Source: an uncultured Pelagibacteraceae bacterium (GTDB lineage Bacteria; Pseudomonadota; Alphaproteobacteria; Pelagibacterales; Pelagibacteraceae). Taken from it: a stretch of DNA of 57,714 nt. The stretch spans positions 1 to 57,714 of the forward strand of contig CACDSX010000006.1 of NCBI GenBank assembly GCA_902555655.1, written 5' to 3'. How positions within the stretch are numbered: the first letter of the stretch is position 1; each line of letters opens with the position of its first letter. The notes under the pieces were generated by a model. The model searched no databases and had not been told where the DNA came from. It was given only the letters and a program-made list of their open reading frames with translations. Shown piece after piece: positions 1 to 57,714 of the stretch. The position numbers and the translations under genes were made by a program.

Positions 1-417
1 TTTTTTAACAATATTTTCCAGAATGTACAATTCAGCTGTATTCTGGAACTTTCTAGAGAATGAAATAAGATTTTTAATTTTTAAAGATTTTGTCGAAATT
101 TCCAAATTTTTTATAAAAAATTTTTTAGTAAAAATTGAGCCTATTGGTATTTGAGTTTTAAGATATTCAATTTCTATACTTTCATTTCTATTAATTAGTT
201 TTGGTCCAATTGTTTTTGCATTCAAATTTAATTTTAATGGATCTAAAACTATCTTAATCTCCTTTAAATCAATTTTAAAATTACTATCAATATTTTTTAT
301 ACTTTTGGAAATATGATTATTAAATCTTGTTGTTTCAAATCCAATGAAGCTTAAATATCCAACTAAAAAAATTATTATAAAAATTAGAACAACAAAAATT
401 TTAAGAATTATTTTCAT
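1..417 (-). CDS. Partial membrane-anchored AsmA-like protein (N-terminal part only)
   Basis: The reading frame starts with ATG at 417 and runs off the window edge, so only the first 139 residues are visible. Residues 5 to 25 form one hydrophobic segment, consistent with an inner-membrane anchor. The rest looks like the start of an AsmA/DUF748-type envelope protein, with short alternating polar and hydrophobic strands. The start codon overlaps the prfB stop by one base (TAATG), so translation is probably coupled to prfB. The family assignment rests only on layout and is weak; the protein may be an uncharacterised single-pass protein. The coding strand includes a GC-richer inverted repeat at 16-48. 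Confidence 0.55.
   Translation of the reverse strand, partial: MKIILKIFVVLIFIIIFLVGYLSFIGFETTRFNNHISKSIKNIDSNFKIDLKEIKIVLDPLKLNLNAKTIGPKLINRNESIEIEYLKTQIPIGSIFTKKFFIKNLEISTKSLKIKNLISFSRKFQNTAELYILENIVKK
16..48. repeat. Perfect 9-bp inverted repeat inside the partial first gene
   Basis: The arms TTCCAGAAT (16-24) and ATTCTGGAA (40-48) are perfect inverted copies. An inner ACA/TGT pair (27-29 and 37-39) leaves a 2-base bulge and a 7-base loop. It stands out in this AT-rich sequence because both arms carry G and C. It lies inside a coding frame, so it may be coincidental or an RNA structure in the mRNA. Confidence 0.45.
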
Positions 418-1509
418 TAGGTTTGATATAATGATTTTTCAAGAAAATCATCTATTTCTCCGTCTAATACTTTTTCAGGACTACTGTTCTCGTAATTAGT
501 TCTATTATCTTTTACTAGTCTATATGGTTGTAAAACATAAGACCTGATTTGATGACCCCATCCAATTTCTGCTTTTGAGGCCTCAAGACTTTCTGTTTGC
601 TTTTCTTTTTTCTTTATCTCAAAGTCATATAATCTTGCTCTCAACATGTTCATGCATGTTTCTTTATTTTTATGTTGTGATCTTTCGTTTTGACATTGTA
701 CAACTATCTTAGATGGTAAATGAGTAATTCTTACTGCGCTGTCTGTAGTATTAACGTGTTGACCACCTGCTCCACTTGATCGGTATGTATCTACCCTCAA
801 ATCTTTATCTAAAATTTCTATAATAATATTTTCATCAATAACTGGGTAAATCCAAACACTAGCAAAACTAGTATGTCTTCTTGCCCCTGAGTCAAATGGT
901 GATATTCTAACCAGTCTATGTATACCAGACTCTTTTTTTAACCACCCAAAAACATAATCACCCTCAATTTTAATTGTTGATGATTTAATGCCTGCTTCAT
1001 CTCCTTTATGTTCACTTATTAAATTTGATTTAAATTTTTTTCTATCAGACCACTTAAGATACATTCTTCGCAACATATCTGCCCAATCTTGACTTTCTGT
1101 GCCTCCTGCGCCAGCATGAATTTCAATATAGCAATCAAGCGCATCAGCTTCATCAGATAAAAAACATTTTATCTCATTTTTTTTTGCTACATTTCTTAAA
1201 TCTTTAAGATTTTCTATAATTTCATTTTGTATATTCAAATTGTTTTCTTCAATAGCTAGTTGATTTAAATCATTTAAATCTTTCACCTTTTTTATTGAGT
1301 CATCTAATGAATTAATTAAATCTTCAAATAATTTTTTTTCTTTAATTGTTTTCTTTGAATTTGATTTGTTATGCCAAAAATTTGGCTCAAGTATTTCTTT
1401 GTTAATTTTTTCTAATTTTGAGTTGATGTTATTTTTTTCAAAGATACTCCTTAATTCTTTGATTAATTTTTTCTATTTCTTTTTTAAAATTTAAATATTT
1501 ATTATCCAT
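417..1509 (-). CDS. prfB: Peptide chain release factor 2 (programmed +1 frameshift)
   Basis: Release factor 2 ends translation at UGA and UAA by triggering peptidyl-tRNA hydrolysis. The gene is read in two frames. The first begins at ATG 1509 and gives 23 codons ending in CTT, followed by an in-frame TGA at 1440-1438. Skipping one base (1440) opens the second frame, from 1439 to the stop at 417, for a protein of about 363 residues, the normal RF2 length. The second frame carries the RF2-type SPF tripeptide (in SPFDSGARRH), which recognises the stop codon, and the GGQ catalytic motif (in SGAGGQHVN). Annotating only the open frame from 1286 would lose about 74 residues. The start overlaps the mrcA stop by one base, so the two genes are translationally coupled. 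Confidence 0.95.
1438..1452 (-). promoter_or_regulatory. prfB programmed +1 ribosomal frameshift site
   Basis: Read on the minus strand, the site is an internal Shine-Dalgarno-like AAGGAG (1452-1447), then TAT, then the slippery CTT TGA. This matches the well-known RF2 autoregulatory site, in which scarce RF2 stalls the ribosome at its own UGA and favours a +1 slip on CUU. The frame continues without interruption after the slip. Confidence 0.93.
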
Positions 1510-3845
1510 TAGTAAAACTTTAATATATTATTTGCATCTAATCTATTATTATTTGAATATAAGATTTTTCCATCAACAACATTTTTATCTTTATAAGCTT
1601 CTATGATTGTGTCTTTAGAAGAAAACTTAGCCTTTTGTCCTGTTAAAGAATCTACAACCATCATTGTTATTCCTTCTGAAACCTTAAAAGGTCTTGCATC
1701 AGATTTTTTTACTCCTTTTTTTACAAAATCTTTAAAAATTGGTAATGCAACTTTTGACCCTGTTTCATATTTACCTAATGGTTTTGGATCATCCATTCCT
1801 ACATAAACTCCAATAACTAGATTTGATGTAAAACCTATAAACCAGGTATCTGTATTTTTATTTGTTGTTCCAGTTTTTCCGGCTAAATTTAATTTTAAAT
1901 CTCTTAATTTTTTACCAGTCCCTCTTTGAACTACACCCTCCAAAATAGAAGTAACTTGATAAGCAGTTTGAGGTGAAAAAACTTTTTTATATTTATCTTG
2001 TATTATAGGATATTCTTTACTGGTAAAAGAAATTTCACTACAATTTAAGCATGATCTTTTATCATTATTAACAATAGTTTTACCTTCACTATCTTGAACC
2101 CTATCTATTATAATTGGCTTAATTATTTTTCCACCGTTCACAAAAGATGAATAAGCAGATGTAAGTTTTAATAATGTTGTTTCTGTTGATCCTAAAGATA
2201 TAGATAATAATTCATCTGGTTTTTTATAAATACCTAGTTGCTCAGAAAAATTAACAATTTTATCTATTCCTATATTTTGAGCAATTCGAACTGTCATTAA
2301 GTTTCTAGATTTTTCCAATCCAGTTCTTAATGTAGAAAGGCCATAAAATTTCTTTCCATAATTTTCGGGTTTCCACATCTTTAAATCAGATCCTTGCTCA
2401 AGAACTAATGGAGCATCTAATATTAAAGATGATGGTGTGTAATTATTCTCAAGAGCAAGAGCATAAACAAATGGTTTAAAAGCAGAGCCGGGTTGTCTTA
2501 AGGCTTGAGATACTCTGTTAAACTCACTATCTTTAAAGCTAAAACCTCCACTTAAAGCTAAAACTCTTCCCGTATAAGGGTCCATAACAACAATTCCCCC
2601 ATTAATTTTTGGAATTTGCTTTAAACTAAATTTATTATTAATATTTTCTTTAACATGAATGATATCTCCAGGTTTTAATAATTCTTCAAACTCTTTTTTT
2701 GTCCAAGAAATATCTTTATATTCTATTATACCATTTAAATTATCTTCTGTTTCTATTTTTGCTGAAAACTTATCTATACTTTTCACAATTGCAATTTTCC
2801 AATCGATTGATTTTTCTAAATTATATTTTTCTAAACCATTTAACCAATCAGAGTTATAAGACTTGTTTGTAATAACTCCACGCCATCCTTTTCTTTTATC
2901 ATATTTGATAAGTCCCTCTCTTAAAGACTCTGTAGCAATTTTTTGTAATTCTAAATTGATTGGTGTGTTTATATAAAAGCCTTGTTTATAAACTTTTTCA
3001 TAAGTCAATTCTTCAATTATCTTTTTTCTTACCTCTTCAATATAGTATTGTGAGTCTTCTAAGAAAACTTTTTTAGTTTTCTTTAAATTTATCTTTTTTT
3101 CTATCAATTTTTCATAATTTTTTAATTCTATAAAACCATTATCTAATAAATTTTTTAATACTAAATTTCTTCTAAATTTAGCCAATTCTATATCTCTATA
3201 AGGATTATACTTACTTGGTGCCTTTGGTAACGCTGCTAATAATGAAGCTTCAGCATAATTTAATTCTTTAATTGATTTGTCAAAATATTCTAAACTTGCA
3301 GCAGCAACTCCATAAGATCCACTTCCCAAATAAATTTGGTTTAGATATAATTCTAAAATTCTCTCTTTTGATAAAGCTCTCTCAATTCTAAAAGCTAAAA
3401 TTGCCTCTTTAATTTTTCTATTTAAGCTTACCTCGTTGGTTAATAAAAAATTTTTAGCTACTTGTTGTGTAATTGTAGACGCACCTTCAAGTCTTTTTGA
3501 TTTTAATAAATTTTGAATATTATTGATAATTGCTCTTATTACTCCTTTTGCATCTACTCCTGGATGTGAAAAAAAATTTTTATCCTCTGCAGATAAAAAA
3601 GCATTGATAACTGTTTTGGGAATTGAGTTATATGGTACGAAGATTCTTTTTTCTTGAGAAAAATCAGCCACTAAATCACCATTTCCAGAGTAGACCTTGC
3701 TTGAAACTGGAGGTTTATAATTTTTTAAAAATTTATAATCTGGAATATTGTTTGAAAAATTCCATAAAATACCTAAAACTAAGACTAGAAAAATCAAAGA
3801 AAAGCCTAAAAAAGCTAGGAATATATTTTTAATAAACTTATTCAT
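1509..3845 (-). CDS. mrcA: Penicillin-binding protein 1A, bifunctional peptidoglycan synthase
   Basis: This inner-membrane enzyme polymerises lipid II and cross-links the glycan strands. The 778 residues begin with a membrane anchor (about 8-30). The glycosyltransferase (GT51) domain follows, with catalytic Glu87 in EDKNFFSHPG and the GASTITQQ motif near 121. A middle region leads to the transpeptidase domain, with the SxxK motif at Ser454-Lys457 (SAFK), SRN at 513-515 and KTGT at 657-660. All catalytic motifs are intact and the length is usual for class A PBPs. The TAA stop overlaps the prfB ATG. The gene diverges from rne, with about 103 bases between them. Confidence 0.95.
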   Translation of the reverse strand: MNKFIKNIFLAFLGFSLIFLVLVLGILWNFSNNIPDYKFLKNYKPPVSSKVYSGNGDLVADFSQEKRIFVPYNSIPKTVINAFLSAEDKNFFSHPGVDAKGVIRAIINNIQNLLKSKRLEGASTITQQVAKNFLLTNEVSLNRKIKEAILAFRIERALSKERILELYLNQIYLGSGSYGVAAASLEYFDKSIKELNYAEASLLAALPKAPSKYNPYRDIELAKFRRNLVLKNLLDNGFIELKNYEKLIEKKINLKKTKKVFLEDSQYYIEEVRKKIIEELTYEKVYKQGFYINTPINLELQKIATESLREGLIKYDKRKGWRGVITNKSYNSDWLNGLEKYNLEKSIDWKIAIVKSIDKFSAKIETEDNLNGIIEYKDISWTKKEFEELLKPGDIIHVKENINNKFSLKQIPKINGGIVVMDPYTGRVLALSGGFSFKDSEFNRVSQALRQPGSAFKPFVYALALENNYTPSSLILDAPLVLEQGSDLKMWKPENYGKKFYGLSTLRTGLEKSRNLMTVRIAQNIGIDKIVNFSEQLGIYKKPDELLSISLGSTETTLLKLTSAYSSFVNGGKIIKPIIIDRVQDSEGKTIVNNDKRSCLNCSEISFTSKEYPIIQDKYKKVFSPQTAYQVTSILEGVVQRGTGKKLRDLKLNLAGKTGTTNKNTDTWFIGFTSNLVIGVYVGMDDPKPLGKYETGSKVALPIFKDFVKKGVKKSDARPFKVSEGITMMVVDSLTGQKAKFSSKDTIIEAYKDKNVVDGKILYSNNNRLDANNILKFY

Positions 3846-3948
3846 TTTGTTTCCATTATATATAGGAATTTGTTAAAGATAAGGCATAAGAATTAAACAA
3901 AATTTTATAATTTAAAAAAATTAAAATGAAACAATCAAAAAACATATT

Positions 3949-5724
3949 ATGGAAAAAAATTTATACATTGATGCTTCGCATCCAAATGAAACCCGTGTCG
4001 TGCTTAAATCTAATAGCAATATTGAAGACTATGAGTACGAGGGCTTAAAAAATAATTTAATCAAAAATAATATATACTTAGGTAAAGTAAGTAGGATAGA
4101 ACCATCTCTGCAAGCTGCATTTGTAGATTTTGGTAGAGATAGACATGGCTTTTTATCTTTTAACGATATTCAATCAGACTATTATCAAATTCCAAAAAAT
4201 GATTTAGAAATTATAAAACAAGAAGAGGAAAGAGCAAGGGAAGAGCTATCAAAAAAAGTAGAAGCAAAAGAGGAAGAAAATATTGCTGAGGGCAATTTAG
4301 AGATTGATGATCCTATCGAAAAAAAAGAGTCAGAAAATAAGGAAAACTCTGAGGAAGAAATAGAAAAGAAAGAATTTAAACCTAAGTTTAAAAGATATAA
4401 AATTCAAGAAGTTATAAAACCCAACCAAGTTATTTTAATACAAGTAATTAAAGATGAAAGAGGCCAAAAAGGTGCTGCCTTAAGTACTTTTATTTCTATC
4501 GCTGGAAAATACATAGTTTTGATGCCAAACACTCCAAAAGGTGGTGGTATTTCAAGAAAAATTTTTAATCCATCTGAAAGAAAAAAAATTAGAAATATTT
4601 TAAATGAAATAGAAATTCCAAAAGAAATGGGTTTGATAGTAAGAACAGCTGGTAGCAACAAGACCAAAAATGAAATAAATCTTGACCTAACTTCACTAAT
4701 CAATACCTGGAATCAAATTAAGGAAACTGCTTTAAATTCTATCGCTCCTTCTTTAATTCATCAAGAAAGTGAAATTATCAAAAGAACTATCAGGGACATG
4801 TATGATGAAAATACTAAAAATATTATAGTGGAGGGAAATGAAGGGTTTAAAAAGGCTCAAAATTTTATGAAAATGTTAATTCCCTCTCAAGTAAAAAAAA
4901 TTAAAAAATACAGAGGAAAAACTTCATTATTTATTGAAGAAGGTATTGAGCAAAAATTAAACCAAATATTTGATTCTGAAATAAAATTAAACTCGGGTGG
5001 GTATCTTGTTATTAATCCTACTGAAGCTTTGGTTTCAATTGATATAAACTCTGGAAGCTCAATAAAACAAAAAAATGTTGAGAGTACTGCTTTAGACACA
5101 AATCTAGAAGCTGCTGATGAAATTGCTAGACAAATAAAAATAAGAGATTTATCTGGCTTAATAATTATCGATTTTATTGACATGTTAAGTTATGGCAATA
5201 GAAAAACTGTTGAAAGAAGATTGAAAGAAAAATGTAGAATAGACAGAGCCAGAATTCAAATTGGTAGGATTAGTAATTTTGGATTATTAGAGATGTCTAG
5301 ACAAAGATTAAGAGAAAGTGCTGTAAAATGGAAAATTAATTTGACCGATGAGTCTTTTGCTCAAAAACTGCTTAAAACTGTAGAATTAAAATCAGTTTTA
5401 AATAAAGCAAAATTTGTAGATTTAAAAGTTTGTGAAAAAATTTCAGATTTTTTAAAAGAAAATTTTATTGAAGATTTAACTTATTTTGAAAAAAAAAATA
5501 AAATGAAAATTGATATTATTACTGATAGAAATTTAATTATTCCAGAATATATAATTGATTTAAAAAACAAATCCAAAAAAACGATTGAAAAAATTGAACA
5601 TTTTGAAAAATTAAAAAATCTAGAATTACAAAAAAAAGAAAGTAATATTATAGACCTTAAAGACAAAAAAAAAATTAAGAGAAAACCAATTAAAAAAAGG
5701 CGTTTTTATAAAAAGGCTAAATAA
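3949..5724 (+). CDS. rne: Ribonuclease E/G family endoribonuclease
   Basis: This is the single-strand-specific endoribonuclease of RNA decay and rRNA processing. An S1 domain fills about residues 35-190 and is interrupted by a highly acidic Glu/Lys insert (about 85-145). The catalytic DNase I-like part has the two metal-binding Asp residues, D365 (SIDINSG) and D408 (IIDFIDM). After MSRQR at 449-453 the CPxC Zn-link of E. coli RNase E is absent; only a few scattered cysteines remain. There is no long proline/arginine-rich scaffold tail; the protein ends in a short basic tail (KRKPIKKRR). At 591 residues it is much shorter than most RNase E proteins, so RNase G-like function without a degradosome is possible. 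Its last bases overlap the thiG 3' end. Confidence 0.9.
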
Positions 5725-5733
5725 TTCCTTTTT
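5710..5733. terminator. Candidate bidirectional terminator at the rne/thiG convergence
   Basis: The sequence AAAAAGG (5710-5716) pairs with CCTTTTT (5727-5733) across a 10-base loop, giving a 7-bp stem with T-runs on both strands. It sits inside the overlapping 3' ends of two convergent genes and could end both transcripts. The stem is short and AT-rich. Confidence 0.5.
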
Positions 5734-6490
5734 TAGGTGAAGATGGTTGTCCCATCAGCAATTTTTCAATTCTGCCTGAAAGATAAGATTGTCTTCCAGC
5801 AACTACGGCATTTTTAAATGCCAGCGCCATATCAAAAGGTTTTTTTGCTTTAGCTATAGCAGTATTAACTAAAACTCCATCACATCCTAATTCCATAGCA
5901 ATAACAGCATCTGAAGCCTGACCCAAACCAGCATCAATAATCAATGGCAATTTTGTTTGCGCTCTTATAATTTGTATATTAATTTTATTTTGTATTCCCA
6001 AGCCTGAACCAATGGGAGCAGCTAAAGGCATAATGGCTTTAGCTCCAGAATTTTCTAATCTTTTTGCCATTAATGGATCATCATTACAATATACCATAAC
6101 TTGAAAACCTTCTTTTGATAATACTTCTGTTGATTTAAGTGTTTCAATCATATCAGGGAATAAATTTTTTTTATCTCCTAGAACTTCCAATTTTACTAAT
6201 TTCCATCCACCAATTTCTCTTGCTAGTCTTAGAGTTCTCAGTGCTTCTCTTGAATTAAAACAGCCAGCAGTATTTGGAAGATAAGTAATTTTTTTTGGAT
6301 CAATATAATCCATTAATAATGGTTTTTTTTTATCTGATATATTAACTCTTCTAACAGCTACAGTAACTATCTCGGCACCAGATAAATTAATTGCTTTTGC
6401 ACATTCAGACATATTTTTATATTTGCCTGTTCCAACAATTAATCTAGAATTAAATTTTTTATTAGCTATAGTTAGCTTATTATTAATCAA
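5717..6490 (-). CDS. thiG: Thiazole synthase
   Basis: ThiG forms the thiazole phosphate moiety of thiamine from deoxyxylulose phosphate, dehydroglycine or iminoglycine, and the ThiS thiocarboxylate. The 257 residues form a TIM barrel starting at LIVGTGKY. Lys100 (in KLVKLEV) fits the Schiff-base lysine, and PIGSGLG and the DAGLGQ stretch fit the phosphate-binding loops. The start is TTG at 6490, because the next Met is at residue 27, after the conserved GTGKY. A GGTGG upstream could serve as ribosome-binding site. It lies 2 bases after thiS, so the two form an operon. Confidence 0.94.
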
Positions 6491-6492
6491 TT

Positions 6493-6711
6493 TTAACCAC
6501 CTCCAATAAAATGAACAATTTCTATTTTGTCATTCTTTTTAATTTTTATTTTATCTAATTTTTTTTTATCCAATATTTCATGATTTAACTCAATTGCTAC
6601 TTTTTTTATAGGTATTTTAAGGTCCTTAATTAGATTTTGTATTTTATAGTTATCGATAACCATCTTCGATTTACCATTTAATTTAATTTTTATTTTTTTT
6701 ATTTTTTTCAT
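6493..6711 (-). CDS. thiS: Sulfur carrier protein ThiS
   Basis: ThiS is a ubiquitin-like protein whose C-terminal Gly-Gly is adenylated and turned into a thiocarboxylate that gives sulfur to ThiG. The 72-residue product ends in HFIGGG, the required diglycine tail, and has the short beta-grasp pattern. I start it at the ATG at 6711. A longer open frame reaches back to 6951, but that extension is antisense to aroQ and unlike any ThiS. It is followed by thiG in the same operon and is divergent from aroQ with only 16 bases between them. Confidence 0.92.
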
Positions 6712-6727
6712 CGTATATAAGATGTGA

Positions 6728-7174
6728 ATGAATAATAAAATTATTATTATTAATGGTCCAAATCTTAATCTATTAGGAGAAAGAGAACAATCACAATATG
6801 GATCTATAACTTTTGAAAAATTGAAAGAAATTTGTACCAATAAATCGAAAGATCTAGACTTAATTATAGAATTTATGCAATCAAATGTTGAGGGAGAATT
6901 GGTTAATTTAATACAGGATGCTATAAACAAATTCGATGGTATAATAATCAATGCAGCAGCTTTTACCCATACTTCAGTTGCTATTAGAGATGCTTTAGAT
7001 ATTTTTAAAAAACCAATAATAGAAGTGCATATCTCTAATATTTATAAAAGGGAGGAATTTAGACAAAAATCTTTGATAAGTGATATAGTTACAGGAGGAA
7101 TTTTTGGTTTAGGTGCCGACGGTTATATTTTAGCCATAATTGCAATGCAAAAACTCCTGAAAAATGAAAATTGA
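6728..7174 (+). CDS. aroQ: 3-dehydroquinate dehydratase, type II
   Basis: AroQ removes water from 3-dehydroquinate to give 3-dehydroshikimate in the shikimate pathway. The 148-residue protein has the type II signature: GPNLNLLG at 10-17 with the adjacent catalytic Tyr24, the NAAAFTH segment near 75-81, and catalytic His101 in IEVHISN. Its length matches the dodecameric family. The 3' end overlaps accB by 11 bases, so aroQ, accB and accC form one unit, a common alphaproteobacterial order. The promoter must lie within or very close to the divergent thiS start. Confidence 0.95.
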   Translation: MNNKIIIINGPNLNLLGEREQSQYGSITFEKLKEICTNKSKDLDLIIEFMQSNVEGELVNLIQDAINKFDGIIINAAAFTHTSVAIRDALDIFKKPIIEVHISNIYKREEFRQKSLISDIVTGGIFGLGADGYILAIIAMQKLLKNEN

Positions 7175-7598
7175 TAAAAAAATTATTAAAGAATTAAGCG
7201 ACTATTTAGACGAGTTTAACCTTACTGAATTAGAATACACAGAAAAAGATACTAAGATTAAAGTTTCAAAAAATAACATTTCAATTCAAAGTCCATCTAG
7301 ATCTTCTAATAAGACTTTAAATACTAAATTAGAAACTTCATTATCTGACTCTAGTGTAAAATCTGGTATCGAAGTAAAATCACCTATAATTGGAACTGCT
7401 TATCATGCACCAGAACCTGGAGCAAAAAAATTTGCTGAAGTTGGAAAAAAAATTAAAAAAGGCGATACTATTATGATAGTTGAAGCTATGAAAACTATGA
7501 ATCATGTGCCTTCGACAGCTGATGGTGTTGTTAAAGAAATTTGTGTTGAAGATGGCCAACCAGTTGAGTTCGGTCAAATAATTATAATCCTAGAATAA
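7164..7598 (+). CDS. accB: Biotin carboxyl carrier protein of acetyl-CoA carboxylase
   Basis: AccB carries the biotin that moves carboxylate between biotin carboxylase and carboxyltransferase when malonyl-CoA is made. Residues 1-35 match the N-terminal oligomerisation part, 36-70 are a Ser/Asn/Lys-rich linker, and 71-144 form the biotinyl domain with Lys110 in EAMKTMN as the biotinylation site. The usual thumb segment is recognisable around HAPEPG. It overlaps aroQ by 11 bases and its TAA overlaps the accC ATG by one base (TAATG). Confidence 0.96.
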   Translation: MKIDKKIIKELSDYLDEFNLTELEYTEKDTKIKVSKNNISIQSPSRSSNKTLNTKLETSLSDSSVKSGIEVKSPIIGTAYHAPEPGAKKFAEVGKKIKKGDTIMIVEAMKTMNHVPSTADGVVKEICVEDGQPVEFGQIIIILE

Positions 7599-8935
7599 TG
7601 TTCAAAAAAATCTTAATTGCGAACCGTGGGGAAATAGCAGTTAGAATAATTAGAGCTTGTAAAGAATGGGGAATTTCAACTGTAGCTGTTCACTCAGATG
7701 TGGATAGAGATAGTATGCATGTGAGATTAGCAGATGAAAGTATTTGTATAGGCTCTCATCAACCTGTAAATAGCTACTTGAATATCCCTGCCCTTTTATC
7801 TGCAGTAGACTTAACGGGTGCAGAGGCAGTTCATCCAGGATATGGATTTTTATCTGAAAATGCGAATTTTGCAAAAGTCTTAGAAGACAATAATATCAAA
7901 TTTATTGGGGCTTCCTCTAAACATATTGAAATGATGGGAGATAAAATTCAAGCAAAAAAAATTGCAAAAGAAAATGGTCTACCTGTTATTGAAGGTTCAG
8001 AAGGTGGTGTTCAAAATATAATTGAAGCTAAAGAGTTGTGTAAAAAAATTGGTTTTCCTATTCTTATAAAAGCCTCTGGAGGAGGAGGTGGTAAAGGAAT
8101 GAAAATTGTTAATAAAGATGAGGAATTTGAAACACTTTTTTCTACTGCCAAATCTGAAGCAAAAAAATATTTTGGGAATGATGAAGTTTATATTGAAAAA
8201 TTTTTTCAAAACCCAAGGCATATTGAAGTTCAAATTTTATCTGGAAAAAATAGAACTGTTCATTTACATGAAAGAGATTGTTCTGTTCAAAGAAGACATC
8301 AAAAATTAATTGAAGAAACTCCTAGTCCAGTTTTAAACGATGAAATAAGAAAAGACCTCTTTGAAAAAACAGTGAAAATGGTTAGTAAAATTGGTTATGA
8401 AGGTGCAGGAACAGTAGAATACATTTATGAAGATGGAAAATTTTATTTTCTTGAAATGAACACAAGAGTTCAAGTCGAGCATCCTGTATCTGAAATGGTT
8501 ACTGGGATTGATATTATTAAAGAACAAATCAATATAGCATTTACAGGTGAAACTGCTTTAAAACAATCAGATGTTAATCCAAGAGGTCACGCTATTGAAT
8601 GTAGAATTAACGCTGAAGATCCAAGCAAGAACTTCCAACCTTCTCCCGGAACAATTGGTATGTGTCATCAGCCATCAGGATTTAGAACAAGAGTAGATGG
8701 TGCCATATTTCAAGGATATAAAGTAACACCTTATTACGACAGCATGGTATGCAAATTAATTTGTCATGGAAGGAATAGATCAGAGGCTATTCAAAGAATG
8801 AATAGATCTCTTGATGAGTTTGTCATAGATGGTATTACAACCACAATCCCATTACATAAAAAACTATTAAATCATAAAAAATTCATCAATTCAGACTTTA
8901 ACGTTAGTTGGCTTGATAATGAAAAATTAATCTAA
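7598..8935 (+). CDS. accC: Biotin carboxylase subunit of acetyl-CoA carboxylase
   Basis: AccC uses ATP and bicarbonate to carboxylate biotin on AccB, the first half-reaction of fatty-acid synthesis. The 445 residues show the N-terminal preATP-grasp domain (IANRGEIAVRIIRA), the glycine-rich ATP lid (ASGGGGGKGMK), the ATP-grasp metal and bicarbonate region (FLEMNTRVQVEHPV), and the C-terminal domain (HAIECRINAEDP). Length and motifs are standard. It starts on the last base of accB and ends 4 bases into the convergent DUF2155 gene. Confidence 0.97.
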   Translation: MFKKILIANRGEIAVRIIRACKEWGISTVAVHSDVDRDSMHVRLADESICIGSHQPVNSYLNIPALLSAVDLTGAEAVHPGYGFLSENANFAKVLEDNNIKFIGASSKHIEMMGDKIQAKKIAKENGLPVIEGSEGGVQNIIEAKELCKKIGFPILIKASGGGGGKGMKIVNKDEEFETLFSTAKSEAKKYFGNDEVYIEKFFQNPRHIEVQILSGKNRTVHLHERDCSVQRRHQKLIEETPSPVLNDEIRKDLFEKTVKMVSKIGYEGAGTVEYIYEDGKFYFLEMNTRVQVEHPVSEMVTGIDIIKEQINIAFTGETALKQSDVNPRGHAIECRINAEDPSKNFQPSPGTIGMCHQPSGFRTRVDGAIFQGYKVTPYYDSMVCKLICHGRNRSEAIQRMNRSLDEFVIDGITTTIPLHKKLLNHKKFINSDFNVSWLDNEKLI

Positions 8936-9339
8936 TAACAACCAACTAACCAAATATCATAAACGGGATGATCGAATGGTGCTATTGAAGGGCTAGATGA
9001 AAACATCCATCCATTAAAAACGAAAACATCATTTTTATTTTTATTTGTTAAATCTTTTACCTGTATATAAGCAGTAATTTCTGGATTGTCATCAAATTCC
9101 GAATTTTTACATTTCATACTTTTTATCAAAAGATCTTTGTATTGAGTTTCTTTACCATTTGTTAATTTCAAAAGCTTATTTTTTGAACTTATTTTATCTA
9201 AAATTTTTATATCAGTAAAATTTCCCTCTAAGTTATTATCAGATTTTAAATTTGAAAAAAAAATCTTAGATAATAAAATTAAAAAAAAAAGTAATTTAAA
9301 TTTAATTTTTCCAACTTTTGTATTTTTTTTTAATAGCAT
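8932..9339 (-). CDS. DUF2155 domain-containing exported protein
   Basis: The 135-residue protein has an N-terminal hydrophobic stretch (about 14-30) that fits a signal peptide. The DUF2155 family pattern follows, with the conserved FNGWMFSSSPS segment and the C-terminal DHPVYDIWLVGC. The family has no assigned function; in Alphaproteobacteria it typically sits beside the NDUFA12-like gene, as here. Its start lies 38 bases inside the NDUFA12 gene, so the two are cotranscribed. From memory, many relatives carry aat between accC and this gene; it is absent here. Confidence 0.85.
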   Translation of the reverse strand: MLLKKNTKVGKIKFKLLFFLILLSKIFFSNLKSDNNLEGNFTDIKILDKISSKNKLLKLTNGKETQYKDLLIKSMKCKNSEFDDNPEITAYIQVKDLTNKNKNDVFVFNGWMFSSSPSIAPFDHPVYDIWLVGCY

Positions 9340-9661
9340 TTTTATTTTTATTGGGATAATACGCTGACTCTGTTCCTGTCATATTAGGTTGATGGGGTTT
9401 TTGCCAATCATATTTTTTTAAATCATGTTTTTTTTCTATTTTGTTTGGCATAAAATGTATCCAAGAATACCATTCAACTGGGATTTTCGATGCATCAATT
9501 TCATCAGAATAAATAACCCATCTTTTTCCTTTCTTGCTTTCATAATATCTATTACCAAATGAGTCTTCACCTACTAACTTTCCAAAAAAAATAGTTTTTA
9601 TTCTTGTTCCAAATGTATCTTGATTCCACCAAGTGAAAATTTTTCTTAACAATGTCAACAT
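9302..9661 (-). CDS. NDUFA12-family complex I accessory protein
   Basis: The 119 residues match the NDUFA12/B17.2 family, an accessory subunit of proton-pumping NADH:ubiquinone oxidoreductase shared by mitochondria and Alphaproteobacteria. Recognisable features are the LVGEDSFGNRYYE segment, the RRWVIY-like RWVIYSDE, and the EWYSWIHFMP stretch. The C-terminal tail is basic. There is no signal peptide, so the protein should sit on the cytoplasmic side of the complex. It is the first gene of a two-gene unit with the DUF2155 gene. Confidence 0.92.
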   Translation of the reverse strand: MLTLLRKIFTWWNQDTFGTRIKTIFFGKLVGEDSFGNRYYESKKGKRWVIYSDEIDASKIPVEWYSWIHFMPNKIEKKHDLKKYDWQKPHQPNMTGTESAYYPNKNKNAIKKKYKSWKN

Positions 9662-9776
9662 ATAAAATTAATTAAGTTTCAATTCAAAATTGTATAAATT
9701 AAATTAGACTAAAATTTGATTTTGTATATAAATAATTTAATTCGTTAATAAAATTAATTTTTAAAATTGGGGTCAA

Positions 9777-10598
9777 ATGTCTAAATACTTAGTAGAAACA
9801 TATTATACGTGTACATTTAAAGTAAATCATTATTTAGATGATATTAATGAAACAGAGCTTAAGAATCTTGAAAAAAGAGATGATGGAAAATTTGAGGTTA
9901 TAGATGTTAAATTAGATAATAGAAAAACTAAAAATCTTGATCCAAAAAATAATAAAGTCATTGAAAATAAGAAAATTGATATAATTTCAGAAAATACAGA
10001 TGTACCTAAAAATTTAGAAAATATTATAAAATCCAATAATTCTAGTTCAGATAAAAATAGTAAGAGATTTAGTATGCCAGATAGAAGAAAAGGCTATATC
10101 CAAAAAGCTACTATTGGAGATCACAAAGTTTATTTACATACTGGTGAATACGAAGATGGAAAGATTGGTGAAATTTTCATTGATACAAGCAAGGAAGGTG
10201 AGCTAGTAAAAGCATTAATGAATAATTTTGCCATCGCAGTTTCCCTTGGTTTGCAATATGGAGTTCCGCTAGATGAATTTATTAGTGCATTTGTAGGAAC
10301 AAAGTTTGAACCTTCTGGAAAAGTATATGGTAATGACAGAATTATGAGTGCATCCTCAATTTTAGATTATATATTCAGAGAATTGGCTATTTCATACCAA
10401 AACAGAGAAGATCTTGCACATACTCCAGCAATTGGAAATTTAGATAGCTCCAATTTGGAGGAACAAAATTCCGACGGACAAAATCAATTATTAAAAATTG
10501 TAAAGGATATTACAAGTAAGGGATTTGTAAGAAATAATTATAAAAAAAATTTAGTAGATTTATCTGATATTAAAATAAATTTAAAAGGTAAAAAATAA
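9777..10598 (+). CDS. TSCPD-domain protein related to the C-terminal tail of B12-dependent ribonucleotide reductase
   Basis: Residues about 98-210 closely resemble the C-terminal end of alphaproteobacterial class II (NrdJ) ribonucleotide reductases: [47 protein letters not shown] and [10 protein letters not shown]. The catalytic barrel of a reductase is absent; the whole protein is 273 residues. The N-terminal part ([15 protein letters not shown]) is followed by a low-complexity Asn/Lys/Asp linker. A stand-alone TSCPD protein could bind or regulate a reductase, or have an unrelated role. GGGG at 9769-9772 is a good ribosome-binding site. The gene is monocistronic, between a divergent and a convergent neighbour. 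Confidence 0.8.
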
Positions 10599-10609
10599 AT
10601 TACTTTTTT
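10583..10609. terminator. Candidate terminator between the TSCPD gene and aspS
   Basis: AAAAG-TAA (10583-10591, with one bulged G) pairs with TTA-CTTTT (10600-10607) across an 8-base loop, followed by further T residues. It overlaps the 3' ends of two convergent genes, so it could work in both directions. Confidence 0.4.
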
Positions 10610-12384
10610 AAATTTAAGGATAAGTTCAATTCTTTGAGTTGATTTTCACTAACCTCAGATGGTGCTTTCATCATCAAATCCTCAGCGTTTTGGTTCATTG
10701 GAAACATTGTTACCTCTCTTATATTTTTTTCATTAGCCAAAAGCATTACTATTCGATCAATACCAGGAGCTATTCCACCATGTGGTGGTGCACCAAAACT
10801 TAGAGCATTAATCATTCCACTAAATTTTTCATCAACTTGTTTATTATCATAACCTGCTATAGAAAAAAGTTTATACATTAATTTAGGTATATGGTTTCTA
10901 ATTGCACCAGAAGAGAGTTCTATACCATTGCAAACTATGTCGTATTGATATGCAAGAATATCTAATGGTTTTTCAAAATTAATTTTATCTATATCTCCTT
11001 GAGGCATAGAAAACGGATTGTGACTAAACTCAATTTTATTAGTTTGTTCGTCTTTTTCAAACATTGGATAATCAACAACCCAACAAAATGCAAAAATATT
11101 TTCATCTATCAAGCTTAAGTCTCTTGCTATTTTATCTCTTGCTGAAGATAATATTTTTTCTAATTCTTTTTGTTTAGCGCAAGCTAAAAAAATACTATCA
11201 CCAACTTTTGCCCCAGTTTGTTTCATTATTTCTTCTAGAGATTCTTTAGAAAAAAATTTTCCAATTGGTCCTTTTGCTGATATTTCTGTATTTTTTTCTA
11301 TTGTAAAATAGGCTAAACCTGAAGCACCCTGTTCTTTTGCCCATCTATCGATATTATCAAAAAAGCTTCTAGGCTTATCTTTTGTGTCTTTTGTTATAAT
11401 ACATCTGACTCTTGATCCGTTTTTTACAAGTTTTTTAAATATATCAAAAGAAACATCATCTCTTGAAAAAATTTTGGTAATATCATTTATAATTAAAGGA
11501 TTTCTCAAATCTGGTTTATCACTTCCATATTTTAATAAAGCGTCAAAATAAGAAATTTTAGGAAATTCATTAAATATTAATCTTTTATTTGAAAATTTTT
11601 TAAAAGTATTGACTAGCAATTTTTCAACAACTTGAAAAACATCTTCTTGTTGAACGAATGACATTTCTAAATCTAATTGATAAAATTCACCTGGACTTCT
11701 ATCGGCTCTTGCATCTTCATCTCTAAAACAAGGTGCAATTTGAAAATATTTGTCAAAACCAGATACCATTATTAATTGTTTAAATTGCTGAGGTGCTTGA
11801 GGTAATGCATAAAATTTTCCTGGATTTAATCTACTTGGCACTAAGAAATCTCTTGCACCCTCCGGACTAGATGAGGTTAATATCGGCGTTTGAAATTCCA
11901 AGAAACCCAACTTATTCATTTCACTTCTGATGAAGGAAATTACTTTTGATCTTAAAATTATATTTTCATGTATTTTTTTCCTTCTTAAATCTAAAAATCT
12001 ATATTTTAATCTTATCTCTTCAGAATATTCTTGATCACTAAATACGGGCATTGGTAATTCCTTACACTCACCCAAAATAACAAATTTATTTATTACAACT
12101 TCTACCTCGCCTGTATCAATATCTTTATTAATTGTATCATTAGTTCTATCAACAACTTTACCATCAATCTTAATTACAGTTTCTAATTGAACTTTTTCTA
12201 ATTCTGCGAAATTTGAATTATCTTTATCTATAATACATTGTGTAATTCCATAATTATCTCTTAAATCAATAAATAAAAGATTTCCGTGGTCTCTTTTTTT
12301 ATTAATCCAACCAGAGAGAAGTACATTGTTTCCAACATCTTTCTTTCTTAATTCACTGCAATTATGGCTCCTATATTTATTCAA
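10600..12384 (-). CDS. aspS: Aspartyl-tRNA synthetase
   Basis: AspRS charges tRNA-Asp with aspartate. The 594 residues fit the large bacterial type: an OB-fold anticodon-binding domain (about 1-110, including SGWINKKRDHGNLLFIDLRD), the class II core with motif 2 in FRDEDARADRSPGEFYQLD, the bacterial GAD insertion domain (about 290-420), and motif 3 in FGAPPHGGIAPGIDRIVML. It lies 3 bases downstream of hda in the order DUF2066, hda, aspS. Whether it also charges tRNA-Asn cannot be decided from this window. Confidence 0.96.
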   Translation of the reverse strand: MNKYRSHNCSELRKKDVGNNVLLSGWINKKRDHGNLLFIDLRDNYGITQCIIDKDNSNFAELEKVQLETVIKIDGKVVDRTNDTINKDIDTGEVEVVINKFVILGECKELPMPVFSDQEYSEEIRLKYRFLDLRRKKIHENIILRSKVISFIRSEMNKLGFLEFQTPILTSSSPEGARDFLVPSRLNPGKFYALPQAPQQFKQLIMVSGFDKYFQIAPCFRDEDARADRSPGEFYQLDLEMSFVQQEDVFQVVEKLLVNTFKKFSNKRLIFNEFPKISYFDALLKYGSDKPDLRNPLIINDITKIFSRDDVSFDIFKKLVKNGSRVRCIITKDTKDKPRSFFDNIDRWAKEQGASGLAYFTIEKNTEISAKGPIGKFFSKESLEEIMKQTGAKVGDSIFLACAKQKELEKILSSARDKIARDLSLIDENIFAFCWVVDYPMFEKDEQTNKIEFSHNPFSMPQGDIDKINFEKPLDILAYQYDIVCNGIELSSGAIRNHIPKLMYKLFSIAGYDNKQVDEKFSGMINALSFGAPPHGGIAPGIDRIVMLLANEKNIREVTMFPMNQNAEDLMMKAPSEVSENQLKELNLSLNLKK

Positions 12385-12387
12385 ATA

Positions 12388-13047
12388 TTACCTCAATACA
12401 TCTTTTATTATTTTAAAATCAATTGATTTTTTTTTTTTTAAACTCATTTCGTCGATCTTATATATGAAATCAAATATTTTGCTATATGATCTGTCAATTC
12501 TTTTAATAATGAAGTTAATTAATTTTTTATCTATCAAAATTTGACGATCTGAAAAATTTTTTAATAATAGTGCGAATATTAATTCATCATCTGGTTTTTC
12601 TATCGTTTGTAATAAGAAATTTTTAGCTCTTGATTTTAAATCATTAAGCTCAAATTTTATACTTGTTATAGGTTCATTTGAAGTAATTATTAAATATTTG
12701 TTATCCTGATCTACAATATTTATTAATGAATAAACTAATTTTTCATTTACATTTTTTTCAATATTTTCAAGGATAATATTTTCATGAGCTTTTATCTCTT
12801 TTAGATTATCATTATTTAAAAATTTAGACTCTAATTTAATACCTTTATTTTTTTTCAAAAAAATTTTTGTTAAGTGTGTTTTTCCAGAAAAATTTTCTCC
12901 AATAATATTTACAAAGTTTTTTTCCCATTTAGGCCAATTATGTAGAAAATTAAAAATATGTTCATTGCTTTTTGAAACATAGAAATCTTCATATCCAAAA
13001 TTTTTTTCATGATCAAATTTTATTATTTGTTGATTTAAATCTCTCAT
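12388..13047 (-). CDS. hda: DnaA-related replication regulator HdaA
   Basis: HdaA is a DnaA AAA+ paralogue without the DNA-binding domain. With the sliding clamp it promotes hydrolysis of DnaA-bound ATP after initiation. The 219-residue product starts with a short segment (RDLNQQIIKFD) that fits a clamp-binding or DnaA-like N-terminus. A Walker A-like GENFSGKT follows at 50-57. Walker B and sensor regions are diverged (NIILENIEK, LIITSNEP), as is usual for the family. I use the ATG at 13047, whose ATGA overlaps the upstream stop; an in-frame TTG at 13059 is the alternative. AspS follows after 3 bases. Confidence 0.85.
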   Translation of the reverse strand: MRDLNQQIIKFDHEKNFGYEDFYVSKSNEHIFNFLHNWPKWEKNFVNIIGENFSGKTHLTKIFLKKNKGIKLESKFLNNDNLKEIKAHENIILENIEKNVNEKLVYSLINIVDQDNKYLIITSNEPITSIKFELNDLKSRAKNFLLQTIEKPDDELIFALLLKNFSDRQILIDKKLINFIIKRIDRSYSKIFDFIYKIDEMSLKKKKSIDFKIIKDVLR

Positions 13048-14123
13048 TGTAAAATCCAAGTTTGATTTTGTGTATCAAAATTGTAATTTTTATCACTCAT
13101 CTTTTTTAAAAAAATATTTGGTGTTCCATTAAATATAATTTGGTAGTAAGTAAAATTTGTATCAAATTTTGAGATAAAAAATTCATAAACTAAATCTGTT
13201 TCATTTAAAACTTTTTCAAAATTCGTTGTTTTTATATTATCATTATTATTCACTTTGACATTTAACGTCAATTTTATAGAAGTATTAATTTGATTATAAT
13301 TTTTCCAATGATCTTCATAAATTACTTTTAGATTGTTAATTACATCATCCAAATCCTCTTTATTGTTTATATTAACTGAGGAAAAAGATTGATTTTTTAA
13401 TGTTATAATTCCATCAACTGTTATTCTTGATAAAACTCTTGCCCCTTTGTCATTTTTAAAAATAAGAGTTATTATAGAATCTTCCAGATCATATTTATCT
13501 GTTATTTCTTTAAAATCGTATTTTTCAATAAATTCATATTTACTTTTTATTAAATCTAAATCCTCTAAATCTTCAGTAGGTAAAATATATTTTATCAAAT
13601 CTAATTTATTTTGATTTTTGTTCCATTCTTCATAAATCTTATTGTTATAAAATATCAATAAATCTTTTTTATTTTCGTCAATAATAATTGGAATAAATAA
13701 AAAACCCTTTCTCTCCGGTATCGATGGAAAAATATTTCTTTTTTCTAAGTAACTAAATACTTTTTTTTTATTAAATGACACTCCTAAATTAACATAATAT
13801 ACATCATCAATAAATTTTTCTTCTTTAATTGTAAAAGACTCAATCATTCCCTTAACTTCATTTAATTTAATTTGACTAATCTTTTTTTGATCTGAAGAGT
13901 TTAATATTATTGAAAGTAATTGAATGTATGCTTTTCTAAAACCCTCGTCTATTACCTCATTTTTATTAAAATTTATCTCAAATGGTCTAGTTATATCTAT
14001 ATCATGAATTTCAAAAGATTTTGCCTCTGATTTATCTGTGGAAAAAAAAAATATATTTAGAGATAGAGATATAAAAAAAATATATAAGAATTTTGAATGA
14101 TAAATTTTATGACAATTTTTCAT
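13044..14123 (-). CDS. DUF2066 domain-containing exported protein
   Basis: The 359-residue protein has a signal peptide-like N-terminus (about 10-34, ending near SEAKS). The N-terminal half carries the pattern of DUF2066, an uncharacterised family found beside hda and purM in many Proteobacteria (FRKAYIQLLSIIL as the AxxxALxxLL-type helix). The second half is predicted beta-rich and is not recognised. It is divergent from purM with 11 bases between starts and overlaps hda by 4 bases (ATGA). The neighbourhood is the main support for the family name. Confidence 0.7.
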   Translation of the reverse strand: MKNCHKIYHSKFLYIFFISLSLNIFFFSTDKSEAKSFEIHDIDITRPFEINFNKNEVIDEGFRKAYIQLLSIILNSSDQKKISQIKLNEVKGMIESFTIKEEKFIDDVYYVNLGVSFNKKKVFSYLEKRNIFPSIPERKGFLFIPIIIDENKKDLLIFYNNKIYEEWNKNQNKLDLIKYILPTEDLEDLDLIKSKYEFIEKYDFKEITDKYDLEDSIITLIFKNDKGARVLSRITVDGIITLKNQSFSSVNINNKEDLDDVINNLKVIYEDHWKNYNQINTSIKLTLNVKVNNNDNIKTTNFEKVLNETDLVYEFFISKFDTNFTYYQIIFNGTPNIFLKKMSDKNYNFDTQNQTWILQ

Positions 14124-14134
14124 ACCCTATAGTA

Positions 14135-15163
14135 ATGAATAAAAAAACATTTACATATAAAAAAAGTGGTGTTGATATTAATGCAGCTGACAAATTTGTT
14201 AATTTCATATCCTTAGTTTCATCAAAAAAAAGGGGTAAAAAGAAGTTATCTAATATTGGTGGTTTTGGTTCAATATCTGATATTCCAAGTAGTATAAAGC
14301 ATCCAAAAATTGTTGCATGTACTGATGGTGTTGGCACTAAAATTGAAATAGCAAATACTATTAAAAAATATGATACTATTGGAATTGATTTAGTCGCCAT
14401 GAGTGTAAATGATTTAATTGTACAAGGCGCAAAACCTCTTCTTTTCTTAGACTATATTTCCATCAACAAAATTGATTTAACAAAACTCAAATCAATTATT
14501 AAAGGAATTGTTAAAGGATGTGAACAAGCAGAGTGTGAATTAGTTGGAGGGGAAACCGCAGAGATGCCAGGAACTTATGAGAAAGGTAAATTTGATATAG
14601 CAGGATTTGCTGTTGGTGTAGTTGATAAAAATAAAATTTTAAATAAAAAAAAGATTAAAGTTAATGATTTAATTTTAGCTATTCCATCAAGTGGACTTCA
14701 CTCAAATGGCTATTCTCTAGTTCGATACCTTCTTAAAAAAAAAAAAATTAATATTATAAAAAATAGTTTCTTAAAATTTGAGCTTCTCAAACCTACAAAA
14801 ATTTATGTTCAAGAAGTTCTCAAACTTATTAATAAAAATTTGATTAATGGTTGTGCAAATATAACTGGTGGGGGTTTAGTAGACAATATTAAAAGAATAA
14901 TTCCAGAAAATTTAATTGCTGAAATAGATTTAAACAAAATTAAAACTACTAAAATTTTTAAATGGTTAAAAAAAAATGATATATCTAATAATGAAATGAT
15001 AAAAACCTTCAATTGTGGAGTTGGATTTTGTTTGATTATAAATCCTAAAAATTTTAATCAAATTAAGAAATTTTTTACAAAAGAATATAAACCTTATATT
15101 ATTGGAAAAGTTTCTAAAGGAAAAAATAAAGTTAAGTTAAATGGCAGTATTAGCTGGGTCTAA
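14135..15163 (+). CDS. purM: Phosphoribosylformylglycinamidine cyclo-ligase
   Basis: PurM closes the imidazole ring to form 5-aminoimidazole ribonucleotide in purine synthesis. The 342-residue protein shows the family start YKKSGVDINAADKF, the GFGS segment, the DGVGTK loop, DLVAMSVNDLIVQGA, and GGETAEMPG. I start at ATG 14135 because the family normally opens a few residues before YKKSGVDI. An in-frame ATG at 14093 would add 14 residues overlapping the divergent DUF2066 start. It overlaps purN by 23 bases. Confidence 0.94.
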   Translation: MNKKTFTYKKSGVDINAADKFVNFISLVSSKKRGKKKLSNIGGFGSISDIPSSIKHPKIVACTDGVGTKIEIANTIKKYDTIGIDLVAMSVNDLIVQGAKPLLFLDYISINKIDLTKLKSIIKGIVKGCEQAECELVGGETAEMPGTYEKGKFDIAGFAVGVVDKNKILNKKKIKVNDLILAIPSSGLHSNGYSLVRYLLKKKKINIIKNSFLKFELLKPTKIYVQEVLKLINKNLINGCANITGGGLVDNIKRIIPENLIAEIDLNKIKTTKIFKWLKKNDISNNEMIKTFNCGVGFCLIINPKNFNQIKKFFTKEYKPYIIGKVSKGKNKVKLNGSISWV

Positions 15164-15716
15164 AAAAATAAGAACAGCAGTTTTTATTTCGGGATCAGGA
15201 AGTAATTTAAAAAATCTAATCAAGTTTTCAAAACTTAAAAAATCACCTATCTCGATCAATTTAATATTATCAAATAATAATAAGGCAAAAGGTTTAAGAT
15301 TTGCAAAAATTTTTAAGATAAAAAAAAAATTATTTAGTTTTAAGAATAATACCTTAGCTGAAAAAAAAATATTAGTGGTATTGAAAAAAAACAAAATAGA
15401 ATTTATTTGTCTTGCAGGTTTTATGAGGATTCTATCTAAAAACTTTATAAAAAATTTTAGGGGGAAAATATTGAATATACATCCATCTCTTCTTCCACAA
15501 TTCAAAGGGCTAAATACACACGAAAGAGTATTAAAAAGCAAGAAAAAATACTCTGGCTGCACTGTTCATTTTGTAAGTTCAAAATTGGACTCAGGAAAAA
15601 TAATAGTTCAAAAAAAGGTAAAAATAAAAAAAAACGATACTTCTAAAATTCTTGCTAAAAGAATATTAAATCAAGAACACAAACTATATCCGAAAGCAAT
15701 AATGAAAATTTTTTAA
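15141..15716 (+). CDS. purN: Phosphoribosylglycinamide formyltransferase
   Basis: PurN transfers a formyl group from 10-formyltetrahydrofolate to glycinamide ribonucleotide. The 191 residues contain the phosphate-binding SGSGSNL loop (17-23) and the catalytic Asn112 and His114 in NIHPSLLPQFKG. Asp150, in KLDSGKI, is the third catalytic residue. The protein is rich in lysine, as expected from the base composition. It is translationally coupled to purM by a 23-base overlap and converges with ndk, overlapping it by 4 bases. Confidence 0.94.
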   Translation: MAVLAGSKKIRTAVFISGSGSNLKNLIKFSKLKKSPISINLILSNNNKAKGLRFAKIFKIKKKLFSFKNNTLAEKKILVVLKKNKIEFICLAGFMRILSKNFIKNFRGKILNIHPSLLPQFKGLNTHERVLKSKKKYSGCTVHFVSSKLDSGKIIVQKKVKIKKNDTSKILAKRILNQEHKLYPKAIMKIF

Positions 15717-16123
15717 TCTTTAAAGAAAAAATCTATTTCAATTTTTGCATTTTCAACACTATCTGATCCATGTACTGAATTTTTATCAATTGAAATTCCA
15801 TATCGTTTTCTGATAGTGCCCTCTTTAGCCTCTTTTGGGTTAGTTGCACCCATTAATTCTCTATTAGCCAAAACAGAATTTTCTTTTTCCAAGACCATCA
15901 CAACAATCGGCCCTGAAGATAAGTATGCACATAGATCACTGTAAAATGGTTTTGTTTCGTGAACTTTGTAAAATTTTTCAGCTTCCGATTTTTCTATCTG
16001 AATTTTTTTTTCTTTTACAATTAAAAATCCATTGTTTTTAAATATTTCCTTAATTTCATTCTCTAAATTTCTCTCAACCGCATCTGGCTTAATTATAGAT
16101 AATGTTTGTTCTAAATTACTCAT
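15713..16123 (-). CDS. ndk: Nucleoside diphosphate kinase
   Basis: Ndk equalises nucleoside triphosphate pools by moving the gamma phosphate through a phosphohistidine. The 136-residue protein has the TLSIIKPDAV start and the active-site His118 in NSVHGSDS, plus the RELMGATNP and GTIRKRYG nucleotide-binding stretches. Length is standard. It overlaps the 3' end of pepA by 8 bases, so pepA and ndk are a coupled pair. Confidence 0.96.
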   Translation of the reverse strand: MSNLEQTLSIIKPDAVERNLENEIKEIFKNNGFLIVKEKKIQIEKSEAEKFYKVHETKPFYSDLCAYLSSGPIVVMVLEKENSVLANRELMGATNPKEAKEGTIRKRYGISIDKNSVHGSDSVENAKIEIDFFFKD

Positions 16124-17573
16124 AATGATCCTCTATTAATTTATTTAATAATCTTACTCCAAAACCTGTTGCACCACTGGAATTTAATGCTCCACCATAT
16201 TTTGAAAAAGCCATACCAGCAATGTCCAGGTGTGCCCATGGTGTTTTGTTTAGAATAAATCTCTGTAAAAATTGTGCTGCTGTTGTAGATCCTGCTCCAC
16301 CAACATAATTAATATTTTGCATGTCAGCATTTTTGGAATTTATAAGTTTATCAAAATTTTTGTGAAGTGGCATTCTCCATAGTTTTTCCTCAACTTTGTT
16401 GCCTGCATCTATTAACCTTTCAGATAACTTGTCATCATTAGAAAATAAACCAGCATACTCAGAACCTAATGAAACTATAATAGCACCTGTTAGAGTTGCT
16501 AAATCAACCATAAACTTAGGTTTAAATTTTTTTTCGGTGAATGTTAATGCATCTGCTAAAACTAATCTTCCTTCTGCATCCGTATTTAATATTTCTATTG
16601 TTTTACCACTGTAGGACTTAACTATATCACCAGGTCTTTGAGCATTTCCTCCAGGCATATTTTCAACTAACCCAACAACACCAACTGCATTTATCTTTGC
16701 TTTTTTTAATGCCAGATTTTTCATTAATCCAACTACAGTAGCAGAGCCCGCCATATCATAAGTCATATCTTCCATAAATTTTGCTGGTTTAAGTGAAATA
16801 CCACCAGTATCAAAACAGACACCTTTGCCAACAAAAGCCAATGGTTTAGATTTTGTTTTTAAACCATTCCATTCCATTGTTACTAAATATGATCCCCTTA
16901 TGCTTCCTTGTCCAACACCTAATAAAGCGTTCATACCCATTTTTTTTAATTTTTTTTCATCATAAATATTTATATTCAGACCATATTTTTTTAATGAATT
17001 AATTCTTTTAGCGTACTCGTCTGGATGTAAGATGTTCCCTGGTTCAGAAACCAGATCTCTAGCAAAAAAAGTTCCTTCCTCTAATGCATTAAATCTTGAT
17101 AAATCTTTAATAAAAATTTTATTATTTTTACCAATTACATTTATATTAATCTGTTTTTTTTCTTTAATGGATTTATAAATTTTAAATTCGTATGATTTTA
17201 ATCTTAATCCATGTAAAAAATATCCAGCAAAATTTTCGATCTTGCTTTTAATGGTATCTAAATTCACATAATAATCATTTTTCTTCTTATAATTAATAAA
17301 GCTATGAAATTTGGCTCCTAAACTCTCTATGTCAGATGTTTTTAAACTTTTTTTGATAGATATTAAATATATTGTTTTTTTTGAATTAATTTCAAAAAAA
17401 AGAAGGTTTTTCTTAAGATCACTTGTTTTTAATAAATCGGATATATAAGAAAATTCATTATTTGAAACATATTTTTTTATGCTAGCAATGTTGAAATTTT
17501 CATCACAAAATAGAACATAATTTCTAATTTCTTTAATGTTTATATTCTTTTTAATGCTTATTTTTATTGACAT
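16116..17573 (-). CDS. pepA: Leucyl aminopeptidase (M17 family)
   Basis: This cytosolic metallo-aminopeptidase removes N-terminal residues from peptides. The 485 residues have a diverged N-terminal macro-like domain (about 1-165) and the conserved catalytic domain with the metal-binding GKGVCFDTGGISLKP stretch, MAGSATVVG, and the signature NTDAEGRLVLADAL. The C-terminal region (WAHLDIAGMAF) is typical. Gene order pepA-ndk is shared. It is divergent from lptF, and about 82 bases separate the starts. Confidence 0.95.
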   Translation of the reverse strand: MSIKISIKKNINIKEIRNYVLFCDENFNIASIKKYVSNNEFSYISDLLKTSDLKKNLLFFEINSKKTIYLISIKKSLKTSDIESLGAKFHSFINYKKKNDYYVNLDTIKSKIENFAGYFLHGLRLKSYEFKIYKSIKEKKQININVIGKNNKIFIKDLSRFNALEEGTFFARDLVSEPGNILHPDEYAKRINSLKKYGLNINIYDEKKLKKMGMNALLGVGQGSIRGSYLVTMEWNGLKTKSKPLAFVGKGVCFDTGGISLKPAKFMEDMTYDMAGSATVVGLMKNLALKKAKINAVGVVGLVENMPGGNAQRPGDIVKSYSGKTIEILNTDAEGRLVLADALTFTEKKFKPKFMVDLATLTGAIIVSLGSEYAGLFSNDDKLSERLIDAGNKVEEKLWRMPLHKNFDKLINSKNADMQNINYVGGAGSTTAAQFLQRFILNKTPWAHLDIAGMAFSKYGGALNSSGATGFGVRLLNKLIEDHYE

Positions 17574-17655
17574 TTTTAATAAATATGTACTTTGGGTTGT
17601 ATTTAATTATAAACTAACAGTTGAAAATATATATGTACTATTCTGTAAAAATTCA

Positions 17656-18798
17656 ATGAAAAAATTAATTTTTAAAAAAATTACAAAAGATATAAGCCTT
17701 TTTTTTTTAATAACCATTGTAAGTATTTCAGTAATAATTTGGATTATTCAAGCTGTAAATTTTTTAGATCTAATTTCTGAGGATGGACATGGTTTAAAAG
17801 TCTATTTTCTATATACTTTGTTCTCTTTACCAAAAATAATTAGCAAGATTCTACCATTTATTTTTATGATATCGATATTTTATGTAATTGTAAAATATGA
17901 ACTTAATAATGAATTAATTATCTATTGGATTAATGGCATTACAAAATTAAATTTTATTAATACATTAATTAAAATTTCTATTTTGTATTTCTTTTTACAA
18001 ATTTTACTAACAACAATCATTGTTCCATACACACTAGACAAGGGAAGATCTTTTTTTAGATCATCAGATGTTGATTTATTTTCATCAATTATAAAACAAA
18101 AAAAATTTATTGATGGAGTTGAAGATTTAACTATTTTTGTTGAAAAAAAAGAAAATAATATTTTGAAAAATATAATTATCAAAGAAAAAATAAGTAATAA
18201 ACAATCACAAATTATTATTGCTCAAAGTGGAGAAGTTTTAACAAGTGAAAATAATTCAAGAAAAATAATTTTAAATAGAGGTAAGATTATAAATACTGAA
18301 AATAACAATCAAAATATTATAAATTTTTCTATATTTAATTTAGACTTGACAAAATTTAACCCTCAAACAATTACTCATCCAAAAGTTCAAGAAATAAGTA
18401 GTTTAAATTTAATTAAATGTCTCGATTTAATTCAAAAATTTAAAAAAGTTGATAACTCAACTACAAAAAAACTTTTCTTCATAGGTTGTGATATTGAAAT
18501 TTTTAATCCCTTATTGGAAGAGTTTCTCAAAAGGTTTTTTTCACCTATATTTATAATTTTGATTGGTCTTTCATCTTCATTGATTATTATGTCTGGAAAA
18601 AATGACAACTCGTACAGAATTAAAAATATTTTTTGTTTTTGTACTGGTATTTTTTTTATCATAATTTCAGAAATTACCTTGAGATATTCTAGTGCTGGTA
18701 TTAATAATTTAATTTTTTACTTTTTGGTACCTTCCATCTTGTTCATGTTGATTTACTTATATATTTATTTTAACAACCGTAACTTTGAAAGAAATTAA
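17656..18798 (+). CDS. lptF: LPS export permease LptF
   Basis: LptF is one of two permeases of the LptB2FG transporter that extracts lipopolysaccharide from the inner membrane. The 380-residue protein has the YjgP/YjgQ layout: two transmembrane helices (about 15-40 and 55-80), a third at about 105-125, a long periplasmic beta-jellyroll region (about 125-290), and three C-terminal helices. I start at ATG 17656 because the protein then opens MKKLIFKKI, like the family; the frame is open for 40 further codons upstream. lptG follows after 2 bases. Confidence 0.92.
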   Translation: MKKLIFKKITKDISLFFLITIVSISVIIWIIQAVNFLDLISEDGHGLKVYFLYTLFSLPKIISKILPFIFMISIFYVIVKYELNNELIIYWINGITKLNFINTLIKISILYFFLQILLTTIIVPYTLDKGRSFFRSSDVDLFSSIIKQKKFIDGVEDLTIFVEKKENNILKNIIIKEKISNKQSQIIIAQSGEVLTSENNSRKIILNRGKIINTENNNQNIINFSIFNLDLTKFNPQTITHPKVQEISSLNLIKCLDLIQKFKKVDNSTTKKLFFIGCDIEIFNPLLEEFLKRFFSPIFIILIGLSSSLIIMSGKNDNSYRIKNIFCFCTGIFFIIISEITLRYSSAGINNLIFYFLVPSILFMLIYLYIYFNNRNFERN

Positions 18799-18800
18799 TT

Positions 18801-19880
18801 TTGATAAATACATACAAAAAATACTTATTCAAAAAATTTTCAAAAAAAATATTATTAATTTCAATAATCTTTTTTATTTTAGTTTTAATTATAAATTTAA
18901 TTGAAGAATCAAACTTTTTAAAAGAAAGCAATACCACTTTTACAACACCTGTAATTTTAACATTTTTAAACGGACCATCTTTATTATATGAAATGTTTCC
19001 ATTTATTTTTCTAGTTTCAACACAATTTTTTTTTATTGATATTTATGAAAATAAGGAAATTGAAACTTTGAGATTATTTGGAGTAAATAATTTTTCGTTA
19101 CTAAAATTTCTTTCAATAATTTCTTTTATTTTTGGCTTTTTAATAATTACTATATTCTATAATTTTTCATCCATTCTTAAAAATGAATACCTCAAGATTA
19201 AAAATAATTATGCTGATGATAAGAAGTATTTAGCTGTTATTACAAAAAATGGAATCTGGATAAAAGATACTATGGATAACAATACAGTTATTATTAATGC
19301 AGATAAAATTATTGATGAGTTTTTAATAAGTTCATCAATTACAATTCTTGATCAAAATTTTGAAATAGACAAAAATATTATCGCTGAAAAAATAAATATA
19401 AAAAATAAAAAATGGATTTTGTATAAAGCGATTCTTACCCGAGCAGATAACTCTTCAAAGAAATATAAGGAAATCGAATTTGAAAGTAACTTTGACTTAG
19501 AAAGAATTAATAATCTTTTTTCTGATTTAACATCACTTACATATCTTGAGCTTTTAAAATTAGAAAAAGACTACAATTCTATAGGATATTCAACTGATGA
19601 AATAGAAATCCAAAAACATAAATTTTATTCATTACCTTTTTTACTATGCATTATGACAATTTTGGGAACAATAATTATGATTCATAACAAATTCAAAAAA
19701 AATCTTTTGTTAAATCTATTCATTGGAATTTTCTTTTCAGTAATAATATATTATTTAAGCCATTTTTCAAACCTATTAGGAGAGAATGGAAGATTGCCGT
19801 TAATTATATCTGTCTGGTTTCCGATATTAATGTTGTCAACAATTTCAATAATTGGAGTTATCAAATTAAATGAAAAATAA
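18801..19880 (+). CDS. lptG: LPS export permease LptG
   Basis: LptG is the partner permease of LptF. The 359 residues show the same plan: N-terminal helices at about 15-35 and 50-75, one at about 95-120, a periplasmic middle part, and three helices after about 270. The segment EMFPFIFLVSTQFF and the C-terminal LPLIISVWFPILML fit the family. The start is TTG at 18801, 2 bases after the lptF stop; the first ATG-encoded Met is far too late at residue 65. It overlaps lptD by 11 bases. Confidence 0.9.
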   Translation: MINTYKKYLFKKFSKKILLISIIFFILVLIINLIEESNFLKESNTTFTTPVILTFLNGPSLLYEMFPFIFLVSTQFFFIDIYENKEIETLRLFGVNNFSLLKFLSIISFIFGFLIITIFYNFSSILKNEYLKIKNNYADDKKYLAVITKNGIWIKDTMDNNTVIINADKIIDEFLISSSITILDQNFEIDKNIIAEKINIKNKKWILYKAILTRADNSSKKYKEIEFESNFDLERINNLFSDLTSLTYLELLKLEKDYNSIGYSTDEIEIQKHKFYSLPFLLCIMTILGTIIMIHNKFKKNLLLNLFIGIFFSVIIYYLSHFSNLLGENGRLPLIISVWFPILMLSTISIIGVIKLNEK

Positions 19881-22287
19881 ATTACTACAATCAAAAATTT
19901 TTTTTACTCTAATATTCTCTTTGAGTTTTTTGTGTAATAATCTTTTTTCAAAAGAAGTAAATATTAAAGCGACTGAGATTTTGACTTATGAAAAAGGAAA
20001 TATAATTGTTGGGAACAATGAAGTTGAAGCTAAGATAGATAGCGAAGTTGAGATATTTGCAGATAAGATAACATATAATAAAAAGGAAGGTACTCTAATT
20101 GCTGAAGGCAATGTAAGATCAATTGATTTAATAAATGAAATTGAAATAAAATCACAAAAATCTATTTTTTATAAAAATAAAAACCATATTATAACTATTG
20201 GAGAGACTTTTTTTAAAATTAATAAAGATTATAAAGGTCAATCGTCAGATGTTTATTTTTATATAAATGAAAAAATAATTTTCTCAAAAAAGCTTTCAAA
20301 TTTTAATGATAGTTTTAACAATTCTATTCAAGTCTCATCTTTTAGATATTCAAATACCTCTCAAGTTTTAAAAGCAAACGATATTGAATTAATTGATAAT
20401 AAGAAAAATAAATATTTTCTTGAAAAAGGTTTTTTGAAGACTGAGGAAAATATTCTAATTGGTAAAGATATTAAAATTAGTTTAAGAAATGATACTTTTG
20501 GATTACCAGACAATGAACCAAAATTAAAAGGTAATTCTGTGGTTTATCAAAATGATAAAACAATAATTAAAAAAGGTATTTTTACTTCTTGCAAAGATAA
20601 TAATGAATGCCCACCTTGGGTGATTACATCTAAAGAAATTGTTCATGATAGAAAAAAAAGAGAAATACAATACAAAAATGCATGGCTCAAAATTTATAAT
20701 ATTCCAGTTTTATATTTTCCAAAATTTTTTCATCCAGATCCAACTGTAGATAGAAAATCAGGTTTTTTGATGCCAGCATTTAGTGAGTCAAATAATTTAG
20801 GCACATCAGTTAAAATTCCATATTTTTATGCTATTTCAGATAGCCAAGACTTGACATTTAAACCAAGATTTTTCTCTAATAATGAATTCTTGCTTCAATC
20901 TGAATATAGAAAAGAAGATAAAAACTCATCTCATATTTTTGACTTTAGTTTGAATAAGACGAACTCAGATAGTGAAAAAGGAAGAAATATTCATTTTTTT
21001 TCTAATTCAAAATTTATTCTAGATGAAACTTTTTTTTCTGAAAGCTCTATAGATTTAAAAATAGAAAAAGTTTCAAATGATAATTATTTAAATTTATATT
21101 CTATAGAAAATTCTAGTCCCATTATAAATGATACTTCAGTTCTGGAAAATATAATTGAATTTTCAGGATCACAAAATAATTTTTATTTAGATTTATCTTT
21201 AGAATCTTATGAAACATTAGATAAACCAAATAGTGATAGATATGAATTTGTCTATCCCAACTATTCATTAAAAAAGATAAACTTTTTCGATGATAAACTT
21301 ATCAACAGTTTCGAATTCTCATCAAGTGGAAATCAAAAAAAACATTCAACCAATGTTTATGAAGCAGTTCAAATAAATGATTTTTTATTTAATGGAGCAA
21401 ACAAAATTAGTAATATAGGTTTTAATCACAATTTTAAAACGATTATTAAAAATGTAAATTCTGATGGGAAAAACTCGACCAAATTAAAAGATAAAAGTCA
21501 AAGTGAGGTTTTATCTATGATTACTTATGATATTGATCTTCCTTTAATAAAAAATAATAATAATTTTAACAATTTACTAACACCTAAAATGTCCTTTAGG
21601 TTTAGTCCTAATGATACGAAAAATTTAAAAAATGAGTCAAGATATTTAAATTCGGACAATATATTCAGCCTTAACAGAATTGGTTATGGAGATACTATTG
21701 AGAGTGGAACATCTTTAACACTTGGATTAGACTACGATAAAAAACATGACAAATCTAATGACACATTTTTAAGCTCAAAAATTGCTACGGTTTTTAGAGA
21801 TGAAATTAACGAAAATTTACCTATCACTAGTACTTTGGGGGAAAAACAATCTGACTTTGTTGGTGAAATAAGTTTTATTCCATTTTCAAATTTTGAATTA
21901 GATTATAATTATTCATTAAATGATGATTTAAATGAAATTAATTTACATAATTTTGAAAATACATTTAGGGTTAATAATTTTGTAAATACATTTTCTTTTT
22001 ATGAAGAAAATAATTTGATAGGTGATAAAAGTTATTATGAAAATAAATTTAGTTATAATTTTGATCAAAAAAATTCATTATCATTCAAAACACGAAATAA
22101 TAAAAAAAATAATTTAACAGAATTTTATAATCTAATTTACCAGTATAAGACTGACTGTTTAGTTGCATCAATAAGATATAATAAGGAATACTATTCAAGT
22201 AACACAAAAAAACCAAACGAAGAATTATTTTTCAATATAACCTTAATACCCCTTGGATCAACACAAACAGAGAGTATTATTGATTAA
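19870..22287 (+). CDS. lptD: LPS-assembly outer membrane protein LptD
   Basis: LptD is the beta-barrel that, with LptE, inserts lipopolysaccharide into the outer leaflet. The 805 residues start with a signal peptide (about 1-27). An OstA/LptA-like jellyroll follows (EILTYEKGNIIVGNNEVEA; ADKITYNKKEGTLIAEGNV), then the conserved CPPWVI and PVLYFPKFFHPDP segments near 245-290, and a long barrel. Cysteines in TSCKDNNECPPW and a late one in YKTDCLVAS could form disulfides as in E. coli. It is coupled to lptG and followed by surA. Confidence 0.93.
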   Translation: MKNKLLQSKIFFTLIFSLSFLCNNLFSKEVNIKATEILTYEKGNIIVGNNEVEAKIDSEVEIFADKITYNKKEGTLIAEGNVRSIDLINEIEIKSQKSIFYKNKNHIITIGETFFKINKDYKGQSSDVYFYINEKIIFSKKLSNFNDSFNNSIQVSSFRYSNTSQVLKANDIELIDNKKNKYFLEKGFLKTEENILIGKDIKISLRNDTFGLPDNEPKLKGNSVVYQNDKTIIKKGIFTSCKDNNECPPWVITSKEIVHDRKKREIQYKNAWLKIYNIPVLYFPKFFHPDPTVDRKSGFLMPAFSESNNLGTSVKIPYFYAISDSQDLTFKPRFFSNNEFLLQSEYRKEDKNSSHIFDFSLNKTNSDSEKGRNIHFFSNSKFILDETFFSESSIDLKIEKVSNDNYLNLYSIENSSPIINDTSVLENIIEFSGSQNNFYLDLSLESYETLDKPNSDRYEFVYPNYSLKKINFFDDKLINSFEFSSSGNQKKHSTNVYEAVQINDFLFNGANKISNIGFNHNFKTIIKNVNSDGKNSTKLKDKSQSEVLSMITYDIDLPLIKNNNNFNNLLTPKMSFRFSPNDTKNLKNESRYLNSDNIFSLNRIGYGDTIESGTSLTLGLDYDKKHDKSNDTFLSSKIATVFRDEINENLPITSTLGEKQSDFVGEISFIPFSNFELDYNYSLNDDLNEINLHNFENTFRVNNFVNTFSFYEENNLIGDKSYYENKFSYNFDQKNSLSFKTRNNKKNNLTEFYNLIYQYKTDCLVASIRYNKEYYSSNTKKPNEELFFNITLIPLGSTQTESIID

Positions 22288-22292
22288 ATAAA

Positions 22293-23228
22293 ATGCTTTT
22301 AAAAAAAAAAATAAAATATTATCTATTTATTCAATTTATTTTATTATCAATATTATTATCCACGTTAAAAGCTAATGAGGTTAAAATAATATCAAAGATC
22401 GGAAATGAAATAATAACTAATGTTGACGTTAAGAATGAATATAATTATCTAGTTACATTAAATAAATCTCTTAAAGGAATTGATAAAAATGAGGTAATTT
22501 CATTTGCTCAAAATTCTTTGATAAAGGAAAAAATCAAAAAAAATGAAATAGTCAAATTTTACGAACTAAATCAAAAAAATGAAACAGTTGATTTGATGAT
22601 TGAAGGAATTTATAAAAATTTAGGATTAGAATCAAAGAATGGATTCAAAAAATATCTTGAAAATAATAGTTTAAAATTTGATGATATTTACAAAAAAATA
22701 GAAATTGAAGCTGTATGGAACCAAATGATATACCAAAAATTCAAAGATAAAATCTTTATAGATGAAAAAAAATTAAAAAAAAAAATTTTAGATAATGAAA
22801 ATGAGATAGAATCTTTACTTTTAGCCGAAATTGTTCTTAATTTAGAAAATAAGAAAGAAATTAATAAAAAATATAATGAATTAATTAAAAATATTAATAC
22901 CTTTGGATTTAAAGAATCTGTATTAAAATTTAGTATTTCAAATTCAAAAAGTAATTCTGGTAAAATAGGTTGGGTAAATAAAAATAATTTATCAAAAAAA
23001 ATTCAACTTGCATTGAATGAGATTAAAATAGGCGAATTAACTAAGCCAATTCTTATTTCTTCTGGGTTGTTGGTTTTAAAGTTAGAAGACAAAAAATTTG
23101 AAAAGAAAAATAATGATTTAAATAAAGAACTACAAAAACTAATTGATTTTGAAATGAATAGACAATTAAATAGTTTTTCGACAATTTACTTTAATAAAAT
23201 TAAAAAAAAATTTTTTATAAATGAATAA
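22293..23228 (+). CDS. surA: Periplasmic chaperone / peptidyl-prolyl isomerase SurA
   Basis: SurA chaperones outer-membrane proteins, including LptD. The 311-residue protein has a signal peptide (about 8-27) and a SurA N-terminal domain (KIISKIGNEIITNVDVKNEY). One parvulin-like region follows (about 175-275, with LLLAEIVLN and GKIGWV), and then a C-terminal helix. E. coli SurA has two parvulin domains, so this form is shortened, as in many Alphaproteobacteria. It overlaps pdxA by 8 bases; the order lptD-surA-pdxA-rsmA is strongly conserved. Confidence 0.88.
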   Translation: MLLKKKIKYYLFIQFILLSILLSTLKANEVKIISKIGNEIITNVDVKNEYNYLVTLNKSLKGIDKNEVISFAQNSLIKEKIKKNEIVKFYELNQKNETVDLMIEGIYKNLGLESKNGFKKYLENNSLKFDDIYKKIEIEAVWNQMIYQKFKDKIFIDEKKLKKKILDNENEIESLLLAEIVLNLENKKEINKKYNELIKNINTFGFKESVLKFSISNSKSNSGKIGWVNKNNLSKKIQLALNEIKIGELTKPILISSGLLVLKLEDKKFEKKNNDLNKELQKLIDFEMNRQLNSFSTIYFNKIKKKFFINE

Positions 23229-24186
23229 AAAAAAATCAATTTTAATTGTAGCTGGTGAACCATATGGTATTTTTTCAGAAATTTTATTCAAAACATTTAA
23301 AAAATATAAATTTAAAAAGCCCTTAGTAGTCATAGGATCATATCAACTAATAAAAAAACAGATGAATTTTTTAAAATATAAAATACCATTCAATCGAGTA
23401 AATGAAAATTTGAATTTTAAAGATTTAAATTCAAAAAAAATAAATATTATTAATGTAGATTTAAATTTTAGCAAACCTTTTCAAAAAATCTCTGATGGTA
23501 CTAACTCTTATAATAGAAAATCTTTTGAATTAGCTTTAAAACTAATGAAATCAAATGATTTTGTTGGATTGATCAATGGTCCAATTTCAAAAAAAAATTT
23601 TTTAAAAAAGAAATATTTGGGAATAACTGAATATTTAGCAAAAAAAACTAATACAAAAGATTTTGCTATGCTAATTTACAATAAAAATTTAGCTGTAAGT
23701 CCAATAACAACCCATATACCGATTAAAAAAGTCTCAAATCTCATCTCTCAAAATAAAATACAAAATCATATTAATCTAATAAAAAAATTTTATAAAAAAA
23801 ACTTTAAGAAAAACCCAGCGATTGCTATTACTGGATTAAATCCTCACTGTGAAAGTAATTTAAATAATAACGAGGAAAATAGAATAATTATTCCAGCAAT
23901 AAAAAAAATAAATAGGTCTTATTCCAAAGTATACGGTCCTTTTCCCGCAGACAGTCTTTTTATGAAAAATAACATAAAAAAATTTGATGTTGTAGTTGGA
24001 ATGTATCATGACCAAGTTCTTACTCCAATAAAATCAATATACAATTTTAATGCAATTAATATCACACTTGGACTTCCATTTATTAGAGTCACTCCAGATC
24101 ATGGACCTAACGATAAAATGAAAGGTAAAAATAGATCAAGTCCTCAAAGTTTAATTTCTGCAATAAAATTTTTAGAAAATAAGTGA
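23221..24186 (+). CDS. pdxA: 4-hydroxythreonine-4-phosphate dehydrogenase
   Basis: PdxA oxidises 4-phosphohydroxy-L-threonine in the deoxyxylulose-dependent pyridoxal phosphate pathway. The 321 residues carry the start VAGEPYGI, the GPISK motif, and the substrate- and metal-binding regions TTHIPIKKV and GMYHDQVLTPIK. The closing TPDHGPNDKMKG varies from the more usual DHGTA form. The protein is highly lysine-rich. It overlaps surA by 8 bases and rsmA by 4 bases (GTGA). Confidence 0.9.
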   Translation: MNKKKSILIVAGEPYGIFSEILFKTFKKYKFKKPLVVIGSYQLIKKQMNFLKYKIPFNRVNENLNFKDLNSKKINIINVDLNFSKPFQKISDGTNSYNRKSFELALKLMKSNDFVGLINGPISKKNFLKKKYLGITEYLAKKTNTKDFAMLIYNKNLAVSPITTHIPIKKVSNLISQNKIQNHINLIKKFYKKNFKKNPAIAITGLNPHCESNLNNNEENRIIIPAIKKINRSYSKVYGPFPADSLFMKNNIKKFDVVVGMYHDQVLTPIKSIYNFNAINITLGLPFIRVTPDHGPNDKMKGKNRSSPQSLISAIKFLENK

Positions 24187-24968
24187 GTATAATTCCAAAA
24201 AAAAGTTTGGGTCAAAATTTTTTAATAGATAAAGATATAATAAATAAAATAGCTGATACAATAAATATTAAAGACAAAACAGTTCTTGAGGTCGGTCCAG
24301 GTACCGGAAATCTTACTTCAAAATTAGTAGAAAAAAATCCAAAAAAGATTTATGTAATTGAAAAAGATGATAAGCTTGCTTTTTTACTAAATGAAAAGTT
24401 CAAAAATAAAATTAATATAATTAATGATGACATACTTCAAATTAATGAAAATTTTTTAAGTGATGAAAAGTTAATTGTTTTTGGTAATTTACCATATAAT
24501 ATTTCTACAGAAATTCTTTGTAAGTGGATTCTAAATTTTGATGATCAGAAAATTTGGTTTAGTAATTTAATTCTTATGTTTCAAAAAGAAGTTGCTGACA
24601 GAATTATTTCAAATTACAATTGTTCTAATTATGGGAGATTGTCTATTTTAGCTAATTGGAAACTAAAAATAAAAAAAATAATTGATATAAAACCTGAAAG
24701 CTTTAAACCTAAACCTAAGATAGATAGTTCATTATTATTTTTTTCTCCTAAAGAAAATTTTTTTAAATTTAAAGATCCATGTAATTTAGAGAAAATAACA
24801 AGAGTATTTTTCAGTCATCGAAGAAAAATGATTAAAAAACCATTTAATCAATTATTTATAAATGATACCAAGATAGCAAATAAACTTGGTATTGATTTAA
24901 ATTTACGCCCTCAAAACCTTAATTTTGAAACCTACTACAAATTGACAGAAGAGTACGAAAAATTATGA
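24183..24968 (+). CDS. rsmA: 16S rRNA (adenine-N6,N6)-dimethyltransferase
   Basis: RsmA (KsgA) dimethylates two adjacent adenines near the 3' end of 16S rRNA. The 261-residue protein has the [11 protein letters not shown] opening, the SAM-binding [10 protein letters not shown] loop, the catalytic FGNLPYNIS motif and a C-terminal helical domain ([12 protein letters not shown]). The start is GTG at 24183, overlapping the pdxA stop. Its stop codon sits in the loop of a terminator hairpin shared with the convergent gmk gene. Confidence 0.95.
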
Positions 24969-24980
24969 GGTTAATTTTTC
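24957..24980. terminator. Bidirectional terminator hairpin at the rsmA/gmk convergence
   Basis: A perfect 9-bp stem, GAAAAATTA (24957-24965) with TAATTTTTC (24972-24980), encloses a 6-base loop. The rsmA stop begins in the loop and the gmk stop lies in the stem. Each strand has a T-run in the 3' arm. Confidence 0.55.
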
Positions 24981-25595
24981 TATATGAGATCTAATATAAT
25001 CAATATCGTAATCTTTTGAGTCATTATTTATCTCTGCTTGAATTAAATTATAAATTTTAGAATAACATTTATCCAAGTTTTGATTAATTACAACATAGTC
25101 ATAATTAATCCAGTGCAAGACATCACGACTAAATTGACCCATTCTTTCTTCAGCAATTAGTTTATCTTTCATGTCTCTATTTGATAATCTTTCTAGCAAA
25201 ACTTTTTTACTTGGTGGTAAAATAAAAAATGTAATTAATTTATAATCTAGTTTTTTATTTTTTATTTGATCAGCACCTTGCCAATCGATATCAAATAAAA
25301 CATTTTTACCTTTATCTAATTTATCTATAACAGGAGTTCTAGTTGTACCGTAGTAATTATTAAAAACTTTGGCATATTCTAAAAATTCTTCATTTTTAAT
25401 CAATCTTTTAAATTTTTCTTCCGATACAAAATAATAATCTTTATTTGGAGTTTCGCTGACTCTTGGCTGACGAGTTGTATGAGAAATAGATATTTCAAAA
25501 TTATTTAATTTTGAAAGAAGGTTAACTAAAGTTGTTTTACCCGCCCCAGAAGGTGACGATAAAACTATCATAACCCCATCATTGTCTGTGGGCAT
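24963..25595 (-). CDS. gmk: Guanylate kinase
   Basis: Gmk phosphorylates GMP to GDP. The 210 residues have the P-loop [10 protein letters not shown] and the GMP-binding [10 protein letters not shown] and [11 protein letters not shown] segments. ATP-lid and C-terminal helices follow, with LERLSNRD. The start at MPTDNDG is a few residues before the usual family opening. It lies 8 bases after acpP on the same strand and ends in a shared hairpin with rsmA. Confidence 0.95.
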
Positions 25596-25603
25596 TTAAT
25601 AAA

Positions 25604-25843
25604 TTAATTAGCTTTCCCTTCAATAAATTTTACAGCATCACCAACTGTTAAAATTTTTTCAGCTTCACTATCAGAGATTTCTGAACCAAATTCCTCTTCA
25701 AAAGCCATTACCAATTCTACAGTATCTAAACTATCTGCACCTAAATCATCTATAAAACTAGATTCTTCTGTAACCTTTGCTTCATCTATACCTAAGTGAT
25801 CTGCTACTATTTTTTTTACTTTGCTTGAAACATCTTCTGACAT
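25604..25843 (-). CDS. acpP: Acyl carrier protein
   Basis: AcpP carries growing acyl chains on a phosphopantetheine arm attached to Ser38 in [12 protein letters not shown]. The 79-residue, very acidic four-helix protein is of standard length. It follows fabD and fabG on the same strand, with a 49-base spacer that holds a consensus -35 element, so it probably has its own promoter besides readthrough. AAAGGA lies about 8 bases before the start. Confidence 0.97.
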
Positions 25844-25867
25844 ATCGATCCTTTATTGTTTTAAATT

Positions 25868-25896
25868 CTTATTAGTTTAAAAACTTGTTTTGTCAA
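25868..25896 (-). promoter_or_regulatory. Candidate promoter for acpP
   Basis: A perfect TTGACA (-35, 25896-25891) overlaps the fabG stop codon. A weaker AT-rich -10 (TAATAA, 25874-25869) lies 16 bases further. Perfect TTGACA elements are rare in the gaps of this window, and acpP is usually very highly expressed. The -10 match is poor, so this is tentative. Confidence 0.4.
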
Positions 25897-26630
25897 GCCA
25901 TATACATGCCTCCATTAACATGCAATGTTTCACCGTTAATATAATTTGACTGATTAGATGCTAAAAAAACAACAGCATTTGCAATATCTTCTGGTTCCCC
26001 TAATCTAGCTGAAGGAATTTTGGAAACTATTATTTCTTTAAATTTTTCATCAATCTTATCGGTCATAGCTGTTTTAATGAAACCAGGAGATATGCAATTT
26101 ACATTAATATTCTTTTTCGCATACTCAATTGCTAAACTTTTTGACATTGCGATAATTCCAGCTTTTGAAGCTGTATAATTTGCTTGCCCTAGGTTTCCTG
26201 TATGACCAACTACTGATGTAATGTTAACAATTTTACCAGATTTATTTTTTAACATTTTCTTAATTGAAAATTTACTTAATAAAAATGTTGAAGTTAAGTT
26301 TATATCAATTACTTTTTTCCATTCCTCCAAACTCATTCTAATTGCTAAATTGTCCTGAGTAATTCCGGCATTATTTATTATACAATCTAAGTTTGCACCC
26401 AGTTCATTTGTTGCATTTTCTATAAATTCTTCAATTTTATCAATTTGTGAAATATCAAATTTTAAAATTTTTATATTTTTAAACTTTGATTTTAAATCAT
26501 TTAATTTTTCAACTTTAGTACCTGATGCTAGTATATTAGCACCACTTTCATAAAGTTTTCTTACAATCGAATTACCTATGCCACCAGATGCCCCTGTCAC
26601 AATTATATTTTTATCTTTAAGATCGCTCAT
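25893..26630 (-). CDS. fabG: 3-oxoacyl-[acyl-carrier-protein] reductase
   Basis: FabG reduces beta-ketoacyl-ACP with NADPH in each round of fatty-acid elongation. The 245 residues form a short-chain dehydrogenase: TGASGGIG nucleotide loop (13-20), NNAGIT, catalytic Ser in ITSVVG, and the YxxxK pair in NYTASKAG. The C-terminal GGMYMA is typical. It overlaps fabD by 4 bases (ATGA) and is followed by acpP, forming the fatty-acid cluster fabD-fabG-acpP. Confidence 0.95.
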   Translation of the reverse strand: MSDLKDKNIIVTGASGGIGNSIVRKLYESGANILASGTKVEKLNDLKSKFKNIKILKFDISQIDKIEEFIENATNELGANLDCIINNAGITQDNLAIRMSLEEWKKVIDINLTSTFLLSKFSIKKMLKNKSGKIVNITSVVGHTGNLGQANYTASKAGIIAMSKSLAIEYAKKNINVNCISPGFIKTAMTDKIDEKFKEIIVSKIPSARLGEPEDIANAVVFLASNQSNYINGETLHVNGGMYMA

Positions 26631-27553
26631 ATATTAAGATCTTTTATATCAATCTCATTATTAATTGTATTGATTTTTACATCTTTATTAATTCTCTTAA
26701 TTAAGCCTGATAATACCTTTCCTGGCCCAATTTCAATAAAATGATTAACACCTTTATCAATCATATTAAGAACGCTCTCCCTCCATCTTACCCTATTTTC
26801 AACCTGATCAATTAATAATTTCTTTAATTCATCTTTGTTTTTAATCTCATTTGCAGTTACATTTGAAATCAATTTAATATCTGAATTTTGGAAATTAACT
26901 TTTTCAATCTCTTTTTTCATTACTTCAGTTGCTTTATTCATTAATTTGCAATGAAATGGAGCACTTACAGGAAGCTTGATGTTTTTAATAGTATTCAATT
27001 TAAATATTTCAATCAATTTGATTAGGTCAGTATTTTTACCACTTAAAACAATTTGACCATCCGAATTATCATTTGCAATTTGAACTGTTGGGTTATTATC
27101 ATTATCACTCAGAATTTTTTCAATAATTTCTACGCTTGAACCTAGCACAGCTATCATACCACCTTCTCCTTTTGGAACAGCATTCTGCATAGCATCACCC
27201 CTAACCCTCAAAAGTTTAATGGTATCTGAAAAGTTTAAATAACCTGCTGAAGATAATGCTGAATATTCTCCCAACGAATGTCCTGCAAAATATTTTGCTT
27301 TATCTAGATCAAAATTAAATTCTTTTTTTAATACATTGAATATAGAGTAACTAATAAGGAATATAGCTGGCTGCGCATTCACAGTGAGATTTAATTCTTC
27401 TTTTGGGCCTTCTAAAATAATTTTTGTTAAAGATAATCCCAAAATATCATCAGCTTCTTGAAATAATTCTTTTACTAAATCATATTTTTCAAAGAACTCT
27501 TTTCCCATTCCAACTAATTGAGATCCTTGACCAGGAAAAATTACTGAAAACAT
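26627..27553 (-). CDS. fabD: Malonyl-CoA:ACP transacylase
   Basis: FabD moves malonyl groups from CoA to ACP. The 308-residue protein starts with FPGQGSQLVGMG and has the nucleophile serine in GHSLGEYSAL. The catalytic His is in SAPFHCKLM. QIANDNSDGQIVLSG and the late FIEIGPGKVLSGL are also family segments. It leads the fabD-fabG-acpP-gmk strand and is divergent from rpsF across 87 bases. Confidence 0.96.
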   Translation of the reverse strand: MFSVIFPGQGSQLVGMGKEFFEKYDLVKELFQEADDILGLSLTKIILEGPKEELNLTVNAQPAIFLISYSIFNVLKKEFNFDLDKAKYFAGHSLGEYSALSSAGYLNFSDTIKLLRVRGDAMQNAVPKGEGGMIAVLGSSVEIIEKILSDNDNNPTVQIANDNSDGQIVLSGKNTDLIKLIEIFKLNTIKNIKLPVSAPFHCKLMNKATEVMKKEIEKVNFQNSDIKLISNVTANEIKNKDELKKLLIDQVENRVRWRESVLNMIDKGVNHFIEIGPGKVLSGLIKRINKDVKINTINNEIDIKDLNI

Positions 27554-27581
27554 CTAAAAAAACCTATTTTTTTTACCCATT

Positions 27582-27608
27582 TTGCTATTGTAATTGAAGA
27601 TTTATAAT
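27582..27608 (+). promoter_or_regulatory. Candidate promoter for the rpsF operon
   Basis: TTGCTA (27582-27587) and a perfect TATAAT (27603-27608) lie 33 bases before rpsF. The spacing of 15 bases is shorter than the preferred 17, so the -35 is uncertain; the -10 is the stronger element. Confidence 0.35.
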
Positions 27609-27640
27609 AGTATATCCTCATTTTTTATTAAAGAACTTAA

Positions 27641-27994
27641 ATGAATTTATACGAGCATACAATTATAGCAAGACAAGACACTTCACCAAGTGAAATAAAG
27701 CAATTAACAGAAAAATATTCAAAAATTGTTGAAAAAAATGAAGGTGAGATTATCAAAACAGAAAATTGGGGATTATTGCACTTATCTCATTTAATTAAAA
27801 AAAATAAAAAAGGTAGTTATATTCATTTTAAAATAAAAGCTAATGGTAATGTTATTGAAGAATTAGAAAAAAATGAAGCTATCGATAAAAAACTTTTGAG
27901 ATATCTAACAGTAAGAGTTAAAAATTTTGATTTAGATACAAACTACTTTTCAAAAAAAGATGAAAATGAAAAAAAAGAAAACCCTAAAAATTAA
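27641..27994 (+). CDS. rpsF: Ribosomal protein bS6
   Basis: S6 binds the platform of the 30S subunit with S18. The 117-residue protein has the typical opening [11 protein letters not shown] and the [20 protein letters not shown] segment. A lysine- and glutamate-rich tail follows the fold. It is the first gene of rpsF-rpsR-rplI, with only 2 bases before rpsR. Confidence 0.96.
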
Positions 27995-27996
27995 TT

Positions 27997-28275
27997 ATGC
28001 CTAAAAGACAAAGTGGAAACAGAAACAAAAGAGGTAAACAAAGTAATTTTGCCAAATTAAGTATTTTTCAACCTAATAAAAACAGATTTAAGAAAAGCTG
28101 CCCATTGTCAGTTAAAGGTGCTCCTAAAATTGACTATAAAAATATAAAACTACTTAAAAGGTATATGTCAGAAAATGGAAAAATTTTACCTTCAAGAATA
28201 ACAAATGTCAGTCAAAAAAAACAAAGAGAGCTATCTTTATCTATTAAAAGAGCTAGAAACTTAGCATTGATTTAA
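27997..28275 (+). CDS. rpsR: Ribosomal protein bS18
   Basis: S18 is a small rRNA-binding protein of the 30S platform, partner of S6. The 92 residues contain the signature region [20 protein letters not shown] and the basic [23 protein letters not shown], with a basic N-terminal extension. The protein ends at 28275 and rplI begins at the next base. Confidence 0.96.
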
Positions 28276-28734
28276 ATGAAAGTAATTTTACTAGAAAATG
28301 TTAAAAAAATTGGCTCTATTGGTGAAGTAATAGATGTGAAAAGAGGTTTTGCAAGAAACTTTCTTATTGCCAATAAAAAAGCACTATACGCCTCTAAAGA
28401 AAATATTTCTCAAGTAGAAAAGATCAAATCTCAACTTTCTAAAAAAGATAATGAAAAAAGAAAAGATGCAAAAGAAATAGCAACTCAAATTAATAAAAAA
28501 GAATATTCAATTAAAAAATTAAGTACTGAAAATAATGAATTATATGGCTCAGTGAAACCAACTGAAATTTCAAAAATTATCCAAGAAATTAACAAGATTG
28601 AAATTAAACCATCAATGATACAACCCATAACTGAAATAAAAAGTTTGGGTAAGTTTAAAGTTAAGATTTCTTTGCACTCTGAAGTTGATGCTGAAATAAT
28701 TATAAATGTAGAGTCGGCTGAAAATATTCAATAA
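28276..28734 (+). CDS. rplI: Ribosomal protein bL9
   Basis: L9 is a two-domain 50S protein near the L1 stalk. The N-terminal domain shows VILLENVKKIGSIGEVIDVKRGFARNFL. A long helix (about 45-75) joins it to a C-terminal domain with ELYGSVKPTEI. The length of 152 residues is usual. It follows rpsR without a gap, and dnaB comes 67 bases later, a conserved order. Confidence 0.96.
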   Translation: MKVILLENVKKIGSIGEVIDVKRGFARNFLIANKKALYASKENISQVEKIKSQLSKKDNEKRKDAKEIATQINKKEYSIKKLSTENNELYGSVKPTEISKIIQEINKIEIKPSMIQPITEIKSLGKFKVKISLHSEVDAEIIINVESAENIQ

Positions 28735-28801
28735 TTATACAATTTTTTCCCCAGCCTTTTTTTTAAAATTCTAATCGATCATTTTCCTATAAACTATTCT
28801 T

Positions 28802-30220
28802 ATGGAAAATAATCTAAGTATTGTTAAAGATAAATTCAAAGAACTACCAAACAATATAGAAGCTGAGCAAGCGGTTATAGGCTCTATTCTAGTTACAAAT
28901 GAAATATTTGATGAGATAAATACCATTATATCTAATATAAATTTTTATGATCCAATGCATCAAAAAATTTTTAGTGCAATCGAAAATCTTATTTTTAAAG
29001 GAATGTTGGCTAATCCTATTACATTAAAAAATTATTTTAAAGACGAAAAAGATGATTTAGATGTTCCAGAATATCTAGTTAAGATAACAAAATTTTCAAC
29101 ATCTGTAAGACAAGCGATTGAATATTCTAAAATTATATATGATATGTTTGTCAGAAGAGAGTTGATTAAAATTTCTGAAGACACAATAGATACAGCTAAA
29201 ATTAATGATTTAAATACAAGTGGACAAAACATAATTGAGAATTCAGAGAGATTATTGTTTGATCTAGCTGAAAAAGGTTCTTTTAATTCTTCATTAATTA
29301 AATTTGATGAAGCAATGAGACAAACTATTGAAATGGCTTCAGCAGCTTATAAAAATGAAGAAGGAATAGTGGGAGTTCCTACAGGGTTAAGAGATTTGGA
29401 TGATAGACTTGGTGGTCTTCATCAGTCAGATTTGATAATTATTGCCGGAAGACCGGGTATGGGTAAAACTGCTTTAGCAACTAATATTGCTTTTAATGCT
29501 GCACAAAAATTATATGAGAGTAGGAAAAAGTCCTCTATTGCTTTTTTTTCTTTAGAAATGTCATCTGAACAATTATCAACTAGAATCTTAGCAGAACAAT
29601 CAAGAATTAAATCTAATGATATAAGACGAGGAAAAATTTCAGATGATCAATTTGATAAGTTTATAGAAACTTCAAAAAATATTTCAGAACTACCTTTATA
29701 TATAGACGAAACCCCAGCAATCAGTATTGCAGCAATGAGTAATAGAGCTAGACGTATTAAAAGGTTATTTGGGCTAGATATGATTATTGTAGACTATATT
29801 CAATTAATGAAAGGTTCATACAATAATAAGGATGGAAGAGTTCAAGAAATTTCTGAAATTACACAAGGTCTGAAAGCTGTTGCCAAAGAACTTTCGATTC
29901 CAGTTTTAGCCCTATCACAGCTTTCAAGAGCTGTAGAACAAAGAGATGACAAAAAACCTCTTTTATCTGATTTGAGAGAATCTGGCTCGATTGAGCAAGA
30001 TGCTGATGTTGTTATGTTTGTATACAGAGAGTCGTATTATTTAAAATCTAAAGAGCCTAGGCCTGCAACTGTGGAGCATGCTGAATGGCAAGCTAAAATG
30101 AACGAAGTATCCCATTTAGCTGAGCTTATTATTAGTAAACAAAGACATGGTCCCACAGGCAATATTAACTTAGAATTTGAGGAAATGTTTACTAAATTTA
30201 AAGATCTACAAAATAACTAA
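28802..30220 (+). CDS. dnaB: Replicative DNA helicase
   Basis: DnaB is the hexameric helicase that unwinds DNA at the fork. The 472 residues have the N-terminal domain (PNNIEAEQAVIGSIL), a linker, and the RecA-like domain with Walker A GRPGMGKTALATNIA and FFSLEMSSEQL. The Walker B region is DMIIVDYIQLM, with DLRESGSIEQDADVV and the arginine-finger SKQRHGPTG. No intein is visible. It is followed after 21 bases by an exporter of unrelated function. Confidence 0.97.
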   Translation: MENNLSIVKDKFKELPNNIEAEQAVIGSILVTNEIFDEINTIISNINFYDPMHQKIFSAIENLIFKGMLANPITLKNYFKDEKDDLDVPEYLVKITKFSTSVRQAIEYSKIIYDMFVRRELIKISEDTIDTAKINDLNTSGQNIIENSERLLFDLAEKGSFNSSLIKFDEAMRQTIEMASAAYKNEEGIVGVPTGLRDLDDRLGGLHQSDLIIIAGRPGMGKTALATNIAFNAAQKLYESRKKSSIAFFSLEMSSEQLSTRILAEQSRIKSNDIRRGKISDDQFDKFIETSKNISELPLYIDETPAISIAAMSNRARRIKRLFGLDMIIVDYIQLMKGSYNNKDGRVQEISEITQGLKAVAKELSIPVLALSQLSRAVEQRDDKKPLLSDLRESGSIEQDADVVMFVYRESYYLKSKEPRPATVEHAEWQAKMNEVSHLAELIISKQRHGPTGNINLEFEEMFTKFKDLQNN

Positions 30221-30241
30221 ATTTCAATATAAAAGGGTTAA

Positions 30242-32623
30242 ATGTTCACCCAGATTTATCAAAATATAATACTTAAAAATCCAAAATCTGTTTTTATAAT
30301 TTTGTTTATCATTCTATTAAGTTTTGGTTATTATTCAAAAGATTTTCGATTGGATGCTTCTTCTGAAACTTTATTAATTGAAGGTGACCCAGATCTTAAA
30401 TATCTTCAAGAAATTTCAAAAAGATATGGTTCTAAAGAATTTCTTATTTTAACATATACACCTAAAGAAGGGATGATCTCTGAAACATCTATTAATAATC
30501 TCTTAAGTTTAAAATATAAAATCCAAAGCTTAAGTTGGGTTCATAGTGTAATTACTCTACTAGATATACCATTATTGAATAGCTCTGATGTGCCTTTACA
30601 GGAAAGGCTTAAGAATTTTAAGACTCTCAAGGATGACGATGTAGATAGAAATAGAGGTTTCGATGAAATTGTTAATAGTCCAGTTTTTAGAAATTTTGTA
30701 ATTAGTGAAGACGGAAAAACAAGTGGGATTATTGTAAATATTAAAAAGAATGAAGAATTAGAAAATTTTAAAAATAAATCAAAACAAGAAATTGATACTT
30801 ACAATGATCAAATAAAAAAACAAAATCACCAAAATATTCTTGAAATAAGAGATGTTATTAAAAGCTATGAAGATATAGGAAAAATACATTTAGGTGGAAT
30901 TCCAATGATAGCAGACGATATGATGTCTTTTATTAAAAGTGATATTATTGTTTTTGGTATAGGTGTTTTTTTATTCATTGTTGCAACCTTATGGTTTGTA
31001 TTTCGTAAATTAATTTGGATTATCGTACCCATAAGTAGCTGTTTCTTCTCAGTAATAATCATGATGGGTATACTTGGTTTGTTAGGGTGGAAAGTAACTG
31101 TCATTTCCTCAAATTTTATTGCTCTTATGTTGATTTTAACAATGGCCATGAATATTCATTTGAGCACTAGATTTTTACAACTTAAACAAGACTATCCAAA
31201 TAAAAATATTTTGGATTTAATTACCATAACTACAAATAAAATGTTTTGGCCTATTTTATATACCGCATTAACAACAATTATTGCATTTTTATCGTTAATA
31301 TTTAGTGAAATAAAACCTATCATTGATTTTGGATGGATGATGACCTTAGGTTTGATAACTTCATTTATTATAACTTTTACACTACTTCCTGCTTTGATAA
31401 ATTTTGTACCAAAAGAAAATATTTTTTTAAAAAAATATGAAGATTCTGTTATTACCTCTTTTTTCGCAAAAATTGCTCAAAACAATCACAAAATAATTTT
31501 TATATTAACATTCATAGTGATTTTATTTAGTATAGTTGGGATTAGTCGTCTTGAAGTTGAAAATAGTTTCATTAATTATTTTAGTAAAAAAACTGAAATT
31601 TATAAAGGTATGAAGCTTATTGATGAAAAACTAGGTGGAACTACTCCCCTTGAGGTTATTTTAAAATTTCCTAAAAAAGAAAAAACAAATACAGATGATG
31701 AGTTTGAAGACTGGGGTGATGAGGGTGATCAAAATGATGAAAAATATTGGTTTACAAAAGATAAAATTGACAGGATTTCATCCGTACACAATTACCTGGA
31801 TGATTTACCACAAGTTGGAAAGGTTTTATCGCTTTCATCAATAATCGATGTTGCTACTCTTTTAAATGATAACAAACCTTTAGGTACATTAGAGATGGGA
31901 GTTTTATACTCTAAAATACCAGATAGTATTAAAGCAGAAATTGTTAATCCTTATATTTCAATAAAAGATAATGAGGCAAGAATAAATCTTCGAATAATAG
32001 ACTCTCAAGAAAATTTAAGAAGAAATGATTTAATTAAAAAAATAAATTATGACTTAAAAAATAAAATTGGGTTAGATGAGTCCGAATTTAAACTAGCTGG
32101 TGTTTTAATTTTGTTCAATAATTTACTTCAAAGTCTTTTTAAATCACAAATTCTAACTTTAGGATTAGTTATGATAGGAATATTTGGAATGTTTCTAATA
32201 CTTTTTAAAAATATTAAATTATCTCTAATTGGTGTAGTTCCAAATTTTATAGCAGCCTTTTTTATTTTAGGGATTATAGGATTATTAGGTATTCCTTTAG
32301 ATATGATGACTATAACTATTGCAGCAATTACGATTGGAATAGCTGTTGATAATAGCATTCATTATATTTATAGATTTAAAGAGGAGTTTTATACTTCAAA
32401 TGATTACAATAAAACGCTTTCTCTTTGTCATTCTACAGTAGGTAAAGCAATTTTAAATACCTCTATTACAATTATTTTTGGTTTTTCAATCTTAGTTTTG
32501 TCTAAATTTATTCCTACAATTTATTTTGGTATTTTTACAGGTTTGGCAATGTTATTAGCCATGATTTCTGTATTAACTTTGCTCCCTTCGTTAATATTAT
32601 TAATTAAACCATTTGGAAAGTAA
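30242..32623 (+). CDS. MMPL/RND-superfamily exporter
   Basis: This inner-membrane protein of 793 residues belongs to the RND superfamily of predicted lipid or hydrophobic-compound exporters (COG1033, MMPL type). It has a first helix (about 15-32) and a periplasmic domain (about 33-230). A five-helix block follows (about 235-395), then a second anchor helix (about 418-435), a second periplasmic domain and another helix block (about 635-790). An Asp in AVDNSIHY in the second block fits a proton-relay position. A strongly acidic stretch near 475-500 (EFEDWGDEGDQND) is in the second periplasmic domain. Substrate unknown; hopanoid or lipid transport is possible but unproven. Confidence 0.85.
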   Translation: MFTQIYQNIILKNPKSVFIILFIILLSFGYYSKDFRLDASSETLLIEGDPDLKYLQEISKRYGSKEFLILTYTPKEGMISETSINNLLSLKYKIQSLSWVHSVITLLDIPLLNSSDVPLQERLKNFKTLKDDDVDRNRGFDEIVNSPVFRNFVISEDGKTSGIIVNIKKNEELENFKNKSKQEIDTYNDQIKKQNHQNILEIRDVIKSYEDIGKIHLGGIPMIADDMMSFIKSDIIVFGIGVFLFIVATLWFVFRKLIWIIVPISSCFFSVIIMMGILGLLGWKVTVISSNFIALMLILTMAMNIHLSTRFLQLKQDYPNKNILDLITITTNKMFWPILYTALTTIIAFLSLIFSEIKPIIDFGWMMTLGLITSFIITFTLLPALINFVPKENIFLKKYEDSVITSFFAKIAQNNHKIIFILTFIVILFSIVGISRLEVENSFINYFSKKTEIYKGMKLIDEKLGGTTPLEVILKFPKKEKTNTDDEFEDWGDEGDQNDEKYWFTKDKIDRISSVHNYLDDLPQVGKVLSLSSIIDVATLLNDNKPLGTLEMGVLYSKIPDSIKAEIVNPYISIKDNEARINLRIIDSQENLRRNDLIKKINYDLKNKIGLDESEFKLAGVLILFNNLLQSLFKSQILTLGLVMIGIFGMFLILFKNIKLSLIGVVPNFIAAFFILGIIGLLGIPLDMMTITIAAITIGIAVDNSIHYIYRFKEEFYTSNDYNKTLSLCHSTVGKAILNTSITIIFGFSILVLSKFIPTIYFGIFTGLAMLLAMISVLTLLPSLILLIKPFGK

Positions 32624-32627
32624 TTGA

Positions 32628-33173
32628 GTGCCAGATTTAGTTTTAGATTTTTATGAATCAACTTCAATTATTGATTTAATTTATATAATTATAACTATTT
32701 TATCCTTAGTAAAATGCTATCAAAAAGGATTTGTTTTGAGTGTTTTATCAATGGCAAAATGGTTACTTGCCTTTATGATAACTCTTTTTATATTTCCAAG
32801 AGCAAAACCTTATTTAAAAGATGTTATTGACAACGAATATGTTCTCGATGTGGGGCTTGGGATTGCGATATTTATTATAGTAATATTTTTTGTATTAATG
32901 ATAAATAAAGGTATTAGCAAAGCTGTTCGTTATACAGGAATCGGAAGTTTAGATACTATTTTTGGATTCTTTTTTGGGTTTATCCGAGCTTATATTGTGT
33001 CTATATGTATTTTTTCGGTTGTACATATTGTATATAACTATGACAAATGGCCTATTAATTTAAATAAATCATTCATCTTTCCATATTTAGAAAAAGGTAG
33101 TAATTATTTATTAAAAGAATTTCCTAATGAAAAAACATATCAAGATTCTAAAGAAAAAATTGAGGAACTTTGA
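32628..33173 (+). CDS. cvpA: CvpA family membrane protein
   Basis: CvpA-type proteins are small four-helix inner-membrane proteins, named for colicin V production and usually next to purF. The 181-residue protein has hydrophobic helices at about 15-30, 40-57, 75-95 and 105-130 and the characteristic GSLDTIFGFFFGFIRAY segment between the third and fourth helices. The start is GTG at 32628, 4 bases after the exporter stop. Its 3' end overlaps purF by 47 bases, a very tight link to purine synthesis. Confidence 0.88.
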   Translation: MPDLVLDFYESTSIIDLIYIIITILSLVKCYQKGFVLSVLSMAKWLLAFMITLFIFPRAKPYLKDVIDNEYVLDVGLGIAIFIIVIFFVLMINKGISKAVRYTGIGSLDTIFGFFFGFIRAYIVSICIFSVVHIVYNYDKWPINLNKSFIFPYLEKGSNYLLKEFPNEKTYQDSKEKIEEL

Positions 33174-34608
33174 TCCTAAACTAAAAGAAGAATGTGGTAT
33201 TTTTGGTATTAGTAATACTAAAGACGCTTCTGCTTTGACAGCGCTTGGGCTCCATGCTCTTCAACATAGAGGCCAAGAGGGTTGTGGAATTGTCTCTTTT
33301 GATGGAAAGCAATATTTTTCAGAAAAAAGATTTGGGCTGGTTGGGGACAATTTTAATAAAGAAAAAATACTAAAAAAACTTCAAGGAGATTATGCTATTG
33401 GACACAATAGATATAGCACTACAGGTGAAAATACTCTAAGGAATATTCAGCCTTTTTTTGCAGATACTAATGCTGGAGGTATTGGTGTTGCACATAATGG
33501 AAATTTAACAAATTCAATTTCTTTAAGAAATAAATTAGTTGAAGATGGAGCAATTTTTTACACCACTTCTGATACTGAAACTATTGTTCAGTTAATTGCA
33601 AAATCTAAAAGGACAAAGACAATAGATAAAATTGTTGATGCTATTTTTCAAATTCAAGGTGGATATGCTTTAGTAATGCTTACTCAAACATCTTTGATTG
33701 GGGTTAGAGATCCATTTGGTATAAGACCTTTAATTTTAGGAAAATTAAAAAATAGTTATGTGCTTGCATCAGAGACATGTGCCCTAGATATAATAGGAGC
33801 AAAATTTATTAGAGAAGTTGAAAATGGAGAGATAATATTAATTGAAAATGATCAATTGAAAAGTATTAAACCCTTTCCATCAAAGAAAGTAAGGCCCTGC
33901 GTCTTCGAATATATCTATTTTGCAAGACCAGATAGCATCTTGAATAAAAAAACTGCATACGAACATAGAAAAAATCTAGGAGCCGAGCTTGCAAAAGAAA
34001 ATAATATAGAAGCAGATATAATTGTTCCAGTGCCAGACTCTGGTAATGCTGCTGCTCTTGGTTTTGCTCAACATCTTGGTAAAAACTTTGAATTAGGACT
34101 TATTCGTAATCATTATGTTGGAAGAACATTTATTGAACCAAGTCAAAAAATAAGAAGTTTGGGTGTAAAATTAAAACTAAATGCCAATGGGTCTACTATT
34201 AAGGATAAAAAAATAATTTTAATTGATGATTCCTTAGTAAGAGGAACTACCTCTCACAAAATAGTGAAGATGCTTTATGATGCTGGTGCAAAAGAGGTTC
34301 ACGTTAAAATTGCTTGTCCAGAAATAAAATATCCCGATTTTTATGGAGTTGATACGCCTACTAAAAAAGAATTACTTGCAGCTAATAAAACAAATAAAGA
34401 AATTTGTGAATATATTGGTGCAAAATCACTTAATTTTTTATCACTTAATGGAATGTATAAAGCAATAGGATTTGATAAAAGAAATGAAAATTATCCTCAA
34501 TTAACAGATCACTACTTTACCGGTGACTATCCAGTTAAACCTATTGATGAACTTGGTGACAATAAAGTCACTCAACTTTCATTGTTAAACACTGCATCAA
34601 ATAATTAA
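33127..34608 (+). CDS. purF: Amidophosphoribosyltransferase
   Basis: PurF makes 5-phosphoribosylamine from PRPP and glutamine, the first step of purine synthesis. The 493-residue precursor has a 22-residue propeptide before the catalytic Cys23 (ECGIFG). It then shows HRGQEGCGIVS, HNRYSTTG, the AHNGNL motif and the phosphoribosyl domain with VPVPDSGNAAALGFA and the PRPP-binding IILIDDSLVRGTT. RPCVFEYIYFARPD is also conserved. The start lies within cvpA (47-base overlap). The window also has purM and purN, but they are far away. Confidence 0.96.
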   Translation: MKKHIKILKKKLRNFDPKLKEECGIFGISNTKDASALTALGLHALQHRGQEGCGIVSFDGKQYFSEKRFGLVGDNFNKEKILKKLQGDYAIGHNRYSTTGENTLRNIQPFFADTNAGGIGVAHNGNLTNSISLRNKLVEDGAIFYTTSDTETIVQLIAKSKRTKTIDKIVDAIFQIQGGYALVMLTQTSLIGVRDPFGIRPLILGKLKNSYVLASETCALDIIGAKFIREVENGEIILIENDQLKSIKPFPSKKVRPCVFEYIYFARPDSILNKKTAYEHRKNLGAELAKENNIEADIIVPVPDSGNAAALGFAQHLGKNFELGLIRNHYVGRTFIEPSQKIRSLGVKLKLNANGSTIKDKKIILIDDSLVRGTTSHKIVKMLYDAGAKEVHVKIACPEIKYPDFYGVDTPTKKELLAANKTNKEICEYIGAKSLNFLSLNGMYKAIGFDKRNENYPQLTDHYFTGDYPVKPIDELGDNKVTQLSLLNTASNN

Positions 34609-34611
34609 GTA

Positions 34612-35169
34612 ATGAAAAAAGTAAGTTTTACTGAAATGAAAAATGGCACCAAAGAGGATTATCTTTTTTTAGATAAACACGAAAAAGATTTTGCAAGCAA
34701 AACTGCAGATAGATTGTTAAAGTTTATGTCAAGACTTACTGAAACACTTGAAGGTTATCAAATTTCAAGATTAGAACACTCACTTCAAAGTGCTACAAGG
34801 GCATACAATAATGGAGAAAGTGAGGAAATGATTGTAGCTACTTTACTTCATGATATAGGAGACGAATTAGCTCCAATGAATCATTCAGAATATGCAGCTG
34901 CAATTCTTAAACCATATGTCACAGAAAAAACTCATTGGATAATTGAAAAACATGGAGAATTTCAAATGTTTTATTATGCTCACCATTTAGGTGGGGACAA
35001 AAATAAAAGAGATAAATATAAAGATCACAAATACTATCAAGATACCGTTGATTTTTGTGAAAAATATGATCAAAATTCATTTGATCCAGATTACAAATCA
35101 TTGCCTCTAGAATTTTTCAAACCATTAGTTAAAAAAATATTTTCTAGAAAACCCTATTCTTTGCTTTAA
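34612..35169 (+). CDS. HD-domain protein with PhnZ-like metal-ligand spacing
   Basis: The 185-residue protein carries His56, the HD pair His80-Asp81, then His91 and His114, followed by a helical C-terminus that opens near YQDTVDFCEKYD. The ligand pattern H-(24)-HD-(10)-H-(23)-H is like that of PhnZ and related HD-type mixed-valence diiron oxygenases, which cleave carbon-phosphorus bonds in aminoethylphosphonate use. A plain HD phosphohydrolase is an alternative. The end (SLPLEFFKPLVKKIFSRKPY) is shared by a widespread uncharacterised subgroup. It follows purF by 3 bases. Confidence 0.7.
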   Translation: MKKVSFTEMKNGTKEDYLFLDKHEKDFASKTADRLLKFMSRLTETLEGYQISRLEHSLQSATRAYNNGESEEMIVATLLHDIGDELAPMNHSEYAAAILKPYVTEKTHWIIEKHGEFQMFYYAHHLGGDKNKRDKYKDHKYYQDTVDFCEKYDQNSFDPDYKSLPLEFFKPLVKKIFSRKPYSLL

Positions 35170-35280
35170 ATTTTAAATAAATTATTATTTAACTTCTAAT
35201 GATTAATTCTAAAGAACAAATAATCAAATGTTTTATTTCAGGAATTAAAGAAAAAAAACTTTTTGAGAGGAACTTAAAGT

Positions 35281-36141
35281 ATGAACAATTTATCTGATCA
35301 ACAAAAAGGTTCTTTACTAGCCTTTATTGCTGTAATGTTTATTACTCCTGACTCGTTGTTTATAAGACTTTCAAATGTTGATACATGGGGCTTGGTTTTT
35401 TATAGGGGAATTATTCCATTCTTTACTGTTTTTCTAGGTATGCTTTTAATCTATAAACAAAGTTTTTTTAAGATGTTATTCTCAAGTGGTTATCATGGAC
35501 TTATTTATATAAGTACGTTTAGCATAACAAACATCACATTTGTAGTTTCAATTCAAAATACCAATGTAGCAAATACTCTTCTAATGATAGCTACCGCTCC
35601 GATGTTGTCAGCTATACTTGGTGCAATCTTTTTAAAAGAACCACCAGATCGAAAAACATGGATTTCTATTATCGTAACTTTTTTTGCAATAATTTATATT
35701 TTTTTTGATTCTATCAAGTTGGGTAATTTTTATGGTGACATACTTGGTTTCATAACTGCAATTGGCTTAGCTGTGGGAGCTGTAACAATTCGATCAGCTA
35801 AATCAAAAAATTTAGTACCTTCTGCTGTTGTGGGTAAATTGTTGGTTGCTACTTTTGCTTTATTTTTTATAGAAAGTTTCGTACTTGAAAATAAGGATCT
35901 TATTATTATTCCTTTGATGTGTATTCTTTGTGTTGCGATACCTTTTGTATTAGTGACTATTGCTCCGAGGTTTATTCCTGCTGCAGAAGTGAATTTATTT
36001 TTCCTACTAGAGACTATTATAGGTCCAATCTGGGTTTGGCTTATAATTAAAGAACAACCAAGTATTGAGACCCTCCAAGGAGGAGTAGTTATAATCACTA
36101 CAATTGCGATTCACTCATTTTTGAAGCTCAAAAATTCTTAA
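35281..36141 (+). CDS. EamA/DMT-family transporter
   Basis: This 286-residue inner-membrane protein has about ten hydrophobic helices in two EamA repeats, as in the drug/metabolite transporter superfamily. Conserved stretches are YRGIIPFFTVF, NTNVANTLLMIATAPMLSAILGAIFLKEPP, and the second-repeat counterpart FIPAAEVNLFFLLETIIGPIWVWLIIKEQPS. The substrate cannot be told; family members move amino acids, purines and other metabolites. A related protein with a different sequence is encoded at 42183-43088. AGAGG lies 12 bases before the start. Confidence 0.88.
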   Translation: MNNLSDQQKGSLLAFIAVMFITPDSLFIRLSNVDTWGLVFYRGIIPFFTVFLGMLLIYKQSFFKMLFSSGYHGLIYISTFSITNITFVVSIQNTNVANTLLMIATAPMLSAILGAIFLKEPPDRKTWISIIVTFFAIIYIFFDSIKLGNFYGDILGFITAIGLAVGAVTIRSAKSKNLVPSAVVGKLLVATFALFFIESFVLENKDLIIIPLMCILCVAIPFVLVTIAPRFIPAAEVNLFFLLETIIGPIWVWLIIKEQPSIETLQGGVVIITTIAIHSFLKLKNS

Positions 36142-36143
36142 GT

Positions 36144-36172
36144 TTGTCACAATTAAGACTTGATTTAATAAT
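36144..36172 (+). promoter_or_regulatory. Candidate promoter for the MFS transporter gene
   Basis: TTGTCA (36144-36149) and TAATAA or AATAAT (36166-36172) are spaced 16 to 17 bases apart just after the upstream gene. The -10 is not consensus, so the call is weak. Confidence 0.3.
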
Positions 36173-36199
36173 ACATCGCGAATAGTTACGTCAATTTTT

Positions 36200-37504
36200 A
36201 TGAATAAAGTTCTAAAAAATTCCTGGGCATTATTTTTAGGTATGGGGTGTATTATGATGGCCTATGGGTTTCAAGGTTCTCTCCTAGGGGTTAGAGCTGT
36301 TCAAGAAGAATTTAGTTTAACAGCTACTGGGTTTATGATGTCTGGATATTTTGTTGGATATTTTATAGGTGCCGCAACTATTCCAAATATTATTTCAAGA
36401 GTTGGGCACATAAGAGTTTTTGCTGCTTTTGCATCATTAGCATCATTGGTTATTTTAATTCATTCTATTCTAATAAATCCATATATTTGGTTTATATTAA
36501 GAGTGCTAACTGGAATAAGTATGGTATGCATATACACTGTTGCTGAGAGCTGGCTTAATGATAGATCAAGTAACAAAAACAGAGGAAGTGTTCTATCGAT
36601 ATATATGGTTATACTTTATGGCGCTATGGGCATTGGTATGTTTTTGCTTAACTTTAGTAGCCCTAAAAATTTTCAACCATTTATTTTAGTTTCAGTAATA
36701 ACTTCTGCAGCTTTAATTCCAATTTTATTAACCAAAAAAAAACCTCCGACTTTTAAAAGAATAAAAGCAATGACACTAGGAGATTTATATGAAGCATCTC
36801 CTTTTGGTATGGTGAGCTCTTTTTTTTATGGAACAATCCAGGCTGCTCTATTCACTTTGTTGGCAGTTTATGCAACATCAATGAATTTTACAATATTAGA
36901 AATATCTATTGTAACTTTTCTCCTAGCAGTTTCAGGTGCAGTTTCCCAATTTCCAGTTGGTAAAATTTCCGATATGTATGATAGAAGAAAGGTGATAGTT
37001 TTTTCTACTTTTGGTGCAGCAGTATTTGCTTTATTAGCAATTTTTGTTTCTAGACAAATGTATTTACCTGACGGACTAGCTACTAGCAAAACATGGTTTT
37101 ATATATTTTTAATTCTTTTTTCTTTCTGTAGCTTGCCAATGTTTTCATTAATTCTAGCACATACTAATGATTATATTCCAAAAGAGAAATTTGTTGCTGC
37201 AGGAGCAGGTCTACAGTTCGTTTTTGGATTAGGTGCTATGAGTGGTCCTTTTTTATGTTCCATATTTATGGATATTGTTGGGTCTAACGGTTTTTTTATT
37301 TTTTTATTTTTTTTTCATTCAATAATTGGTGTTTTTGGAATTTATCGAATGAAAGTAAGACAAACTGTAGACAATCCAGACTCTCAATTTGTAGCTATGC
37401 CTCAAACTATAACTCCAGCGGGAATTGAGTTGAATCCAACTACAGAGCCCATTGATGAACCAGAAAAATCTTTAGATATTGAAAAAAATTCCAATATAAA
37501 TTAA
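36200..37504 (+). CDS. Major facilitator superfamily transporter
   Basis: A 434-residue protein with about twelve transmembrane helices. The second-to-third helix loop (GAATIPNIISRVGHIRVF) and the matching central loop (GKISDMYDRRKV) are MFS hallmarks. The pattern resembles the YcaD-type branch of sugar or metabolite carriers. The C-terminus carries a hydrophilic tail of about 55 residues, rich in Pro, Glu and Asn, after the last helix. The substrate is unknown. It lies between a DMT transporter and a coiled-coil gene without an obvious operon link. Confidence 0.88.
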   Translation: MNKVLKNSWALFLGMGCIMMAYGFQGSLLGVRAVQEEFSLTATGFMMSGYFVGYFIGAATIPNIISRVGHIRVFAAFASLASLVILIHSILINPYIWFILRVLTGISMVCIYTVAESWLNDRSSNKNRGSVLSIYMVILYGAMGIGMFLLNFSSPKNFQPFILVSVITSAALIPILLTKKKPPTFKRIKAMTLGDLYEASPFGMVSSFFYGTIQAALFTLLAVYATSMNFTILEISIVTFLLAVSGAVSQFPVGKISDMYDRRKVIVFSTFGAAVFALLAIFVSRQMYLPDGLATSKTWFYIFLILFSFCSLPMFSLILAHTNDYIPKEKFVAAGAGLQFVFGLGAMSGPFLCSIFMDIVGSNGFFIFLFFFHSIIGVFGIYRMKVRQTVDNPDSQFVAMPQTITPAGIELNPTTEPIDEPEKSLDIEKNSNIN

Positions 37505-37523
37505 TTCTATTATCACTTTCAGG

Positions 37524-37550
37524 TTGTACCCAATTTAGCCAGATTATAAT
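37524..37550 (+). promoter_or_regulatory. Candidate promoter for the coiled-coil gene
   Basis: A perfect TATAAT (37545-37550) lies 63 bases before the ATG, with TTGTAC (37524-37529) upstream at a 15-base spacing, shorter than ideal. A run of eight T follows the -10. Weak to moderate support. Confidence 0.3.
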
Positions 37551-37613
37551 TATTTTTTTTAAAATATTTATTGAAAAAAGTTTTTTTCTCGAGTGAAATA
37601 AAAAAATATTGAA

Positions 37614-38348
37614 ATGGCTATAAAAAAAAAGAAAAAAAAACAAAGTACTAAAAGCGGAAGTGGTTTTGCAAAAATTGCTACAATAACTACTAAATCTATA
37701 AGCAGTGCTCTATCAAATTATAAAAAAAATAAAGAGTTAGAAAAAATCAAAGCTATTAAATTACAAAAACTAGAAGAAAAAAATCAAATATTTAAAGAGA
37801 GAAAAGAACTCAGAGCTTGGGAAGAAAAACTTAGTAAAGAAAATAATAAAATTAGGTCTTATGAAGAAGAATTAAAAACTAAAGAAAGAGAATTAAAAAT
37901 TAAAGAAGAAAAACTAAAAGTTGAGAATGAAAGATTAATAAAAAAAGATGGTCATCTTGTTCTTGTTGCTCAAGAATTAACAAATAAAGAAAAAGAATTA
38001 AAAATTAAGGAAGAAGACCAAAATAGAAAAGATATTGATCTTCAAGTAAGAGAGGAAGAGCAAAAGCAAAAAGAATTAAAAGAACGTAGAAAGAAAGAAA
38101 AAGAAATAAAAGCAATAAAACAAGAAGAAGAAAAAAATAAACAACTTGAATATATAAAAATAAAAGAATGGGAAGAAAAATTTGATAGAGAGCAAAAATT
38201 AAGAGAACAAGAAGAAAATTTAAAAGAACTTAAATTGAGAAAAAGAGATCTTGAAAAAGAAAAAGCTTACAATGAATTAGATAATGATACCAACAACCTT
38301 TCATTAAGTTTAGATAAGTTCGAAATAGATAAATCAAAAGAGAATTAA
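37614..38348 (+). CDS. Lysine/glutamate-rich coiled-coil protein of unknown function
   Basis: The 244-residue protein has no recognised domain. It begins with a very basic stretch (MAIKKKKKKQ), then a short Ser/Thr-rich part. From about residue 40 to 225 there is an almost unbroken run of charged Lys/Glu heptads, with near-repeats such as KEKELKIKEE and related segments. This should be a long coiled coil, possibly a single rod or dimer. No signal peptide or membrane helix is visible. The basic N-terminus could bind nucleic acid or membrane. It is set apart by upstream and downstream gaps of about 105 bases and is likely monocistronic. Confidence 0.7.
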   Translation: MAIKKKKKKQSTKSGSGFAKIATITTKSISSALSNYKKNKELEKIKAIKLQKLEEKNQIFKERKELRAWEEKLSKENNKIRSYEEELKTKERELKIKEEKLKVENERLIKKDGHLVLVAQELTNKEKELKIKEEDQNRKDIDLQVREEEQKQKELKERRKKEKEIKAIKQEEEKNKQLEYIKIKEWEEKFDREQKLREQEENLKELKLRKRDLEKEKAYNELDNDTNNLSLSLDKFEIDKSKEN

Positions 38349-38367
38349 AAAAAACATTATTATACAA

Positions 38368-38385
38368 AAATTATTTATAATTTTA
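38368..38385. terminator. Weak AT-only hairpin after the coiled-coil gene
   Basis: AAAATTA (38368-38374) and TAATTTT (38379-38385) form a 7-bp stem with a 4-base loop, with T residues in the 3' arm. In such AT-rich sequence, matches arise by chance, so support is low. Confidence 0.25.
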
Positions 38386-38434
38386 GGTTTTAATTATTTC
38401 AACTTCAATTAATAACACTTTTCACTTTAAAAGA

Positions 38435-38440
38435 TATAAT
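38435..38440 (+). promoter_or_regulatory. Candidate -10 element for the TPR gene
   Basis: A perfect TATAAT (38435-38440) lies 15 bases before the ATG at 38455, so a transcript would have a very short leader. No convincing -35 is present at 16 to 18 bases. Confidence 0.3.
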
Positions 38441-38454
38441 GTAATTTTTAAATT

Positions 38455-39000
38455 ATGGATAATGAAATTTTAATAAATATTAAAAAATCTCAAGAATTAT
38501 TAAAAAAAAAGGATTTTGATAAAGCAGAAAATATTCTTTTAAAAAATTTAAATATTTCAAATGATAGTTTTGAAACATTTTTTTTATTGGGTTCTATTTC
38601 TGGAATAAAAAAAGATTTAGATAAAGCTGAAGTTTATTTAGAAAAAGCAATATTGCTTAACTCTTCTCATATAAATTTACTTTTAAATTTAGCAATAATA
38701 AAAAAAAAATTAAAAAAAAAAAAAGAGTCAGTTGAAATTTTTAAAAAGATTATTGAATTAGATGAAAATAATTTAGAGGCTTTATGTGGACTCGCCCAAA
38801 TTTTTGAAGAAGATCAAAATTTATCTATGGCTGCAAATTATTTAAAAAAAGCATTAGAAATTAATTCAGATCATCACATTGCAAATCATAGTTATGGAAA
38901 ATTGTTACTTAAATTAAATCAACATATAGATGGTTTAAAATTAATTGAAAAAGTATCTGGTATAATTAGATTCAAAAAAAATAATTTAGAAATAATATAA
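38455..39000 (+). CDS. Tetratricopeptide-repeat protein
   Basis: The 181-residue soluble protein is built of about four to five TPR units (for example KAENILLKNL, KAEVYLEKAILLN, ESVEIFKKIIELDENN and AANYLKKALEIN). TPR proteins act as protein-protein adaptors. No catalytic domain is fused to it. It ends 3 bases before a 2-oxoglutarate oxygenase gene on the same strand, so the two are probably cotranscribed and perhaps partners. A specific role is not recognisable. Confidence 0.85.
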   Translation: MDNEILINIKKSQELLKKKDFDKAENILLKNLNISNDSFETFFLLGSISGIKKDLDKAEVYLEKAILLNSSHINLLLNLAIIKKKLKKKKESVEIFKKIIELDENNLEALCGLAQIFEEDQNLSMAANYLKKALEINSDHHIANHSYGKLLLKLNQHIDGLKLIEKVSGIIRFKKNNLEII

Positions 39001-39003
39001 TTT

Positions 39004-39603
39004 ATGAAAAGATTAAAAATAGAAAATGATCAAATAAATTTTATTGGATCTTGGAAACTTGAAAACGATGAAATTTCAAAAAATATTATTAATTTTTTTG
39101 AAAAAAACATTGACCTTCAAAAAGATGGGTCAACTGGAGATGGAAAAAATTCGAATATAAAAAAAACCACTGATATTAATATTCATCCTAAAGATTTAAA
39201 AAATCAAAAATTTTTAGATATAAAAAAATATATTGATGAATTACACAAATGTTATCTTGATTACCAAAATCAATGGCCTTTTTTAAAAGATAAAATAAAT
39301 ACTGTTGATATTCCAACATTTAATATTCAAAAATATAATCCAGGTGATCACTTTTCACATGTTCACACAGAAAGATCGTCATTAAATAGCTTACATAGAG
39401 TTTTTGCTTGGATGACTTATTTAAATGATGTTGAAGATGGTGGGAACACTTATTTTACTCACTATGATTTAAATATAAAACCTGAAATTGGTAAAACTTT
39501 AATCTGGCCAGCTGAATGGACTCATGCTCATTGTGGGGAAGTTTTAAATAGTGGTGTTAAATATATAATTACTGGTTGGATGCATTTTCCAACAAATAAA
39601 TAA
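39004..39603 (+). CDS. 2-oxoglutarate/Fe(II)-dependent oxygenase (prolyl-4-hydroxylase-like)
   Basis: The 199-residue protein fits the double-stranded beta-helix 2OG-Fe(II) family. The metal site would be His121 and Glu123 (HVHTE) with His176 (in THAHCGE). Lys186 (SGVKYIITGW) is at the 2-oxoglutarate carboxylate position. The surrounding pattern (FNIQKYNPGDHF, VFAWMTYLNDVEDGGNTYF) is typical of the P4Hc-like and phage-type oxygenases. The substrate may be a protein or a small molecule. It is in a unit with the TPR gene upstream and a 75-residue protein gene downstream (start 2 bases after the stop). The use of Glu instead of Asp as second ligand is less usual. Confidence 0.82.
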   Translation: MKRLKIENDQINFIGSWKLENDEISKNIINFFEKNIDLQKDGSTGDGKNSNIKKTTDINIHPKDLKNQKFLDIKKYIDELHKCYLDYQNQWPFLKDKINTVDIPTFNIQKYNPGDHFSHVHTERSSLNSLHRVFAWMTYLNDVEDGGNTYFTHYDLNIKPEIGKTLIWPAEWTHAHCGEVLNSGVKYIITGWMHFPTNK

Positions 39604-39604
39604 A

Positions 39605-39832
39605 ATGAACAAAGAAAATTCTGTAAAACTTTGGAAAATTATTCAAGAAACTGGTGATTATTTACTTGGACAATTGCCTGACCATCCAAACCATCCTAAA
39701 GGTAGAAATCCTTATGCTCATGTTGCGTTATGTGTAAAAGAAAAGTTCAATGCTAGTTATAAAGATATACAAGATGAAAAGTTGGAAGATGTTATAAAAT
39801 TTATTGATTTTTTAAAAAAAAACCCAAATTAA
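39605..39832 (+). CDS. Conserved-looking 75-residue protein, function unknown
   Basis: A compact soluble protein of 75 residues beginning one base after the oxygenase stop codon. The central part (LPDHPNHPKGRNPYAHVALC) is rich in His, Pro and Asn, and the C-terminal half is amphipathic. The composition is less lysine-biased than neighbouring frames, which suggests real selection. No family is recognised. The position suggests a role together with the oxygenase and TPR genes. Confidence 0.65.
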   Translation: MNKENSVKLWKIIQETGDYLLGQLPDHPNHPKGRNPYAHVALCVKEKFNASYKDIQDEKLEDVIKFIDFLKKNPN

Positions 39833-39835
39833 CAT

Positions 39836-40951
39836 TTATTGTCTGGGAAAATAATCTTTTAATTCCCCTTCTCTGTAAACATCAGCGGTACAACAATGTA
39901 ACCCCCCACCAAAAGCATATGCGTCTCTTAACTCAACTGGTATAACTTCCATGCCAAGTTTATCAAGTTGATCTGCTTGAAATTTTTCACTTTTTTCAAC
40001 ACAAACAGTTTTAGGATCTAAAACTAAAACATTCATAGAAAGCCAAACAGATGAATAACACAATGCTGGTGGTTCATTGTGTGCAGGTTGGGCAGCATCA
40101 ATTATTTTCCATCCATTATTCTCAAATAACTTTCTTTGTTCTTTTGGAAGTCTTCTTTGTGGATTGTTAATTATCAAGCCTTCTTTAATTGGAGTGAAAG
40201 TAGCATCAATATGAATTGGATAAGGATCACCTGGAAAATTTACAGCATGAATTCTATGATTTGTATAGTGTCTTTTAAGCCAATCAATACCTTTCAAATT
40301 CGTTGTAAAACCATGTTGAACAACTAAGTCTTTACCAAATCTTAAAACATCAGCAGCATCAAATAGTGGTTCTTCCTCTGTTGTTACAAAAAATTTATCT
40401 TCTGTCCATTGAAGTCTTTTTTGAATGCCAATTTTATCTGATAAATAATCTTTTCTATAATCAGCATCCGTCAATCTTGGTTTGGGAGCAGACTCATGTC
40501 TCATATTTGGATCTAAATTATAATAATCTTTTAAAAGTGGTCTATAACAAAGATACTCAAACCATCTGCATCTATAGCTCATTGTAGCCTCTAAAATTTC
40601 GTTACCAACAGTTAATAAAACATCTCTTGGGGGCATACAGCCAAACATAGTTTCTGACTCCCAATCTGGAGTAGATGTTTTTTGGTTAAAATTTATAGGT
40701 GATGGTCTATCTACTTTAATTCCTCGTTTAATTAACATATTAGAAAAATCGTCTAATAATTGATTGGCTTTATCTACCGTATCTTTAATTCTCGGACCAA
40801 ACTGTCCTCGCATATCTGAGTCTTCTGGGACTTTCGCATCTAATGCCGGTTCTGGAGCAGGTATACAAGTTCCATCTGCTCTTCCAACTATTACATGCTT
40901 GAGTGGGTCCCATTCATTCCAACTATTTACAATTGCATTATTTTTTTTCAT
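39836..40951 (-). CDS. Glycine amidinotransferase-like enzyme
   Basis: The 371-residue protein matches L-arginine:glycine amidinotransferase (AGAT) across its length: WNEWDPLKHVIVG, PDWES, PRDVLLTVGNEILEA, FEYLCYRPLL, SSVWLSMNVLVLD and others. The catalytic Asp198 (FDAADV), His247 (PIHIDATF) and Cys353 (GGGLHCC) sit at the same spacing as in human AGAT, whose Asp254-His303 distance is also 49. An Ile replaces the Met before the catalytic His. AGAT moves an amidino group between arginine and glycine; the substrate of this homologue is not certain. I start at ATG 40951, one base after the creatinase stop, since 20 upstream codons belong to the creatinase 3' end. Confidence 0.85.
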   Translation of the reverse strand: MKKNNAIVNSWNEWDPLKHVIVGRADGTCIPAPEPALDAKVPEDSDMRGQFGPRIKDTVDKANQLLDDFSNMLIKRGIKVDRPSPINFNQKTSTPDWESETMFGCMPPRDVLLTVGNEILEATMSYRCRWFEYLCYRPLLKDYYNLDPNMRHESAPKPRLTDADYRKDYLSDKIGIQKRLQWTEDKFFVTTEEEPLFDAADVLRFGKDLVVQHGFTTNLKGIDWLKRHYTNHRIHAVNFPGDPYPIHIDATFTPIKEGLIINNPQRRLPKEQRKLFENNGWKIIDAAQPAHNEPPALCYSSVWLSMNVLVLDPKTVCVEKSEKFQADQLDKLGMEVIPVELRDAYAFGGGLHCCTADVYREGELKDYFPRQ

Positions 40952-40952
40952 T

Positions 40953-42170
40953 TTAAATTTTAATAATATTGTGTTCAGGACCAAATGGAAACTTTGTAAT
41001 ATTTTGAGCACTATCTTTGCCGATTACCATGATATCATGTTCACGATAACCACCAGCACCATCTTTCCCTTCTGGAATTAAAATCATTGGTTCCATTGAT
41101 ATGACCATATTTTCTTCTAAAATAGTATCAATATCCTCTCTTAACTCTAAACCTGATTCTCTTCCATAGAAATGTGACAGCATTCCAAAAGAATGTCCAT
41201 AACCAAAAGTTCTATATTGTAAATAACCAAGTTCAGCAAATAATTCATTCAGTTCAATACAAATATCTGAGCATTTAACGCCTGGTTTGATAAGTTCTAA
41301 TCCTCTTTTGTGTACTTTTACATTTGCTTCCCAAGCTTTAAGAGAAGCATCATCGATTTGATCTAAAAAAAGAGTTCTCTCTAAAGCGGTGTAATAACCT
41401 GATATCATAGGAAAAGTATTTAAAGATAAAATATCTCCGCGAACTAATTTTCGATTTGTTTTAGGATTATGTGCACCATCAGTATTTATACCTGACTGAA
41501 ACCACACCCATGTATCCATGTATTCTGCATTAGGGTAAGTCTCTGCAATTTCTCTTTCCATCTTATCTCTACCAGATATTGCAATTTCTAATTCTGAATT
41601 CCCTTCCTTAATATTTTTGACAATCTCTTCTCCACCAATATCAGCAATTCTTGTTCCCTCTTTTATAATCTTTATTTCCTCCTCTGATTTAATCATTCGT
41701 AATTTCATTAATTCTTTTGAAATATCTTTAAAAACTGAAAAAGAAAAAATTGAACCAATCTTGTCTCTTACATCTAACGTAACATGATCATGTTCAATAC
41801 CAATATTCTTTGGAGGATCATCTCTTCCTATAATTGAAACTATTGCCTTTAAAAAATTATCTCTTTTCCAATCCGTATAAATAATATTATCGCAATGTGA
41901 TCTACGCCACGGTTGGCTTGCATCAATATTGGCAGAAATAGTTGAAATCTTCTTATCTGTTATAACACATCCATAAGGACGACCAAAAGAGCAGTAAATA
42001 AAACCAGTGTAATAAGCTATATTGTGCATAGAAGTCAAAATAATCATATCAAGATTATTTTTATCCATTACATCTCGTAATTTATCTACCCTGTGTTTGT
42101 ACTCATTTTCAGAAAAAGGAAGTTTTACTTTGTTTCCATTCTTTAATGTAAAAAAATCAGGTCTTTCCAT
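40953..42170 (-). CDS. Creatinase (creatine amidinohydrolase)
   Basis: The 405-residue protein is an M24-fold enzyme and resembles Pseudomonas creatinase throughout (SFGRPYG, SANIDASQPWRR, TDWKRDNF, MDTWVWFQSGINTDGAHNP, TFGYGHSFG). Known active residues of the Pseudomonas enzyme, His232, Glu262 and Glu358, correspond here to His234, Glu264 and Glu360. Creatinase splits creatine into sarcosine and urea. Metallopeptidase metal ligands of true M24 peptidases are not retained in this family. It sits between a DMT transporter gene (12 bases upstream) and the amidinotransferase (1 base downstream), as one operon. Confidence 0.9.
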   Translation of the reverse strand: MERPDFFTLKNGNKVKLPFSENEYKHRVDKLRDVMDKNNLDMIILTSMHNIAYYTGFIYCSFGRPYGCVITDKKISTISANIDASQPWRRSHCDNIIYTDWKRDNFLKAIVSIIGRDDPPKNIGIEHDHVTLDVRDKIGSIFSFSVFKDISKELMKLRMIKSEEEIKIIKEGTRIADIGGEEIVKNIKEGNSELEIAISGRDKMEREIAETYPNAEYMDTWVWFQSGINTDGAHNPKTNRKLVRGDILSLNTFPMISGYYTALERTLFLDQIDDASLKAWEANVKVHKRGLELIKPGVKCSDICIELNELFAELGYLQYRTFGYGHSFGMLSHFYGRESGLELREDIDTILEENMVISMEPMILIPEGKDGAGGYREHDIMVIGKDSAQNITKFPFGPEHNIIKI

Positions 42171-42182
42171 AAATTTAAGAAT

Positions 42183-43088
42183 CTAATTCAAAGCAATGTA
42201 TCTTTTATTCCACCTCATGATGAGACTATAGTAAATTAGTGAGACAAAAAGAAAAAAGCCTCCTATTATAGTATTGGTTGTTGGTATTTCATTAATACCA
42301 AATAATGGTAGCCATACCCAAAAAATTCCACCAATTACTTCTGTTAAAGACAATAAGGTAAGTTCTGCTGCCGGAATTGCCTTAGAACCTATGGAATATA
42401 AAATTAAACCAAGACAAACTAAAGTTCCATGTAAAGAAAACATTGAGCTGTTGTAGCTTGTTGCGAAAAAAGGTTGATCTTTTATTAAGATCATTATCGT
42501 TGCAAAAACAAAACAAAATAACCCTGCTATTGCGACGGTAGTAAACTTAGGAGTTTCTTTTCTCCATCTAAGTGTAACGGAGAATATTGAAAATCCTATA
42601 GAAGAAGTAATACCAAAAATAAAACCAACAAGAGAATTTTTTTCTGTATTGCCCAACGCCATAATTATTATTCCAACAGTTGCAATCAAAATTGAAATCC
42701 AAACATTTAATGAAATTCTTTCTTTTAAAAATAAGAAAGCCATTAAAGCAGTAAAAAAAGGCATTGCTGCTAAACATAGGAGAGTAATTGCTGCGCTTGT
42801 ATTTGTTATTGAGTAGATAAATGAAATCATTGCGATGCCTAAACCTACTCCACCTAACAGACCAGATTTACCAATTTTTTTATAATTTTTATAAAAATTT
42901 ATTCCCTCTTCAAAATACAAATATAAATTTAAAATGATAAAGATTGTTAAACCTCTTCCAAATATATACTGCCAGGGAACTAGATGGGGATCATTCATGT
43001 ATCTTACTACTAAAGGACCGAAAGACCACATTAGACCAGCGAACAGTACAAGTGGAACTGCTATTTTTTCATTTTTAAGTTCAATCAT
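42183..43088 (-). CDS. EamA/DMT-family transporter in the creatinase operon
   Basis: A 301-residue inner-membrane protein with about ten helices in two EamA repeats, for example the end of the first repeat (TNTSAAITLLCLAAMPFFTALMAFLFLKERI) and the second (AIPAAELTLLSLTEVIGGIFWVWL). It is the first gene of the run with creatinase and the amidinotransferase, separated by 12 bases. By position it may import or export a guanidino compound, creatine or a breakdown product. The substrate is unproven. Confidence 0.88.
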   Translation of the reverse strand: MIELKNEKIAVPLVLFAGLMWSFGPLVVRYMNDPHLVPWQYIFGRGLTIFIILNLYLYFEEGINFYKNYKKIGKSGLLGGVGLGIAMISFIYSITNTSAAITLLCLAAMPFFTALMAFLFLKERISLNVWISILIATVGIIIMALGNTEKNSLVGFIFGITSSIGFSIFSVTLRWRKETPKFTTVAIAGLFCFVFATIMILIKDQPFFATSYNSSMFSLHGTLVCLGLILYSIGSKAIPAAELTLLSLTEVIGGIFWVWLPLFGINEIPTTNTIIGGFFLFVSLIYYSLIMRWNKRYIALN

Positions 43089-43139
43089 AAATGAATATTT
43101 AATTCTTAAAAGTTAGAACTACAACAAAAATGAGATAAC

Positions 43140-44396
43140 TTAAAATAAAATTTTATTTGGATGATTGGGGAAAAAACAATCTATAGTCTCCCCTCTCTTA
43201 AATTTAGATTTTCCAGATGGAAACATTGCCCAAACATTTGATTTTACAAAAGATTTAATTCTGAAAGACTCTTGCCCTTTTAAAACCTTTATCACGAATT
43301 TACCATTTTTGGTTGTATAAATTTTGCTTTTAATAAAACGGGTAAAATTTACTTTTTTTATAAATTCTTTTTTTAAAATTGCTTTAATAGCTTTTTCTTT
43401 TTTCATTCCTAATAAATTCTCTAAATAAGGATACACAAAAAATCTAAAACAAGCTGCTGATGAAATTGGGTTTCCAGGAAGACCAAAAATTGCTTTTTGC
43501 TTACCTCTAATTTTTGCAAATAAAATTGGTTTTCCTGGTCTTATGGCTACACTCTTAAAATAATTGGATAATTTAAATTTTTTAATAATTTTAGGAATAT
43601 AATCAAACTTTCCTGCTGAAACTGCACCAGAGGTTATAATAATATCAATTTTTGAATTAAATATTTCTTTTATTTTTTTTTCAAGATATTTTTCGTCTTT
43701 GTCTCTTAAAATTCCTCCATAAAAAAAATTGAAAAAAAAATTTCTATCAATTGATTTTATATAGTGACTATTTGAGTTTCTTACTTTCCAATTGGGAATC
43801 TTCCCTTGGTCAGATATTTCATTACCTGAAGAAAAAAATAAAACATTTGGTATTTTTTTAACTTTTAACTCATTAATGCCTAATGTTTTTAAAGCTAAAA
43901 TATGATTAGACTGTAAAATTGTTCCTTTTTCAATTAACAAATCTTTTTTTTTATAATCTGATCCTTTAAATCTAACATGTTGATATTTGTTAATTTTTTT
44001 ATCAATTAGAATATATTTAGGACTTTTTTTATTTGGATAAAAAACTATTTGTTCTATTGGTATTATAGTATCAAATCCCTTTGGAATTAATCCACCTGTC
44101 ATGATTTCGAAGGTTTGGAATTTCTTAATTTTTTTATTTTTTGGTTTACTTCCAGCAGCGATTGTTCCTAATATTTTAAACAATCTACTATTTTTTTTAC
44201 TCAAATTTTTTGTTTCACTAGAATTAATTACAAAACCATCAAATGCAGCGTTATCTTCAGGAGGATTATTGACTTTACTTTTAATTGTGTTGGCTGTTAT
44301 TCTATTTAAACAGTTATTTGTTTTAACAAATTCATTCTCAATTAAGATTTTTGATTTTTTTAATATTTCAATAGATTTTTTATAGCTTATCATCAT
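43140..44396 (-). CDS. moeA: Molybdopterin molybdenumtransferase
   Basis: MoeA inserts molybdate into adenylylated molybdopterin, finishing the molybdenum cofactor. The 418-residue protein has domains of the MoeA family: PPEDNAAFDGFVI and the GTIAAGSKP segment, IMTGGLIPKGFDTIIPIEQ, and the MogA-like core with VLFFSSGNEI, IIITSGAVSAGKFDYIPK and FGLPGNPISSAACF. It is followed on the same strand by the DMT-creatinase-amidinotransferase genes and overlaps mobA by 17 bases. It serves the formate dehydrogenase coded nearby. Confidence 0.95.
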   Translation of the reverse strand: MMISYKKSIEILKKSKILIENEFVKTNNCLNRITANTIKSKVNNPPEDNAAFDGFVINSSETKNLSKKNSRLFKILGTIAAGSKPKNKKIKKFQTFEIMTGGLIPKGFDTIIPIEQIVFYPNKKSPKYILIDKKINKYQHVRFKGSDYKKKDLLIEKGTILQSNHILALKTLGINELKVKKIPNVLFFSSGNEISDQGKIPNWKVRNSNSHYIKSIDRNFFFNFFYGGILRDKDEKYLEKKIKEIFNSKIDIIITSGAVSAGKFDYIPKIIKKFKLSNYFKSVAIRPGKPILFAKIRGKQKAIFGLPGNPISSAACFRFFVYPYLENLLGMKKEKAIKAILKKEFIKKVNFTRFIKSKIYTTKNGKFVIKVLKGQESFRIKSFVKSNVWAMFPSGKSKFKRGETIDCFFPNHPNKILF

Positions 44397-44994
44397 TCAT
44401 CATTTTAATTGCCTTTTTTAAATCTTCTTCAGTATTAATGTTAAAGAATGGGTCAGGTTTTTTATAGTCAATATTCACTATTTTTACACCAATTGAATCT
44501 GCCCAAATTTCAACTTTTCTCTCACCTTTTAATAAATCGACTTCTAATTTTTCCATTAAATCTAACGACCAAAGACCAAAAATATTATGTCTCGTATTTT
44601 GGTTTTTAATAAAAAAAAGTTTACTTTCATTAATATTTATTTTTTCGTAAAAAAATTTTAGTTCTTTTTTGGTAAAAAAAGGTGTGTCAGTAGGAAATGT
44701 TGAAATCCATTTATACTTTTTATTTTTTTTTTTAATCCATTGCATCGCTGTCAAGACACCTCCCAGAGGTCCTAAACCCATTTGAAAATCTCTTGTACTA
44801 GAAATTTTTTTTGACTGCATAAATTTTATTGGTTGATTTACAACTATGAGGGTTTCATTAAACTCATCCACTATTTCATTGAGTATATAGTCTATCAATA
44901 ATTTACCTTGAAATTTTACTTGAGATTTATCTTGGCCAAATCTCTGTGACTTACCGCCTGCTAGCACAACTCCTAAAATATTGTTAAGATCCAT
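44380..44994 (-). CDS. mobA: Molybdenum cofactor guanylyltransferase
   Basis: MobA transfers GMP to molybdopterin to make the bis-MGD form required by formate dehydrogenases. The 204-residue protein opens with the GTP-binding signature VVLAGGKSQRFGQDKS and has FPTDTPFF as the nucleotide/metal contact. GLGPLGGVLTAMQWI is also typical. The start codon is 44994. It is divergent from the NifU-like gene across 43 bases and overlaps moeA at the 3' end. Confidence 0.94.
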   Translation of the reverse strand: MDLNNILGVVLAGGKSQRFGQDKSQVKFQGKLLIDYILNEIVDEFNETLIVVNQPIKFMQSKKISSTRDFQMGLGPLGGVLTAMQWIKKKNKKYKWISTFPTDTPFFTKKELKFFYEKININESKLFFIKNQNTRHNIFGLWSLDLMEKLEVDLLKGERKVEIWADSIGVKIVNIDYKKPDPFFNINTEEDLKKAIKMMNDDKL

Positions 44995-45037
44995 ATATTA
45001 AAATATAAAACATTAAAATTTGATTTAAAGAATTAAT

Positions 45038-45439
45038 ATGGATTTAAGAATTTTAGAAATTGCTTCTAATACTGAAAATAATAAAGTTATTGATAATTTT
45101 ACACACAAGTCAAAAAATAAAAATCCAATTTGTGGAGATGAAATGGAAATAAGTTTAATTGTAGAAGATGACAAAGTCATAGACATGGGCTATCAATGTA
45201 AATCGTGTGTTTATTGTCAGGCATCTGTAAGTTTACTTTCACAAAAAATTAAAAATAAAAAATTAAATGAAATTAAAGATTTTATTAATTCTTGTGAAAA
45301 TATTTTTGAAAATACTAAAATAGTTTTAGAGAGAAACTGGAAAGATTTTATAGAATTATTGAACAAAAAAAATGCACCTAGAAAAGAATGCTTGCTTCTT
45401 CCATTAAGAACTGTTTTAAAAGCCTTAAAAATATCATGA
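45038..45439 (+). CDS. NifU/IscU-like iron-sulfur scaffold protein in the formate dehydrogenase locus
   Basis: The 133-residue protein matches the N-terminal NifU/IscU fold: Cys32 with Asp34 (NPICGDEME), Cys54 in YQCKSC, and Cys118 in RKECLLLP. Extra cysteines make a CxxCxxC triplet (54, 57, 60), which is unusual for IscU. A separate housekeeping scaffold is expected elsewhere in the genome, so this one may be dedicated to the Fe-S-rich formate dehydrogenase. It ends with TGA overlapping the ATG of the HPP gene (ATGA). Confidence 0.8.
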   Translation: MDLRILEIASNTENNKVIDNFTHKSKNKNPICGDEMEISLIVEDDKVIDMGYQCKSCVYCQASVSLLSQKIKNKKLNEIKDFINSCENIFENTKIVLERNWKDFIELLNKKNAPRKECLLLPLRTVLKALKIS

Positions 45440-45912
45440 TTAAAATAAACAAAGAAATTTTCAAAAAAGCTTTGCTTGCTGGAATTTTCTCGGCATTTAC
45501 GATTGGTGTACTTACTGTTTTAACTTATAAAAGTGCCTTGGGTTTATTCATAGCTGGATCGTTTGGATCCTCAATGGTTTTATTATTTGGTTTTCCAGAG
45601 AGTCCTTTTGCTCAACCAAAAAATGTTTTTTTTGGTCATTTAGTTACAGCACTTGTAGGTGTATTTTTTGTAGTTTTTGTACCATTACCAATGTTTGTCA
45701 ACATAGCATTAGCAGTTGGTGTTGGAATTTTTTTTATGATATTATTAAATATTGTGCATCCTCCTGCAGGTGGAAATCCAATAATGGTGATAATTGGAAG
45801 TGTCTCTTATGATTATTTATTAAGTCCAATTATATTTGGATGTATTATCATTATATCGTTAGCTATTTTAATTAATAAATTTTTACTTAAAAAGAATTAT
45901 CCGTTAAAATGA
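45436..45912 (+). CDS. HPP-family membrane protein
   Basis: The 158-residue protein has four hydrophobic helices and the family hallmark HPP in NIVHPPAGGNP, followed by a helix of small residues. Some HPP proteins are suggested to move nitrite or formate-like anions, and the formate dehydrogenase setting makes a one-carbon anion a reasonable guess. I start at ATG 45436, which overlaps the previous stop by ATGA; an upstream frame to 45388 adds 16 residues from the other gene. fdhD starts 5 bases after its stop. Confidence 0.8.
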   Translation: MIKINKEIFKKALLAGIFSAFTIGVLTVLTYKSALGLFIAGSFGSSMVLLFGFPESPFAQPKNVFFGHLVTALVGVFFVVFVPLPMFVNIALAVGVGIFFMILLNIVHPPAGGNPIMVIIGSVSYDYLLSPIIFGCIIIISLAILINKFLLKKNYPLK

Positions 45913-45916
45913 TTGG

Positions 45917-46756
45917 ATGAATTTTAAGTATAAGGTAATCAAATTTAAAAAAAATAAATTTGAAAAAATTGATGATCTAGTTTCAATAGAAGAACCTTTA
46001 GAAATCTCAATAAAATATAAAGTTCAAAACGAATGGGTGACTAGCAGCCTTTCAATAACAATGAGGACTCCAGGTCATGATGAGGATCTGGTAAGGGGTT
46101 TTTTATTTAATGAACAAATAATTAAAAATTTAGATGAAATAGAAAATATAGAAAGTGTTGGTGAAAAAGTTGGACAATATAAAATTCAGAACAAAATATT
46201 AATTACTCTTAATAATTCTAAAAATATAAATATTTCTAAAATAAAAAGAGATTTCTTAACAAATTCATCATGTGGAGTATGTGGAAAATCATCACTTGAT
46301 GCTTTGGAAATAATCAAAAAAGAAAAAACTTTTAAAGATGAGCCTAAATTAACAAAAGAAATTATAATTAAATCACCTTCAGTATTAAGGCAAAATCAAT
46401 CTGAGTTTTCAAAAACAGGTGGAATTCATGCAAGTGGATTATTTTCAGTTGATGGAAAATTAATATCCCTTAGAGAAGATGTTGGCAGACATAATGCTCT
46501 AGATAAAATGATTGGTAGTGCTTTAAATAAGAACCAAATTGAACCCAAAAACCAATTTATAACATGCTCTGGTCGACTAAATTTTGAACTTGTTCAAAAA
46601 GTTTTAATGACCAATATTGGCTTAATGATTGGCGTAGGTGCGCCAACTAGTCTAGCAATTGATCTAGCGAATAGGTTTGACATGACCTTGATAGGTTTCG
46701 TAAAAGAGGATAGTTTTAACATTTACACAAATAACCAAAAGGTTGTTGTAAATTAA
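45917..46756 (+). CDS. fdhD: Sulfur carrier protein FdhD
   Basis: FdhD transfers sulfur from a cysteine desulfurase to the molybdenum cofactor of formate dehydrogenase, which is required for activity. The 279-residue protein has the CxxC-type motif in SSCGVCGKSS and the conserved GGIHASGLF and REDVGRHNALDKMIG segments. SRLNFE-like SGRLNFELV is also seen. Standard length. It is 17 bases before the formate dehydrogenase beta gene. Confidence 0.95.
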   Translation: MNFKYKVIKFKKNKFEKIDDLVSIEEPLEISIKYKVQNEWVTSSLSITMRTPGHDEDLVRGFLFNEQIIKNLDEIENIESVGEKVGQYKIQNKILITLNNSKNINISKIKRDFLTNSSCGVCGKSSLDALEIIKKEKTFKDEPKLTKEIIIKSPSVLRQNQSEFSKTGGIHASGLFSVDGKLISLREDVGRHNALDKMIGSALNKNQIEPKNQFITCSGRLNFELVQKVLMTNIGLMIGVGAPTSLAIDLANRFDMTLIGFVKEDSFNIYTNNQKVVVN

Positions 46757-46772
46757 TATTGCGGAGATACGA

Positions 46773-48428
46773 GTGTCAAAAAATATTAGTAATTTATCTG
46801 GTAGAGTTGGATTAAAAGATAATCTTTTTAAAAAAATGTCTGAAAATGTCCTTAATGACTCTCCAAAAGATATAAAAGAAATTGCAAAAGAATATAACTT
46901 AGGTGTCTCTACTATTCATGGAGCTGAGAGTTTTTATGAATTTTTAAGGCCTTCTCATAGAGAAAAAAAAGCTTTTGTCTGTAATGGGAGTGCTTGTATG
47001 TGTGCTGGTACTCAAAATAAGTTAAAAGAAACTTTAAAGTCAAAACTTGGAAATGACAAAGTAGGAGAAATGTTTTGTTTGGGTCACTGTTACGAAAATC
47101 ATGCATTTCATTATGATGGTGAAAATTATGCAGGAAAAGATATAGAAAAAATTGACCAAATTTTAAAAGGAGAAGATATCAAACAAGAAAAATTTTTTTC
47201 AAAAAGTTTTGCAACAACTAGTTTTTTAATGGATGATAATCTTTTATCATTAAATCAATTTAAGAAACAATTAAATAAATTTTTAAAAAAAGATAAAAAA
47301 GAAATCATAAAATCACTACTAGACTCTAATCTGACAGGGAGAGGTGGTGCAGGCTTTCCAACTGGAATGAAATGGGATTTTTGTAGTAAAGCAAAAGGTG
47401 ATAAAAAATATGTTATTTGTAATGCTGATGAGGGAGACTCAGGGGCATTTTCTGACAGATATCTTTTAGAAGACCAACCATTAAAAGTGATTTTTGGAAT
47501 GGTAATTTGTGGTTTGGTTATTGGAAGTGATGAGGGAGTTTTATATATTAGAGGTGAATATCCAAAATCTATAGAAGCAATTAATGGATGTATCAACGAA
47601 CTTAAAAAATTAAACTTACTAGGTGAAAATATTTTAGGAAATAAATTTTCTTTTGATTTAAATATTTGTATTGGTCAAGGAGCGTATATTTGTGGAGAAG
47701 AAACTGCATTGATTGCTTCTATTGAAGGTAGACGTGCTGAAGTAGATGTCAGACCTCCTTTCCCGGTCACAGAAGGGCTTTATAAAAAACCTACAGTTGT
47801 CAATAATGTTGAAACTTTGGCTGCAGTAACTGGAATTTTAATAAATGGTGCTGAAAAATTTGCTGCTATTGGAAACAAAAAATCTGCTGGAACAAAATTA
47901 GTTTGTCTCGATAGTTTTTTTAATAATCCTGGTGTTTATGAAATTGATATGGGTACACCAATGAAAAAAATATTTGATAAAATAGGTGGTGGTTACAAAG
48001 AACCTTTAAAAGCATTTCAAGTTGGGGGTCCTCTAGGAGGTGTTGTTCCTCTTAGTGAAATTGACAATCTTAATTTAGACTTTCAGGAATTTACCTCAAA
48101 AGGTTTCATGCTAGGTCATGCTAGTGTTGTTAGTATTCCTAAAGATTTCCCAATGACCGAATATATTCATCATTTATTTGAATTCTCTGCAGAAGAATCT
48201 TGTGGAAAGTGCTTTCCAGGAAGGTTAGGATCTTATAGAGGAAAAGAGATGTTTGACCAAGTTAAGAAAAAAACTGCAAAAATTCCTCTTAAATTACTTA
48301 ACGAATTATTGGTAACAATGAAAAAGGGTTGTTTATGTGCTCTTTGTGGTGCAATACCAACTCCTATAATGAATATCCTAAAATATTTTGGTGATGAAAT
48401 GAAGGATGATATGGTAAAAGACAATTAA
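46773..48428 (+). CDS. fdsB: Formate dehydrogenase beta subunit, NuoE-NuoF fusion
   Basis: This 551-residue protein would take electrons from the alpha subunit to NAD+. Residues about 1-140 form a complete NuoE-like domain with a helical part and a thioredoxin-like 2Fe-2S site (Cys70, Cys75, Cys102, Cys106 in CNGSAC and CLGHC). Residues about 165-551 are NuoF-like with the FMN site GAGFPTG, the NAD site GAYICGEETAL, and the 4Fe-4S motif ESCGKCFPGR plus later Cys. In Rhodobacter the gamma subunit FdsG is separate; here its function is fused. The start is GTG at 46773 with GGAG 6 bases before. The stop overlaps the fdsA ATG by one base. Confidence 0.9.
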   Translation: MSKNISNLSGRVGLKDNLFKKMSENVLNDSPKDIKEIAKEYNLGVSTIHGAESFYEFLRPSHREKKAFVCNGSACMCAGTQNKLKETLKSKLGNDKVGEMFCLGHCYENHAFHYDGENYAGKDIEKIDQILKGEDIKQEKFFSKSFATTSFLMDDNLLSLNQFKKQLNKFLKKDKKEIIKSLLDSNLTGRGGAGFPTGMKWDFCSKAKGDKKYVICNADEGDSGAFSDRYLLEDQPLKVIFGMVICGLVIGSDEGVLYIRGEYPKSIEAINGCINELKKLNLLGENILGNKFSFDLNICIGQGAYICGEETALIASIEGRRAEVDVRPPFPVTEGLYKKPTVVNNVETLAAVTGILINGAEKFAAIGNKKSAGTKLVCLDSFFNNPGVYEIDMGTPMKKIFDKIGGGYKEPLKAFQVGGPLGGVVPLSEIDNLNLDFQEFTSKGFMLGHASVVSIPKDFPMTEYIHHLFEFSAEESCGKCFPGRLGSYRGKEMFDQVKKKTAKIPLKLLNELLVTMKKGCLCALCGAIPTPIMNILKYFGDEMKDDMVKDN

Positions 48429-51196
48429 TGAGTTCTGAAAAAAGAAAAATTGCTTATATAGACGGTAAACCATATGAAATTGGCGCCAATCATACATCTA
48501 TCTTAAAATTTGTTAAAAGCTATGTTGGCGAAAAAAAAGTACCATCATTATGTGATGATCCAAATTTAGCGCCTTACGGTGCTTGTAGAGTTTGTTCAGT
48601 TGAAGTAGCACTAGAAAAAGATGGACCAACAAAAGTAGTCGCTTCATGTCATACTCCAATAGCTGAAAATCAACACGTATTTACAACAAATGACAATCTT
48701 CATAATCTTAGGAAAAACATAGTAGAATTGGTCTTAACTGACCATCCAATGGAATGTAATACTTGTGAAGTAAATAATAACTGTGAACTCCAAACTGTTG
48801 CTAACGACTTAGGTATTTCTGACCATAGATATAATAATCCAAAGCAACACAAAGGTATTCCAAGAGATACTTCCCATGACTATATGAGAATGAACTTAGA
48901 TAATTGTATAAATTGTGGAAGATGTGTAAGAGCTTGTGATGAAATTCAAGGATCATTTGTATTAACAATGTCTGGAAGAGGTTTTGAGTCTAAAATTACA
49001 ACAGATAACAATATGACATTTGGAGACTCTTCTTGCGTTTCTTGTGGTGCTTGTGCGCACACTTGTCCAACTGATGCTATTTCTGATGTTTTTCAGTCTA
49101 AATCTGCTGCCGTAGATAAAAAAGTAAGAACTACATGTTCGTACTGTGGTGTGGGATGTAATTTAGAGACTTCCATTAAAAATAATAAAGTTGTTGCAAT
49201 TGATACTCCAAAAGAAACAGAAGTTAATGCAGGTCATACTTGTATTAAAGGAAGATACGCATTTGGTTTTTACGATCATCCTGACAGACTTAAAACTCCA
49301 CTAATTAAAAGAAGTGGTAAGTTTGAAGAAGCAACTTGGGATGAAGCATACGATTTCATAAAAAAAGAAATGCAAAGAATTGTTAAAGATCATGGACCTG
49401 ATGCATTTGCTGGAATTTCATCAGCAAGATGTACCAATGAAGAAAACTATGTTTTTCAAAAAATGATAAGAGCAGCTGTAGGCACAAATAGTGTTGATTG
49501 TTGTGCAAGAATTTGTCATTCACCTACCGCTTGGGGAATGCAACAAACATTTGGTACGGGTGCTGCTACTAATTCAACTGAAGATATCTATCATGCAGAT
49601 CTGTTTTTAGTTATTGGAGCAAATCCAACTAATGCTCACCCAGTTACAGGTGCAAAAATAAAACAACAAGTTATGAAAGGCAAAAAGCTTATTGTTTTAG
49701 ATCCTATTACTACTGAAGTTGCTCAACTAGCAGACTATCACATTAAACTAAGACCAGGAACAAATGTTGCTGTTCTTAATATGATGTTACATTTTATAGT
49801 GAAATCAAAATTATATAATAAAGATTTCATTAGAGATCGAACCGAAGGTTTTGATAAATTTTTAAAAGAAATTGAAAGACAAGATGTTGATCATTTAGCA
49901 AAAGTTGCTGGTGTTGATAAGCAGCTAGTTAAAGAAGCAGCGATAGCTTACGCAACTGCAAAAAATTCAATGGAGTTTCATGGCTTAGGGGTCACTGAAC
50001 ATGAACAAGGATCAAAAACTGTTATGCTAATTGCTGACCTCGCAATGATTACTGGAAATATTGGAAGAAAAGGAGTTGGTGTAAATCCTTTAAGAGGACA
50101 AAATAATGTCCAAGGTGCTGCAGATATGGGGTGTCAACCTCATCAAGGTGCAGGATATTTTGAAGTAGCAGATGAAAAAAATCAAAAATTCTATAGTGAT
50201 AAATATGGTATTACACATCCAACTAAAGCTGGGCTAAAAATTCCTCAAATGTTTGATGCTGCTATTAAGAAAGAATTAAAAGGAATTTGGATTATTGGTG
50301 AAGACATTGTTCAAACGGATCCTAATAGTGCACACGTGGTTGATGCTATGAATTCATTGGAACTTCTAGTAGTTCAAGAAATTTTCATGAGTGAAACAGC
50401 AAAACTTGCAACAGTTGTTTTGCCAGGAACCACTTTTTTAGAAAAAGATGGAACTTTTACTAATACTGAAAGAAGAGTACAAAGAGTTAATCGTGCAGTT
50501 TCTCCTCTACCAGGTACAAAACCTGATGGAGTAATAGTAACTGAAATGATGCAAAAACTAGGGTTTAATCAGCCAACGTATGATGCAGATCAAGTACTTG
50601 CTGAAATCGCAGATATAGTACCTTTCTTTAAAGGTATAACTCGAGAAAGATTGGGTAAGCTTGGTTTACAGTGGCCTGTAAAGGAAGATGGGACAGATAC
50701 TCAAATATTGCATACTGAAGAATTCAAACTAGGAAAAGGTAGATTAAAAAACTTTGACTGGAAAGAGTCATCTGAAATAGCAGCTAATCATAAAGAATAT
50801 CCTTTAATATTAACAACTAGTCGAGTTTTACAACATTATAATGCCGCTACCATGACAAGAAGAACGAGTAATATTAATATTGTTGATGAAGATGTTTTGT
50901 TGATACATCCTAAAGATGCAATAAATAGAGATTTAAATACAGGTGATATTGGAAGATTGTATTCAGGAAGAGGTGAAGTTGCTTTAAAAGTAGAAGTTAC
51001 TGATAAAGTGAAAGAAGGTATCGTTTTTACAACATTTCATTTTCCTGAACATATGGTCAATATGGTAACTGGTCATGGAAAAGATGAGGAAACTATGTGT
51101 GCAGAATATAAGGTATCATCAGTTCAAGTTCAAAAAATTTCAAATCAATTTAAAACTGAAATACAACCAAAAGAAAATCAAGCTGAAGTAAGCTAA
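48428..51196 (+). CDS. fdsA: NAD-dependent formate dehydrogenase alpha (catalytic) subunit
   Basis: The 922-residue molybdoenzyme oxidises formate to carbon dioxide. In order it has an N-terminal 2Fe-2S domain (Cys near 42-74), a His-Cys3 cluster (HPMECNTCEVNNNCE), two 4Fe-4S ferredoxin motifs (CINCGRCVRAC and CVSCGACAHTC), and the 4Fe-4S site of the molybdopterin domain (TCSYCGVGCNLE). The Mo ligand is Cys363 in ARICHSP (a cysteine, not selenocysteine). The layout is that of soluble FdsA-type enzymes. It is encoded with fdhD and the fused beta subunit, and selO follows after 5 bases. Confidence 0.95.
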   Translation: MSSEKRKIAYIDGKPYEIGANHTSILKFVKSYVGEKKVPSLCDDPNLAPYGACRVCSVEVALEKDGPTKVVASCHTPIAENQHVFTTNDNLHNLRKNIVELVLTDHPMECNTCEVNNNCELQTVANDLGISDHRYNNPKQHKGIPRDTSHDYMRMNLDNCINCGRCVRACDEIQGSFVLTMSGRGFESKITTDNNMTFGDSSCVSCGACAHTCPTDAISDVFQSKSAAVDKKVRTTCSYCGVGCNLETSIKNNKVVAIDTPKETEVNAGHTCIKGRYAFGFYDHPDRLKTPLIKRSGKFEEATWDEAYDFIKKEMQRIVKDHGPDAFAGISSARCTNEENYVFQKMIRAAVGTNSVDCCARICHSPTAWGMQQTFGTGAATNSTEDIYHADLFLVIGANPTNAHPVTGAKIKQQVMKGKKLIVLDPITTEVAQLADYHIKLRPGTNVAVLNMMLHFIVKSKLYNKDFIRDRTEGFDKFLKEIERQDVDHLAKVAGVDKQLVKEAAIAYATAKNSMEFHGLGVTEHEQGSKTVMLIADLAMITGNIGRKGVGVNPLRGQNNVQGAADMGCQPHQGAGYFEVADEKNQKFYSDKYGITHPTKAGLKIPQMFDAAIKKELKGIWIIGEDIVQTDPNSAHVVDAMNSLELLVVQEIFMSETAKLATVVLPGTTFLEKDGTFTNTERRVQRVNRAVSPLPGTKPDGVIVTEMMQKLGFNQPTYDADQVLAEIADIVPFFKGITRERLGKLGLQWPVKEDGTDTQILHTEEFKLGKGRLKNFDWKESSEIAANHKEYPLILTTSRVLQHYNAATMTRRTSNINIVDEDVLLIHPKDAINRDLNTGDIGRLYSGRGEVALKVEVTDKVKEGIVFTTFHFPEHMVNMVTGHGKDEETMCAEYKVSSVQVQKISNQFKTEIQPKENQAEVS

Positions 51197-51201
51197 TTAG
51201 A

Positions 51202-52647
51202 ATGACCATAGGATGGCATTTTAACAATACCTATTCAAAACTATCAAATACTTTTAGAGAAGAAATAAAACCTATTCCTGTAACAAATCCAGAGTTAATA
51301 ATACTTAACGAAAAACTAGCCTCCGAATTAAGTTTAAATTTTTCAAAAATAGATAAAAATGAGCTTTCAAAAATTCTTTCAGGAAATTCTTTGCCAAAGG
51401 GCTCAAACTCTATAGCACAAGCTTATGCGGGTCACCAATTTGGTCATTTTACAATGCTTGGGGATGGTAGAGCAGTATTAATTGGTGAGCATACAACAAA
51501 ATCAAATGAGAAATTTGATATTCAATTTAAAGGTTCAGGTAAAACAGCATTCTCAAGAAATGGTGACGGTCGTGCAGCTTTAGGTCCAATGTTGAGAGAA
51601 TATATTATTAGTGAGGCTATGAATGCATTAAACATTCCCACTACTCGTAGTTTGGCAGTAGTAAAAACTGGAGAAAATATTCAAAGAGAGACATCTTTAC
51701 AAGGTGCTATACTCACTCGTATCGCCTCTAGTCATATCAGGGTTGGTACTTTTCAATATATTGCAGCAAGACAAAAAGAAAATGAATTAAAAACATTATT
51801 AGATTACACAATTGATAGGCATTATCCTGAAATAAAAAATTCAAACAACCAAGCATTAGATTTATTAAATCTTTTAATAGACCGACAATGTAATTTGGTT
51901 GTGAATTGGATGCGTGTGGGTTTCATTCATGGAGTAATGAATACTGATAACATGACAATTTCTGGGGAAACTATTGATTATGGTCCATGTGCATTTATGG
52001 ATACCTATGATCCAAAGACTGTTTTTAGTTCAATAGATCAAACAGGTAGATACGCTTATTGCAATCAACCTGTTATTACAAAATGGAATTTAGCCAGATT
52101 TGCAGAATGTTTACTTCCTTTAATTGATAAAGATAAAGAAAAAGCGATTAAGATAGCTACAGAAACTATTAATTCTTTTGAAAAAAAGTATGAGGAAAAA
52201 TGGATGAACATGATGAGAGATAAATTAGGATTATTTGGTTTGGATGATAAAGATAAATTTCTAATATTAGATCTATTAACTTGGATGCATGAAAAAAAGG
52301 CAGATTATACTAATACCTTTTGTCACTTGATGAACCTTGAGCCTACAAAAAATAGATTATATGAGGACAATGATTTTATGAGTTGGAAAAAAAGATGGGA
52401 GAAAAGATTATTAAATAATAATAGTCCCAAAAAATATTTAGAATTGATGAAAAATAATAATCCAATTGTCATTCCAAGAAACCATAAAATTGAAGAATCC
52501 TTAGAAGCTGCTAATCAAAACAATCTTGAGCCAATCAAAAAAATTCTAAAAATTTTAGAGAAACCTTATGATGAGCAAACAGAAATAAATGATTACCAGC
52601 TACCCTCATCTTCAACTGAAAAATATCAAACTTTTTGTGGAACCTAA
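51202..52647 (+). CDS. selO: Protein adenylyltransferase SelO
   Basis: SelO is a pseudokinase-fold enzyme that transfers AMP to protein side chains, linked to redox control. The 481 residues cover the family in full: the SIAQAYAGHQFGHF segment, the ATP-binding KGSGKTAFSRNGDGRA, the MLREYIISEAM helix, DxG-like NTDNMTISGETIDYGPC and the C-terminal FCGT, which contains the conserved Cys usually near the end. Length equals E. coli SelO. It is 5 bases after fdsA, so it may be expressed with formate dehydrogenase. Confidence 0.95.
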   Translation: MTIGWHFNNTYSKLSNTFREEIKPIPVTNPELIILNEKLASELSLNFSKIDKNELSKILSGNSLPKGSNSIAQAYAGHQFGHFTMLGDGRAVLIGEHTTKSNEKFDIQFKGSGKTAFSRNGDGRAALGPMLREYIISEAMNALNIPTTRSLAVVKTGENIQRETSLQGAILTRIASSHIRVGTFQYIAARQKENELKTLLDYTIDRHYPEIKNSNNQALDLLNLLIDRQCNLVVNWMRVGFIHGVMNTDNMTISGETIDYGPCAFMDTYDPKTVFSSIDQTGRYAYCNQPVITKWNLARFAECLLPLIDKDKEKAIKIATETINSFEKKYEEKWMNMMRDKLGLFGLDDKDKFLILDLLTWMHEKKADYTNTFCHLMNLEPTKNRLYEDNDFMSWKKRWEKRLLNNNSPKKYLELMKNNNPIVIPRNHKIEESLEAANQNNLEPIKKILKILEKPYDEQTEINDYQLPSSSTEKYQTFCGT

Positions 52648-52648
52648 T

Positions 52649-53854
52649 CTAAGTTTGTTTTAGTAAATTTTTAGTTAAGTTAAAAAAACTTATTATAAAC
52701 ACATATAAGATAATTAAAATTAAATAAAAATCTAACCCATGCTTCATAAATCTTATTATTAAGTAATATTCTTCAAAAATTTTATTCATATTTAAAAAAA
52801 TCAAAATTGAAGAAATAAAAAATTTAGCTGTTAAAAAATGAAAGTAAAAATCAAAAAAATTACCTTCAGATGATTTATCTTTATTAACTATAATCCAGGG
52901 AATTAAACCAATTAAAAAAATTTCTCTATAAATAAAGTTTGAAAATACAAAATAACAAGTCAATATTGTTGTAGATGAAAGTAAGTAAAGTCTATTTTCA
53001 TAAACATCATTTTGAAAAAAATTTAAAATCTCATCATTTTTAAAATTTTTTTTAAAAAGTTTGAGATATATTAACAAAATTGGAATTAAAAAAAGTATCT
53101 GTAAAAGAATATTATTTATATTAATGAAGGTTTTATAACTAGCAAAAAATGAAAATCCATAAACACCAATTGATGAGAATAAATTTCTAACTTCAAATAT
53201 TTTTATTAGATTTTCATATTGAAAGTACGAGAAAATCAAAACTAATCCTAACAAAAATGAAAAGTGGAAAAAAATATTTTTTACACCTCTTTTAAATAAA
53301 TATATAATACTTAAACAAAGTGGATAAAACTTAGAAAATGTTGCAAATAAGATTAGAAAATAATTTATAAATATACTTCTATATCGAGCAAGTAAAACCA
53401 CTATTAAAAAAATTATTATGTCATTATTTGCTCTTTCTACTGCTAAAAGAGTTGAAACACTAAAAATATAAAAAAGTGCCAGCAAAGTTTTAAATTTTTT
53501 GTCAAATTTAAAAAAACTAATTACAACAAATATAAATATAAAATTAAAAATTATTGGAAGATAAAAAAAGTAAAACTTTTTAAACTGATCCACAAAAGGT
53601 ATATATAACCAGGTTGGTCCATAAACGTGTGGTCTCCCCCAAGGATCACAAGGGTTTTCTAAAAATACATCTATACCATTCCATTTACATATATTGGCGC
53701 TCATGATTGGAAACCAGTCACCAAATATGCTTATAGCATTATTTATTTTCATAGGGATGATTGTCGGATAAACGATTTGCTTAAAAAGTAATAAAGCGAT
53801 TATTGTCGAAACAATGATTGTTATAACTGAGACAAATAAAAAATTTTTATTCAT
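52649..53854 (-). CDS. Membrane glycosyltransferase-like protein (GT87/DUF2029 type)
   Basis: A 401-residue protein with about ten transmembrane helices and little soluble mass. The first extracellular loop (about 35-85) carries DWFPIMS and HVYGPTWLYIP, which recalls polyprenol-phosphate-sugar-dependent mannosyltransferases of the GT87/DUF2029 group. Such enzymes decorate envelope glycans or lipids on the outer face of the inner membrane. Catalytic assignment is uncertain. It is 22 bases downstream of the methyltransferase gene on the same strand. Its 3' end is 1 base from the convergent selO. Confidence 0.65.
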   Translation of the reverse strand: MNKNFLFVSVITIIVSTIIALLLFKQIVYPTIIPMKINNAISIFGDWFPIMSANICKWNGIDVFLENPCDPWGRPHVYGPTWLYIPFVDQFKKFYFFYLPIIFNFIFIFVVISFFKFDKKFKTLLALFYIFSVSTLLAVERANNDIIIFLIVVLLARYRSIFINYFLILFATFSKFYPLCLSIIYLFKRGVKNIFFHFSFLLGLVLIFSYFQYENLIKIFEVRNLFSSIGVYGFSFFASYKTFININNILLQILFLIPILLIYLKLFKKNFKNDEILNFFQNDVYENRLYLLSSTTILTCYFVFSNFIYREIFLIGLIPWIIVNKDKSSEGNFFDFYFHFLTAKFFISSILIFLNMNKIFEEYYLIIRFMKHGLDFYLILIILYVFIISFFNLTKNLLKQT

Positions 53855-53876
53855 TTATCCCTATGTTTATCAAATT

Positions 53877-54389
53877 TTATTTTTGACTTACAACATTTAA
53901 ACTTATTGGAATTCCATTATAGGGAGCAAAATCACTAGTATCTTTAAATAATGAAAAAGATTTTACCTTTTCAATTTTTTTGAATCCTGCCTTTGAAAGA
54001 TAATCTTTTAGAAACTCAAAATTCCATCCAAAATAATGATAATCGTATTTATCAGTTTGCCCACCAAACATCATTCGCATAATATGAAATCTAACTTTCG
54101 ATGGCAAGTTTGTTGACAAAAACATTTGGCATAAAATATCCATATCAGGTACTGAAACATAAAATTTACCGTCGGTATTAAGAGTTCGATAAACACCGTT
54201 TAAGGTTTTTTTAATATTGTTTTGATCCACATGTTCTACAACATGACTTGCGTAAATTTCGTCTATTGAGTTATCCCCAAATTGTGAAAGATCTGTAATG
54301 TCACCAATAAAATCGACTCCATCTTTTTTTTGAATATTTAATATCTTCCAACCTTCTTTTTTTTCTTCACCACCAATATGTAATTTCAT
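53877..54389 (-). CDS. Class I SAM-dependent methyltransferase-like protein
   Basis: The 170-residue protein has the small methyltransferase opening LHIGGEEKKEGWK, with DITDLSQFGDNSIDEIYASHVVEH as the post-motif segment. YRTLNTDGKFYVSVPD is a typical strand-turn. The first motif has GGEEKKEG instead of the usual GCGxxxxxGW, so SAM binding may be altered. These small enzymes often sit in glycan or nucleotide-sugar loci. It is upstream of the GT87-like gene and may act with it. Confidence 0.75.
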   Translation of the reverse strand: MKLHIGGEEKKEGWKILNIQKKDGVDFIGDITDLSQFGDNSIDEIYASHVVEHVDQNNIKKTLNGVYRTLNTDGKFYVSVPDMDILCQMFLSTNLPSKVRFHIMRMMFGGQTDKYDYHYFGWNFEFLKDYLSKAGFKKIEKVKSFSLFKDTSDFAPYNGIPISLNVVSQK

Positions 54390-54404
54390 AAATTAAATAT
54401 TTGT

Positions 54405-55508
54405 TTATAAAACATACGGTTCTGGTCTTGCTTTTTTACCTAAAACTCTTTCTACGGCCATATTTGAAATATCAATAGACTGATAAGCGCCCGTTGTAAT
54501 TAATTCTGTTAAAGCTCGACCTATTCCTGGTGCTTGCATTAAACCTCTTCCAGTAAAACCTGTTGCTAGATAAACATTCTCAAATTTTGGATGTTTTCCA
54601 ACTACTGCATTATTATCAAGCCTATTACAATCGTAATATCCAGCCCATCCACCAGTCAACTTTAATTCTTCCATAGCAGGAATTCTTTGTGCCAGTGCAG
54701 GCCAAACAAGTTCTTCAAAATCATCCCATGCTGGTTCTAAGTCACCTGCATCAAAGACAGATTTTGGTGATCCAGCTAAATATTCTTTTCCCTCTGGTCT
54801 CCAATAAACTCCTGTTGTCAAATCACCAGTTAATGGCATTTCAGGAATATGTTTTGGACACTTTACTCTGAACACAGTGTGTTTTTGTGGTTCAACTGGA
54901 ATGTCTTCTAGCAATTCTTTTGTCCAACATCCAGCTGCAGAAATAATTGTTTTAGCTTTTATTTCAGATAGAGATTTTACTTCTCCTTTTATAAATTGAG
55001 CACCAAGCTCCATTGCTTTACTTTTCAAAGCTCCATGAAACATAAATGGATCAATCCACCCTTCACTTTGATTATCAGTAAATGTTGCGGTTTCTATTCC
55101 ATCACTATTTATATATGGAAAAAATTTTGTTAGTTCTGAGCCTTTAATATTTTTTGTTCCAGCTTCACAAGCTTTATGATTTTCCAATGCTTTATACTGT
55201 TCCTCTGCATGCTCAGGTCCAAACATTAATAAATATCCATTAGTTACCATACTAGCTGTTGGTTTGGGATTTTTTTCTGTTTTAAGTAACTCGGGTATTT
55301 GAAAAATAAACTCTCTAGCAAATTTTCCTAGTAAGATGTTTTCTGTTTGAAAAAATTGTCTTCTAAAACCTCCAAGTGATAATGGAAATGAGGCTGTTTT
55401 ATATGTGGGATCTCTTTCAATTACTTTTACTTTTCTGCCCTCTTTAGACAAAAAATAAGCTGTGGCTGTGCCAATAATTCCACCACCAACTATGACTACA
55501 TCATCCAT
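54405..55508 (-). CDS. FAD-dependent amine/amino-acid oxidoreductase (DAO family)
   Basis: The 367-residue protein begins with an FAD-binding GxGxxG loop (VVIVGGGIIGTATAYFL) and shows the DAO-type segments EGWIDPFMF, ISAAGCW, and the closing GGWAGYYDCNRLDNNAVVG and ATGFTGRGLMQAPGIG. The fold is that of sarcosine, dimethylglycine and D-amino-acid oxidases and FOXRED1-type proteins. No covalent-flavin motif is obvious. Substrate uncertain, but a secondary or tertiary amine is likely. It lies 2 bases before the TspO gene end and 15 bases before the methyltransferase. Confidence 0.85.
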   Translation of the reverse strand: MDDVVIVGGGIIGTATAYFLSKEGRKVKVIERDPTYKTASFPLSLGGFRRQFFQTENILLGKFAREFIFQIPELLKTEKNPKPTASMVTNGYLLMFGPEHAEEQYKALENHKACEAGTKNIKGSELTKFFPYINSDGIETATFTDNQSEGWIDPFMFHGALKSKAMELGAQFIKGEVKSLSEIKAKTIISAAGCWTKELLEDIPVEPQKHTVFRVKCPKHIPEMPLTGDLTTGVYWRPEGKEYLAGSPKSVFDAGDLEPAWDDFEELVWPALAQRIPAMEELKLTGGWAGYYDCNRLDNNAVVGKHPKFENVYLATGFTGRGLMQAPGIGRALTELITTGAYQSIDISNMAVERVLGKKARPEPYVL

Positions 55509-55509
55509 A

Positions 55510-55977
55510 TTAATTCAATATATATAAGTTAAGATTGAGAAATAGTGCATAGCAACTCCAAAGTAAATAGGGAATCATTAAGTACGAACTTACTTTATTG
55601 ACACGTTTAAATTTTAAAATGAGAATAATTATCAAAATAATCAGAATCAAAAGTATAATTAGAGCTAATAAAATTTGATGTAAGCCAAAAAAAACAATAC
55701 TCCAAGTTGTATTAAAGACTATATGAATAAAGTAAATATAAATTGTATTCATTTCTCTATTCTTAGTATGCCAATAAAACCATATAGCTAATGTCATCAT
55801 TAAATATAAAGTAGTCCAAACAGGAGCAAAAACCCAATCAGGTGGATTATAATTTGACTTTACAAGCTGTGAATACCATGGCTCCTTAAAACTTATTGTC
55901 GCCATTCCTCCAATAAATGATGCAGAATATGTAATTATGAAAAAAAGAATAAATGATATAAATTTATTTTTTAACAT
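55510..55977 (-). CDS. TspO/MBR-family membrane protein
   Basis: The 155-residue protein has five transmembrane helices and the TspO signature: WYSQLVKSNYNPPDWVFAPVWT with aromatic residues, a W-rich loop (WFYWHTKN) and WSIVFFGLH. TspO proteins bind porphyrins and cholesterol-like ligands and respond to light and oxygen in Rhodobacter. I start at ATG 55977 because the protein then opens directly in front of the first helix; ATG 55992 and GTG 55995 are in frame alternatives. It is divergent from the SDR gene with 24 bases between. Confidence 0.88.
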   Translation of the reverse strand: MLKNKFISFILFFIITYSASFIGGMATISFKEPWYSQLVKSNYNPPDWVFAPVWTTLYLMMTLAIWFYWHTKNREMNTIYIYFIHIVFNTTWSIVFFGLHQILLALIILLILIILIIILILKFKRVNKVSSYLMIPYLLWSCYALFLNLNLYILN

Positions 55978-56001
55978 ATAAGTATTATACATCACTATAA
56001 A

Positions 56002-56763
56002 ATGAATAAAAAAACTATTTGGATTACTGGTGGAAGTACAGGTATTGGAAAGGCTTTAGCTGTAAAATTTGCAAGTAAAGGTTGGAATGTTGCGATTTCA
56101 GCTAGAAGAGAGAATTTGCTTAACGAAATTTCAGATGGAAATGAAAATATCCACGGATTTCCACTAGATGTTACTGATAAGATGAAATGTAAAGAGGTTT
56201 TTGAACAAATTAAAAATAAGTTTCAACAAATTGATATCTGTTTTTTTTCAACTGGCACTTGGAATCCAAAAAAAGAAAAAGATATTGATGTTGAGCAAAT
56301 AGAAGAAGTATTTAAAGTAAATTTTTTTGGTACAGTAAATAGTATCAAAGCTGTAGAAGAGTATTTTAAAAATAAAAAGAATGGTATAATCACTATCGTT
56401 TCATCTATAGCTGGATATAGAGGGTTACCAAATTCAACCGGCTATGGACCTTCTAAATCAGCTCTTAATAATTTAGCAGAAAGTTTATACTTTGATTTTA
56501 AAAGGTTTAATGTGCGTGTTTGCTTAGTATCACCTGGATTTATAAAAACACCAATGACAGATAAAAATGATTTTAAAATGCCTTTTTTAAAAACTACCGA
56601 ATATGCAGCTGAAAAAATTTACGATGGATTGATAAATAAAAATGTTTTTGAAATTCACTTTCCAAAATCTCTTACCCTTATACTTAAACTCTTCAGCTTT
56701 TTACCTAATAAAATTTATTTTGGATTAGTTGGTAAAATGACTAAATATCAAAAGAAAAATTAG
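56002..56763 (+). CDS. Short-chain dehydrogenase/reductase
   Basis: The 253-residue enzyme has the Rossmann TGGSTGIGKALA motif, a catalytic Ser in IVSSIAGYRG, and a Tyr-Lys pair in GYGPSKSAL. The substrate is unknown; it is of the classical SDR type, NAD(P)-dependent. It is divergent from TspO and converges with the DUF3833 gene (4-base overlap). TspO, an SDR, DUF3833 and a cyclopropane-synthase-type enzyme recur together in light or oxidative-stress loci of other Proteobacteria. Confidence 0.9.
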   Translation: MNKKTIWITGGSTGIGKALAVKFASKGWNVAISARRENLLNEISDGNENIHGFPLDVTDKMKCKEVFEQIKNKFQQIDICFFSTGTWNPKKEKDIDVEQIEEVFKVNFFGTVNSIKAVEEYFKNKKNGIITIVSSIAGYRGLPNSTGYGPSKSALNNLAESLYFDFKRFNVRVCLVSPGFIKTPMTDKNDFKMPFLKTTEYAAEKIYDGLINKNVFEIHFPKSLTLILKLFSFLPNKIYFGLVGKMTKYQKKN

Positions 56764-56768
56764 TCTTT
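56751..56768. terminator. Weak hairpin at the SDR/DUF3833 convergence
   Basis: AAAGA (56751-56755) and TCTTT (56764-56768) can pair across an 8-base loop within the overlapping 3' ends. The 5-bp stem is marginal. Confidence 0.25.
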
Positions 56769-57308
56769 AACAAATACAACTGTTAGCTCAGCAACTTTTA
56801 TACCAAACTTAGTCATAGTTGCTCTATTAATAGCTACTCGGTCATCTTGTTTAAATATCCAGTCATCAAAGGTTATTTTCATCTCCTTGCCTTTAACAGG
56901 AACTAAAAGAACATACTCAAACTTAAATGCTGAACCATAAGAGTATCCTTTTGCTTTTCCAACAACATCTCCTGCTGTACCCTCATAGTTATTTTCATCA
57001 ATTTTCGTTATTTGCCATTGTCTAGTTTGAATTTCACCATCATCCCAATTAAATTTTTCATCAAGTATCAATTGTTTTCCATTCCATTTGCCATTTAGGT
57101 CAGCAGAAAATTGTCTTGTGACTTTACCAGATCTATTTTGAAGCACGCCCCAAGCTTTTACATCCCCGGATAGATATTCCTCAATAATTAACCTTGGTTC
57201 TTTATTTTTAAAATCTTCAGGTTTCATAGAGCTATTTTTTGAACAACTTGTAAATAACATTACAGAAATTATCAATAAAATTGATTTCAAATATTTTATG
57301 TCGCGCAT
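56760..57308 (-). CDS. DUF3833-family lipoprotein
   Basis: The 182-residue protein has a lipoprotein signal (LLIISVMLFTSC; lipidated Cys22) and a beta-rich DUF3833 domain with GVLQNRSGKVTRQF, WQITKIDENNYEGTAGDVVG and DDWIFKQDDRVAINRATMTKFG. The function of the family is unknown; it is nearly always found beside cyclopropane-fatty-acid-synthase-like genes, and that is the case here (13 bases upstream). It is anchored in the envelope and may bind a lipid. Confidence 0.88.
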   Translation of the reverse strand: MRDIKYLKSILLIISVMLFTSCSKNSSMKPEDFKNKEPRLIIEEYLSGDVKAWGVLQNRSGKVTRQFSADLNGKWNGKQLILDEKFNWDDGEIQTRQWQITKIDENNYEGTAGDVVGKAKGYSYGSAFKFEYVLLVPVKGKEMKITFDDWIFKQDDRVAINRATMTKFGIKVAELTVVFVKD

Positions 57309-57321
57309 AGTTCTCTGTTCC

Positions 57322-57714
57322 CTATTTATTTTGAATTGAAAATTGTATTAAATCTATGTTCTTTGATTTAAATCCAGCCTCACAATAGCAAAGGTAAAAC
57401 TCCCACATTCTTCTAAATGTTGCATCAAATCCCTGATTTTTAATTTGACCCCATTTTTTATTAAATTCTTCTCTCCATATGGACAAAGTGTTTGAATAAT
57501 GATCAGCATAAGACTCGTAAGACTTTATAGTTAAACCATTATCAGAAACATATTTATTAATACTATTCTTATTTGGAAGGAAGCCACCTGGAAAAATATA
57601 TTTTTGAATAAAATCCTCTTTATTTTTATATCTATCAAATAAAGCATCATCAATTGTAATAGCTTGAATGGCAGCTTTGCCATTTTTTGATAAATTATTT
57701 TTTATAGTTTTAAA
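57322..57714 (-). CDS. Cyclopropane-fatty-acyl-phospholipid synthase-type methyltransferase (C-terminal part)
   Basis: Only the last 130 residues are inside the window; the gene continues past 57714. They match the end of CFA-synthase-family enzymes: YIFPGGFLPN, the helix around ADHYSNTLSIWREEFN, and the hallmark RRMWEFYLCYCEAGF. These enzymes methylate unsaturated acyl chains using SAM, giving cyclopropane or methyl-branched (including furan) fatty acids. The TAG stop is 13 bases before the DUF3833 start. Confidence 0.9.
   Translation of the reverse strand, partial: FKTIKNNLSKNGKAAIQAITIDDALFDRYKNKEDFIQKYIFPGGFLPNKNSINKYVSDNGLTIKSYESYADHYSNTLSIWREEFNKKWGQIKNQGFDATFRRMWEFYLCYCEAGFKSKNIDLIQFSIQNK

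Follow-up and report, generated by a model that had tools for sequence, protein, structure and literature searches.

A creatinase and an AGAT-type amidinotransferase encoded side by side in SAR11: a candidate module for salvage of creatine and guanidinoacetate

SAR11 bacteria rank with the most abundant cells of the sea, and they require external glycine or its precursors. Creatine use by this group is already published, with passages of PMC3686209 listing a SAR11 creatinase as ‘Core SG1a’ and mentioning genes for the conversion of creatine to glycine; the ‘unrecognised’ glycine source of the initial annotation is therefore, as far as creatine is concerned, a recognised one, and the new part is the neighbouring gene for an AGAT-type amidinotransferase. 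Enzymes of this type can run either way: PMC9950171 quotes an in vitro constant of ~1 for hog-kidney AGAT, assumes the forward direction to be preferred in people and gives a constant of ~0.0075 derived from serum. For human AGAT and CyrA, PMC4887976 describes guanidinoacetate (GAA) as the natural amidine donor, and for StrB1 as an alternative one; the same text has a further family member, AmtA, accepting neither GAA nor glycine. Among the open-licence papers listed by searches on amidinotransferases, creatinase and GAA in SAR11 and the sea, we found nothing on a creatinase-AGAT pair, nor did we find an assay of any protein of the trio described below.

The window analysed here (the whole stretch of DNA, 57,714 nucleotides) carries a genuine gene trio, as judged from ORF calls, running from an EamA/DMT transporter through a creatinase to the AGAT-type amidinotransferase. 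A check of start and stop codons bears out both the shared (minus) strand and the gaps of 12 and 1 bases that had been reported for it. The features referred to below are as follows:

39836..40951, minus strand: AGAT-type amidinotransferase, 371 aa, flap DPYPI (human AGAT alignment)
40214..40228, minus strand: codons of the AGAT active-site flap D242-P-Y-P-I246, human D298-P-N-P-M302 (alignment)
40953..42170, minus strand: creatinase (creatine amidinohydrolase family), 405 aa (1chm alignment)
41469..41471, minus strand: codon of the creatinase catalytic His234 (1chm alignment; codon read)
42183..43088, minus strand: EamA/DMT-family membrane transporter of 301 aa, opening the trio (Pfam EamA)
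43140..44396, minus strand: MoeA-like molybdopterin enzyme (Pfam; NCBIfam 249 bits, below the cut-off of 440)
44380..44994, minus strand: MobA-like protein, overlapping MoeA (TIGR02665, 119.6 bits, below the cut-off of 151.85)
G000:C9:27144-28361, elsewhere in the same genome: SoxB-type sarcosine oxidase subunit (profile match, 702 bits)

The AGAT-type gene reads from an ATG at 40951 to a stop at 39836 (an alternative 391-aa ORF from a GTG overlaps the creatinase), and the EamA domain of the transporter scores 71 bits against a gathering score of 28. AGAT orthologues differ at 0.34-0.41 of third codon positions versus 0.03-0.05 of second positions (four comparisons), a pattern that argues for protein constraint on the trio genes. 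The MoeA-like gene precedes EamA by 51 bases on the shared strand and possibly shares a predicted transcript with the trio; formate dehydrogenase genes adjoin the MobA-like gene. Promoter and terminator scans (28 hits versus 32.1 in shuffles, and 1 versus 2.1) inform on neither end of a transcript, and Rfam returned no match, riboswitches included, at gathering score in the window or in the loci of nine relatives (nine of 266). The FAD amine oxidoreductase previously placed 11 kb away is present (55508..54405), with scores below every curated cut-off compared.

Residues 4-404 of the creatinase (401 of 405) align with creatine amidinohydrolase 1chm at 525 bits. His234, Glu264 and Glu360 sit where they had been claimed to sit, by alignment and by a check of positions, and correspond to what we take to be the catalytic His/Glu/Glu of 1chm (232/262/358). 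By full-length homology and catalytic residues the second gene of the trio is thus a member of the creatinase family, with creatine hydrolysis its predicted activity. NCBIfam models matched it solely for other M24 families, all below their cut-offs; ectoine hydrolase (69 bits, cut-off 613) and the DMSP lyase DddP (20 bits, cut-off 600) were both rejected against the 525 bits to 1chm.

The AGAT-type protein, whose 95% match in a Pelagibacteraceae record supports a SAR11 origin, aligns with human AGAT (1jdw) at 287 bits, placing its triad D198/H247/C353 at human D254/H303/C407. The ‘equal spacing’ of this triad noted earlier holds for the first interval (49 in both), whilst the second is 106 residues as against 104 in the human enzyme. 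D110, D249, R266 and S301 fall at human D170, D305, R322 and S355, which we take to be substrate-binding positions, and F103 replaces human Y164, presumably a substrate contact. In the flap, as defined for amidinotransferases in a portion of PMC4887976, N300 and M302 of the glycine-using AGAT give way to Y244 and I246; together with F103, these differences mean that the substrates of the trio enzyme may differ from those of human AGAT. The missing human-type flap is not decisive for glycine specificity, because the arginine:glycine enzymes CyrA and AoaA carry F and S at these positions (an excerpt of PMC3684758), and relatives of the SAR11 enzyme have F/T and F/S flaps (L045, L180). Vertebrate-type creatine synthesis was set aside, since a scan of ten window proteins showed no methyltransferase, guanidinoacetate methyltransferase (GAMT) included; in genome G004 a small methyltransferase, at most a candidate GAMT, lies downstream of AGAT.

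Amongst 61 genomes (own genome included), creatinase matches more than 80% identical occur in 13 and AGAT matches in 50. Within the genus of the window the creatinase is present in 12 of 37 genomes, in all 12 of which it directly precedes AGAT, and in 11 of 13 same-genus AGAT loci an EamA orthologue immediately precedes creatinase or AGAT (L042 and L043 being the exceptions). The core in close relatives is the EamA-AGAT pair, into which a creatinase may be inserted. The three-gene order described in the initial annotation holds where the creatinase is present and is not otherwise fixed. The separation in close relatives that the initial annotation named as a refutation occurs in part: AGAT is common there without creatinase, but the two are always adjacent in the creatinase-bearing genomes of the genus. 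In a census of 80 loci (those interrupted by a contig end being tallied separately), a threonine-aldolase-like gene lies downstream in 30. Formate dehydrogenase genes also occur nearby, and their type, the creatinase and the downstream genes all change among relatives.

Further afield, the clade of DPYPI-type AGATs adjoins creatinase in three arrangements, with both genes pointing the same way in SAR11 and in divergent or convergent order in two genera of one family; this comparison set aside G690 (a 64-residue AGAT fragment, 92%) as well as AGAT matches below 33% identity or covering part of the protein. In family f110 the genes are neighbours in nine of the ten genomes with both (seven divergent, two convergent), and the AGAT-adjacent creatinases belong to three separate supported clades. 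Across a class sample, creatinase is found in 7/8 genomes with an AGAT of at least 60% identity versus 46/385 overall (P ~ 1e-5, with the window's own genome left out and relatedness uncorrected). In eight genomes with both, the genes are separated or lie on different contigs (G039, G363, G426, G348, G603, G645, G794 and G796), the creatinase of G039 (L052) lying amid genes with no evident tie. Recurrent pairing in three arrangements, with creatinases of three clades, argues for a working link, and suggests that across bacterial lineages both enzymes may serve the salvage of creatine-like compounds. On plasmids, record listings show AGAT relatives below 60% identity in 43 records and creatinase relatives in 420.

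In genus g462, AGAT is flanked by creatinase on one side and an arginase-family gene on the other, and a polyamine-type ABC importer is encoded alongside. The binding proteins of this importer are 99% alike between the two AGAT-bearing genomes, as against 50-52% for four genomes that lack AGAT. An importer of this type also adjoins creatinase where AGAT is lacking (G082, G214, G312), and it occurs near AGAT with no adjoining creatinase (G645, G806) and beside neither gene. Of 56 chosen genomes, 15 carry its binding protein (at least 72% identity), including four without an AGAT match (G082, G214, G312, G391); in seven of the 15 an importer gene lies no more than ~4 kb from creatinase or AGAT (G851, G856, G082, G214, G312, G645, G806). 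A strict link, in which AGAT travels with one importer, is weakened by these AGAT-less carriers and by the seven of 15. In G806 the binding-protein gene itself is 6 kb off. Other settings of AGAT comprise a DegT/StrS-type aminotransferase gene directly downstream (8/10 loci of genus g234), an ectoine-utilisation-like operon with EutA/B/C-like genes (G221), Rieske and betaine-type demethylation genes (G004), and an adjoining DoeA-like gene (G045).

Synthesising these observations, we propose, at about even confidence, that the trio is a module for salvage of creatine and GAA. EamA would move one or more creatine-type compounds across the membrane, although EamA proteins are often exporters, which counts against import. 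The creatinase would then convert creatine to sarcosine and urea, and sarcosine could be oxidised further, yielding glycine plus a one-carbon unit, a step already anticipated and now given a candidate in the SoxB-type subunit (cut-off 529). The AGAT-type enzyme may run in the reverse, catabolic direction, from GAA and ornithine to glycine and arginine, such that the amidino nitrogen is retained as arginine and not lost as urea, and the whole would help to cover the SAR11 need for glycine. If a reversible AGAT runs catabolically, the oddness of pairing an enzyme that makes a precursor with one that degrades the product vanishes. The earlier idea of a nitrogen source is weak, with full-length urease in 1/13 creatinase-bearing SAR11 relatives and no urease detected in the genome from which the window comes (83.7% completeness). 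The glycine- and C1-linked neighbours (threonine-aldolase-like and formate dehydrogenase genes) speak for salvage, and the frequency of AGAT without creatinase (50 versus 13 of the 61 genomes) speaks against it. More broadly, and a shade more tentatively, we speculate that the marine alphaproteobacterial DPYPI clade is catabolic, passing the amidino group of imported creatine-type compounds to ornithine to give arginine plus glycine or sarcosine, free of urea, and having joined creatinase at least three times.

Other readings start from the AGAT. It might act on creatine itself (creatine + ornithine -> sarcosine + arginine), with creatinase as a second route that loses urea; an importer of one type next to creatinase, in the vicinity of AGAT or alongside both would fit this, as would the scarcity of urease, and the altered flap could conceivably admit an N-methyl group. 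Such an activity would nonetheless make the creatinase redundant, we know of no characterised AGAT that uses sarcosine or creatine, and we hold it to be quite improbable. Were the enzyme instead to run forward (arginine + glycine -> GAA + ornithine), with GAA exported by EamA or kept as a solute and the creatinase unrelated, it would spend glycine that SAR11 must obtain, and would leave unexplained the recurrent creatinase pairing, as well as the importers and arginase-family genes that other lineages carry. This is nevertheless the textbook role and the direction assumed in the cited section of PMC9950171, the EamA-AGAT pair is core in the genus, and the F/T and F/S flaps among relatives stand beside those of arginine:glycine enzymes (PMC3684758, as excerpted); we rate it unlikely. 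A similar, unlikely standing goes to an AGAT working on another amine or guanidino compound, for instance a betaine-, ectoine- or cyclitol-related amine, with creatinase as one of several osmolyte genes: the aminotransferase of the g234 loci and the EutA/B/C-like, DoeA-like and Rieske/demethylation settings point that way, but each comes from one genus or genome, whereas the creatinase pairing spans three creatinase clades.

An arginase-equivalent carrier cycle, in which AGAT combines arginine and glycine into GAA and the creatinase-family enzyme splits GAA to glycine and urea, would by itself account for the pair; creatinase is, however, not known to act on anything but creatine, and the genome already has two arginase-family genes. 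We hold such a cycle to be very improbable. We give least credence, and very little, to chance neighbourhood in a variable region, as might be read from the changing content of the locus and the eight genomes with separated genes, given three pairings in different orientations with creatinases from separate clades.

If the salvage reading is true, excreted creatine and GAA would be a direct source of glycine, arginine and one-carbon units for SAR11, and an enzyme familiar from creatine synthesis would gain a degradative role, the reverse of the known physiological role of AGAT.

Set against known systems, the creatinase resembles 1chm in its full-length alignment, its catalytic His/Glu/Glu and the R64/R337 positions, and differs in adjoining an AGAT-type gene. 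The AGAT shares with the human enzyme its triad and four substrate-binding positions, but has DPYPI for DPNPM and F103 for Y164, in a setting that looks catabolic. With CyrA and AoaA it shares an aromatic residue at the N300 position, although theirs serve a biosynthetic cluster (as excerpted from PMC3684758), whereas the trio enzyme stands with a creatinase. The metagenome-derived SAR11 route likewise ties creatinase to glycine formation, as proposed here; the text of PMC3686209 has no ‘amidino*’ term and its passages give no gene order. Finally, a creatine-to-sarcosine route has also been proposed in ocean alphaproteobacteria for AEGEAN169 ‘Ca. Indicimonas’ (PMC11366302), in a text that has neither an ‘amidino*’ nor a ‘creatinase’ term, whereas the SAR11 locus described here sets both genes side by side.

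The EamA/DMT transporter gene (EamA), the creatinase gene and the gene for an amidinotransferase of the L-arginine:glycine type (AGAT) form a real trio, consecutive on one strand with gaps of 12 and 1 bases, as the initial annotation had described and as was checked in the sequence; start and stop codons were likewise checked:

43088..42183, minus strand, EamA/DMT transporter
42170..40953, minus strand, creatinase
40951..39836, minus strand, AGAT-type amidinotransferase

For this trio, the genes, their families, their residues and their recurrent pairing are established. MoeA- and MobA-like genes lie 51 bases upstream on the same strand, so the transcript may extend beyond the trio. The window is one entire contig of a 980 kb source genome (completeness 83.7%). 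Its AGAT shares 95% identity with the AGAT of a Pelagibacteraceae record, which upholds the SAR11 assignment. Elsewhere in the window are a SelO/YdiU family protein (51202-52647; 532 bits against the NF000658 cut-off of 431 bits) and an HD-domain protein, weakly like the phosphonate oxygenases PhnZ/TmpB (34612-35169), whose gene adjoins a second EamA gene (35281-36141) and an MFS transporter.

The creatinase matches creatinase 1chm over residues 4 to 404 with a score of 525 bits; the top non-creatinase structure, an Xaa-Pro dipeptidase, reaches 97.5 bits. In the 1chm alignment the catalytic positions are filled by H234, E264 and E360. Ectoine hydrolase and DMSP lyase were ruled out as identities by NCBIfam cut-offs. 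Relatives also occur on 420 plasmid records, mainly from Klebsiella (264) and Acinetobacter (103); among the rows listed (H26-H50) they reach 60.5%.

The trio is conserved within the window's genus, where 12 of 37 genomes carry the creatinase, in all 12 directly before AGAT; across 61 genomes, the window's own counted, creatinase (>80% identity) occurs in 13 and AGAT in 50. A census of AGAT loci in named genomes, limited to the 80 best and biased toward near relatives, found creatinase immediately upstream of AGAT in 54, EamA immediately upstream without creatinase in 20, a 570-aa gene separating creatinase from AGAT in one and a contig edge in five; a threonine-aldolase-like gene lies downstream in 30. 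At L086:6296-8008, a 570-aa protein between creatinase and AGAT is TPR-like by eye, and all three genes are co-directional. In a tree of 42 AGATs, the creatinase-bearing SAR11 loci nest among creatinase-lacking ones (inner forks moderately supported), and genome G031, without creatinase, nests within the creatinase-bearing loci. The simplest reading of this topology is that an EamA-AGAT pair would be older, with creatinase inserted later and lost at least once.

Creatinase and AGAT are probably functionally coupled. Across 385 alphaproteobacterial genomes sampled evenly, AGAT at >=60% identity occurs in 8, any AGAT match in 27 and creatinase in 46, and 7 of those 8 also carry creatinase. Among non-SAR11 genomes, leaving out fragment G690 and weaker matches, creatinase accompanies AGAT at >=60% in 8/12, versus 1/11 with only distant AGAT relatives (Fisher P 0.009). 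Family f110, which we guess to be SAR116-like, has AGAT in 14 of 61 genomes, creatinase in 25 and both in 10 (Fisher P 0.013, relatedness uncorrected), the two being neighbours in nine of these ten. By match ends, they are divergent and about 300-370 bases apart in seven genomes of genus g234, and convergent, 62 and 107 bases apart, in two of genus g462. The AGAT-adjoining creatinases fall into three distinct, supported clades, one each for SAR11, g234 and g462; the closest tree relatives of the g462 enzymes (genera g458 and g187) lack an adjoining AGAT. Against this stand counter-cases in which both genes are separate or on different contigs: genomes G039 and G363, two of family f82 and four of family f24.

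The gene order in g462 is an arginase-family gene, creatinase, a PotA-like ATPase, a binding protein and two permeases; the first two adjoin in four genomes where AGAT has no match, and AGAT sits between them in the two AGAT-bearing ones. Between AGAT-bearing and AGAT-lacking genomes, creatinase and PotA are 88-96% alike, whereas the binding protein is only 50-52% alike (four lacking genomes) and the permeases 54-56% and 63-65% (the three in which they were read); the two AGAT-bearing genomes share a 99% alike binding protein. The same importer type adjoins creatinase in G082, G214 and G312, all without an AGAT match; in G645 and G806 it lies near an AGAT that has no adjoining creatinase, and it is also found adjoining neither. 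These arrangements suggest that identical or similar imported compounds are the targets of both creatinase and AGAT. For SAR11 the argument is indirect, as the neighbouring transporter there is EamA or, at some loci, an ABC transporter of EhuB-like or Lys/Arg/Orn-like type. In G645, aldehyde dehydrogenase, an arginase-family gene (above the agmatinase cut-off) and AGAT stand in a row (L192:7090-10798), with a polyamine-type importer on the opposite strand.

As to the products, SoxB passes its cut-off in 56 of the same 61 genomes that include the window's own, and the window's genome is among the 56; in an excerpt of PMC3160333, one of two such gene sets of SAR11 is suggested to be sarcosine oxidase and the other N-methylglutamate dehydrogenase, which leaves the assignment to sarcosine oxidase uncertain. 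Full-length urease (>180 bits) occurs in 8/61 genomes and in one of the 13 with creatinase (23/61 pass the family cut-off, the rest at only 20-34 bits in frames of about 440 aa); most genomes are incomplete, and the complete G012 likewise lacks a full-length urease. Given this rarity, two of the three nitrogens handled by creatinase would mostly be lost as urea; what the cell would gain is sarcosine/glycine plus one-carbon units. Formate dehydrogenase genes near the trio (window Fdh-alpha, 778 bits against a cut-off of 666) or its counterparts in other genomes (NAD type, 668 against 329) fit one-carbon oxidation, the same SAR11 locus holding either of two forms:

window 43140-51196, Mo-type formate dehydrogenase set (Fdh-alpha and FdhD over cut-off)
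L047:10624-11823, single NAD-dependent formate dehydrogenase (668 bits)

An fdh is under strong selection in offshore genera, according to a passage of PMC12636525.

The initial annotation found it odd that one enzyme should make a precursor and the other degrade the product. AGAT-type reactions are reversible, with an in vitro constant near 1 cited and the forward direction treated as preferred in people (PMC9950171, in part), and GAA (guanidinoacetate) is described as the natural donor of the amidine group to human AGAT and CyrA, although AmtA rejects it (excerpt of PMC4887976). In a cell importing GAA and making ornithine, the reversed reaction would yield glycine and arginine; both enzymes would then be catabolic, and the oddity disappears. 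We infer the substrates, direction and transport of the trio proteins, and the reading of greatest interest is that AGAT is catabolic. The creatine part is already known: portions of PMC3686209 list a SAR11 creatinase and mention the conversion of creatine to glycine with reference to Sun et al. 2011 (PMC3160333), the main text of which holds no creatin* or amidino* term, and creatine use has been proposed for AEGEAN169 (PMC11366302, in part). The AGAT part is new; no paper on a SAR11 amidinotransferase was found in the open-licence literature searched.

AGAT also occurs in other settings. In G004 (L042:3433-11513; 73%), it shares a run with an S-methyltransferase, an 801-aa sarcosine/DMG-dehydrogenase-like protein, a small methyltransferase, a Rieske oxygenase and a DddP-like M24 protein, and in G025 (L043:509-6528) a second AGAT (72%) precedes another EamA, a 2OG-Fe(II) oxygenase, a luciferase-like monooxygenase and a TPP enzyme. 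In G221 (L202:9283-16839; 60%), it is first in a run of EutA-, EutB-, EutC-like, M20 and M24 genes resembling ectoine utilisation. In 8/10 g234 loci (L198:8028-10382 and L246-L252), the gene immediately downstream of AGAT codes for a DegT/StrS-type aminotransferase, which is reminiscent of the StrS/StrB pairing of streptomycin synthesis.

Among solved structures, the best relative of the window AGAT is human AGAT (287 bits), ahead of SxtG (217), HsvA (201) and inosamine-phosphate amidinotransferase 1bwd (173 bits); it keeps the triad and four substrate-binding positions of the human enzyme, differing at Y164, which is F103 here. The active-site 300-flap, regarded as important for which substrates these enzymes choose (PMC4887976, in part), reads DPYPI in the window and in 128 of 144 distinct aligned AGAT sequences from the loci collected, the remaining 16 including two with the human form DPNPM, one DPFPT (L045) and one DPFPS (L180). 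The flap of CyrA is D-I-F-P-S (same excerpt), and CyrA and AoaA are both arginine:glycine enzymes (passage of PMC3684758); since an F/S flap thus occurs in an arginine:glycine enzyme, glycine/GAA is plausible as co-substrate of the SAR11 AGAT.
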